Source of the DNA: a virus | DNA: 35,831 nt | Strand: one strand, 5' to 3' | IMG/VR virus record: IMGVR_UViG_3300049911_000136 | Span: 1-35,831 of that record | Shown here: in pieces, positions 1-35,831 of the stretch | Numbering within the stretch: the first letter of the stretch is position 1 | How the letters are laid out: the number at the start of each line of letters is the position of its first letter | Notes under the pieces: generated by a model | The model's database searches: none | What the model was told of the DNA's origin: nothing | The model's input: the letters and a program-made list of their open reading frames with translations, nothing else | Made by a program: the position numbers and the translations under genes

Positions 1-120
1 ATTCACAGGCTACAAGGCGTCCAGGAGGGCTTCAGGCGCGTCCGGAGAGGTAGGATATACCAAACTACGGCGTTTTGGATTTGGAGGCTTCACAGGGCAT
101 TTGTGGGCGAAAGGAGGTGC

Positions 121-214
121 GGTATGGTTGGGTCTGGTAAGGTTAGGTTAGGTTGGGTCTGGTAAGGCAGGCATTGTTGGGTTCGGTCGGGTCTTGTGGA
201 ATCTGGTGAGGTAT
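121..214 (+). repeat. GGTNN pentamer array A1
   Basis: This stretch is G/T-rich on the plus strand and built from GGT or GGC triplets spaced two bases apart, giving a 5-bp period with occasional phase slips. It starts just after a good Shine-Dalgarno-like AAGGAGG at 111-117 and ends 27 bases before the first gene. Two related arrays lie at 876-1335 and 3220-3308 in the same orientation. Bases 1-117 hold no gene I can support. The function is unknown. Confidence 0.8.
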
Positions 215-240
215 AGTTTTTTACTTGAAAGGGGATTTTG

Positions 241-855
241 ATGGCAAAGCAAGAAGTGGCAGTAAGTATTCAGGCGCTGAAGATAGCAAAGACAGAGGTC
301 AAGATTGCGGGAGACCTCCTAATCATTCACAAGTTCTCTGAAAAGTCAAGGAAGGAGATGCTGGGTAAGCAGATGGGCGCGGCGAAGAAAATCAGGGAAA
401 ATCGCGTTCCGGATGAAGAGGTTGAGCAGGCGCTTTACCGCTGCAATGGGAAGCCGGCGTTTCCCGCTGATGGCTTCAAAAAGGCGATAGTAAACGCTTG
501 CCGCTATGCTTCAGGACTTCCGATGACCAGGGCGCGCGGGATGTTTTTCGTGCGGGGAGTTTACGCTTCGGAAGAGGGCAGGGAACTCATACCGATAGAA
601 GGGAAACTTGAGAAGCGCGAGGATATTGGCAGGCTTGAGAACGGGGTCGCCTGCGTAATCTTCAGACCGCAGTTGCGGGATTGGACGGCGGTTCTCCCGA
701 TAGAGTATAACGCCGACCTGCTCTCCCTTGAGCAACTCATAAATCTCATCAACATTGCCGGCGCGATGGTGGGAGTCGGGGATTGGAGACCGGAGCGCGG
801 CGGAACGTTTGGCAGATTTCGCGTAGTTTTGGAGGAAAGAAAGGCGAAGAAATAG
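241..855 (+). CDS. Conserved phage protein with C-terminal Gly-rich loop (RAMP-like motif), function unknown
   Basis: This 204-residue protein starts at ATG 241, six bases after an AAAGGGGA ribosome site; the TTG at 238 is less likely. The first ~60 residues are rich in Lys and Glu with beta-like stretches near residues 8-30. The C-terminus, about residues 175-196, carries G-V-G-D-W-R-P-E-R-G-G-T-F-G-R-F. I associate this pattern with uncharacterised phage proteins, and it superficially resembles the G-rich loop of RAMP/Cas7-like RNA-binding folds. That resemblance is a motif-level inference only. The gene is flanked on both sides by GGTNN arrays and is the first gene before the packaging block. 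No catalytic residues are evident. It could equally be a ssDNA-binding or replication accessory protein. Confidence 0.75.
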   Translation: MAKQEVAVSIQALKIAKTEVKIAGDLLIIHKFSEKSRKEMLGKQMGAAKKIRENRVPDEEVEQALYRCNGKPAFPADGFKKAIVNACRYASGLPMTRARGMFFVRGVYASEEGRELIPIEGKLEKREDIGRLENGVACVIFRPQLRDWTAVLPIEYNADLLSLEQLINLINIAGAMVGVGDWRPERGGTFGRFRVVLEERKAKK

Positions 856-875
856 GTCAATTCAAACGCTAATGT

Positions 876-1335
876 GGTATGGTGTGGTTAGGTAAGATTT
901 TGCGAAGTCGGGTCTTGTGGAATTTGGCAAGGCAAGGCAGGTATTGTCCGGTCTGGTCCGGTCGGGTCGGGTCTGTTGGGGTGGGGTGGGGCATAGTTTG
1001 GTTGAATAGGGCGCTGTAAGGCAGGTGCGGTCAAGCAAGGTTTGGTAAGGTGCGGTGCGGTTTGGCAGGGCTTGGCAGGTATGGCGCGGTCTGGTGCGGT
1101 AGGATGGAGCATATTTGTGTTTGGCTTGGTTCGGTGAGGCAGGCAATATGAGGTAAGGTCTGGTGAGGTCTGGTCTGACAAAGTCCCGTCAGGTATGGTG
1201 AGGCGAGGCAATGTTTGGCAGGCGATGTTTTGTCAGGCTCGGTCTGGCAGGGTCAGGCAGGTTTTTGTATGGCACTGTATGGTCTGGTGCGGTAGGGCAA
1301 GGTAAGGCAGGTATGGTTTCGGTTTTTGGTTCTGG
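876..1335 (+). repeat. GGTNN pentamer array A2 (about 460 bp, fills the 856-1355 gap)
   Basis: This gap between two genes is filled by a degenerate pentamer array. It opens with GGTATGGTGTGGTTAGGTAA at 876-895 and continues for about 90 units in which GG recurs every 5 bases, the third base is usually T or C, and the last two vary. Phase slips are frequent, so no frame is maintained. The array ends just before the GAAAGGAG ribosome site of the next gene. Long Pro/Thr-rich open frames on the minus strand here are by-products of the repeat. Blocks of four units satisfy a two-tier G-quadruplex pattern (GG-N3 repeated). Confidence 0.85.
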
Positions 1336-1355
1336 AACTCTGAAAGGAGCGGAAG

Positions 1356-1847
1356 ATGGCAAAGACTTACGCTTGGAAGTCGGGCGCGCAGATAAAGGCA
1401 GACCCGCAGAAGGCAGCAAGAGAAATATACGCGCTGCACAAAAGGAACGGCGGCGTTACCGACCAGCAATTGATAGAGCAGGCAAAACCCGCGACTTCGG
1501 AACTGCACAGCGAATTCACGTGGAACGATAAAGTTTGCGGGGTGGAATATCGCAAGATGCAGGCGCGGCACATTTTGAACTGCCTTATCTTCCTCGTGGA
1601 GCGAGAAAACAAAGAACCGCTGGAAGTCAGAGCCTTCCAAAATATAGACTGGAAACCCGGAAGGCAAGGAGTTTATATCGCGGTGGAGAACATTCTATCG
1701 CAAGCAGATGGGCGCGCGCAATTGCTCCAGCAATTTTATGAGGATATTCAAGACTTGCGGCAGCGTTATCGCGATTTACAGGAATACACGGATATTTTTT
1801 TAGCAATGAATGAACTTGAGTTAGCAGTGAGCAAGGCTAAATCTTGA
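1356..1847 (+). CDS. Conserved phage protein, function unknown
   Basis: This 163-residue protein starts at ATG 1356 with GAAAGGAG upstream. Residues 1-45 look helical and contain a Gly-Gly turn at 32-33. The central stretch L-H-S-E-F-T-W-N-D at about 50-58 is followed by a region rich in Arg, Gln and His (Y-R-x-x-Q-A-R-H). That layout is common in uncharacterised phage proteins encoded near early or packaging genes. The C-terminal third is charged and probably a helical coiled segment (about 125-160). Its stop overlaps the TTG start of the next gene, so the two are translationally coupled. I cannot assign a function. Confidence 0.8.
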   Translation: MAKTYAWKSGAQIKADPQKAAREIYALHKRNGGVTDQQLIEQAKPATSELHSEFTWNDKVCGVEYRKMQARHILNCLIFLVERENKEPLEVRAFQNIDWKPGRQGVYIAVENILSQADGRAQLLQQFYEDIQDLRQRYRDLQEYTDIFLAMNELELAVSKAKS

Positions 1848-2116
1848 AAGTTCCGGAACTCCGAACCACTAACGCGAGCGCCGTCATTGGCGAGTTCACA
1901 TACGAGGCTTGCGCGGAGTGCGTCCACGGCGGAAGTTTCTTTGAGGAAGGCTGCGCGAAAAAAGTTATTTGCGCTGACACGGAATTAGGTATAGTATTTT
2001 GTCAGAGGTTCAAGAACAAGAACGAGGCGAGGTTTAGGCGCCGGCGAAAGTTCAGGAGAAAGTTCAGGTTCAACGTCTATTTGCCGCCGGAGATTGAGCG
2101 GGAGGGATACGAATAA
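1844..2116 (+). CDS. Small Cys-containing basic phage protein
   Basis: This 90-residue protein starts at TTG 1844, overlapping the preceding stop (TTGA), with AAGG eight bases upstream. Cysteines occur as C-A-E-C at about residues 20-23, then at about 35, 41 and 51, which suggests a zinc- or metal-binding fold. The C-terminal third is strongly basic (runs of Arg and Lys at about 60-75), so nucleic-acid binding is plausible. It lies between an uncharacterised phage gene and the DUF559 nuclease. The family is not recognised. Confidence 0.65.
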   Translation: MKVPELRTTNASAVIGEFTYEACAECVHGGSFFEEGCAKKVICADTELGIVFCQRFKNKNEARFRRRRKFRRKFRFNVYLPPEIEREGYE

Positions 2117-2148
2117 AATGTCCACAAGCCGAAAAGGAAAAAATAATT

Positions 2149-2619
2149 ATGCAGTTTCATAAAAATCCCTATCGGTGGATGCCGCGGAGAAAAAAGATAA
2201 AGCCGATAAAAATAGAACTGCTTGGTCGCGCCAAGAGAATAAAGGAAAAACCAACTCGCGCCGAAAAATGGGCGCGACAACTTTTGGACGTAACTTATTT
2301 GGGCGAAAAGTTTGAATCGCAAGTTATACAGGGTTATTATATTTGCGATTTTTTGTCACAAGAATACAAAATCGTGATAGAAATAGATGGTAAATACCAC
2401 TACAAAAGCCCATCTCAAACATTTTATGACGAAAAGAGAGATACCTATTTGACCGAAAGAGGCTTTTTCGTTTTGAGGATTCCCAATTCGCTCGTGCTTG
2501 ATTCCCCTCAAGCGTTTCTTGCGCTTGTGAAAAAAAGCATAGGTGGTCATAAGGCATTGAAACGCAGAAATCAACAAGCGAATATATACCGAAAGCGAAC
2601 AGGATGCGCGAAGCGATAG
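2149..2619 (+). CDS. DUF559 / Vsr-like endonuclease-fold protein
   Basis: This 156-residue protein has the features of the DUF559 family, a PD-(D/E)XK or Vsr-related fold. It shows T-R-A-E-K (36-40) at the start of the first helix, C-D-F (66-68) on a core strand, then I-E-I-D-G-K-Y-H (77-84). A following D-x-K-R-D-x-Y-L motif near 94-101 precedes a G-F-x-V-L-R-I strand (105-111). Likely catalytic acids are D67, E78 and D80. Members are found as lone nucleases and in mobile elements, and their biological role is poorly known. Here it sits directly upstream of the small terminase gene, where it might nick DNA during packaging or act as a selfish endonuclease. That role is inference. Confidence 0.85.
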   Translation: MQFHKNPYRWMPRRKKIKPIKIELLGRAKRIKEKPTRAEKWARQLLDVTYLGEKFESQVIQGYYICDFLSQEYKIVIEIDGKYHYKSPSQTFYDEKRDTYLTERGFFVLRIPNSLVLDSPQAFLALVKKSIGGHKALKRRNQQANIYRKRTGCAKR

Positions 2620-2648
2620 ATAAAAAAAGGCAGGGAAAGGTTGCTGAA

Positions 2649-3212
2649 ATGCTTCGGCTCGCAGCAACCAGCGATGCAAAATTCGCTTGGCTTCTCAAAC
2701 TTGCGGTTCAGGCTGGCTTCGCTCCAGTCCACGGGCGCGAGGCGGGCAGTTTGCTTCTTGTCACTCCGAAGGCGCTCGCAGATGGCTTTGGAGTCACGGA
2801 GCGCACAATTAGGTCGTGGCTAAAAGAAGGGATGCCAATGCATCAAGGCTCTGTTGGCAATAAGCCTGCGCTTTATAATGTGTTTGATATTTTTAGATGG
2901 CGTCTAAGCCGAATTGAAACGGGCGAAAGCGACCCGCTGATGCGCGGAGGAAGTTCTCCAGCGCTTGAGCGTTATCGGGCGGCGAAGGCATCTCAGGCGG
3001 AGCGGGAGAATAAGAAGGCGGAGGGGCAACTTGTGGAAAGCGCGATTGTGAGTATGCAACTGGCTGAAGTTGGACGCAGTTTCAAAGTCGGTGCGGAAAT
3101 TGTAGCGCGATTACATGGCGCGAAAGTAGGCGCCGCGATTAGAGAATTGGTAGATAAGGCTCAAGGTGATTGGGAAAGACTGGGATTGAAAAAGCGCAAA
3201 AAAGGAAAATAG
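2649..3212 (+). CDS. Terminase small subunit, Nu1-like
   Basis: This product recognises the packaging site and loads the large terminase. I chose ATG 2649 (187 residues) because AAAGG lies eight bases upstream. ATG 2604 in the same frame adds 15 residues, overlaps the DUF559 gene and has no well-spaced ribosome site, but it cannot be excluded. A helix-turn-helix spans about residues 38-65, with the sequence T-E-R-T-I-R-S-W-L-K-E-G-M-P typical of Nu1-type proteins. A Tyr-containing wing follows, then a long charged helix (R-Y-R-A-A-K-A-S-Q-A-E-R-E-N-K-K-A-E-G-Q). The adjacent GpA-type large subunit supports the call. A GGTNN array lies between this gene and the large subunit. Confidence 0.87.
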   Translation: MLRLAATSDAKFAWLLKLAVQAGFAPVHGREAGSLLLVTPKALADGFGVTERTIRSWLKEGMPMHQGSVGNKPALYNVFDIFRWRLSRIETGESDPLMRGGSSPALERYRAAKASQAERENKKAEGQLVESAIVSMQLAEVGRSFKVGAEIVARLHGAKVGAAIRELVDKAQGDWERLGLKKRKKGK

Positions 3213-3219
3213 AAGATTT

Positions 3220-3308
3220 GGTTCGCTGCGGTCGGTTGTGGTCTGGTAAGGCGCGGTCGGGTCCGGTATAATTCGGTGCGGTAAGGCTGGGTATGGCAGG
3301 TATGGTGA
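3220..3308 (+). repeat. GGTNN pentamer array A3 (between small and large terminase genes)
   Basis: This is the third copy of the degenerate 5-bp array, about 18 units in the same orientation as A1 and A2. It occupies nearly all of the space between the stop of the small terminase gene and the CAGGAG ribosome site of the large terminase gene. The terS-terL interval is a common place for packaging signals, so a role in DNA recognition or in mRNA binding is possible but not shown. Confidence 0.8.
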
Positions 3309-3322
3309 GACAGGAGTAGAAA

Positions 3323-5299
3323 ATGATAGGCACAAGAAAAAACATACGGTTGCCAGTCAGCGCGCTCTTCTCCGCAATGCGTCCGCGTCAGGTTCGCACG
3401 ATGCGCCAGTTCGCGGAGGAGGAGATTATACTTCCGCCGGGCGGACCGCGGGCGGGCTTGCGCTTCTCCTGCGACTTTATGCCGTGGACGGGGCTGATTC
3501 TGGACGAGTTTGACGCGGGGCGCTATAAGATTTTTGCCATCTCGGGTCCGGTTCAAGATGGCAAAACGACCCTTGCTCTAATAATTCCGATGGCGTATTT
3601 CCTCTTTGAGATGCAGGAGAACATCATCTTCGCGGCGCCGAAGATGGAGATAGGACAGGGAAAGTTTGAGACCGAAATAAAGCCTATGATTCTGCATACT
3701 GCTTATGCGAATCTTTTGCCGGAGACAGGGCGCGGCGTGCGCGGCGGCAGGTCGGAGTCTATTTTGTTCGGCAACGGCGCACGCCTGCGGTTTATGGCTG
3801 CTGGCGGTGGCGAAGAGCAGCGAAGGGCTTTTCCCGCGCGGATAGTTTTTATCACAGAGGCGGATGTGCTGACTTGGTTTCAGGTCTCGGAGATAATCGC
3901 GCGAACCGCATCGTTCGCAAAGGTTGACCTTGCTTATACATTTATGGAATCCACGATGTCCAAGACAAGCGGGCGGATGAATCAGGAAATTACTGTGAAC
4001 GGGACGAACAGTAAAATCGCCATCCCCTGCCCTCACTGCGGAAGTTATATCATCCCGGAGCGCGAACAGTTCAAAGGCTGGCAGGATGCGAAAAATGTAA
4101 TAGAGGCGCGCGAGAAAAGCGCTTATGTGTGTCAGGAATGCGGTAAGGCGTGGACAGAAGAAGAGCGGATGACCGCGCTCAATAAGCCGGTTCTGATTGC
4201 GGAAGGGCAGACTGTTGACAGGCAGGGCAATCTTCAGGGCGAGCCGCCGCCGACCCGGACCTTCGGCTTTCGCTGGAATGCGATGCACAGCGCCCTGAAG
4301 AGTCAAGCATTTGTCGGGCAAAAGGAATTTGAGGCGAACCGCTTGGGAACTTCAGATGCACAGAAGGAATTGATGCAGTTCACTTGGGCATTGCCCTGGG
4401 AAGAGGAGCCGGAGGATTTGTCAAGTATAGACGTAAAATCGGTGCAGGAGAAACTGAATAAGTACCCGAGAGGCGTTGTGCCAAACGAAGCCAAGTTTCT
4501 CACGATGGGTATTGATGTTGGAATTTCAGATTTGCATTGGACGGCTTGGGCGTGGACGGGCGATGCGCAAGGATACCTGATAGATTACAGAGCGGCTCCC
4601 GTTCCGCAACCCGACCCACACAGCAAAGACCCAAAAAATATATTACACGCATTGCGCAGTTTGAAAAATGAAATTCTTGATTTCGGTTGGCAGAAGGCAG
4701 ATGGCAGCAAGGTGATGCCGAATATAATACTCGTGGACTCTGGCTATAAGCCTGAATACACTTATTTTTTTACGCACGAGAATGCCAAACCATATTGGTC
4801 ATCAAAAGGGCTTGGTAGCAGACTCGGTCAAGACCGATGGCACGAGCCGCATCCAGCAAAGGGCAGGCAAATAGGGCGCAACTGGTTTATCTCGCGGCAA
4901 TCGGATGAATACAGGACTCGCCTGATATGCGTGAATTCAGACGAATGGAAGCGCGAAGTCCACGAGGGTTTTCGCATTCTCCTCGGTGCGCCCGGAAGCC
5001 TATCTCTCTTTCAGGGTAGCCCGACCCATCACCTGCAATTTGCAAAGCAGATAACGGCGGAGCGGCAAATAGAAGAGCGAATTCCAGGCAAAGGAATTCA
5101 TATTTATTGGTATCAAGAACATTATGCGAATCACTATCTTGACTGCACGGCGTTGTGCCGGTGTGCTGCCGACATTCTTGGCGTGAGCGCCTTGCCGCGC
5201 GCGAGACCGCCTGTCAGACCATCTGTGAGTGAAAAGGCAAAAGCGCCTGAAGATCAGGTTGCGGTTGCGGGGGAACGGAGAATTAGGACGAGATATTGA
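3323..5299 (+). CDS. Terminase large subunit, GpA family
   Basis: This 658-residue motor-nuclease cuts concatemeric phage DNA and pumps it into proheads. The start is ATG 3323 with CAGGAG upstream. The ATPase domain has a Walker A-like S-G-P-V-Q-D-G-K-T-T (74-83) and a Walker B strand I-V-F-I-T-E-A-D (174-181). A zinc ribbon is formed by C236, C239, C270 and C273. The RNase H-like nuclease carries acidic residues in G-I-D-V-G (D398) and V-D-S-G (D472). Length and order match lambda gpA, and a cos-type mechanism is therefore possible but not proven. The C-terminal tail (about 625-658) is Pro/Lys-rich and probably binds the portal. Confidence 0.96.
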   Translation: MIGTRKNIRLPVSALFSAMRPRQVRTMRQFAEEEIILPPGGPRAGLRFSCDFMPWTGLILDEFDAGRYKIFAISGPVQDGKTTLALIIPMAYFLFEMQENIIFAAPKMEIGQGKFETEIKPMILHTAYANLLPETGRGVRGGRSESILFGNGARLRFMAAGGGEEQRRAFPARIVFITEADVLTWFQVSEIIARTASFAKVDLAYTFMESTMSKTSGRMNQEITVNGTNSKIAIPCPHCGSYIIPEREQFKGWQDAKNVIEAREKSAYVCQECGKAWTEEERMTALNKPVLIAEGQTVDRQGNLQGEPPPTRTFGFRWNAMHSALKSQAFVGQKEFEANRLGTSDAQKELMQFTWALPWEEEPEDLSSIDVKSVQEKLNKYPRGVVPNEAKFLTMGIDVGISDLHWTAWAWTGDAQGYLIDYRAAPVPQPDPHSKDPKNILHALRSLKNEILDFGWQKADGSKVMPNIILVDSGYKPEYTYFFTHENAKPYWSSKGLGSRLGQDRWHEPHPAKGRQIGRNWFISRQSDEYRTRLICVNSDEWKREVHEGFRILLGAPGSLSLFQGSPTHHLQFAKQITAERQIEERIPGKGIHIYWYQEHYANHYLDCTALCRCAADILGVSALPRARPPVRPSVSEKAKAPEDQVAVAGERRIRTRY

Positions 5300-5310
5300 A
5301 AGGAGCGGCT

Positions 5311-5496
5311 ATGCTTGGAGGCAAAGTTACGGTGAATCCAACGGCTATGGTTGAAATTGAGGTCACCATAAAGTATCCGCCGTTTTTCAAGCCGCGTCTT
5401 TGGCTCACAATCTTGGTGCTGAAAGTCGCACAGTGGGTCTGTCCGTTTCGTCTGATTATTGCAGGAAGGGAGAGGCGATGGAATCGGCAAAAATAA
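5311..5496 (+). CDS. Small hydrophobic phage protein
   Basis: This 61-residue ORF starts at ATG 5311, behind AAAGGAG. It has a hydrophobic segment at about residues 33-47, just after a Pro-rich turn, and a short basic tail. It may be a single-pass membrane or amphipathic protein. The gene overlaps the next one by 19 bases. It is unrecognised. Its position between terminase and portal is where lambda-like phages keep small connector genes, but it does not resemble gpW. Confidence 0.6.
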   Translation: MLGGKVTVNPTAMVEIEVTIKYPPFFKPRLWLTILVLKVAQWVCPFRLIIAGRERRWNRQK

Positions 5497-5582
5497 AAGT
5501 GACCATTCCCGCGGAATGGCAAGTCACGAAAAACGGCGAACAGGAAACGCTTCGCAAGGCAATAGAAAAACTGGGTAAATAA
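5478..5582 (+). CDS. 34-residue phage mini-protein
   Basis: ATG 5478 follows a good ribosome site (GGGAGAGG), which is what supports this very short ORF. The product is charged and begins M-E-S-A-K-I-K-V-T-I, with a predicted strand followed by a helix at 20-33. It overlaps the preceding gene by 19 bases in another frame. No family is recognised. Confidence 0.5.
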   Translation: MESAKIKVTIPAEWQVTKNGEQETLRKAIEKLGK

Positions 5583-5598
5583 CAGAAAGGAGATTGCT

Positions 5599-5937
5599 AT
5601 GGACTTTGAGAATTTGGGTATCTTGGAACTGCGCGAACTCGCGCGCGGAAAGGTGAAAGGATTTTCAAGTATGAGCAAAGCGGTATTGCTTGAGGCGTTG
5701 CGAGCATTATCGCCGACCGAAGGCGGCGAGGTGAAAATTGCAAGCGACCTGCCTGTTGAGACCGCGCAACTTTCAGCTGTCGGAGCGCAGATAACCTGCC
5801 CGCGTTGCGGCGCGAATGATACCGTGGCATATTCCGTTCACGGTGTTTGGCAATATCGCAGATGCCAACGGGCGGTCTGTCGGCACAGTTTTTCAGTTCG
5901 GCGCGAATATCGGTTGCAAGAAGTGTTCCAACTTTGA
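5599..5937 (+). CDS. Rho_N/SAP-like domain plus zinc ribbon ORF; 3' end collides with DUF5131 frame
   Basis: ATG 5599 has AAAGGAG upstream. Residues 4-36 resemble a Rho N-terminal or SAP-type helix-extended-loop-helix motif (L-E-L-R-E-L-A-R-G-K-V-K-G-F-S). A linker leads to C-P-R-C-G at about 73-77 and then Q-Y-R-R-C-Q at about 91-96, which reads like a transposase- or Ogr-type zinc ribbon. The final ~40 residues overlap out of frame with the start of the next ORF, and the downstream frame has the more natural codon pattern there. The true C-terminus is therefore uncertain. The ORF may be cut short by a frameshift, or the two frames may form one protein. Confidence 0.6.
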   Translation: MDFENLGILELRELARGKVKGFSSMSKAVLLEALRALSPTEGGEVKIASDLPVETAQLSAVGAQITCPRCGANDTVAYSVHGVWQYRRCQRAVCRHSFSVRREYRLQEVFQL

Positions 5938-6574
5938 ACCGCACATTCATACCGAGCGATTTGAGCAGCCTCTACGTTGGAAGAAGCCGCGCGTGATAGC
6001 CGCGAACTTTATGAGTGATTGGGTCTGTGAAAAATTCCGCAATCTATATCCCCGAAACGCAGAAGAGTTCAAATTGCGACTTGCCGTCAAAGATGCAGAT
6101 AAGGCTTTAGCGAGAGCCTCACAAAACCATATTATCCTTACTCTCACAAAAAATTATCCCCGTTTTGCTTCTCGTGTGAGAGCAGAAATAAATCTTGATT
6201 ATGCTTGGCGTAGTCACTTTTGGTTTGGAGTTACTATTTGTTCTGAAGAAAATGCGCTGGAGTTCGCAAGGAGTATAAAGCAGAACAAATTTGGTTATCC
6301 TCAAAACGCGAAAATCTGGATTTCTTTTGAACCTCTCCTCGGCGAAATCAAACGCGAGACCCTTGAGGCGATAGGCACGGTTGGTCAGATTGTCATAGGC
6401 GCACAGACGAGACCTGTGGTAATTCCCGACTTGTCTTGGATTCAAACGATACTTGAATTCGCAAAGACTCACAGGATTCCGGTCTTTATCAAAGATAATC
6501 TTTACCACGAATATATGTTGGGACTCACAAGGCAGAATTTGCGCGAATTGGCTTGGGCGAAAAGTTCTATCTGA
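5816..6574 (+). CDS. DUF5131 / phage Gp37-Gp68 family protein, N-terminus degenerate or frameshifted
   Basis: The family signature is clear. F-E-P-H-I-H-T-E-R-F is followed by P-L-x-W-K-K-P-R (residues 40-59), then W-F-G-V-T-I-C-S-E-E-N-A, A-K-I-W-I-S-F-E-P-L-L-G-E-I, and a C-terminal I-P-V-F-I-K-D-N. Family members normally begin with a three-cysteine cluster just before the F-x-P-x-x-H motif. Here only C-K-K-C (34-37) remains. The apparent ATG at 5816 has no ribosome site and lies inside the zinc-ribbon ORF. The gene is therefore N-terminally truncated, joined to the upstream ORF by a frameshift, or affected by a sequencing error between about 5820 and 5910. The family's biochemical role is not established. 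Confidence 0.8.
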   Translation: MIPWHIPFTVFGNIADANGRSVGTVFQFGANIGCKKCSNFEPHIHTERFEQPLRWKKPRVIAANFMSDWVCEKFRNLYPRNAEEFKLRLAVKDADKALARASQNHIILTLTKNYPRFASRVRAEINLDYAWRSHFWFGVTICSEENALEFARSIKQNKFGYPQNAKIWISFEPLLGEIKRETLEAIGTVGQIVIGAQTRPVVIPDLSWIQTILEFAKTHRIPVFIKDNLYHEYMLGLTRQNLRELAWAKSSI

Positions 6575-6864
6575 AGAAAGACCCAAAAGCCTATCTATCG
6601 TCCTAACCGTTTGCCTCATAATCGTGCAAAAACGCCTCTATTTGCCTTCCAAATTACCTCCTCCGCCTCTTACCACCTCGTTGGTATTTCTCTTTCGCCC
6701 TCAAACAATTTTTTACTTTTTTGTTACATCTAATAATTTTTTTACTGATATAGCAACTTTTTTCTGCAAATCCGAATTTTTCTGTTGCGTTCATCATTCT
6801 GCGGAGTATGCAAGATAGCGAAGAACAATTAGCAGACCGGCTCGCAACCGGCGAAAGGCATCAT
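6575..6864. other. Gene-free, pyrimidine-rich spacer between packaging and head blocks
   Basis: The stretch is AT-rich and markedly pyrimidine-rich on the plus strand, with several runs of six or more T between 6700 and 6780. This contrasts with the GC-rich genes on either side. I see no convincing promoter. One tiny ORF (ATG 6808, 30 codons) ends inside the terminator and lacks a well-spaced ribosome site, so I do not call it. The spacer may be remnant DNA of a lost gene. Confidence 0.5.
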
Positions 6865-6898
6865 AAGCCCACTTGTGCACAAGCAAGTGGGCTTTTTT
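6865..6898 (+). terminator. Intrinsic terminator between terminase block and head genes
   Basis: A perfect 11-bp stem, AAGCCCACTTG with CAAGTGGGCTT, has an 8-base loop and runs into six T residues. It sits 23 bases before the start of the next gene. Late genes downstream would need read-through, antitermination or an unseen promoter. Confidence 0.8.
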
Positions 6899-6920
6899 GA
6901 TGCCGCGAATTGGAGAACCG

Positions 6921-7190
6921 ATGGCGCTTGATGCGATTTCAACTTTGGCTGACGCGCTCGCGCAGTTGAACGCGAATCTTCTCTGGATGGATTCTCCAGC
7001 AAAGGCGCGGCTTTTTTATGAGGCGGCGCTTTGGTTGCGTCAAAATCGTCCAACTGCAACATCTGATGGCGGAGCATCTGTCAGTTATGCGCCTTCAGAT
7101 GAAACTATTGCCGCAGTAGAAAAATATATCCGAACTGTTGGAAATGCGAACCGCGCATCCTTCACCACGGCAAGAGGAATAATTGATTGA
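6921..7190 (+). CDS. Small head-completion or connector protein candidate
   Basis: This 89-residue protein starts at ATG 6921 with TTGGAGAA at the right spacing; the ATG at 6900 is less well placed. It is helical at the N-terminus (A-L-D-A-I-S-T-L-A-D-A-L-A) and has a flexible Gly/Ser/Ala stretch near 52-60. The stop overlaps the portal start (TTGA), so the two are coupled. Lambda encodes the head-completion protein gpW at exactly this position, but no gpW signature is visible. The functional call rests on position and size only. Confidence 0.6.
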   Translation: MALDAISTLADALAQLNANLLWMDSPAKARLFYEAALWLRQNRPTATSDGGASVSYAPSDETIAAVEKYIRTVGNANRASFTTARGIID

Positions 7191-8668
7191 TAGTTGAAAC
7201 GGATACATTTCCGCAGATAAGAACGCAGTATGGATTCCATTCCGCGCGCGTGGCTCGCAAGGAAGGGCGCTCCGGGATGCCGGGCGCTGGCTCAAGGCAC
7301 GAACAGTATGACCGCGAAAGCCTGATAAACCAATCGCGAATGTATCTCCGGGACAATGGGATTTACCGCGGAATGATAAACCGCGCGGTCGCATATATTG
7401 TTGGTCCCGGTTTTACTTTTCAGGCGCGCACAGCAGATCCGGTATGGAACGCACAAGTGGAGGCGCTTTGGAACGAATATTGGAAGAGACCCGAAATTCG
7501 CGGGATTCTTTCAGGGCTTCAGGTGGAGCGAATGCTATGCCGAGAATTGTTTGTCGCCGGCGATACGGGACTCCTAAAGGTGAAAGGTGGCATCATTCAG
7601 TTGTTTGAGGCTGAGCAGATAACAAACTCCAGAAATTTATCAGGCGTGAATCTGGGAAAGTATGGGCAAATCACAAGTTTCTCCGTCTGCCCGTATAGCG
7701 ATTCAGGATATATTCAAAAGGCAAAAACACAAACATACAGCCCCGATGATTTCCTCTTTATTTCTGACCCGGACAGACCCTCCAGTACGCGCTCTGTCCC
7801 GCCCTGCCAGACGGCATTTCCGATGCTGGAGAGGATAAGCGACATCTGTGATTCGGAGGCGATAGCGTGGCAGATACTCTCAAGATTTGCGGTCGCAGTG
7901 GAACAAGAGGAGGCGGGCGAGCAAGCGTTTGCGACCAGCAAAGAAGAGCCGGGCAAAAGTGCGGGCGAGGGTGAATTCACCACGCGAATGCAGGAACTCG
8001 GATACGCATTATTCTTTCACGGCAAACCCGGGGAAAAAATTTCCGGCATAGAGCGCAACATTCCCGGTCAGAATTTCACAGAAGCGATACGAACGTTTTT
8101 GCGGCTTATCGGGCTTCCTATCGGCTTGCCGCTTGAGTTGATTTTGCTGGATTGGACGCAGAGCAATTATTCACAGAGCCGCGCGGTCATTCAGCAAGCA
8201 TATCATCAGGCGTTTGTCTTCTGGCAGGAACTTCTTGACACTGCGGCTATGGGCCAACTTTATCTCTGGAAACTTGAGCAATGGGTCGCGGATAGAAAAC
8301 TCACAAGGCGTGACGATATGGCAAAACACGAGTGGATAAAACCTGTCCCTCCGTGGATTGACCCGGAGAAGGAGACACAAGCCGAAGGATTGAAAATTGA
8401 CCGCGGCTTTACCACACACGCGGCGGTTCTGAAATCGCAGAATCAGGACAGAGACGAAGTAGTTGCCGCGCGTGACCGCGAAGTGCGGGATGCAATAGCA
8501 CACGCGCAGAAAATAAAAGCAGATACCGGTGAACACGTTGACTGGCAGATATTCTGCGGTATGAGACCGGCACAGACAGAGCCGGGAAGACCGGGCGGAC
8601 AGACGCTTGGGTTGTCAAAAGACGAACAGAAGAAAAAAGAAAAAGAGGAAAACCCAGAGGAGGATTAG
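7187..8668 (+). CDS. Portal protein, lambda gpB-like family
   Basis: This 493-residue protein forms the dodecameric ring at the DNA-entry vertex. The start is TTG 7187, overlapping the previous stop and preceded by AAGAGGAA. The N-terminal half carries the family pattern of an Arg-rich loading segment (R-E-S-L-I-N-Q-S-R-M-Y-L-R-D-N-G) followed by R-A-V-A-Y-I-V-G-P-G. The C-terminal half includes F-L-R-L-I-G-L-P-I-G-L-P, typical of this portal type, then W-T-Q-S-N-Y-S-Q-S-R-A. The extreme C-terminus is Lys/Glu-rich. Size and position between terminase and protease match lambda-like head modules. Confidence 0.93.
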   Translation: MIVETDTFPQIRTQYGFHSARVARKEGRSGMPGAGSRHEQYDRESLINQSRMYLRDNGIYRGMINRAVAYIVGPGFTFQARTADPVWNAQVEALWNEYWKRPEIRGILSGLQVERMLCRELFVAGDTGLLKVKGGIIQLFEAEQITNSRNLSGVNLGKYGQITSFSVCPYSDSGYIQKAKTQTYSPDDFLFISDPDRPSSTRSVPPCQTAFPMLERISDICDSEAIAWQILSRFAVAVEQEEAGEQAFATSKEEPGKSAGEGEFTTRMQELGYALFFHGKPGEKISGIERNIPGQNFTEAIRTFLRLIGLPIGLPLELILLDWTQSNYSQSRAVIQQAYHQAFVFWQELLDTAAMGQLYLWKLEQWVADRKLTRRDDMAKHEWIKPVPPWIDPEKETQAEGLKIDRGFTTHAAVLKSQNQDRDEVVAARDREVRDAIAHAQKIKADTGEHVDWQIFCGMRPAQTEPGRPGGQTLGLSKDEQKKKEKEENPEED

Positions 8669-8670
8669 GC

Positions 8671-10263
8671 GTGCCCTTTGAACATCATCATTCTTGCCGC
8701 TTGCGCTCTCCCTCGCTTTTCAAAAAAGGTGATAAAAATTGGGGACAGCAAGAACGCAAGAGCCCGGAATATAACCGCGTTTACATTGTGATTCGCGGCG
8801 TGCTGATAAAGACAGACAAATGGGAAGACCAGGCATACCGCTATCCGAAGGATACTTGGCCGGTCGCCGATGCGCGCTCGCATTGCAGAAAGCATAAGGG
8901 AATAAGTTTTGAGCCAGCGAAAGAGGAAAAGAAAAAAGGCGAAGCCGCAGAGGGCTTCGTTCTCGCGGGCGACCTCTACGCGATTCTTCTCGGCGAATTG
9001 AGGGGGCGCATCTGGGCTATGGAGCCGCAGGCGCTTCAGGCATTCTTTGCGGAACTGCACGAGTTCAGCGGTTCGCAGGCGCAAATCTGCACAATAAACG
9101 TGCAAGCGGCGCAGCAAAAAGCGAAAGAGCGGCAGAGCAAAATGACCATCGCCGATGGCGTTGCGACCATTCCTGTAAGCGGTCTGCTACTGAAAAATGT
9201 GCCGTGGATGCTCCAATTACTTGGGATGGAAGCGACCTCTTACACAGATATTCGCGCGAATATCGCCGATGCACTCGCCGATGATTCAGTGAAGCGAATA
9301 GTTCTGGAAATAAACTCGCCGGGCGGCGAGGTCGCAGGTATGCAGGAGGCGGCGGATGCCATCTTTGAGGCGCGCGGGAAGAAACCCGTGAATGCGTTTA
9401 TTGACGACCTCGGCGCTTCAGCCGCGTATTTGCTTGCCTCACAGGCAAATACAATAAACGCGAACGCAAACGCGAAAGTCGGCTCAATCGGACTTTATAC
9501 AACTATCGTAGATTCCTCAAAACAGGCGGAAAAAGAAGGCATCAAGGTTCACGTGATACGCAGCGGCGAGCACAAGGGGATGGGCGTGCCCGGGGCGGAA
9601 ATCACCGAGGCACAGATAACGGCGATTCAGCAGGTGATTGATGACATCGCGCAGAATTTTGTGGCTCAAGTCGCGCGTGGAAGAAAGCAGCCGATAGGGA
9701 AAATTGCTACGCTCGCAACGGGGCAAGTGTGGCTTGCGGAACGGGCGAAAGGCTTGGGACTTATAGACAGTGTGGGAAATTTTGAGAACTCTTTTGCGAA
9801 AGGAGAAATGGCGATGGCGGAAAAAGACAATGCCGTTGATGCCGAGGTGCTCAACGAGGACGCAATCAGGGCAGAGGCGGCTCTTGCGGAGAGACAGCGG
9901 CTCGCGGAATTGAAAGCCGCGTTTTCAGACGAGCCCGCCTTTGCTATGGAGCAGTTTGAGAAGGGCTCTTCACTCGTGGAGGCGAAGGCGGCATACGCGG
10001 AAGTGCTAAAGGTGAAACTTGCCGCGGAGAAAAAGACGAACGCCGAACTCGTAGAAAAGGCGAAGGCGGCATCGGGCGCGCCACCGGTTGAGTTTCACGA
10101 ATCAGCACAGGACGGAAAGGATTTCGTGGTTTTGGCTCACGAGAAAGCGAAGTCCGAGGGAATTTCCCTGAGCGCAGCGATGTCCAAACTCGCGGCGCAG
10201 AATTCGGAACTCTACAAGAATAGCCAGAGAGGAGGTACGCGCGGCGTTGCCGTAGGAAAATAG
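8671..10263 (+). CDS. Prohead protease (S49/SppA-type) with N-terminal extension and C-terminal scaffold region
   Basis: This 530-residue protein starts at GTG 8671 behind AGAGGAGG. Three parts are visible. Residues 1-90 form a His/Arg-rich module (F-E-H-H-H, Y-R-Y-P-K, A-R-x-H-C) seen in other phage proteins. Residues about 155-375 are the ClpP-like S49 peptidase, with I-N-S-P-G-G (S216 region), the likely nucleophile S250 in G-A-S-A-A-Y, and likely base K302 in S-G-E-H-K. Residues 380-530 are Ala/Glu/Lys-rich, helical and scaffold-like. The arrangement parallels lambda gpC with nested Nu3. The enzyme should cleave scaffold and capsid proteins during prohead maturation. Confidence 0.92.
   Translation: MPFEHHHSCRLRSPSLFKKGDKNWGQQERKSPEYNRVYIVIRGVLIKTDKWEDQAYRYPKDTWPVADARSHCRKHKGISFEPAKEEKKKGEAAEGFVLAGDLYAILLGELRGRIWAMEPQALQAFFAELHEFSGSQAQICTINVQAAQQKAKERQSKMTIADGVATIPVSGLLLKNVPWMLQLLGMEATSYTDIRANIADALADDSVKRIVLEINSPGGEVAGMQEAADAIFEARGKKPVNAFIDDLGASAAYLLASQANTINANANAKVGSIGLYTTIVDSSKQAEKEGIKVHVIRSGEHKGMGVPGAEITEAQITAIQQVIDDIAQNFVAQVARGRKQPIGKIATLATGQVWLAERAKGLGLIDSVGNFENSFAKGEMAMAEKDNAVDAEVLNEDAIRAEAALAERQRLAELKAAFSDEPAFAMEQFEKGSSLVEAKAAYAEVLKVKLAAEKKTNAELVEKAKAASGAPPVEFHESAQDGKDFVVLAHEKAKSEGISLSAAMSKLAAQNSELYKNSQRGGTRGVAVGK
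9814..10263 (+). CDS. Nested in-frame scaffold protein (Nu3-like) from internal start
   Basis: Inside the protease gene an AAAGGAG sequence (9799-9805) sits eight bases before an in-frame ATG at 9814, with another ATG at 9808. Translation from 9814 would give the last 149 residues on their own, rich in Ala, Glu and Lys and predicted helical, as expected of a capsid scaffold. Lambda makes its Nu3 scaffold from an internal start in gene C in the same way. The ribosome site is seen directly, but the separate product is inference. Confidence 0.6.
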   Translation: MAEKDNAVDAEVLNEDAIRAEAALAERQRLAELKAAFSDEPAFAMEQFEKGSSLVEAKAAYAEVLKVKLAAEKKTNAELVEKAKAASGAPPVEFHESAQDGKDFVVLAHEKAKSEGISLSAAMSKLAAQNSELYKNSQRGGTRGVAVGK

Positions 10264-10322
10264 AAAAGGAAGCGCACGGTTTTCAGATAAACAATAGAAA
10301 GGCTTTTTTGGGAGGGAAAAAA

Positions 10323-11087
10323 ATGGCACAGGAGGTTGAAGGAAATGTAAAGACCTTTATCGCTGGCGGGACAGTCGCTATTCACCGCCGCGTAAAGGTG
10401 CAGGCTGATGGCACGGTGGTGCATTCAGGCGCAGCCGAAGCGTGGATAGGCACGACTCTGAACGCTGCAACGACAGGTTTGCCAGTTGCCGTAAAACTTC
10501 TGACAGCGACGGGGACGCATAAGATGGTAGCGACCACGGCGTTTGCCTGTGGCGCTGACCTTTACCCCACCGCGGACGGAATGGTGGATGATGTCGGAAC
10601 TGGCGATGTCGTAGGAACCGCGCTGGAGGCGGCAACTGCGCTCAATGACATCGTGGAGGTTCTATGTTTCAGGCGCGCGGCTGCGTCCTGGGACCAGTTA
10701 TCACTGGCGGTTGACGCGGTTGGCAGCGGCGTCGGTGTCGGGGTTCCGTTCACCATCACTTTCAGACCGACAGCCGCGGGAACGCTCACATACACAGTTC
10801 CGGCAGGCAAGAAATTGCGCATATTGAGCATTCTGCCCTGCTATAAGGCGGGCGGAAACGGCGCGCACGCGGATGACGAGGTGACGCTCAAAAATGCCGC
10901 GAATGCCATCACTGACACAAAAGAACTGGGCGCAATCAACGACCAAGTGATTTTCAACTTCACGACAATAAACGACGCCTATACAGATGTAGCCGCGGCA
11001 GGAACGCTGAACTGCGTGACCAACGAGAACGCGGCTAATGGCTGCGATTGCGTGATTCCGGTGGTTTGCTGCTGGACGACAGTATAG
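10323..11087 (+). CDS. Capsid decoration protein (DUF2190-like) with extra C-terminal beta domain
   Basis: This 254-residue protein starts at ATG 10323 behind GGGAGGG; the TTG at 10308 would run through that site. Residues 1-110 have the pattern of phage capsid cement proteins: a T-V-A-I-H-R-R-V-K-V start, several G-T/G-D turns, and V-G-T-A-L-E-A-A followed by D-I-V-E-V-L near 100. Residues about 125-254 form a separate Thr/Ala-rich beta domain with T-Y-T-V-P-A-G-K-K-L-R-I-L, perhaps an Ig- or jelly-roll-like surface module. It lies directly before the major capsid gene, as expected for a head decoration protein. The second domain is unusual for the family and might display on the capsid surface. 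Confidence 0.75.
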   Translation: MAQEVEGNVKTFIAGGTVAIHRRVKVQADGTVVHSGAAEAWIGTTLNAATTGLPVAVKLLTATGTHKMVATTAFACGADLYPTADGMVDDVGTGDVVGTALEAATALNDIVEVLCFRRAAASWDQLSLAVDAVGSGVGVGVPFTITFRPTAAGTLTYTVPAGKKLRILSILPCYKAGGNGAHADDEVTLKNAANAITDTKELGAINDQVIFNFTTINDAYTDVAAAGTLNCVTNENAANGCDCVIPVVCCWTTV

Positions 11088-11101
11088 AGCAAAAACCGAT
11101 G

Positions 11102-11119
11102 GGGCGGGTTCGCCCGCCC
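11102..11119 (+). terminator. GC hairpin with TTCG loop upstream of major capsid gene
   Basis: A perfect 7-bp stem GGGCGGG/CCCGCCC encloses a TTCG tetraloop and is followed only by TTCTT. The T-run is too weak for an efficient terminator. It more likely acts as an attenuator, or as a stabilising or processing element just ahead of the most abundant virion protein. Confidence 0.5.
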
Positions 11120-11157
11120 TTCTTGAAACAGAAAACCTTTTAGGAAAGGGGAAGAAG

Positions 11158-12120
11158 ATGGCAGTAGAGTATCCGGTTTACGCGCCGGCGCGCGCCGGTC
11201 TTGTGGAGGCGGTGAGGGAATACGACATCGCCGCGCAACAATTTATCGCGCGTCAGGCGTTGCCGATTTACGGCGTAGAGCAAGAGGGCGCAGCATTGAG
11301 CGTTCAGACGCGCGAAAGCATCCTGCGACCAGTGGATACGACGCACAAGGACGGGTCCGCATACGCGCGTTCCGGCATCGCGCTGAAAGATCTTCCGTAT
11401 TTGTGTAAGGAACAGGGCTTTGAAGAGCCGATAACGGATGTCGCACGGCGCAGATTCAAGTCAGACTTTGACGCCGAAAAAGAGACGGTGGAAGTCGCCG
11501 TGCACCGGTTCTTGGTTGCACAGGAGAGACGCGCCTCGGCGCTTCTGTTCAACACGACCACGTGGAATGGCGCAACGCTCTATACTGACAATAAGGCGAC
11601 CCCGTGGTCAACAGCCGCATCCTCAGCCATCGGACACATAATGGCGGCGAAGGCGATAATCAGGGCGAACATCGGCGAAGAGCCGAACGCGCTGATAATC
11701 GGCGCCGCAGCGCTTGACAACCTGCTCAAAAACACGGAGATTCTTGCGCGGTTCGTCGGAGCCGGCGTCATCACGCAAGCAATGCTGGCCGCGAATATGG
11801 CCGCAATCTTCGGACTGGAAAAACTAATTGTCGGCAAGAAGGTTTACAACTCTGCGAAAGAGGGACAGACCTTTGTGAGCGCGCAGGTCTGGGATTACAA
11901 ATACGCGATGCTTGCGAAGGTCGCCGATGGCGATGGCGCTCCGCTCGCGCATTCTGGACTTGGCAGAACGTTGCTCTGGACAGAGGACAGCCCGGAGAAC
12001 GAGGTTATTGAGCAATACCGCTCAAACGAAATTCGCGGAGATGTTTTCCGCGTCCGCAATTTCGTTATGGAAGTGGTTTTTGACGCTTACTTCGCGCACC
12101 TGATGCGGATAGAGACATAG
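11158..12120 (+). CDS. Major capsid protein (HK97-fold candidate)
   Basis: This 320-residue protein starts at ATG 11158 after GGAAAGGGGA. Position after protease and decoration genes, size, and an acidic/Ala-rich composition support the call. The N-arm (1-60) is followed by a stretch (60-130) with Y-A-R-S-G and D-V-A-R-R-R-F that could form the E-loop and spine helix. The rest resembles a P/A domain, with A-L-I-I-G-A-A-A-L-D-N-L and W-D-Y-K-Y-A-M-L-A-K-V. The C-terminus, R-S-N-E-I-R-G-D-V-F-R-V-R-N-F, is typical of several phage capsid families. Hairpins lie on both sides of the gene. No long cleavable delta domain is apparent, consistent with a separate scaffold. Confidence 0.85.
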   Translation: MAVEYPVYAPARAGLVEAVREYDIAAQQFIARQALPIYGVEQEGAALSVQTRESILRPVDTTHKDGSAYARSGIALKDLPYLCKEQGFEEPITDVARRRFKSDFDAEKETVEVAVHRFLVAQERRASALLFNTTTWNGATLYTDNKATPWSTAASSAIGHIMAAKAIIRANIGEEPNALIIGAAALDNLLKNTEILARFVGAGVITQAMLAANMAAIFGLEKLIVGKKVYNSAKEGQTFVSAQVWDYKYAMLAKVADGDGAPLAHSGLGRTLLWTEDSPENEVIEQYRSNEIRGDVFRVRNFVMEVVFDAYFAHLMRIET

Positions 12121-12160
12121 ACCGGCAACTACGCTTATAGCGTGTGGACGTCATAAGTGG

Positions 12161-12186
12161 GAGGGGGCGCGTAAAAACGTCCCCTC
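12161..12186 (+). terminator. Hairpin downstream of major capsid gene
   Basis: GAGGGG (12161-12166) pairs with CCCCTC (12181-12186), extended by a G-T wobble and two further pairs, around an A-rich loop. Only TTG follows, so it is probably a partial terminator or an mRNA-protecting structure after the capsid gene. Confidence 0.45.
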
Positions 12187-12210
12187 TTGAAAACTTCTCC
12201 GGAGAATGCG

Positions 12211-12621
12211 ATGTCTCTGTTCGGCGATATTCTATCGGGCGCGGCTCTGGATGACCTGATTCGGGTCCACGGGGAAACCGCAACCGTTCAGCGAGTCACC
12301 GAAACGCCTGACGAATACGGAAGTCAAACCGAAGAGTGGAACGACCTCACAGAATTGACCGGTCACTTCTACGCGCTCTCCGGGCGCGAAGTAGCGGCGT
12401 TTCGCAAACTGGAGGTAGATGCCTCATACGGGATTGTTTGCAAGCCGCAGACCGAAATGATAACGGAAAAAGACCGCGTGATAAAAGAGACTACCGCCGA
12501 TGACCCCGGGGCGGTAGAAATCGGCGGAAAGTTCTATCTGATTTTTTACATAACTTGGGTGCAACCGATGGCGGGTTCAAAAACAGGCTGTCTGCGACTT
12601 GCTTTGCGAGAACGAAAATGA
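12211..12621 (+). CDS. Head-tail adaptor / head closure protein
   Basis: This 136-residue protein starts at ATG 12211 with GGAGA seven bases upstream; the upstream TTG 12187 lacks a site. The pattern V-Q-R-V-T-E-T-P-D-E-Y-G-S-Q-T-E-E-W (about 28-45) and a beta-rich core ending in F-Y-L-I-F-Y-I-T-W match head-tail joining proteins of the SPP1 gp16 / HK97 gp6-gp9 class. It closes the capsid portal after packaging and gives the tail its docking site. The stop overlaps the next start (ATGA), so the pair is coupled. Confidence 0.75.
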   Translation: MSLFGDILSGAALDDLIRVHGETATVQRVTETPDEYGSQTEEWNDLTELTGHFYALSGREVAAFRKLEVDASYGIVCKPQTEMITEKDRVIKETTADDPGAVEIGGKFYLIFYITWVQPMAGSKTGCLRLALRERK

Positions 12622-13028
12622 TTCTCAAGTGGAACGCGGAACAATTTATGACGAAGATTGAAGGACTCACAGAGGATGCTCTTCAGAGCGCAGCAGAAAT
12701 GGTAAAAGACGATGCCAAGATGTCTATGCTTGAACCGAAGAGCGGCAAACTGCCAAGAAAAAAAGGGTTTATCCTTACAGAGACGATAGGCAAGCAGAAG
12801 GTTCAAGCGAGTGCTCCAGGTGAGGCTCCTGCGGTTCAGACAGGACGGCTCTATGGCTCAATAGAGGTGGTCAAAGACCAGCCGCTCAGCCGCATAATAG
12901 TTGCAACCGACAAAAAGGCGCATCTTCTGGAACTTGGTACGCGAAAGATGGCGCCTCGTCCCTTTTTGCGCCCGGCTCTATGGCGGCAGGCGAGTAAAAT
13001 TTTGATGTTTTTGAAAGGGAAAATCTGA
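12618..13028 (+). CDS. Tail completion / neck protein, HK97 gp10-like
   Basis: This 136-residue protein starts at ATG 12618, overlapping the previous stop. The N-terminal helix is followed by A-E-M-V-K-D-D-A-K, then a variable loop, and by T-G-R-L-Y-G-S-I near 75-82. Close to the end is H-L-L-E-L-G-T-R-K-M-A-P-R-P-F-L-R-P-A-L. This last block (E-x-G-T-x-x-x-x-P-x-P-F-x-x-P-A) is the signature of HK97 gp10-type proteins, which join tail to head. Size and gene order agree. Confidence 0.88.
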   Translation: MILKWNAEQFMTKIEGLTEDALQSAAEMVKDDAKMSMLEPKSGKLPRKKGFILTETIGKQKVQASAPGEAPAVQTGRLYGSIEVVKDQPLSRIIVATDKKAHLLELGTRKMAPRPFLRPALWRQASKILMFLKGKI

Positions 13029-13029
13029 G

Positions 13030-14337
13030 ATGTCTCTCGGCGCGCTCGCAAAAAGTATCAAGGCAAAATGGAATCTGTCGGCACCCCTGCATCTTCACAT
13101 CGCGCCACAGAACGTGCCATCACCTTATGCTTGTTTCTTTTTTATCGGCGGCACTTCTAAAGATACTTTCAACACAATGACGGACGAAGTTCGCGTGCAG
13201 TTTTCGCTCTTCTCCGAGGCGCGGGGCAGCGAGGAAGTATGGACGCTCTATGAGGCGCTTGAAAAGTTGTTTGATTATTGCGAACTGGCGGTTGAGGACG
13301 CTGGCTTTATGGAGATGCGGCGAACAACTGTTCCGATTGTGAGGCGCGACCCTGATGATGGCTGGTGGCAACTTACTGTAGATTACAGAGTGATGCTTTA
13401 CAAGGGCGCCATTATACCTATTCTGCAAGAATCGGGGCAGTGGACTGGAACGGATATGCAATTTGGCTTGAAGGGACTCGCTTCCGATGGCGACTACCTT
13501 TATGTCGGCATAGTTGACCCGCCATCGGTTGTAAAGGTTGACCTTGCCACGATGCTTACGGTAGCGACTTGGACTTGCGGAGAAGGAAGCATCGCGGGTA
13601 TTCTTTCGCTGTGTCTGGTCGGCGGTTTCTTATACGCAGGCAAAGAAGATGCTGTGGGCGCAAACTGTATTTTCAAGATTGACCCTTCCGATATGAGTCA
13701 AGTGAGCGCGCACGGATACGCCGGGCGCTATTTGCCTCGCGCGCTTGTTAGCGATGGCACATATCTCTATGTCGCGATGGGCAATTATGCAGTAAAGATT
13801 CAACTTTCCAATATGACGAAAACTGCGGAGAAATACATCGCAGCCTCTGTGCTTTACGATATTGCCCTTGGTGGCGCATACCTCTACGTTATTTCTCGCG
13901 TAGTGCTCACCAAAATTTATCAAATAAATCCGAACACGATGGTTCAGACCGATATGTGGACAGGTGCAACGGGTCAAGATTCAGGCGAATCGCTGGTTTG
14001 GTTCGGAACACATATTTACGCTGGTCTTGATGCAGGGCGCTCGGTAGTTATTCGCCTTGACCCCGCAACATTGACTATAGATAGGATGTGGCAAGAGGAA
14101 GAGGCATCGACAGGGCATCCCTGTCTTTGCACGGATGGCGTTCACATTTTTGTGAGCAGTTACAACGCCCCAGCAAAAATTTACGTTCTTGATAAAAATT
14201 TCAATACAGTGGCTGAGTGGAATTGGTCAGGAGGTGAAGAATACTGTTTGGATTCTCTTATTTATTCAGCCTCTTTTATTTTTGCGGGATTGAGCGGGGG
14301 AGGCAGTCCACCAAAGGCGGTGGTTCTTTCTGTTTGA
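13030..14337 (+). CDS. Tail terminator (DUF3168-like) fused to a seven-repeat beta-propeller
   Basis: Of its 435 residues, the first ~130 match tail terminators of the gp17/DUF3168 kind: P-Y-A-C-F-F-F-I-G-G-T-S-K-D-T-F at about 32-47, R-V-Q-F-S-L-F-S, then Y-E-A-L-E-K-L-F-D and W-W-Q-L-T-V-D-Y-R-V. That domain normally makes up the whole protein. Here it is followed from about residue 150 by seven repeats. Each has a G-x-x-L-Y-V-G or I-Y-A-G strand and then V-x-K-I-D-P-x-T-M, at roughly 40-residue spacing, as in a seven-bladed NHL/WD-type propeller. The propeller could decorate the neck and bind sugars, protein or the host surface. The ORF is intact and follows the gp10-like gene by one base. 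Confidence 0.85.
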   Translation: MSLGALAKSIKAKWNLSAPLHLHIAPQNVPSPYACFFFIGGTSKDTFNTMTDEVRVQFSLFSEARGSEEVWTLYEALEKLFDYCELAVEDAGFMEMRRTTVPIVRRDPDDGWWQLTVDYRVMLYKGAIIPILQESGQWTGTDMQFGLKGLASDGDYLYVGIVDPPSVVKVDLATMLTVATWTCGEGSIAGILSLCLVGGFLYAGKEDAVGANCIFKIDPSDMSQVSAHGYAGRYLPRALVSDGTYLYVAMGNYAVKIQLSNMTKTAEKYIAASVLYDIALGGAYLYVISRVVLTKIYQINPNTMVQTDMWTGATGQDSGESLVWFGTHIYAGLDAGRSVVIRLDPATLTIDRMWQEEEASTGHPCLCTDGVHIFVSSYNAPAKIYVLDKNFNTVAEWNWSGGEEYCLDSLIYSASFIFAGLSGGGSPPKAVVLSV

Positions 14338-14396
14338 ACTGATAGACAAACTTTTTGACCTAACAAACTGGCAGAATTTTACAGGGAGGGATTGAA

Positions 14397-15065
14397 ATGT
14401 ATGACGCACCTGAATACACGGGCAAGGGCGGAAGTCTCGCGGTAGGAATTGACACAATTCTTTCAGTTGATGACTGGAAAGCGAAGGAAGTCTGCGAGTG
14501 GAAACCAAGCACAAAGTTTGAAAGCGCGGGCAAAGACCAGCGGATACCGGGCAATACGCATCTTGACATCACATTTGAATTGAACGTGAACAAAAACCAA
14601 TTAGTCTTTTTGTCAACTGGTGGCGGCGGACTCGGCATCCGAGGCGGCAACTTTGTGGAAGACCTCATTCTGGATGATGGCAAGGCGATAACGATAACCT
14701 GCCCGGTCATCTCAATAGATGATGTGCAATTCGGAACTCCTCAAGGCGACCGGTGCAGAATCGTGGTGACTGCGAAAACCGATGGTGACTACACAATAGC
14801 CGCTCACGGAACGGGACCTGTTGCGAACTTCACAGGGACGCCGAGAGTAGGAGCGGATCCGTTGATAGTAGTGTTCACAGATACTTCAACTGGAACTCCG
14901 ACTTCTTGGTTGTGGGATTTCAAGAACGACGGAACGGCAATATCCGCCCTTCAGAATCCGACCTACATCTACACGGCAGCGGGAACTTATACCGTCAAGT
15001 TGAAGGCGACAAACGCGGATGGTTCCAGCATCAAAATCAAAGAGGATTACATCGTTGTTTCGTAG
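14397..15065 (+). CDS. Major tail tube protein with C-terminal PKD domain
   Basis: This 222-residue protein starts at ATG 14397 with GGGAGGGA upstream. Residues 1-138 have the beta-rich character and genomic position of tail tube subunits, including F-E-S-A-G-K-D-Q-R-I-P-G-N and a C-P-V-I-S-I-D-D-V-Q strand. Residues 142-222 are a PKD (Ig-like) domain: V-A-N-F-T-G-T-P, P-L-I-V-V-F-T-D-T-S-T-G-T-P, W-L-W-D-F, then Y-T-A-A-G-T-Y-T-V-K-L-K-A-T-N. Lambda gpV likewise carries a C-terminal Ig-like domain. The PKD domain would stud the tail and may help weak adhesion to host glycans. Confidence 0.88.
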   Translation: MYDAPEYTGKGGSLAVGIDTILSVDDWKAKEVCEWKPSTKFESAGKDQRIPGNTHLDITFELNVNKNQLVFLSTGGGGLGIRGGNFVEDLILDDGKAITITCPVISIDDVQFGTPQGDRCRIVVTAKTDGDYTIAAHGTGPVANFTGTPRVGADPLIVVFTDTSTGTPTSWLWDFKNDGTAISALQNPTYIYTAAGTYTVKLKATNADGSSIKIKEDYIVVS

Positions 15066-15077
15066 AAAGGGGAGTAG

Positions 15078-15626
15078 ATGCCAGACTTATTCCGTGCAAT
15101 CGCGGCGCCTCTTTCCGTGGAAGTCGCGGGCAAGAAGTGGGAGTTTCACCCGCTAACTTTGTTAGACTGGGCGAAACTTGACCAATGGTGTGAGGATAAA
15201 ATATTCGCCGACCTCAAAAAGCGCCTTGAAGTCTTGCCCGGGGATGCGGTGGCGGCAAAACAGAAACTCCTTGACCGCATAGCGCTGATGATGAGGCGCG
15301 AACTCGCCGAAGAGGTTTTTGCGATGAAGTATTCGGCTACTGGAATGGTCGCAATTCAGCGCGCCTTATTGATGTTGAAGCACTCCCATCCAGATGTCAC
15401 CGAGAAGGACGCGGAGCAGTTAGTGTCCATTCTTGACTTCTCTGAAATTGAGATGCGGCTTGAGGGTTCCACTGGAACTATGAACCAGGACTTGCTTATC
15501 GCGGTCAAGCGCGTGGTGAACGCGAAACTGAAAAAGGATGATGTAGAAGAGGCGAAAGCGAATCTTGACAAAGTCATAGACGCGAAAGTGAGGGAACTTA
15601 GTGAAATCCCTTTTCCGGCGGTCTAA
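15078..15626 (+). CDS. Tail assembly chaperone, upstream frame (lambda G-like)
   Basis: This 182-residue protein starts at ATG 15078 behind AAAGGGGAG. It is almost entirely helical and charged, with no signal peptide. Position between tail tube and tape measure is diagnostic of the G/GT chaperone pair. The last codons read S-E-I-P-F-P-A-V and contain the slippery heptamer. Most ribosomes would stop at the TAA at 15624, and a minority would slip to the -1 frame and extend the protein. It should coat the tape measure protein before tube assembly. Confidence 0.85.
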   Translation: MPDLFRAIAAPLSVEVAGKKWEFHPLTLLDWAKLDQWCEDKIFADLKKRLEVLPGDAVAAKQKLLDRIALMMRRELAEEVFAMKYSATGMVAIQRALLMLKHSHPDVTEKDAEQLVSILDFSEIEMRLEGSTGTMNQDLLIAVKRVVNAKLKKDDVEEAKANLDKVIDAKVRELSEIPFPAV

Positions 15627-15832
15627 CGTGGGATTGCGTCTATCGCGCTCTCTCAAAGGCATATCCGGGAAAGGCGATAGAAAATCTGACAAGGCATCAA
15701 GTAGGAGTTCTGATGAAGGGCGTAGGAATTCCTAAAGAAGAGTTAGAAGAAGAAGAAAATAAATTGACAAGCGAGCAGGAAGAGATGTTGCGGCTCGCGC
15801 GGTCGGTGGTTTGCGGTGACCGGAGGAAATAG
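15078..15832 (+). CDS. Tail assembly chaperone fusion by -1 ribosomal frameshift (lambda GT-like)
   Basis: In the -1 frame downstream of the slip site there is an open frame of about 73 codons to TAG at 15830-15832. It begins P-F-S-G-G-L-T-W-D-C-V-Y-R-A-L and has H-Q-V-G-V-L-M-K-G in the middle and E-E-E-E-N-K-L-T-S at the acidic end. It has no ribosome site of its own at its beginning and closes three bases before the tape measure start. The W-D-C-V-Y and Y-P-G-K-A-I-E-N-L segments look protein-like, and the layout matches the T part of lambda gpGT. The fusion would be about 251 residues long. The frame and slip site are directly visible, and the efficiency is unknown. Confidence 0.82.
15608..15614 (+). 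promoter_or_regulatory. -1 ribosomal frameshift site CCCTTTT
   Basis: The heptamer is positioned as C-CCT-TTT relative to the upstream frame, the canonical X-XXY-YYZ arrangement. Slipping back one base gives CCC-TTT and leads into the downstream chaperone frame. The -1 frame is closed upstream by TGA at 15602-15604, so slippage must occur in the 10-codon window that contains this heptamer. Confidence 0.85.
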
Positions 15833-15834
15833 TT

Positions 15835-17352
15835 GTGGCAGAAGTTGTCGGGGCTGCATACGTCCAGATTGCTGCGAAAACTGAGGCGCTTGAATCCGGT
15901 CTGGCGCAGGCTGAGGCACTAACGCGCAAGAAGGCGGCAAATATGGAAGCCGCGGCGAACCGCGCTATGAGTGGCGCATCTAATTTCTCTCAGGCGGAAA
16001 TCAGAGGGGTGGGGATGGCTTTTACCCGGATGTCTTCACTTGCGGAAACGCATCTTGGCGGAATCGGGAGAGGCATTTCTCTGGTTGGAATGGCGTTATA
16101 TTCTTGGCCTGTCGCGGCGGCTGCGGCGGGAGCGGCGCTGATTGGCTGGCTGGTAAAATCTTATCTGGAGGGGGAAAAACTGCGAAAGGAAATAGAGCAA
16201 ACTGCCAGCGCACTGGGTGTTTATCGCGGAACCACAAATTTGACAGTGGATGCTTTGGGAAGAATGTCTTCCGCACAAAGAGAAGTGACAAGGTCTGTGA
16301 TGGAATTTACCGGTGTTTCCGAAAAGGCTGTTGCAGCCGCAGAATGGCAGAAATTCTTTGAGGCAATGGGACGTTCTCCGGAAGAAGCAAAAAAATTGGC
16401 AGAGGCATTTGGAAAATCCGATGTGGATATTTTGAGCAGAGGTTTGGAGAAGAAGGAACGAATAACAAGTGAACACATAAAAGGTGAAACCGAAAGCGAA
16501 AGAAAACTTTGGGAAGAAAAAAACAAAGAAGAACTGGTTGGCATTGCGGTAAATCTCAATTATTGGAATGCCTGGCTGGATGGCAGAAAAAAAATATTAG
16601 AAAAAGCACAGTTGGGAAAACCAATACTTTCTGAAGGGATGGTGAGACTTCCAAGGGAAATAGAAGCGCGCATGAATGAACAATTAGAATACGGAAATCG
16701 GATGCGCGAAAAGGCTGTCAAGTTGCGAGATGAAACTATAGACAGGATAGCAAAAGAAAAGAGAGCAACGGAGGATGCCGCAAGGCGGCAAAAGGAAGCA
16801 AGAGATACGATTGATGACTTGCGTAAGAGTGCTGAAGAGGTAGGGGAGATAAGGGAACGGCAGGAAACGGAAGCCGATGACGCTGAAGAAAGCCGTAAGG
16901 AAGAACAAAAAAAGAAAGAGCAAGAACTTGCAGAAGGCATTGCCGAGATGTGGCGAATCGGGGATGCGCAAAGAAGAAAATCCGCTGAAGAGATAGCAGA
17001 GATAAACAACAGGGCGTTTATGGGACAACGCGAGCGGCGGATGCGAGACTACCACGATGAGATAGATACAAATGAAGAAAAAAAACGCAGTTATAAAGAT
17101 GACCTTGATGAAAGACTCGCAGCACACCGCGAAAATCTTGAGAGGATGCGCGCGGAGCAATACCAATTTATGGCGCCCCGGGATATCTGGCGTGCGGCGG
17201 TAACAGGACAGTTCGCGGTCAAAGCCGCCGAAAGCACTTTGGTACGCGAGGAGCGGGCTTTACGGCAAGAAAATAATCGCATATTGAAAGACCTTGACAT
17301 TTCCATAAAAAGTTTGCGAGACAAAGTGGATGCGCTTTCACAGGGAGATTGA
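15835..17352 (+). CDS. Tape measure protein (short)
   Basis: This 505-residue protein starts at GTG 15835 behind CGGAGGAAA. It opens with V-G-A-A-Y-V-Q-I-A-A-K-T-E-A-L-E-S-G-L, a start common in tape measure proteins. A hydrophobic segment lies at about 85-115 (M-A-L-Y-S-W-P-V-A-A-A-A-A-G-A-A-L-I-G-W), and long charged coiled coils (about 300-500) follow. By the usual ~0.15 nm per residue, the tail would be only about 75 nm. The 3' end overlaps the convergent minus-strand gene by 15 bases. The protein sets tail length and may help DNA cross the host membrane. Confidence 0.85.
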   Translation: MAEVVGAAYVQIAAKTEALESGLAQAEALTRKKAANMEAAANRAMSGASNFSQAEIRGVGMAFTRMSSLAETHLGGIGRGISLVGMALYSWPVAAAAAGAALIGWLVKSYLEGEKLRKEIEQTASALGVYRGTTNLTVDALGRMSSAQREVTRSVMEFTGVSEKAVAAAEWQKFFEAMGRSPEEAKKLAEAFGKSDVDILSRGLEKKERITSEHIKGETESERKLWEEKNKEELVGIAVNLNYWNAWLDGRKKILEKAQLGKPILSEGMVRLPREIEARMNEQLEYGNRMREKAVKLRDETIDRIAKEKRATEDAARRQKEARDTIDDLRKSAEEVGEIRERQETEADDAEESRKEEQKKKEQELAEGIAEMWRIGDAQRRKSAEEIAEINNRAFMGQRERRMRDYHDEIDTNEEKKRSYKDDLDERLAAHRENLERMRAEQYQFMAPRDIWRAAVTGQFAVKAAESTLVREERALRQENNRILKDLDISIKSLRDKVDALSQGD

Positions 17353-17712
17353 TTTTGCGCTATTTTTTTGAGTATTTACGCAGAGAAATGCGAGTAGAAC
17401 GATGCCGGCACTAAAAAACGCAAAAAGCGCGGGAACGAAAAGGTCGGAAAGGGCGAGTTGGTCTTCTTCGCAATTATCTCCTTGCGCGCGAAGTTCTTTT
17501 CTGAATAGTTCAAGTCGCGCGCCTGATATTTCATATGCGATTTCCGCTTCTGAAAAATTACGTTCTCTCAATTCCTGCTTGGCGGCTTCTATTGCCTGCT
17601 CAAGTTTTTTCAGTTCTCTACTACTGGTTTGCGACTTTCTGTTATGGATTATGCCCAATCCGATAAGAAAAACTGCCGTAGCGACGACAACCGCAATCGC
17701 AAGCGCTTTCAT
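17338..17712 (-). CDS. Minus-strand two-helix membrane protein, moron candidate
   Basis: This 124-residue protein is the only well-supported minus-strand gene. The start is ATG at 17712-17710, with GGAGGAG just upstream. Residues 1-22 form a signal-like transmembrane helix (A-L-A-I-A-V-V-V-A-T-A-V-F-L-I). A charged helical linker (25-85) has L-E-Q-A-I-E-A-A-K-Q-E-L-R-E-R and one C. A second helix lies at about 90-112 (F-V-P-A-L-F-A-F-F-S-A-G-I-V-L-L-A-F-L). It sits between tape measure and distal tail genes and has its own promoter. It resembles phage cargo genes (morons) expressed independently of the late operon, for example superinfection-exclusion or host-envelope proteins. No family is recognised, so the role is inference. 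Confidence 0.75.
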   Translation of the reverse strand: MKALAIAVVVATAVFLIGLGIIHNRKSQTSSRELKKLEQAIEAAKQELRERNFSEAEIAYEISGARLELFRKELRAQGDNCEEDQLALSDLFVPALFAFFSAGIVLLAFLCVNTQKNSAKSISL

Positions 17713-17740
17713 TTTTTCTCCTCCCGATATGACTGACGGA

Positions 17741-17769
17741 AATTTACAACCGCAACTGGCTTTTGTCAA
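17741..17769 (-). promoter_or_regulatory. Sigma70-type promoter for the minus-strand membrane gene
   Basis: On the minus strand a perfect TTGACA (17769-17764) is followed by a 17-bp spacer and TAAATT (17746-17741). Transcription would begin near 17734, giving a leader of about 22 bases with GGAGGAG before ATG 17712. Confidence 0.75.
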
Positions 17770-17797
17770 GGCAGATTTTACAGGAAGGCTGAAATAA

Positions 17798-17941
17798 ATG
17801 GGGCTATTTGACATTCACCACATTGATGGCGACAAGCAAAATTGCGATCCTGCGAATTTGCTAACTTTATGCCGTCTTTGTCATATCAAAATTCACAATA
17901 GCAGGAGGAAATTGGTAAATGTCCGTTACGTGGTTAGATGA
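17798..17941 (+). CDS. 47-residue mini-HNH protein or HNH fragment
   Basis: ATG 17798 has CAGGAAGG upstream, and an in-frame TAA lies immediately before it. The short product carries the core of an HNH endonuclease: D-I-H-H-I-D-G-D-K-Q-N (5-15), N20, then L-C-R-L-C-H-I-K-I-H (24-33). The usual upstream C-x-x-C of phage HNH enzymes is missing, although the second pair (C25, C28) is present. It is divergent from the minus-strand membrane gene and overlaps the next tail gene by 23 bases. It may be a decayed homing endonuclease that brought the insertion here, or a minimal functional HNH unit. Confidence 0.65.
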   Translation: MGLFDIHHIDGDKQNCDPANLLTLCRLCHIKIHNSRRKLVNVRYVVR

Positions 17942-18701
17942 CGAAAATCCTATAAACATCCGCCCAGAAGGCATTACAGCGCGGCGGGTATTACAGGTGG
18001 GTTACCAAACTTTTATGGCGGACTTGGCATCAGCAGGAATCGCTATTGGTGTCAGCCATCCTGCCTTGCCGAATGTGCGTTGCCGCAATATAAACCTTAT
18101 AGATTTTGGACAGACTAAGCTAACCGGCGGGCGTGAATTTCGCAAAGTAACCGTAGATTATTCCACAGGCGAAGCGGCACAGCGGCAAGAGGTCGGGCAC
18201 ATAGAAGAGTGGGTAGAGTACTCCTGCGATTCGCTGGTTCGCCCGGGCGGGAACATCACGCTAACAGACGAAGAAGTTGAGGCAATGGCGCCAAGTGTGT
18301 ATGGTGAAGGCGGCGCCGGCGAGGCGATAGACAAAGTAGTTCTGCGCGAGGACGAGGCGCCGATACTTTATGTGCCTATCAAAACCTACTGCGCGCGAAT
18401 CATAGTCGCGGATTTCCACGCATACGACCAAAAATTGACGAAGATAATTGGGCGTGTCAATAGCGATAAGCATCGCGGGGCGCGACCTGAAAGTCTGTTA
18501 TGCGAGGCTCCCAGTTCCGAAAAGTTCTGGGATGCGATGGGCAACGAACTTTGGAAGGTGACCCTGAGGATTTCCTATTCGGGCGAAGAGCATACTTGGA
18601 ATGAGCGCTTTCTGAGAGGCAAGTGGAGAAAGCCCACCTGGAATGCCAAGCCAGAGTTCTGTTTTGAGAAAGTTCCTTTTGCACCTTTGCTTGAACCTTA
18701 G
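17919..18701 (+). CDS. Distal tail / baseplate-region protein, unrecognised
   Basis: This 260-residue protein starts at ATG 17919 behind GCAGGAGG. It is beta-rich and opens W-L-D-D-E-N-P-I-N-I-R-P-E-G. A region near 180-200 has R-V-N-S-D-K-H-R-G-A-R-P-E-S-L-L-C-E. It then contains W-K-V-T-L-R-I-S-Y-S-G-E-E-H-T-W-N (about 215-235), which looks like a structural beta domain. The position after the tape measure gene corresponds to distal tail or minor tail proteins (lambda M/L or Dit). No signature decides which. It is probably part of the tail tip complex. Confidence 0.7.
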   Translation: MSVTWLDDENPINIRPEGITARRVLQVGYQTFMADLASAGIAIGVSHPALPNVRCRNINLIDFGQTKLTGGREFRKVTVDYSTGEAAQRQEVGHIEEWVEYSCDSLVRPGGNITLTDEEVEAMAPSVYGEGGAGEAIDKVVLREDEAPILYVPIKTYCARIIVADFHAYDQKLTKIIGRVNSDKHRGARPESLLCEAPSSEKFWDAMGNELWKVTLRISYSGEEHTWNERFLRGKWRKPTWNAKPEFCFEKVPFAPLLEP

Positions 18702-18710
18702 GAGGAAATA

Positions 18711-19499
18711 GTGGCTTACAATAAAACGAAAATTTTCACGTCAATCGGCAAAGGCATCAAAAAGTTCAATATGATTCGGGCGACTTTCAAGCCCTATCTG
18801 GAGACTGTTCAGACGGAATGGGTCGCCTTGTTGAATGACACGGATGGCGAACGTAGGTTACTGAATGTGGTAGCCGCCCTGAATGCCTCTGATCAGTCGC
18901 AACTGGACGGAATGCAAGCGGCGGTCAAAGCGGCTCTTTCAGATTTTATGAAAGACGAAGTCCGCCTTGACCTGAGCGTGACGCAGAAAACTCTTGGCCA
19001 GGTGATAGACCTGCTTTATGACGCTATGATAGACCAGACGCCGGACGATACGGTTCTGCAAAACATTGTCGCGGTAACCACGCCTGCGGCGGATAACGAT
19101 AACGCAGGCAACGGAACTTGCAGCACACCTTCACTCACGCAGCAATGCCACGACTTGGTGAATGTGGAACTTGAATGTTACGATGCGACCGTGCCGGCGA
19201 AGTTCTACGTGCGGCTTTCCTTCCGGGGCGGGGCAAGCATAAATATCGGAACCGCGACAAGCGGCGTGGCATTCAGCACGCTGGCTCTCTATCAGGCGGG
19301 CTCAATTCCGATAGACTGGGGCTTCTCTTTCACGCTCGCGGCGGGCGGGACTCCCTGGGCGGTCGGCGACAAGTGGTATTTCTCCACCTCAATAACCACG
19401 CCGGGGAAGTTTCAGTATTATTTCGTGAATGAGTGGAACAAGGCATTGCCAAGCGCGGTCTCGCCGGCGCAGACGGTTGACGAGGCTTGGGCTACATAG
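18711..19499 (+). CDS. Tail-tip associated protein, unrecognised
   Basis: This 262-residue protein starts at GTG 18711 behind TAGGAGGAAA. The N-terminal half (1-115) is helical and charged. A Thr/Asp/Asn-rich linker at about 124-140 leads into a beta-rich C-terminal domain (145-262) with Y-V-R-L-S-F-R-G-G, T-L-A-L-Y-Q-A-G-S-I-P-I-D-W-G-F-S-F and G-D-K-W-Y-F-S-T. Such a layout (shaft helix, then surface beta domain) fits a minor tail or baseplate protein. It lies immediately before the large adhesin. No enzymatic motif is visible. Confidence 0.65.
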   Translation: MAYNKTKIFTSIGKGIKKFNMIRATFKPYLETVQTEWVALLNDTDGERRLLNVVAALNASDQSQLDGMQAAVKAALSDFMKDEVRLDLSVTQKTLGQVIDLLYDAMIDQTPDDTVLQNIVAVTTPAADNDNAGNGTCSTPSLTQQCHDLVNVELECYDATVPAKFYVRLSFRGGASINIGTATSGVAFSTLALYQAGSIPIDWGFSFTLAAGGTPWAVGDKWYFSTSITTPGKFQYYFVNEWNKALPSAVSPAQTVDEAWAT

Positions 19500-19508
19500 G
19501 CGGCTTCT

Positions 19509-22178
19509 ATGAAATATCTTACGCCAAGCAGTCCGTTCAATCAGGAAAAGCAAAATCAATTACTCACCGAACTCAAACGCACACAAATTGTCCGCGGCGG
19601 CAAAGACATTCTCGTCACGCAGACGAGTAGCGGTCTCACAATCGCACGGTATAGTCTTCCGCTCCTCATAGACGACAAATATCAGTTGGATATGCTTTTC
19701 AATTCGTCAACGCGCGTGCAGCGTCTCTGCGACCGCAAGGAAGGCGAACTGGACGACATCTGGCGTGTGCGGGCGATGCACGTGCAGTTAGGCGACAAAA
19801 TAGACCCCTTCCATAAAATAATGCAGGCGCTGAATATCAGAGGCGAATTCTACGTTGGCTGGTTGACGGATGCCGGCGTCCCGGGGGCTGGATTGCGCGC
19901 GCACGATGGAACGCCGATAGTCGCGCCGCGGATTGCGCGGGTAGGGCAGTGGGGCGATGTGCTTTTACTTGACCCCGGAGACGAGATTGCCTCAACTGAA
20001 GATACTGATAAAGTCTGCCTACTCAATATCTGGCACGATGCACACTTCTATATGGGAAGAAATCAGCAAGGAGAGGGCGGAGTATTTTTGGATGGCAGAT
20101 TGTTTTTCGTTGACCTACCCTGCCCGCCCGACCATCAGATAACGGAACCTACTGCGATAACATACGGCTATCAGAACGCTTGCCTTCTAATTCCCGGCGA
20201 CCTGCGCGGCGACCCGACAAAGGCAAATACCGATACCGCCATATACCACGAAGAGGTCAACTGGCGACCTGTTATACCAGTTCCGATGCTGATTCTTTAC
20301 GGTCCGATTACAGAGCGACCAGACGCTGATGATGTAATTACCTATACGACTTGGATTGATACGGACACGGGTAATGCCGCGTATTCCGATGGCGTGGACT
20401 GGATAGATTTGTTGTGGGGAACATTTATTATACACGCTTTGGGCAATCATACCGATGTGATAATTAGTAGTCCTGCTGATACCGAAGTGCTAACTTATGA
20501 GACTTCAAGCGGGAGGTGGAAAAATAAACCTGCAACTGGCGGCGGCGTGCTTCCTTCAGGAATGGATATTATCACGCAAAGTCCGACACCACCCGAAGGC
20601 TATCAACTGAAGTGCAACTCTGCTTGGTGGCAGTATAGGCAGTTGCCGACACCGCATTATGTGGGAATGGAGATAATTGAAGAGATTCTGGACGAATGCG
20701 ATGCCACCACTTATTGGCATCCCTCTGGTGGTGCTTTAGCGATAGATACTGTAGATTATGTAGAACCTACTGGGTCAGTTAAATTTACTGTGAGCGTTCT
20801 TGGAAATGCCGCCATAGGTTGGCAACCACCAATCCCAGTTGATTTATCGCAAGCGTGGAGTCACGTCAGGTTCTGGCTCAAGTGCTCAATAAATAGTGTG
20901 GATTTGGGAAAACCGCTGATGCGAGTTATCACTCCAGACGGATTTTACGATTATGAACTTGTTTTCAGCGCTGGCGTTTGGACACCCTTTGATATAGACT
21001 TGCACGCCCCCAGTTACACATACGGCAATCCCGATTTATCGTTAGTAATAGGCATTGATTTTGAAGGAAACTATTCCTACGTTCCAACAGTTTTACATAT
21101 AGACATTCTCACACACGCCACACAAGAGTTGAGCGGTTCCGATGCGACTATGTGCCCTCGCAAGGGTGCGATTGCGATGCAGGTTTCTAACACGTCTTTT
21201 CTTTACGGGACGGGACGAACAGGGAAAGATATGGATTATGACAATACTGATAATTGTGGAGAATATGACGTAGTTACAAAGGAATGGGTCTGGGCACCAA
21301 TTTATCCTACCACTGTTGCCGAAGCAGTTGCTGCATCATTCTATTCTGCCTACTACTGGTATTGTTATGCGGGAACGGGATATAGCGAATCGGCATATCA
21401 AGGTAGTTGGTATAGATATACAGATAGTTCTTGGGCTATGAGAGCCGATTGCCCTATGGCAATAGCCAGTGCAGTAGCAGGACGGGTGAGTGCTGCTGAT
21501 GCTCCTACTCCAAGAGACTATATTGCAGTTATAGCAGGACAGAGTTCTGTTGGAGCGTGCTATGGTTACTGGATTGGCGACAACTCGTGGACTCCTGCAC
21601 TTCCAGATGCCGAGGCAATTCCAGACCATCCTCTTGGTGCACTTTTTGGTGCAGTTGCTTGGTCAGAATATAATGCAGTTACCACAGCGTGGGAACTTTT
21701 CGTTTATGGTGGCTTTCTGGATTTGGGTGGAGGTGTTTTTGAGGCGCAGAATGCGTTATACAAACTGTCCTGTGCATATAAAACTGGGCAGTATGTTTGG
21801 TCTTGGGCGCAACTCTCTTCCGCACCCCTGTGCAACTCTCGCGGCGATGCAGTGGTTCTTGAGCAACCAGAGCACGTTCATACTGTTCTGACGGGAACTA
21901 ATTATGACGCGGCATTTGCTATGAGCAGCGCTATTTCTTACGATTCTGAAGCGGATACTTGGCTTTCAGAGATGCCTTTTGCTCTTGGGTGTGAAAGCGC
22001 TACTGGAGTAACTGTAGATGATGGTAAAATTTGGCACAGGTTTGTTCTTGGCGGGACGGTTAGGGAGATTACAGAAATTGCAATACCTCCCCACGATACC
22101 GTGGGTATCTTGGGCAGACTACTTGATACCTTCTACAAAAACGAGCCGCTTTATGTTCACGAGAAAATTCCAGAATAG
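19509..22178 (+). CDS. Large tail fibre / receptor-binding mosaic with CBM-like and kelch-like domains
   Basis: This 889-residue protein starts at ATG 19509; its ribosome site is weak. Residues 1-190 are the conserved attachment-like part. Gly-Asp rich turns follow, and at about 390-540 there is a beta-sandwich resembling carbohydrate-binding modules (A-W-S-H-V-R-F-W-L-K-C, D-L-G-K-P-L-M-R-V). From about 560 to 870 comes a kelch/propeller-like region, rich in W, Y and G, with repeated G-x-W-Y-R-Y and T-W-L-S-E-M-P-F type strands. The C-terminus ends in a short helix. It is the last and longest structural gene and the natural candidate for receptor binding. No cleavage or hydrolase signature was seen. 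Base composition in the 20.3-22 kb part is less GC-rich, suggesting module exchange. Confidence 0.8.
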   Translation: MKYLTPSSPFNQEKQNQLLTELKRTQIVRGGKDILVTQTSSGLTIARYSLPLLIDDKYQLDMLFNSSTRVQRLCDRKEGELDDIWRVRAMHVQLGDKIDPFHKIMQALNIRGEFYVGWLTDAGVPGAGLRAHDGTPIVAPRIARVGQWGDVLLLDPGDEIASTEDTDKVCLLNIWHDAHFYMGRNQQGEGGVFLDGRLFFVDLPCPPDHQITEPTAITYGYQNACLLIPGDLRGDPTKANTDTAIYHEEVNWRPVIPVPMLILYGPITERPDADDVITYTTWIDTDTGNAAYSDGVDWIDLLWGTFIIHALGNHTDVIISSPADTEVLTYETSSGRWKNKPATGGGVLPSGMDIITQSPTPPEGYQLKCNSAWWQYRQLPTPHYVGMEIIEEILDECDATTYWHPSGGALAIDTVDYVEPTGSVKFTVSVLGNAAIGWQPPIPVDLSQAWSHVRFWLKCSINSVDLGKPLMRVITPDGFYDYELVFSAGVWTPFDIDLHAPSYTYGNPDLSLVIGIDFEGNYSYVPTVLHIDILTHATQELSGSDATMCPRKGAIAMQVSNTSFLYGTGRTGKDMDYDNTDNCGEYDVVTKEWVWAPIYPTTVAEAVAASFYSAYYWYCYAGTGYSESAYQGSWYRYTDSSWAMRADCPMAIASAVAGRVSAADAPTPRDYIAVIAGQSSVGACYGYWIGDNSWTPALPDAEAIPDHPLGALFGAVAWSEYNAVTTAWELFVYGGFLDLGGGVFEAQNALYKLSCAYKTGQYVWSWAQLSSAPLCNSRGDAVVLEQPEHVHTVLTGTNYDAAFAMSSAISYDSEADTWLSEMPFALGCESATGVTVDDGKIWHRFVLGGTVREITEIAIPPHDTVGILGRLLDTFYKNEPLYVHEKIPE

Positions 22179-22186
22179 GAGGCAAA

Positions 22187-22567
22187 ATGTGGAGTAAATT
22201 AGTAGAGCAGTTGCCAAGTGGAACTTGGAACTACAAAATCTTGAAGGACAACAAGGTAGTTATTGACCAGCAAGGACATAAGCCCTGTGTGTCTGGCTTC
22301 CAAACTATGACAGAAGCGGAAGCAAACGCCATCGCAAAGTGGCTCGTGGCACGACACAACGAACAGAGGACACCTGCACAAGACGAGGAGTTTCAAGGAT
22401 TGCGGGGAAAGATAATGACTACGTGTCCAAACTGTGGACAACCGATTCCGATAAAAGGTGTAGCGCTTTCTGCTGGACAGCAGGCAACGTTCAAGCGGCT
22501 TCAGAGCGTAGGGGTTGCAAGATTGGTTGTGGCAAAGGTGAATGAAATATGTGCAGGCGCTCAATAA
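22187..22567 (+). CDS. Hypothetical protein after tail fibre, one CxxC pair
   Basis: This 126-residue protein starts at ATG 22187 behind AGGAGG. The N-terminal part (1-55) begins M-W-S-K-L-V-E-Q-L-P-S-G-T-W-N-Y-K and is helical. The second half has a C-P-N-C-G pair near 80-84, giving only half of a zinc ribbon. A helix (100-120) ends the protein. The position right after a receptor-binding gene is typical of tail fibre chaperones, but no similarity is apparent. Its 3' end overlaps a candidate 55-codon ORF. Confidence 0.65.
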   Translation: MWSKLVEQLPSGTWNYKILKDNKVVIDQQGHKPCVSGFQTMTEAEANAIAKWLVARHNEQRTPAQDEEFQGLRGKIMTTCPNCGQPIPIKGVALSAGQQATFKRLQSVGVARLVVAKVNEICAGAQ

Positions 22568-22716
22568 AAGGGCAGGTGCTCTTGGCTGGAGGTTCGCTGA
22601 AGGCGAGGATGTTATTTGCTCTGCCGAATGAGGAATACACCATTTGTGCATTCCAGAGTTCGGCGAGCGTCTGCACAGAATTGCGCAGGGCAGGCGCGGT
22701 GAAATCCAATCTCTAA
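22549..22716 (+). CDS. Candidate 55-residue ORF overlapping the previous gene
   Basis: ATG 22549 has AAAGGTGA at proper spacing, and the frame runs 55 codons to TAA at 22714. The product is amphipathic, with L-L-A-G-G-S-L-K-A-R-M-L-F-A-L-P-N. It overlaps the end of the preceding gene by 19 bases and fills most of the otherwise empty 190-base gap. No family is recognised, so this is a tentative call. Confidence 0.35.
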   Translation: MCRRSIKGQVLLAGGSLKARMLFALPNEEYTICAFQSSASVCTELRRAGAVKSNL

Positions 22717-22757
22717 TCTCTGGCTCCCGCGCTTGCTCTTTGAAAGAAAGGTGAAGT

Positions 22758-22997
22758 ATGCTTGAATACTGCCCTAAATGCGGATATGCATTAGAAATTC
22801 TTCAAACGACATTTGGGCGCGATTTTTCGCATTGTTCAAAATGCCACGAGGCGATACGGCTTCTAACGCCGCCAGACGAGACTGAAGAGGACTGTCCTGT
22901 CTGTAGATGTAGAACAGTTCACCGAGCGGGCATCTGCAAGGTGTGTTCAAAAAATCTATACGGCAAAAGTTCAACATCACAGGGAAAGGGCGAATAA
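22758..22997 (+). CDS. Double zinc-knuckle protein
   Basis: This 79-residue protein starts at ATG 22758 with AAAGGTGA upstream. Four C-x-x-C motifs are present: C-P-K-C (5-8), C-S-K-C (26-29), C-P-V-C (47-50) and C-K-V-C (61-64). They should form two zinc ribbons. A Pro/Asp/Glu-rich stretch near 38-46 separates them. Such proteins can bind nucleic acid or act as regulators. It is coupled to the following holin-like gene (TAATG overlap). Confidence 0.7.
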   Translation: MLEYCPKCGYALEILQTTFGRDFSHCSKCHEAIRLLTPPDETEEDCPVCRCRTVHRAGICKVCSKNLYGKSSTSQGKGE

Positions 22998-23218
22998 TGA
23001 CCGAGGACTTTGAACGCGGAAAACGCGAGGGTTGTATGGAAGAGAAAGTGAAGGGGCTGAAAGCCTCTTCCAATAATACTTACAAGCAATTTGAGCACAT
23101 CTACATAAGACTGAACGCCATTGATAAAAAGTTGGCAAGTATGAGTCCGCTTATGAGGATTGTGGAGGCAGCAATAATTACGGGGCTTGCATCGGGAATA
23201 GCGCTTGCGGTCAAGTAG
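22997..23218 (+). CDS. Holin-like (XhlA-type) membrane protein
   Basis: This 73-residue protein starts at ATG 22997, overlapping the preceding stop, with AAAGG upstream. The N-terminal 45 residues form a charged helix/coiled coil (Y-K-Q-F-E-H-I-Y-I-R-L-N-A-I-D-K-K-L). The C-terminus is a single hydrophobic helix (about 54-72: V-E-A-A-I-I-T-G-L-A-S-G-I-A-L-A-V-K). This topology is that of XhlA/hemolysin-like holin partners. It lies after the tail fibre and next to two more small membrane proteins, as in a lysis cassette. The role in pore formation is inference. Confidence 0.65.
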   Translation: MTEDFERGKREGCMEEKVKGLKASSNNTYKQFEHIYIRLNAIDKKLASMSPLMRIVEAAIITGLASGIALAVK

Positions 23219-23231
23219 AAAGGAGAGGAAG

Positions 23232-23330
23232 ATGTCTCTGATATTGGCAGTAATTCTCGTAGGAGTTGTGGCGTTTATCGGCGGTGTTTTCTGCGGCAAG
23301 AATTGGTTTGCAAAGAAGGTCACAAAATGA
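23232..23330 (+). CDS. 32-residue single-pass membrane peptide
   Basis: ATG 23232 has a strong AAAGGAGAGG. The product is one hydrophobic helix (2-22: S-L-I-L-A-V-I-L-V-G-V-V-A-F-I-G-G-V-F) followed by a short basic tail. It is coupled to the next gene by an ATGA overlap. It could be a holin regulator or antiholin, but only size, topology and location support that. Confidence 0.6.
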   Translation: MSLILAVILVGVVAFIGGVFCGKNWFAKKVTK

Positions 23331-23866
23331 GCAAACGCAATAAGGTTCTCGCGGTCATCTGGGTTGCAATCGTGGCGATGCTGATTGTTCTCTGGTGTTG
23401 CGGATGTGCGACCGAAGCGCTCAAGCGTGAGGTGTGGCACATTAAGAGAGACACTGCTATAATAGCCTCACGCGACCCTTCACCGGAGGCGCAGCGAGCC
23501 GCGAAAGGAGCGGCGGCGGTGCAAAGATGGACCGGACTGCCATCTTCCGAACCGCAGATAGAAGACTTTGAGTGGGATACGCGGACCCTGAACGCGGAGG
23601 CTCAGGCGCGCCGCGGTTTGTTTTCCGGCATAGCGGGTCTCTTTTCAGGTTTGAGTGGATCCACGGCACTGGAAAGCCTCTTGGTTGCCCTTTTAGGAAT
23701 AGGTGCGATATATGCAAAGCGAAAAATTTCCAGTATGCGAGCAGACAACGAGGATATGGTGAACGCTATTAAGAAAGCGCCGCCAGAGGTAAAACAGGCA
23801 GTTGCCGAGGCGCAGGCTCGCAGGATGCCTCTTCACAAAACCGTAAAACGCTTGACAAAATCATAG
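23327..23866 (+). CDS. Lysis-cassette membrane protein with N-terminal signal, possible lipoprotein/spanin-like
   Basis: This 179-residue protein starts at ATG 23327, overlapping the previous stop. Residues 7-26 are a hydrophobic signal ending V-L-W-C-C-G-C, a possible but atypical lipobox. A soluble helical region follows (30-100). A second hydrophobic stretch lies around 100-130 (G-L-F-S-G-L-S-G-S-T-A-L-E-S-L-L-V-A-L-L-G), and the basic C-terminus contains R-R-M-P-L-H-K-T. It may be a spanin-like component of the lysis cassette or a membrane anchor. No enzymatic domain is seen. A strong terminator lies 25 bases downstream. Confidence 0.65.
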   Translation: MSKRNKVLAVIWVAIVAMLIVLWCCGCATEALKREVWHIKRDTAIIASRDPSPEAQRAAKGAAAVQRWTGLPSSEPQIEDFEWDTRTLNAEAQARRGLFSGIAGLFSGLSGSTALESLLVALLGIGAIYAKRKISSMRADNEDMVNAIKKAPPEVKQAVAEAQARRMPLHKTVKRLTKS

Positions 23867-23890
23867 GCGGCGTATGGTGCGCTGCCAAAG

Positions 23891-23933
23891 GGCGCGGCTA
23901 ATAAAGTGCCCGAACCACGAGCCGCGCCTTTTT
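23891..23933 (+). terminator. Strong intrinsic terminator closing the late operon
   Basis: A perfect 9-bp GC stem, GGCGCGGCT (23891-23899) with AGCCGCGCC (23920-23928), has a 20-base loop and runs into TTTTT. It separates the lysis genes from the early promoter. Confidence 0.85.
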
Positions 23934-23983
23934 GCCCGCCTGAAACTATTTTGCACTATTTAGCCCTTCTCGCTAAATTGTTA

Positions 23984-24011
23984 TTGACAAGGTGAACCCC
24001 TGCATTATATT
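23984..24011 (+). promoter_or_regulatory. Sigma70-type early promoter
   Basis: TTGACA (23984-23989), a 16-bp spacer and TATATT (24006-24011) form a near-consensus promoter between the late terminator and the recombination/replication operon. The expected start is near 24018. No obvious repressor operator palindrome overlaps it. Confidence 0.8.
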
Positions 24012-24021
24012 TGCCAATAGA

Positions 24022-24144
24022 GTTGAGGGAAGGAATGTTGAGGATGCAGTTGAGGAAGCAGAAAACAAACGAGCCCGCGAAAAATCTGTCTCTCAAAACA
24101 GCCGCTGCTCCTCAACCGGCGGGCGCGGGTTTCTTTTTTGAGGA
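24022..24144 (+). promoter_or_regulatory. Structured early leader with GTTGAGG repeats and attenuator-like hairpin
   Basis: The leader carries GTTGAGG three times (24022, 24037, 24049) and a related TTGAGGA at 24138. CCTCAAC at 24110-24116 complements each of them, so several alternative stems are possible. CCCGCG (24074-24079) can also pair with CGCGGG (24124-24129), directly followed by a T-rich run (24130-24139). This looks like a terminator/antiterminator switch. Confidence 0.5.
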
Positions 24145-24153
24145 AGGGAGGCG

Positions 24154-24399
24154 ATGATGATGAACTTGAATCGGATTATAAAAGAGGAGTTGAAGTATAA
24201 GCCGCAGACTGCGCTTTACTATCGGCAAATGGTTACTGTGCATATTCCACGAGAAGTACAGGATGCGGAGTCCCGGACGTTCACTATTGAGCACGAGGAT
24301 AGAAAGACAGTTGAGGCAATAGCAAAAGGGATAGCGAAGGGACTCAAAACATACAGTCCGACAATCAGTTGGATGGCGGAAATAACGGTCAAGGTCTAA
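24154..24399 (+). CDS. First early-operon protein, hypothetical
   Basis: This 81-residue protein begins at three successive ATGs (24154-24162) behind AAGGGAGG. It is moderately basic, with Y-K-P-Q-T-A-L-Y-Y-R-Q-M-V-T-V near 15-30 and D-R-K-T-V-E-A-I-A-K-G-I-A-K-G at about 48-62, probably a beta-alpha fold. As the first gene after the promoter and leader it may be an early host-directed or regulatory protein. No family is recognised. Confidence 0.7.
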   Translation: MMMNLNRIIKEELKYKPQTALYYRQMVTVHIPREVQDAESRTFTIEHEDRKTVEAIAKGIAKGLKTYSPTISWMAEITVKV

Positions 24400-24424
24400 C
24401 GCGCAAGGCGCAAGGGGGCATTTG

Positions 24425-24523
24425 ATGTGTAAGTTCGCAAGTGGTTTTTTCAAGCCTGACACGATGGAATTGAAGGTATGGAAATGGAAGCGAAAAAATA
24501 CCCAAGTAGGCAGGGAAAGGTAA
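24425..24523 (+). CDS. 32-residue early mini-protein
   Basis: ATG 24425 follows AAGGGGG. The product begins M-C-K-F-A-S-G-F-F-K-P-D, a start that reminds me of small phage and plasmid proteins, and ends in a Trp/Lys-rich segment. The gap before the next gene is only 38 bases. Confidence is limited by the length. Confidence 0.45.
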   Translation: MCKFASGFFKPDTMELKVWKWKRKNTQVGRER

Positions 24524-24561
24524 TGGGGGCTAAAATAGGGGGTTTTTGAAAGGAGGCGGAG

Positions 24562-24816
24562 ATGTTATTTGTGACAAATAAGGATGCAGATATTCTGATA
24601 GATGTGGACACAAAATTGCAGGTGAAAGAGAATCGCCGGCTTTTGCGTTTTGTTCAATCTATGCGTAATGAACTTGAGGCGAAAATTATAGCAGAATTTA
24701 TTAGAGAATTGATTGCACGGAATCTCAAAAAGTTCGCCGAAGAAAACTATACGCAGGGTTACAAGGATGGCAAAAGTCACAAACAACGGCGAAATTGGCA
24801 TCCCGGCACATTCTGA
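24562..24816 (+). CDS. Early hypothetical protein, helical and basic
   Basis: This 84-residue protein starts at ATG 24562 behind AAAGGAGGCGG. It opens with a V-T-N-K-D-A-D-I-L-I-D-V segment and continues as amphipathic helix (25-65: R-F-V-Q-S-M-R-N-E-L-E-A-K-I-I-A-E-F). The tail is rich in Lys, His and Arg. It may be a nucleic-acid-binding or scaffold-type early protein. It is not recognised. Confidence 0.65.
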   Translation: MLFVTNKDADILIDVDTKLQVKENRRLLRFVQSMRNELEAKIIAEFIRELIARNLKKFAEENYTQGYKDGKSHKQRRNWHPGTF

Positions 24817-24822
24817 AAGGAG

Positions 24823-24987
24823 ATGATGATGACGAACGGGTTCTTTTGGTTGCTGATAACGCTTGTGTCTACAGGCGGGGGATTCGTGGCGATGGTGGTA
24901 GACGCGCCGAAGACGCAGTTCATTTGTTTGTGTGGCGCGGTGGCGAGCCTGCTGGTCACGCTACATATTGAGCAGAGGAGCGGCTGA
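24823..24987 (+). CDS. Two-helix membrane protein, early operon
   Basis: Three in-frame ATGs (24823, 24826, 24829) follow AAAGGAG; the spacing best suits the last. The product of 52-54 residues has two hydrophobic helices (about 3-24 and 35-50 of the short form) separated by D-A-P-K-T. It lies within the early operon, so it is more likely a host-membrane modulator or superinfection factor than a lysis protein. It is unrecognised. Confidence 0.6.
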   Translation: MMMTNGFFWLLITLVSTGGGFVAMVVDAPKTQFICLCGAVASLLVTLHIEQRSG

Positions 24988-24996
24988 GGCGCGGAA

Positions 24997-25362
24997 ATGA
25001 ATTGTCCACAATGCGGAGCCCTCATACACGGGAACTTTTCTGTCAGGGTAGATAGCCGCTCACTTGACAGCAATTTTGAGGCTGAAATTCAGGCGGACAT
25101 TGCGGCGGCGAAAGCGGTTGCCCGCGAGTACGGCTTCGCTTGGAACGATAGCGAAACCGTTGAGGGCGCGGTCAGAAACATCCTTGCCGTTCTGGTTGGT
25201 GAGCGGCAGATACACGCGAAGGAACTGACAAAATTGCACTATTCAATAATGAAAGCGGATAAGGAGTTGACGCGGCTAACCACTTTTGAAGGAATAGTTT
25301 CGCCGATAACTTTTTGGGTGAGAGATGAACTACAGAAAATATTGAGGGAGGTATCAAGATGA
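24997..25362 (+). CDS. Hypothetical protein with N-terminal CxxC
   Basis: This 121-residue protein starts at ATG 24997; the ribosome site (GAGG) is weak. C-P-Q-C-G occurs at residues 3-7 with no second pair nearby. The rest is helical: A-A-A-K-A-V-A-R-E-Y-G-F-A-W-N (36-50), then V-G-E-R-Q-I-H-A-K-E-L (67-77). Its stop overlaps the start of the Cas4-like nuclease, so the two are translated together. It might be a nuclease partner. The function is unknown. Confidence 0.7.
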   Translation: MNCPQCGALIHGNFSVRVDSRSLDSNFEAEIQADIAAAKAVAREYGFAWNDSETVEGAVRNILAVLVGERQIHAKELTKLHYSIMKADKELTRLTTFEGIVSPITFWVRDELQKILREVSR

Positions 25363-26459
25363 TTCACGCATCTGCACTTCCGCGCATTATGCGGTGTCCC
25401 GCCAGCGCGAAAGAGGCGGAGATTGAGATTGAGAGCACTTCCCCTGAGGCGGAAACAGGTAGGCGCGTTCACGCGGCGATGCGTAAAATCGTAGAAAGAG
25501 ACCTGACAGATGGCATTCCTGAAGTGCAGGAAGAGGACAAGCGGCTCGTCTGGAATGGACTCCATATTTGGAAAAAGATTCGCCTTGTTTCCCGGACCTT
25601 CGCTGTGGAGAGGGAGATAATAGACGGCGAGTTGAGTGGCACGCCAGATTATGTGGGAATCACCGCAGAGGGCGAACTGATAATCCTGGACTGGAAGAGC
25701 GGATGGGCAGACCGCGATTATTCAGACCAGTTGAAAGGTTACCTTTGGCTCGCGCGTGCTCATTTCCTTATGCCAGAGCATTCTATCTTTTCAGGCGGAC
25801 GGATTATTACTGCGTGGCTCCAGACCCGGGACCTCTATGATGTGGAAATTGTCACGCCTGAGCAACTTGCCGCGTGGGAAAAGAAACTCGAAGAATGTCT
25901 GGTAAGCGACATTTTCGCTCCGGGCGAGCATTGCCTTTACTGCCCCGGTCAGTGGACGTGCGCGGCTCGGACTGCGATGGTGAGGCAAGCAGTCGCCATC
26001 TTCGGCGACCAAGCCACAGATAATCTACCTGTGAGCCCCGAGCGCCTCGCCGCTGCATATCCCGCTTATCAGGTGGCGACTGCGGCGCTGAAACGATACC
26101 ACGACCTGACCAAAGAGGCGGTAGAGGGCGCAGGTAGTATTGCTCTTCCCGATGGGCGCGTGCTCACATTGGAGCCACAGGAGCAGAGAAAGATACTAAT
26201 GAGCACGACGACTCTGGGAATTCTGGCAAAGCACTTCGGCGCGGATACTCCTGAAGACCTATTAGACGAAATGCCGTCGGTTTTCAAAATCGTCAAAGAG
26301 AAACTGGAACAGGCGATAAAAGAAAGGGCGCTGAAGCAAAAGGGCGCGGCGAATGTACGAGAAGTATTGACGGCGCTGAATGAGGCAGGAGTTATTGAAA
26401 AAAGCGAAGTAAAGAAACTGGTAATAAAGAAAGGACAGGCAGATGTGGATAAAAAGTAG
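25359..26459 (+). CDS. Cas4/RecB-like PD-(D/E)XK exonuclease with Fe-S cysteines (DUF2800-like)
   Basis: This 366-residue protein starts at ATG 25359 (ATGA overlap, GGGAGG upstream). It contains G-R-R-V-H (34-38), G-T-P-D-Y-V-G with D97, I-L-D-W-K-S-G with D111 and K113, and Q-L-K-G-Y (Q124, Y128), the full motif set of RecB-family nucleases. C13 together with C192, C195 and C201 should hold an iron-sulfur cluster as in Cas4 and AddB. The C-terminal third is helical. Next to RecT it probably resects DNA ends to make the single strands RecT anneals. This is a common phage pair. Confidence 0.93.
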   Translation: MIHASALPRIMRCPASAKEAEIEIESTSPEAETGRRVHAAMRKIVERDLTDGIPEVQEEDKRLVWNGLHIWKKIRLVSRTFAVEREIIDGELSGTPDYVGITAEGELIILDWKSGWADRDYSDQLKGYLWLARAHFLMPEHSIFSGGRIITAWLQTRDLYDVEIVTPEQLAAWEKKLEECLVSDIFAPGEHCLYCPGQWTCAARTAMVRQAVAIFGDQATDNLPVSPERLAAAYPAYQVATAALKRYHDLTKEAVEGAGSIALPDGRVLTLEPQEQRKILMSTTTLGILAKHFGADTPEDLLDEMPSVFKIVKEKLEQAIKERALKQKGAANVREVLTALNEAGVIEKSEVKKLVIKKGQADVDKK

Positions 26460-26838
26460 CGATGGCAAGGCTCTTATCAATTCCGTCTATGTAGAATCTA
26501 TCGCATTTTCGGGCGAATTCGTCACGGCAAACATGGCAAAAATTGGGGAGGTAGAATATTGGTTTGAACTTTTTCGCGGCACTCCCGAAGAGGCGCAGAA
26601 ATACTACGATTGGTTGACGAAAAGATTGATGATGGAAGAGGCGAGCAGAGAGGCGGCGGCATTGAGGCAATCGCCGCCATTATTGGTCACTGTTACTGAA
26701 CCGCCTCCACCTCGGATTATGGTAGAAGGCGTTCCGTATAGTATGACTCCAAGGCGGTATGAGAAGTGGCGCAGAAGGAAAGGTTGGCTACGGCGGCTCT
26801 ATTTGTGGCTCTTTCACAGACCAAGCGGCTGGGAATAA
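26443..26838 (+). CDS. Hypothetical basic protein of the recombination operon
   Basis: This 131-residue protein starts at ATG 26443 with AAAGGA upstream, overlapping the nuclease gene by 17 bases. Residues 1-60 form a compact beta-alpha segment that ends Y-Y-D-W-L-T-K-R-L. A Pro-rich stretch (E-P-P-P-P-R) at about 85-91 leads into a strongly basic, Trp-rich C-terminus (R-R-Y-E-K-W-R-R-R-K-G-W-L-R-R-L). It probably contacts nucleic acid or a partner. It is not recognised. Confidence 0.7.
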   Translation: MWIKSSDGKALINSVYVESIAFSGEFVTANMAKIGEVEYWFELFRGTPEEAQKYYDWLTKRLMMEEASREAAALRQSPPLLVTVTEPPPPRIMVEGVPYSMTPRRYEKWRRRKGWLRRLYLWLFHRPSGWE

Positions 26839-26852
26839 CAGGAGGTAAAGGT

Positions 26853-27140
26853 ATGACCGCATCCGAATGTGCCAAAGTTTACGCCGATGCAGTTGACAAG
26901 GCAGGGGCGATAAAGTTTATTCTGGATGACTTCGGCGTTTGTTACTGGCAACTCACAAAGGCGCGCAAAATCACTACCATCGCCGGAGCGGTTGCGCTCG
27001 CAGATGAATTGAAAATCAAATGGCGGACTTTTCTTCGCCTTTGCCCGCCGCAGAAAATCAACGAGGGACTTTTACTCTCCATTGACCCCTGCGCGATAGA
27101 AAAAGTTCTCAACGGCGTTATGCCGAAGGTGAAAAACTAA
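26853..27140 (+). CDS. Small helical protein upstream of RecT
   Basis: This 95-residue protein starts at ATG 26853 behind GGAGGTAAAGG, a very strong site; earlier starts in the frame lack it. It contains T-A-S-E-C-A-K-V-Y-A-D-A-V-D-K-A-G (2-18), W-Q-L-T-K-A-R-K-I-T-T-I-A-G (34-47) and W-R-T-F-L-R-L-C (60-67). It looks like a compact helical domain. It could be a small DNA-binding or RecT accessory protein. No family is recognised. Confidence 0.7.
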   Translation: MTASECAKVYADAVDKAGAIKFILDDFGVCYWQLTKARKITTIAGAVALADELKIKWRTFLRLCPPQKINEGLLLSIDPCAIEKVLNGVMPKVKN

Positions 27141-27165
27141 CCGCTCAGAAGGAAAGGAGAAAAAG

Positions 27166-28368
27166 ATGACAGAGACAGCGATAGCGAAGAAAAGTGAGGA
27201 ATTGAAGTTTGCGGAACTTTTACAACAACGACTTCACCAGTTCCCGCAGTTGATGGCGAGATATATGACGCCTGAGAAGGTGGCGCAGTTAGCCCTAATG
27301 GCGGTTCTGAAAACCCCGGGCTTGCGCGAATGTTCCGCACTCTCCATCTTGAATGGATTTATTACCTGCGCTAAATTAGGGATTGACCCCACTCGCGGTA
27401 ATACTGCGCTCGTGCCGTTCAAGAATAAGTATTCGGGGCACAAAGAAGCCGTTCTCATAATCGGCTACGATGCCCTGATTGACTTGGCAACGAGAGATGG
27501 GCGGATAGAGGCGATTATGCCTTATCTCGTTTATCGCGGGGATGAGTTCGGGCAGGATTTTGGAGAGCAAATTCTGACCCACAAACCGACGCATACCGCA
27601 GAACAGGAGACAGATGATAATATCATTTGCGCTTACGCGATCGCGTGGTTGAAGAGTGGACGGAGATTGTGGAAGTATGTCTCCCGGAAAGAAATCGAGA
27701 AGACTCGCAGTCAATCGCGCGCGAAAGATGATGGACCCTGGGTTACGCACTTCCCACAAATGTGTCTGAAGACGGCGGTAAGGCGTCTAATCTCTTATCT
27801 TCCGCGCAATCCGGAACTGGCAGAGGCAATGGAGATTGAGAGTCGTTCTGAATCGGGCGGAACATATCCTATCAGCGATATTGATATTCTTTTGCCGGCA
27901 AGTGAGCCTCCGGTAGATGCGCTCGCCCCGGGCCGGCATCAACCTGAAAAGAACGGCAAAGAAGAAAAGAAGTTTGACCCTGACGAATTTGGTCCTGGCG
28001 GCTATGCGCCTCCTCCTGATTCCAAGCCTGAAACGCCGCCTGTCGCGCCTCCTGAGTCGCCGCATCCGAGCGATAAACTCTGCGACCTGAATGACAGAGC
28101 CCCGCTCTCTGAATATCTCCTCCTGCAAGACCAATCTTTTCTCGCCGAAGGTGCCAAGGAGCCGTTTGAGTTGATTTTCAACATCGCGGTGGATTGGCAA
28201 ACGCAGAAGTCGCGGACAACAGCCCAGAGATTTCAAGAAATCTGTTTGGGAGCAGGCGCGGATGATAAATTATCACTCGCAGGTCAGACCGCGCTTGTGC
28301 TTCAGACGATTGCGAATCAGTTGATGGTAGAAACGAAGCCGAAGAAAAGTAGCGGCAAACTGCTGTAA
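27166..28368 (+). CDS. recT: RecT-family single-strand annealing protein
   Basis: This 400-residue protein starts at ATG 27166 behind AAAGGAG. It contains the RecT core: a helix with Q-Q-R-L-H-Q-F-P-Q-L-M, C-S-A-L-S-I-L-N-G-F-I-T-C-A-K-L-G-I-D-P near 57-75, and A-L-V-P-F-K-N-K-Y-S-G, V-L-I-I-G-Y-D-A-L, and later H-F-P-Q-M-C-L-K-T-A-V-R-R-L. The C-terminal ~140 residues are Pro/Ser/Glu-rich and extend the family's usual ~270 residues. RecT anneals complementary single strands and drives strand invasion during phage replication. The adjacent exonuclease, ATPase and resolvase complete the pathway. Confidence 0.95.
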   Translation: MTETAIAKKSEELKFAELLQQRLHQFPQLMARYMTPEKVAQLALMAVLKTPGLRECSALSILNGFITCAKLGIDPTRGNTALVPFKNKYSGHKEAVLIIGYDALIDLATRDGRIEAIMPYLVYRGDEFGQDFGEQILTHKPTHTAEQETDDNIICAYAIAWLKSGRRLWKYVSRKEIEKTRSQSRAKDDGPWVTHFPQMCLKTAVRRLISYLPRNPELAEAMEIESRSESGGTYPISDIDILLPASEPPVDALAPGRHQPEKNGKEEKKFDPDEFGPGGYAPPPDSKPETPPVAPPESPHPSDKLCDLNDRAPLSEYLLLQDQSFLAEGAKEPFELIFNIAVDWQTQKSRTTAQRFQEICLGAGADDKLSLAGQTALVLQTIANQLMVETKPKKSSGKLL

Positions 28369-28383
28369 ACAGGAGCGCCAAAG

Positions 28384-28461
28384 GTGACAAAAGTATTGAA
28401 AGCGCGAGTCCTCACCAGAGGCGCTCCATATTTTAGCCGCGCAGTCCGTGAAGAAAAATAG
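28384..28461 (+). CDS. 25-codon ORF before the HNH gene, possible remnant
   Basis: GTG 28384 has CAGGAG upstream and reads M-T-K-V-L-K-A-R-V-L-T-R-G-A-P-Y-F-S-R-A. It is directly followed by the HNH homing endonuclease gene and may be the stub of a gene the element landed in. Alternatively it is a short leader peptide. It is a weak call. Confidence 0.3.
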   Translation: MTKVLKARVLTRGAPYFSRAVREEK

Positions 28462-28470
28462 GGATTTGCT

Positions 28471-29076
28471 ATGATAAAAAGGCAACCCATCTCTGAAAAG
28501 ACGCGACAAAAATTGCGTGAAGGCACGAAACGATATTTTCAAGAGCATCCCGAAGCAAGGACAAGATGGTCTGAAATGTATAGTGGGAAGGGTAAGCATC
28601 TTTCTCTTGCGCATAAAAAGAAAATAAGCGAGACACAAAAAAAGAGACCAGCGCATTCTCAATTTTCATCTGGTCATCAGCCGACAAAAGAGCAGCGCAG
28701 AAAGATAGGAGAAGCACACAAGGGCAATAAGTATTTTCTTGGCAAACATCATTCTGAAGCAACACGGCAAAAGATAAGCGAAGCAGTTGCGGGCGAAAAA
28801 AGCGGCAACTGGCAGGGCGGCAAGTCTTTTGAACCTTACTCTCCTTCTTTCAATCGCGCCCTCAAACAAAAGGCGCTGAAGCGAGATAAATATATTTGTC
28901 AAAATTGCGGACTTCCCAAAGGACTGTTTATTCGCAAGGGCGGACTGGATGTCCATCATATGGACGGCAATAAGCAGAATAGCAAGTTGACGAATCTCGT
29001 GACGCTTTGTAAAAGTTGTCATCGCCGCGCAGACCACGAGAGATTTGTCCTCTCTCGCGCCGGACTTTTCTATTGA
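28471..29076 (+). CDS. HNH homing endonuclease with NUMOD3-like repeats
   Basis: This 201-residue protein starts at ATG 28471 (TAGGGA upstream). Residues 6-105 hold repeated short motifs (H-K-K-K-I-S-E-T-Q-K, R-R-K-I-G-E-A-H-K-G, T-R-Q-K-I-S-E-A-V) of the NUMOD3 type, which bind DNA modularly. The HNH nuclease follows, with C143-x-x-C146, V-H-H-M-D (H162/H163, D165), N175 and C180-x-x-C183-H184. Homing endonucleases cut intron- or insert-less alleles and spread themselves. The gene is inserted between RecT and a small zinc protein, and its spacing suggests it is a free-standing selfish gene. Confidence 0.92.
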   Translation: MIKRQPISEKTRQKLREGTKRYFQEHPEARTRWSEMYSGKGKHLSLAHKKKISETQKKRPAHSQFSSGHQPTKEQRRKIGEAHKGNKYFLGKHHSEATRQKISEAVAGEKSGNWQGGKSFEPYSPSFNRALKQKALKRDKYICQNCGLPKGLFIRKGGLDVHHMDGNKQNSKLTNLVTLCKSCHRRADHERFVLSRAGLFY

Positions 29077-29122
29077 CTCTTTCAGTTTCGGCGCCTGCGC
29101 GGCTTGAATTTAGAAAGACAAA

Positions 29123-29317
29123 ATGAGCAAACGAAAGATTTTCTGTGACCGATGCAAACGTGAATTGCCTTTGACGCATCGCGAGTGTTTTCTCTGCGAA
29201 AAACCACTCTGCGGCAAGTGCTCAATCTGGAAAGGTGTATGTCTGGATTGTGAGAAGAAGATTGCGGAAGTGGGATTGATACAAACGGCGAAGAAAATGG
29301 AGGCTGAAAAGGAATGA
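29123..29317 (+). CDS. Small zinc-binding protein
   Basis: This 64-residue protein starts at ATG 29123; its ribosome site is weak (GAAAGA). Cysteines are paired: C-D-R-C (8-11), C-F-L-C (22-25), C-G-K-C (30-33) and C-L-D-C (40-43). They should make two zinc-binding sites. The C-terminus is a short charged helix. Its stop overlaps the RusA start, so the two are coupled. The protein may bind DNA or modulate RusA. Confidence 0.75.
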   Translation: MSKRKIFCDRCKRELPLTHRECFLCEKPLCGKCSIWKGVCLDCEKKIAEVGLIQTAKKMEAEKE

Positions 29318-29736
29318 CTTTATCCTTCACAATTCTCGGCGAGCCAAAAGCAAAGCAAGCGATGAAGTTCTTCAAGCGCGGAAATTTCATCGGTACATAC
29401 CAACCCAAAGTTGTGCTGAACTACGCAGATTCCGTGCGAGCCGCAGTAGCAGAGACGATGATAAAAGAGCAGGTGTCCCTGCTTCAAGGCGCGGTCAGTC
29501 TAACCGCAAAGTTCTACTTTTCCAAACCGAAGTCACGGCAACGAAAGGCGACCGCGGGGGTAGACCTGAAAAAAATAACCCGCCCTGATGTTGATAATTT
29601 GGAGAAGGCACTTTCGGATGGTTTGAAGGGCATTCTCTTCCGCGATGATGCCCAGGTCTGGAAAGTGGTAAAGGAAAAGTGGGAGACGGACGGGCAGGCG
29701 CGGACCGAAATAATTGTTGAATGGGGAGACAACTGA
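29314..29736 (+). CDS. rusA: RusA-family Holliday junction resolvase
   Basis: This 140-residue protein starts at ATG 29314 (ATGA overlap, AAAGG upstream). It shows the RusA signature: G-E-P-K-A-K (9-14), then R-P-D-V-D-N-L-E-K (90-98), corresponding to the paired metal-binding Asp residues and the catalytic Lys of E. coli RusA, and F-R-D-D-A-Q-V (109-115) with the third acidic position. It cleaves four-way junctions made during RecT-dependent recombination so that concatemers can be packaged. The length (120-140) is usual for the family. Confidence 0.93.
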   Translation: MTLSFTILGEPKAKQAMKFFKRGNFIGTYQPKVVLNYADSVRAAVAETMIKEQVSLLQGAVSLTAKFYFSKPKSRQRKATAGVDLKKITRPDVDNLEKALSDGLKGILFRDDAQVWKVVKEKWETDGQARTEIIVEWGDN

Positions 29737-29942
29737 TGCTCAAAATCGGGGACCGCGTAGTAACCATAAGGCGTTGTTTTCTCAAGCCTCGGCTCAAAGG
29801 AGTGATTGAAAGCGCAGGTGATACGCCGGGGACTTGGTTTGTTCGGTTTGACGCGCCATCTAAAAAATGCAGGGGCGCGTTATGGCTACTGAAAGAAGAA
29901 GAGTTGGAACTGATTGAAAAGAGAAAGGAAGGTGAGGTATGA
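29736..29942 (+). CDS. Small SH3-like protein, hypothetical
   Basis: This 68-residue protein starts at ATG 29736 (TGATG overlap with the RusA stop, GGGGAGA upstream). The beta-rich pattern L-K-I-G-D-R-V-V-T-I-R (2-12), L-K-G-V-I-E-S-A-G and G-T-W-F-V-R-F-D looks like a five-stranded SH3-type barrel that could bind nucleic acid or DNA ends. It ends in an acidic helix. No named family. It is tightly coupled to the resolvase gene. Confidence 0.65.
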   Translation: MLKIGDRVVTIRRCFLKPRLKGVIESAGDTPGTWFVRFDAPSKKCRGALWLLKEEELELIEKRKEGEV

Positions 29943-30226
29943 AGAAGAAAGACGGTCAGAAGAACATTGTAGAAAATTTGTATCCGACACTCATAGACAA
30001 GGAAACGGAGAAGAAACTCGCGCAGATAGAGATTCACAGCGAGGCGGCGAAAATCTACAACGACCTAATGGCGGAAGTCAAGGATACCATCAAGGGATTC
30101 GTTCTCGGACTTTCGGAATCCGACCAGGAAGTTGGAAAACTTCAGTGCGGCGATTTTATTCTCGGCTTCAAGGTCACGAAGAGGGTAAGAATAAAGTTCG
30201 GAAAAGAGGAAGAAAAAGAGGAATAG
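29939..30226 (+). CDS. Hypothetical early-operon protein
   Basis: This 95-residue protein starts at ATG 29939 behind GGAAGGTGAGG and overlaps the previous gene by 4 bases. It is mostly charged helix (E-T-E-K-K-L-A-Q-I-E-I-H-S-E-A-A-K-I), with a Gly-containing strand at about 70-80 (C-G-D-F-I-L-G-F-K-V). The C-terminus is a run of Lys and Glu. It is not recognised. Its place among RusA and the ATPase suggests a recombination accessory role. Confidence 0.65.
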   Translation: MKKKDGQKNIVENLYPTLIDKETEKKLAQIEIHSEAAKIYNDLMAEVKDTIKGFVLGLSESDQEVGKLQCGDFILGFKVTKRVRIKFGKEEEKEE

Positions 30227-30228
30227 TT

Positions 30229-30723
30229 ATGCCTGGCAAATTCGCGCGAAATACGAGAGTTTCAGTAGATAGGTCACAGGCGGAACTCCAGAATATTTTG
30301 AGACGATATGGAGCCACTCAAATCGCCTTCGGCTGGGGAACCGCGCAAGACGGCTCAGAGGGCGTCCTGATTGGGTTCGCGATAAATAAGCGGCTTATAA
30401 GAATGAAAATCAGGTTTCCCTCCAAAAACGATGTGGCAATAAGTCCTGCGGGAAGAAGGCGAAAGTCCGAAGCGTTAGAAAGAGAATATATAAAATCAAT
30501 TCTCCAGATGTGGCGCGCACTGGTTCTGGTAGTCAAGGCGAAATTAGAGGCTATCACAATCGGTCTGACGACGATAGACGACGAATTCTTGGGTTTTATG
30601 GTTCTTCCCTCAGGGCAGACGATGGGCGAATGGGCGCACCGCGAGTTAGAGGAAATATACAAGACAGGCAAGATTCCCGCATTGATGAAGGGAATTGAAA
30701 GCGAGGTGAAAAATGGCGAATAG
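30229..30723 (+). CDS. Conserved phage protein (164 aa), function unknown
   Basis: The start is ATG 30229 with AGAGGAA upstream; the open frame extends further back, but that extension has no ribosome site. The N-terminus, F-A-R-N-T-R-V-S-V-D-R-S-Q-A-E-L (4-19) and R-R-Y-G-A-T-Q-I-A-F-G-W (24-35), is a pattern I know from many uncharacterised phage proteins. A beta strand pair (V-L-I-G-F-A-I, M-K-I-R-F-P) is followed by helices with W-R-A-L-V-L-V-V-K-A-K-L-E-A. Its stop overlaps the ATPase gene by 11 bases. The function is unknown. Confidence 0.8.
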   Translation: MPGKFARNTRVSVDRSQAELQNILRRYGATQIAFGWGTAQDGSEGVLIGFAINKRLIRMKIRFPSKNDVAISPAGRRRKSEALEREYIKSILQMWRALVLVVKAKLEAITIGLTTIDDEFLGFMVLPSGQTMGEWAHRELEEIYKTGKIPALMKGIESEVKNGE

Positions 30724-31933
30724 CAGAATCATCCGCTTGCAGGCGGAGAATGTGAAGCGTCTTGTGGCTGTGGAGATAAAGCCGGACCCGCAGGGCAATC
30801 TGGTCATCATCGGCGGTAAGAATGCACAGGGTAAGTCCTCTGTGCTTGATGCGATTTACTATGCGCTCGCCGGCAAGAAGGCTCTCCCTGTTGAGCCGAT
30901 TCGCAAAGGCGAGAAGAAAGCGGAGATAACGGTCGAACTGGATGAGATAATCATACGGCGCATTATGACCGAAAAGACAGACCGGCTTGAAGTCTCCACG
31001 CGCGAGGGCGCAAAGTTCGCGAGCCCGCAGGCGTTGCTGGACGGGTTGACGAATTCAATGTCTTTCGACCCGCTTGCATTTGCCCGCCTCGGAGAAAGCC
31101 CTGCAGGGGAACGCGAACAGGCTAACATCCTCCGGCGGATGACAGGACTCGATACCACAGAGATTGACCAGAGGCGAAAAGAACTCTATGACGAAAGAAC
31201 GAATACCAACAGGGACGCAAAGGCGGCGGAAAGCCGCCTGGCTGCCCTCCAGTGGTACTCGGATGCGCCAGAGCAGGAAGTATCCATAGACAATGCCGCC
31301 ACACGCCTCCAGAACGCCCTGCGGCACAATGCGGAATGCGAAAAGAAGCAATTCGCGGCAAAGATAGCAGTAGAATTAGTCGAACGATTACAGAAGGAAC
31401 TTGCCGCAGCGTTAGAAGAAGAAAAGGTGGCGTTAGAAATGGCGGCGAATTTTCAACCTATCAATACCGCCTCACTCCAAGAACAGATACGGAATGCCGA
31501 TGCCATCAACGCGAAGGTCAGAGCGAATGAAGACTATAAGAAGGTCGGGACTCTGCTTGATGGCGCAAAAGGCGAAGCAGCCCGCCTCGCTAAAGAGATA
31601 GAGATACTGGACGCGGCAAAGGCAAAGATGCTCGCCGAGGCGAAAATGCCGGTCCCGGGGCTCGCTGTTGACGAGTCTGGCATATCGCTGAACACTATCC
31701 CGCTCTCCCAGTGCTCAAGCGCAGAGCAACTCAAGGTCTCAGTCGCCATCGGACTCGCGCAGAACCCTGAACTCAAAATAATGCTGTGCAGGGACGGCTC
31801 ACTTCTGGATGACGACAGCCTGAAAGCGCTCGGAGTACTCGCGGCAGAGGCAGGCGCTCAGGTCTGGCTGGAGCGGGTCGGAGAAGGCGCAGAATGTAGC
31901 GTGGTGATAGAAGATGGAAGCGTCAAGGCTTGA
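30713..31933 (+). CDS. SMC/RecF-like AAA ATPase (phage recombination ATPase)
   Basis: This 406-residue protein starts at ATG 30713. Walker A is G-G-K-N-A-Q-G-K-S (34-42). A central Arg/Glu/Ala-rich coiled-coil (about 170-310) separates it from the C-terminal half-site. A signature-like stretch L-S-Q-C-S-S-A-E-Q-L lies near 331-340. A Walker B-like strand L-K-I-M-L-C-R-D-G-S-L-L-D-D follows (354-367), although the catalytic Glu is not obvious. The layout is that of RecF/SbcC-type ATPases, shortened. It may bridge or clamp DNA together with RecT and the Cas4-like exonuclease. A weak Walker B implies low ATP turnover or a structural role. Confidence 0.85.
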   Translation: MANSRIIRLQAENVKRLVAVEIKPDPQGNLVIIGGKNAQGKSSVLDAIYYALAGKKALPVEPIRKGEKKAEITVELDEIIIRRIMTEKTDRLEVSTREGAKFASPQALLDGLTNSMSFDPLAFARLGESPAGEREQANILRRMTGLDTTEIDQRRKELYDERTNTNRDAKAAESRLAALQWYSDAPEQEVSIDNAATRLQNALRHNAECEKKQFAAKIAVELVERLQKELAAALEEEKVALEMAANFQPINTASLQEQIRNADAINAKVRANEDYKKVGTLLDGAKGEAARLAKEIEILDAAKAKMLAEAKMPVPGLAVDESGISLNTIPLSQCSSAEQLKVSVAIGLAQNPELKIMLCRDGSLLDDDSLKALGVLAAEAGAQVWLERVGEGAECSVVIEDGSVKA

Positions 31934-31945
31934 AAGGAGAGAACG

Positions 31946-32128
31946 ATGGAAGGTTTGATAGGGTTTCTCGGACTTGTTTTTGCGATTATTGTTTGTGTTT
32001 GTATCGTGGGAACTTATGAGCGCGCGCACAGTATTAATAAGAAAATGGATAGCATTATTGAAGTGGCGAAAAGTATCGAGGAGCGACTCTATTCAATCCT
32101 CCAGGAACTTCGCAGAAATCACAAATAG
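31946..32128 (+). CDS. Small membrane-anchored protein
   Basis: This 60-residue protein starts at ATG 31946 behind GAAAGGAGAG. Residues 2-22 form a transmembrane helix (L-I-G-F-L-G-L-V-F-A-I-I-V-C-V-C-I-V-G). A charged cytoplasmic helix (27-60) follows. It may be an early protein that modifies the host membrane or interferes with superinfection, or a holin-related peptide. It is not recognised. Confidence 0.65.
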   Translation: MEGLIGFLGLVFAIIVCVCIVGTYERAHSINKKMDSIIEVAKSIEERLYSILQELRRNHK

Positions 32129-32194
32129 TGCTCTGATTCTTTTTGACAAACGCGGACGGCGCGGTCAAATCCTGAAGGCGCAGGTGGAACTCTT

Positions 32195-32503
32195 GTGAAA
32201 CAAACGGGATGGTTACGTATAGGCGCTTGCAAACGATGCGGTAAATGCTGCAATCTAAAAGGTCTTATAGCGGAGCATCCCGCGATGAGTTTTGCACTTG
32301 ACATTTTTCCTGCTGAAGAGAACGAAAGAGACTTCACTTGCCCACACCTGACTGTTACAAATGGCATCGCCACTTGTGGGATTTACGCAAACAGACCGCC
32401 ATTTTGTGAAAACTTTCCAGCAGAACCGGCGGACTTGTGTTCATCTGATTGCGGATTTGCCTTCGTGAAAAAAGACCGGTTAGTGCAGGCGGAACTCTTA
32501 TAG
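32195..32503 (+). CDS. YkgJ-like CxxCxxCC protein
   Basis: This 102-residue protein starts at GTG 32195; a ribosome site is weak (AGGTGG). C12, C15, C18 and C19 form the C-x-x-C-x-x-C-C motif of the YkgJ/UPF0153 family, and C49, C61, C71, C82 and C86 complete a Cys-rich fold of about 100 residues. The family is described as zinc- or iron-chelating and its reaction is not settled. In a phage it might supply metal-cluster chemistry, for instance to the Fe-S nuclease. That link is speculative. Confidence 0.8.
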   Translation: MKQTGWLRIGACKRCGKCCNLKGLIAEHPAMSFALDIFPAEENERDFTCPHLTVTNGIATCGIYANRPPFCENFPAEPADLCSSDCGFAFVKKDRLVQAELL

Positions 32504-32563
32504 CGACGCCGCGAGGCGGTAGAGAGATAGGATTGAGAAGCGGCTGGCGGAAGTGGACGCAGG

Positions 32564-32593
32564 GCAGGCATCACTATGGGAAGGAGAAACTGA
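32564..32593 (+). repeat. Shared leader block, copy 1
   Basis: This is the first of three similar ~29-base blocks ending in the start codon of a small gene. All share GCAG at the left, TGG in the middle and AAGGAGA as ribosome site, followed by 6-7 bases and ATG. This copy is the most diverged. Confidence 0.45.
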
Positions 32594-32827
32594 ATGAGTA
32601 AGAAAAGGAAGCGCACGTATGTTTTATATGATGGTCGCGCTTGTCAGCCAATATGCGATACTGATAATGCTACTGTTCTGGTCGCTTGTGAGTCTCTAAA
32701 TGAAGCCAGAAGTTACAAAGGTGAATTTGGGCAAATGACGTGTTATTCTTATAGGAACAGAAGAGGCGGTTTAGCAAAAGACGAGCGATGGGAGTGGGAT
32801 TATTTTCCTGAAAACACAAAAGGCTAA
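32594..32827 (+). CDS. Small hypothetical protein, leader-linked cassette
   Basis: This 77-residue protein starts at ATG 32594 behind GGAAGGAGAAA. It has Lys/Arg-rich ends (S-K-K-R-K-R-T-Y-V-L-Y-D), three Cys (17, 21, 32) and a Trp pair near the C-terminus. It probably folds as a small beta domain. The preceding leader resembles those of the next two small genes. No family is recognised. Confidence 0.6.
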   Translation: MSKKRKRTYVLYDGRACQPICDTDNATVLVACESLNEARSYKGEFGQMTCYSYRNRRGGLAKDERWEWDYFPENTKG

Positions 32828-32842
32828 CGAGGTAGAGGCGGG

Positions 32843-32871
32843 GCAGAAGGCTTTATGGAAAGGAGAGCGAG
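32843..32871 (+). repeat. Shared leader block, copy 2
   Basis: This is the second leader block, matching copy 3 at about 23 of 29 positions, including TGGAAAGGAGA and GAG before the ATG. It suggests cassette-like exchange at shared leaders. Confidence 0.55.
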
Positions 32872-33081
32872 ATGGCTGATTCGCTTTTTGGGTGTAATCT
32901 GTGTGAGAGAAAAATAGGATTTTTTGAAAAAGTGTTTGTCGTCAATACTGTTCGCTTATGCGGTCTCTGCAAGGCGAAATTCGATGCTGAAAAGGCAGAA
33001 GAAAAAAGGTTGCGCGAGGCACAAAGGCGAAAGGAAAGATGTTACGGGAATATAATAAGTAAAGTGCGAATTGGAAGTTGA
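32872..33081 (+). CDS. Small zinc-finger-like protein, leader-linked cassette
   Basis: This 69-residue protein starts at ATG 32872 behind GGAAAGGAGAG. C-N-L-C (8-11) and C-G-L-C (30-33) should bind one zinc ion, as in a treble-clef or ribbon. The second half is a basic, charged helix (K-A-E-E-K-R-L-R-E-A-Q-R-R-K). It may bind nucleic acid. It belongs to the run of small genes with similar leaders. Confidence 0.65.
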   Translation: MADSLFGCNLCERKIGFFEKVFVVNTVRLCGLCKAKFDAEKAEEKRLREAQRRKERCYGNIISKVRIGS

Positions 33082-33143
33082 CGCGGGGCGGGGCAGCCTT
33101 CTTGACGGGCAGGAGTTGCTATGACCAAGGGCGTTAGAAGGGC

Positions 33144-33172
33144 GCAGGAGGCGCTGTGGAAAGGAGAATGAG
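33144..33172 (+). repeat. Shared leader block, copy 3
   Basis: This is the third leader block and near-copy of copy 2. It overlaps a 16-codon reading frame starting at ATG 33121 with its own GCAGGAG, which I do not call as a gene. Confidence 0.55.
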
Positions 33173-33403
33173 ATGGCGAAATTTGTAAAGAAACCTATTG
33201 TTGTTGAGGCATTTCAGACAATAGAGCGGGTCGAAATTCACACACTTGAAGGCACGATGATTGCTGAACCCGGCGATTGGATAGTTACGGGAATCAAAGG
33301 AGAGCAATATCCTGTTAAGCCCGATATTTTTGCAGCAACATATCAGCCTCACGATGTGCAAGTAGCAGATATAAGACGAATGCCCTCTGGATTAGAGGCA
33401 TAA
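33173..33403 (+). CDS. Conserved phage protein with PGDW motif
   Basis: This 76-residue protein starts at ATG 33173 behind GGAAAGGAGAA. The pattern K-P-I-V-V-E-A-F-Q (7-15), I-H-T-L-E-G-T-M (22-29), then P-G-D-W-I-V-T-G-I-K-G-E-Q-Y-P-V-K-P-D-I-F (33-53) is characteristic of a small beta-barrel protein found across many phages. The function is not known to me. Its sequence ends with Q-V-A-D-I-R-R. Confidence 0.8.
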   Translation: MAKFVKKPIVVEAFQTIERVEIHTLEGTMIAEPGDWIVTGIKGEQYPVKPDIFAATYQPHDVQVADIRRMPSGLEA

Positions 33404-33451
33404 AGAAATAAGGCAGGGCAGTTGCCGACGGCTTTTGAGGAGGCGCTATGA

Positions 33452-33613
33452 CAGGCGGGAGTTGTCATAGCCGCAAGCGCGTTAGAGCGGATGTTCCCCG
33501 ACGCCAAACGCATAGAACTATTCGCCCGCGAGTGGCATAAGGGATGGGATGTGTGGGGTAACGAAGCCCCAACTGAATATACCCCCGACCAACTGGAGTT
33601 GTTGGATAGATAG
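33452..33613 (+). pseudogene. C-terminal fragment of an MT-A70-type adenine methyltransferase
   Basis: The frame reads M-F-P-D-A-K-R-I-E-L-F-A-R-E-W-H-K-G-W-D, then V-W-G-N-E. This is the end of MT-A70 family N6-adenine methyltransferases, where E-L-F-A-R and G-W-D-x-W-G-N-E are typical. No start codon, ribosome site or catalytic D-P-P-W lies upstream; a TGA at 33449-33451 closes the frame. It is the remnant of a gene lost or replaced next to the intact methyltransferase. Confidence 0.75.
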
Positions 33614-33622
33614 GGTTGACAA

Positions 33623-34840
33623 GTGGCAGACTGGCGCAACAAGGTGCTTTACTGCGATGTGCGGGAGGGGCTGGCGGGAATGCCCGATGGCTGCGTGCAG
33701 TGCGTAGTTACTTCTCCTCCTTACTGGGGCTTGCGCAAATATGCAGGCGAGCAGGATGTTGACTGGTCTGACGGCTGGCGTGGCGCGTTAGGGCTTGAGC
33801 CGCAAATTGAAATGTATATCGCACACATCGTTCAGATATTCCGCGAGGTTCGCCGCGTCTTGCGCAAGGATGGCGTGTGTTTTGTAAATATCGGAGATGC
33901 GTATAATACAATGGGTGGCAAAGGACGCAATAGATATTTTGACGGACGAAAAGATGAATTTGCCGCTGGGAATAGACCGCTTGAAGACCCTCGTGGGAAA
34001 GAGATTGGCTTGAAGAATAAAGACCTCTGCCTCATTCCCGCCCGCCTTGCGCTTGCGCTTCAGGCTGACGGCTGGTATGTGCGCTCGGATATTATCTGGG
34101 TCAAGCCGAATCCGATGCCTGAAAGCGTTACTGACCGCCCGTCAAAATCCTACGACCACATCTTGATGCTGACAAAGAGCGCGCGCTATTACTATGATTC
34201 CGAAGCCATCAAGGAGAAATATACCGAGCCGCTCAATCGCTGGGGAGGTCCTGTATTCAGAGAATCAAGCCATAAGTATATTGAGATGGGCGGACACGAT
34301 GGCAAACAACAATATGGCGCTACCTCTATGTTCAGGGAAGGCAGACCTGTTCGCCCTAATGAATCAGGTAGAAATTGTCGGGATACTTGGATTTTTCCCA
34401 CAGTCGGCTACTCTGGCGCACATTTCGCCGTTTTTCCTCCCGAACTACCGCGCCGCTGCATACTGGCAGGCAGCAGCCACAAGGCTTGCCCGAAATGCGG
34501 CAGCCCGTGGAAGAGGATAACCAGACCCGATTATAGGGAAAGTCCAAGACCGCCGACATCATTTATCAGACAACAAAACCCACAGGGAATGGGACGTAGT
34601 CCAGGATTTGCCAAGCACGGACACGCGACAAAGATTGCAGAGACTCTCGGCTGGCAGCCGACCTGTTCCTGTTCCGAGAATGACGGCTCAGGGCGCTGTC
34701 TGATACTTGACCCCTTCGCTGGCAGTGGCACGACCCTTGCCGTAGCCGCGCAACTCGGACGCGATTACTGCGGCATAGAGATTGCCGAAGAATATAAAAG
34801 TCTAATTGACAAGCGCCTTAAGCGCGTTAGAAAAGCTTGA
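33623..34840 (+). CDS. DNA methyltransferase (beta-class, TSPPYW), N4-cytosine or N6-adenine
   Basis: This 405-residue protein starts at GTG 33623 right after the MT-A70 fragment; the ribosome site is weak. Motif IV T-S-P-P-Y-W (30-35) precedes motif I D-P-F-A-G-S-G-T-T (363-371), the order of beta-class enzymes. The central insert, about 120-300, carries two C-x-x-C-like clusters, including C-P-K-C and C-x-C (near 290-350), likely a zinc site and target recognition region. The TSPPYW form favours N4-cytosine, but N6-adenine cannot be excluded. It probably protects phage DNA from host restriction. No restriction endonuclease partner is seen. Confidence 0.92.
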   Translation: MADWRNKVLYCDVREGLAGMPDGCVQCVVTSPPYWGLRKYAGEQDVDWSDGWRGALGLEPQIEMYIAHIVQIFREVRRVLRKDGVCFVNIGDAYNTMGGKGRNRYFDGRKDEFAAGNRPLEDPRGKEIGLKNKDLCLIPARLALALQADGWYVRSDIIWVKPNPMPESVTDRPSKSYDHILMLTKSARYYYDSEAIKEKYTEPLNRWGGPVFRESSHKYIEMGGHDGKQQYGATSMFREGRPVRPNESGRNCRDTWIFPTVGYSGAHFAVFPPELPRRCILAGSSHKACPKCGSPWKRITRPDYRESPRPPTSFIRQQNPQGMGRSPGFAKHGHATKIAETLGWQPTCSCSENDGSGRCLILDPFAGSGTTLAVAAQLGRDYCGIEIAEEYKSLIDKRLKRVRKA

Positions 34841-35649
34841 ACGTGAAATATACGAACAAAGAAGACCTGCGACCCTCTATGCCGTTTTATGTGAAAGATT
34901 GGCTTGGTTGCCCTGAATTGAGAAGATGCGGTCGCGCGGCGATGGGACTCTGGATGGATATGCTGTGTGAGATGTGGATGAATAATCCGCGGGGAACGCT
35001 GCTGCACGGCAAACCAGTCTCCGATAACAAACCGATAACAAACGATAACAAACGATACGAAGGGTATAACAAACGCGATAACAAACTCATAACAGAACTG
35101 GAACGCGAAAAGGTATTCTCCCGCTTTGAGGATGGCACTATCTATTGTCGCCGTATGTATAGAGAGGCTTTGGAAGAACGGCAGATAGGAGAAGCCAGAA
35201 GTGAGGCTGGAAAGCGCGGAATGGCTTCTCGCTGGCATAACAAAGCCATAACAAGAGATGATAACAAACCGATAACAAACATAACATCTGCATCTGCATC
35301 TGCATCTGCATCTGCATCTAAAACGTTGCGCGGCGATAACAAAACCGCCGCGCCAAAGAGCGGCGATCCCGCCGCAACGCTTCCTTCGGAAAAAGCCAAA
35401 GACGAAGACCAAAAATTCAAAACCCAGTTTCACGTGGAGTGGGAGAATTGGGTTATCCGAAAGACAAAACTTCACCCAGAGAAGAGAGACCTCCCGCGTA
35501 TGCATGCGATGCTGGATGAGTTTATCAAGCGCTCCGGGCTCTATCCTGTCAATCGCCTATTCAACGCATTCGCCGGTCGCGGCACACATTCACTGGACGA
35601 GTTCTTTGAGGCGGTCAAGAAACTGCCGGATATTATTCAGGGAAGGTGA
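34837..35649 (+). CDS. Replication initiator / DUF1376-like protein
   Basis: This 270-residue protein starts at TTG 34837 (overlapping the methyltransferase stop) or at GTG 34843. The N-terminus, P-F-Y-V-K-D-W-L-G-C-P-E-L (16-28) and G-L-W-M-D-M-L-C-E-M-W (37-47), matches DUF1376-type winged-helix proteins of phage replication modules. The middle (60-155) is low in complexity, with D-N-K-P-I-T repeats and an alternating Ser/Ala stretch made by a CATCTG hexamer. The C-terminal domain (about 175-270) has W-E-N-W and F-N-A-F-A-G-R-G motifs like DnaT or DnaD regions. The low-complexity DNA carries iterons, so the gene likely contains its own origin, as lambda O does. Confidence 0.82.
   Translation: MNVKYTNKEDLRPSMPFYVKDWLGCPELRRCGRAAMGLWMDMLCEMWMNNPRGTLLHGKPVSDNKPITNDNKRYEGYNKRDNKLITELEREKVFSRFEDGTIYCRRMYREALEERQIGEARSEAGKRGMASRWHNKAITRDDNKPITNITSASASASASASKTLRGDNKTAAPKSGDPAATLPSEKAKDEDQKFKTQFHVEWENWVIRKTKLHPEKRDLPRMHAMLDEFIKRSGLYPVNRLFNAFAGRGTHSLDEFFEAVKKLPDIIQGR
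35023..35344 (+). repeat. GATAACAAAC iterons, candidate replication origin
   Basis: Six exact GATAACAAAC decamers occur at 35023, 35034, 35044, 35077, 35260 and 35271. A one-mismatch copy (GATAACAAAA) is at 35335, and close variants lie at 35065, 35088, 35236 and 35247. Spacing is 10-11 bases or multiples thereof in each cluster, so copies face the same side of the helix. They fall in two different codon frames of the host gene, which shows that the DNA rather than the peptide is conserved. All lie inside the initiator gene. Confidence 0.8.
35285..35319 (+). repeat. CATCTG hexanucleotide tandem repeat
   Basis: The hexamer CATCTG is repeated five times plus a five-base remnant, immediately after the iterons. 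It encodes alternating Ser and Ala. Copy number is in frame, so slippage would only change linker length. Confidence 0.9.
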
Positions 35650-35652
35650 GGA

Positions 35653-35831
35653 ATGAAAACACTTCGCCCTGCAACCCTACTGTTTTACTGTTTATTGACT
35701 TTGTCTCGCTCTACAAACCTTATACTATCTGCGCTCCACGCCGCCCCGAAAGCCTTATATTTCGCGGGTCCTTGGGTGACAATTTGTGTCAGTCGCGCAG
35801 AAGTGACCATCGGCTTTGCATACATTTTCTG
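35653..35831 (+). CDS. Partial ORF running off the right edge
   Basis: ATG 35653 follows GAAGGTGAGG and stays open for 59 codons to the window end. The N-terminus is hydrophobic (L-R-P-A-T-L-L-F-Y-C-L-L-T-L), resembling a signal or membrane segment; the rest is not distinctive. The gene may continue beyond the edge. If the contig is circular, the last two bases plus base 1 form TGA and the ORF would end exactly there. It is not recognised. Confidence 0.4.
   Translation, partial: MKTLRPATLLFYCLLTLSRSTNLILSALHAAPKALYFAGPWVTICVSRAEVTIGFAYIF

What the first reader, a model, noticed from the sequence alone, without database searches (positions are those of the whole stretch)
121..3308. Three G/T-rich GGTNN pentamer arrays in the left-end intergenic regions
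About 640 bp of non-coding DNA at 121-214, 876-1335 and 3220-3308 is made of GGT/GGC triplets spaced by two variable bases. The orientation and base bias are the same in all three, and each sits between a stop codon and the next ribosome site. The 5-bp period with drifting phase is neither an ordinary tandem repeat nor codon-based. All copies lie in the first 3.3 kb around the terminase genes. Possible roles: a packaging signal, a binding array for a ring-shaped RNA-binding protein (TRAP reads similar 5-nt-spaced triplets in other mRNAs), two-tier G-quadruplexes, or a host-derived repeat that expands. I know of no described element of this form.
Basis: partly seen in the sequence, partly recalled or inferred. 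Interest (0 to 1): 0.78.

Follow-up and report, generated by a model that had tools for sequence, protein, structure and literature searches.

The report
VIPR guide-RNA arrays in a phage
The odd GGTNN stretches are guide-RNA arrays of the recently described VIPR system, a phage-encoded relative of CRISPR that reads DNA through spaced two-letter codes, and two of this virus's guides match packaging-region genes of other viruses, one of them its closest known relative.

Summary
Three same-strand arrays of GGY triplets with a 5-nt period lie at 116-214, 876-1319 and 3215-3308, far above shuffled DNA. They are not a packaging signal, TRAP site or G-quadruplex. They flank a gene (241-855, PHROG 4652) whose product matches the solved phage SUSP1 Vipr protein and folds like Csm3/Cas7 RAMPs. 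This is a VIPR (Viral Interference Programmable Repeat) locus, a kind described in a 2026 preprint (PMC13142463): GGY is scaffold, and the NN dinucleotides, read with a 1-nt skip, specify a DNA target.

What is added here: (1) about nine guides decoded. (2) Of four guides scanned in IMG/VR, two have strong 1-nt-skip targets. The array-3 guide (12 consecutive NN) hits the small-terminase gene of the window's closest sampled relative; another (23/24 bases) hits a small gene just upstream of a large terminase. All skip bases fall on codon third positions. (3) That relative lacks the whole vipr-array cassette; its empty site is found. (4) The phase drift is a punctuation: guide units are joined by a 4-nt GGCA step, tracking a downstream gene, B (16 of 19 loci with B, 1 of 30 without). 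New member of a known kind.

The parts
80..101 (+). Left flank, 22/22 identical in relative G001 (L273); cassette insertion point just downstream
   Evidence: blastn; flank sequences
116..169 (+). Array 1, guide unit W1 (10 NN + GGCA)
170..219 (+). Array 1, guide unit W2
241..855 (+). vipr gene (RAMP protein, PHROG 4652, 204 aa)
876..939 (+). Array 2, guide unit W3 (shares a stretch with W2, probable duplication)
940..1023 (+). Array 2, guide unit W4
1024..1077 (+). Array 2, guide unit W5
1078..1141 (+). Array 2, guide unit W6; target in L297/G002, 23/24 bases at 1-nt skip
1142..1220 (+). Array 2, guide unit W7 (no significant target found)
1221..1309 (+). Array 2, guide unit W8 (one or two units; junction at 1256 ambiguous)
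1310..1319 (+). Array 2, two leftover repeats after the last GGCA
1356..1847 (+). Gene B (PHROG 15946), candidate vipr-accessory protein; linked to GGCA-punctuated arrays
1844..2116 (+). Gene C: right flank; its 5' part aligns with the relative's DNA right after the empty site (not part of VIPR)
2604..3212 (+). Small terminase gene (Nu1-like); homologue of the gene hit by W9 in G001; own site matches W9 at only 9 of 16 NN
3215..3298 (+). Array 3, guide unit W9; target in the small-terminase gene of G001
3299..3308 (+). Array 3, leftover repeats after GGCA
3323..5299 (+). Large terminase gene (gpA-like), 73% identical to G001

Best explanation
The arrays are vrRNA genes of a phage VIPR system. 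Transcribed with vipr and the neighbouring genes, the RNA gives units of about 9-17 GGY-NN repeats separated by GGCA. Vipr, a single-domain RAMP, would coat each unit, about one subunit per 5 nt (inferred). GGY is bound as scaffold and each NN is shown to double-stranded DNA; target reading is NN-x-NN-x (1-nt skip), mostly on codon positions 1 and 2. Binding represses the target gene. Here at least two guides point at packaging-region genes of other viruses, so the likely role is suppression of a related or competing virus in the same cell. Shown here: array form, Vipr homology and fold, genomic linkage, sequence targets, empty site in the relative. Taken from the preprint: RNP formation, skip rule, repression. 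Inferred: that this locus is expressed and active.
For: Vipr: a profile of 26 array-linked proteins hits PDB 36pp 'SUSP1 Vipr protein', E 9e-30; the window protein alone hits it at 7e-7. Its AlphaFold model (pLDDT 90.9) has Csm3/Csm-complex RAMP chains as top fold matches, E 2e-6, probability 1.0. Linkage: a vipr gene lies beside the arrays in 36 of 52 IMG/VR array loci by ORF, three more by six-frame search, and many of the rest are short or cut; 94 of 97 arrays are on the vipr strand. The same holds in six isolate phages of Mycobacterium, Gordonia, a cyanobacterium, Citrobacter and Pseudomonas. NN entropy is about 3.5-3.9 of 4 bits in the larger arrays. Targets: W9 in G001 scores 27/32 at skip 1 against 19/32 at skips 0, 2 and 3 and at most 20 in shuffles; W6 in G002 scores 23/24 against 16-17; all skip bases are codon third positions. 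G001 was independently found to be the only close terminase relative (73%). Positive control: a guide of Pseudomonas phage LESphi2 searched at 1-nt skip gave two hits, both in one homologous gene, differing from each other only at skip positions. Empty site.
Against: No transcript or protein data for this virus. About 26% of triplets are not GGY, so some units may be decayed. Two of the four guides scanned (W1, W7) gave only chance-like hits, and five were not scanned. W9 matches G001 at 13 of 16 NN, so the real target may be an unsampled relative. No conserved structured 3' tail as in SUSP1 was identified, and Rfam gave no credible match. No sigma-70-type promoter excess was found.
Confidence: 0.92

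Rival explanations
1. A TRAP-like ring protein binds the triplet array in the mRNA and controls translation or termination of the packaging genes.
For: 5-nt spacing of triplets with 2-nt spacers resembles TRAP sites (own knowledge); array form confirmed.
Against: Triplet is GGY, not (G/U)AG. No TRAP family appears among the proteins scanned with Pfam. The linked protein is a RAMP. NN dinucleotides match foreign genes under the skip rule, which a cis-regulatory array would not need.
Confidence: 0.02
2. The arrays are part of the cos/pac packaging signal of a lambda-like phage.
For: Arrays 1-3 surround terminase genes here.
Against: In other phages the arrays follow vipr, e.g. between tail and tape-measure genes in Gordonia phage ODay or next to the repressor in LESphi2. 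The closest relative, with 73% identical TerL, has no array.
Confidence: 0.02
3. A decayed VIPR locus: formerly guide arrays, now drifting and inactive.
For: About 26% non-GGY triplets and one unit with a possible 1-nt indel, versus near-perfect GGY in L073.
Against: vipr and gene B are intact reading frames. NN register and target matches continue through non-GGY triplets in W6 and W9. GGCA phase is kept in most units.
Confidence: 0.12
4. Low-complexity or slippage-expanded DNA without function.
For: G/T-rich, short period.
Against: NN is near random while GGY is fixed across many unrelated viruses, with strict strand and gene linkage; slippage would copy NN too.
Confidence: 0.01

Closest known systems
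VIPR system of Escherichia phage SUSP1 (type II; PMC13142463, PDB 36pp)
   Same: Vipr RAMP; GGY/NN arrays flanking vipr; phage-encoded; targets readable with 1-nt skip; skip base on codon third position
   Different: SUSP1-clade arrays are separate ~100-nt RNAs with a structured 3' tail; here units are fused head to tail with a GGCA 4-nt step, GGY is looser, and the neighbouring gene is B (PHROG 15946)
[quoted passage not shown] S18 of the same preprint)
   Same: Possibly the same architecture as the GGCA-punctuated arrays
   Different: Supplement could not be read, so identity is unverified
Class 1 CRISPR effectors (Csm3/Cas7 RAMP backbones)
   Same: RAMP fold, protein filament on guide RNA (own knowledge)
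   Different: No identical repeats and spacers; guide bases are interrupted every 2 nt; no cas genes detected in the scanned proteins
TRAP-mRNA (G/U)AG arrays
   Same: Triplets spaced by two variable bases
   Different: Different triplet and protein, and NN carries target information

Membership tests
VIPR | Vipr protein: small single-domain RAMP with G-rich loop | tested here: met
   sequence; fold; 204 aa; conserved glycine-rich C-terminal motif. Thumb not examined separately
VIPR | Arrays of about 9-16 repeats with constant GGY and hypervariable NN | tested here: met
   Units W1-W9 of about 10-17 repeats, NN highly variable, GGY in about 74% of triplets
VIPR | Target readable as NN with 1-nt skip | tested here: met
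   W9 and W6; W1 and W7 without target; others not scanned
VIPR | Phage-encoded, arrays beside vipr | tested here: met
VIPR | Accessory vap gene | tested here: inconclusive
   Gene B recurs beside vipr, but its fold search gave no significant match and the vap list was not readable
VIPR | Invariable 3' tail on vrRNA | tested here: inconclusive
   Only the GGCA junction is constant; no Rfam match above gathering score. The preprint details the tail structure for the SUSP1 clade
VIPR | vrRNA expressed and bound by Vipr; target repression | not testable with these tools
   Needs sRNA-seq, pull-down, reporter assay
CRISPR-Cas | Array of identical repeats with unique spacers | tested here: not met
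   No such repeats in the arrays
TRAP binding site | (G/U)AG triplets and a TRAP protein | tested here: not met
   Triplet is GGY; no TRAP family in scanned window proteins

The most novel reading that the evidence does not exclude
A distinct VIPR array architecture: many guides fused into one tract and separated by a GGCA 4-nt frame step, tied to gene B, which may recognise or process the GGCA junction; used here by a phage against the packaging genes of its sister phage, from which it differs by having gained the whole cassette.
Probability: 0.4. Interest if true: 0.7.

Novelty: new member of a known kind. Interest (0 to 1): 0.55.

Why it matters
VIPR was published only in 2026, from a few cultured systems. 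This window gives an uncultured lambda-like phage with a readable guide set, a relative that lacks the cassette, and a guide aimed at that relative's small-terminase gene while the phage's own copy is mismatched: a concrete case of phage-on-phage interference between sister phages. It also supports the 1-nt-skip rule from independent sequence data and suggests a punctuation rule for cutting fused arrays into guides.

Tried and rejected
W1 target: 11 hits in AT-rich viruses, none matching the tenth NN, judged chance. W7: 69 hits, best 25/30 in a 36-38% GC virus, judged chance. Cross-targeting among 226 guides and 2.2 Mb of fetched loci: no excess at skip 1. The search for related loci with the diverse Vipr alignment failed for lack of conserved stretches. 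Pfam and PADLOC give no family for Vipr. Gene B fold search: nothing significant. The DUF559 nuclease at 2149-2619 and gene C were considered as accessory genes, but are not found in other vipr loci. Rfam: only a sub-threshold chance hit.

Full report
WHAT IS THERE. The three arrays are real. At 116-214, 876-1319 and 3215-3308 GGY triplets recur every 5 nt, all on the + strand; runs of four or more occur nowhere else in the window and never on the other strand. Lag-5 GGY pairs exceed dinucleotide-preserving shuffles by many standard deviations in each region.

RELATIVES. About 50 viral loci hold irregular arrays, and in the larger ones NN entropy is about 3.5-3.9 of 4 bits. In one (L073) a 1.2-kb array lies between homologues of the same two genes as in the window. 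The protein of window 241-855 (PHROG 4652) has homologues beside the array in 36 of 52 array loci by ORF search, three more appear in a six-frame search, and many of the rest are short or cut pieces; 94 of 97 arrays are on its strand. tblastn finds it in 151 isolate phages. All six inspected carry GGYNN arrays next to it: Gordonia UmaThurman and ODay, Mycobacterium ByChance, cyanophage Cy-LDV1, Citrobacter Moogle, Pseudomonas LESphi2.

IDENTITY. A profile of 26 of these proteins hits PDB 36pp, 'SUSP1 Vipr protein', at E 9e-30; Moogle's protein is nearly identical to it; the window protein alone reaches 7e-7. The AlphaFold model (pLDDT 90.9) matches Csm3/Csm RAMP chains first. The preprint PMC13142463 describes VIPR: a Vipr RAMP plus vrRNAs of 9-16 YNNGG repeats, with NN read against double-stranded DNA with a 1-nt skip, giving transcriptional repression, mostly in inter-phage conflict; seven types, several array forms and accessory vap genes. 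The window matches this kind.

ARRAY GRAMMAR. Units end in GGC-A and the next starts G(G/T)Y, a 4-nt step. In L073 all 18 intervals between GGCAGTT are 4 modulo 5. Over all loci 78 of 85 intervals are 4 modulo 5, and 79 of 91 four-nt steps are GGCA. The punctuation is present in 16 of 19 vipr loci with gene B (PHROG 15946) and in 1 of 30 without it. This may be the 'staggered' form of the preprint's fig. S18; the supplement could not be read. Gene B models well (pLDDT 91) but has no significant fold match; its helix-rich N-terminal part could be a winged helix (inference).

TARGETS. Parsing gives about nine guides, W1-W9. Positive control: nine NN of a LESphi2 guide, at 1-nt skip, hit two viral contigs in one homologous gene; the tenth NN also matches in both, and the two sites differ only at skip positions. 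Four window guides were scanned. W9 (8 NN searched, 24 hits) extends in L273 to 12 consecutive NN, 13 of 16 in all. W6 (8 NN, 2 hits) extends in L297 to 11 of 12 NN, 23 of 24 bases. Chance estimates after counting hits are about 4e-4 for four adjacent flanking NN (7e-3 for all flanking bases) for W9, and 8e-4 for W6. On the whole target contigs only skip 1 stands out: W9 27/32 against 19/32 at other skips and at most 20 in 20 shuffles; W6 23/24 against 16-17. In both, every skip base is a codon third position.

WHO IS TARGETED. L273 (record G001) is a syntenic relative of the window: TerL 73%, TerS 66% identical, matching head and tail genes, and the only close hit of an independent terminase search. 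W9 lies antisense in its TerS gene, in the 3' half. The window's own TerS has the homologous site but matches only 9 of 16 NN (23/32). L297 (G002, 61 kb) shares no detectable protein with the window; W6 lies in a 69-codon gene upstream of its large terminase.

EMPTY SITE. G001 shares window 80-101 (22/22) and then continues with DNA matching window 1848-2014, so array 1, vipr, array 2 and gene B (about 1.75 kb) are absent; 21 nt lie between the two matches. The junction falls between a shared GCGAAAG stretch and the start of gene C. Array 3 is also absent: in G001 the TerS and TerL frames overlap. No Vipr match was found in G001 or G002. G001 is a fragment, so a copy elsewhere is not excluded.

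LIMITS. No expression data. About a quarter of triplets are not GGY, although target matches run through such triplets in W6 and W9. Five guides were not scanned, and two gave only chance-like hits. The exact target of W9 may be an unsampled sibling, since two of its last three NN differ from G001. Host unknown: no close cultured relative of the terminase.

VERDICT. A member of the VIPR kind, with a decoded guide set, a sister-phage target, an empty site and a gene-B-linked punctuation that may mark a distinct array type.

Noticed in passing
L246:3625-3948 (NC_031249.1 33362-33685): Gordonia phage UmaThurman gp40 (YP_009302876.1) is annotated as a protein but lies almost wholly inside a GGYNN guide array; probably a false gene call.
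   Followed up: partly
L073:3202-4392: A 1.2-kb array of about 19 GGCAGTT-separated guide units with near-perfect GGY, including near-duplicate guides (units at 3547 and 3690), suggesting repeated targeting of variants of one site.
   Followed up: partly
L202:1013-1751: A bacterial MAG contig (isolate DBS2-4.bin128) with a Vipr homologue (E 8e-32) and a GGYNN array just downstream.
   Followed up: partly
window 2149-2619: DUF559 nuclease gene; in the same interval the relative G001 has a C5 cytosine methyltransferase-like gene and a ParB-like gene, so this is a variable spot beside the VIPR cassette.
   Followed up: no
L250:2296-2486 and 3632-4055: In Citrobacter phage Moogle the arrays alternate with a repeated element (GGGTAGTTAGTCTCAGCTACATTAAAATGAGACTTA-type), presumably the vrRNA 3' tail described for the SUSP1 clade.
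   Followed up: no
window 35021-35094 and 35285-35319: Short tandem repeats (about 11-nt CGATAACAAA-type and CATCTG x6) inside the reading frame 34837-35649 (replisome-organizer-like).
   Followed up: no
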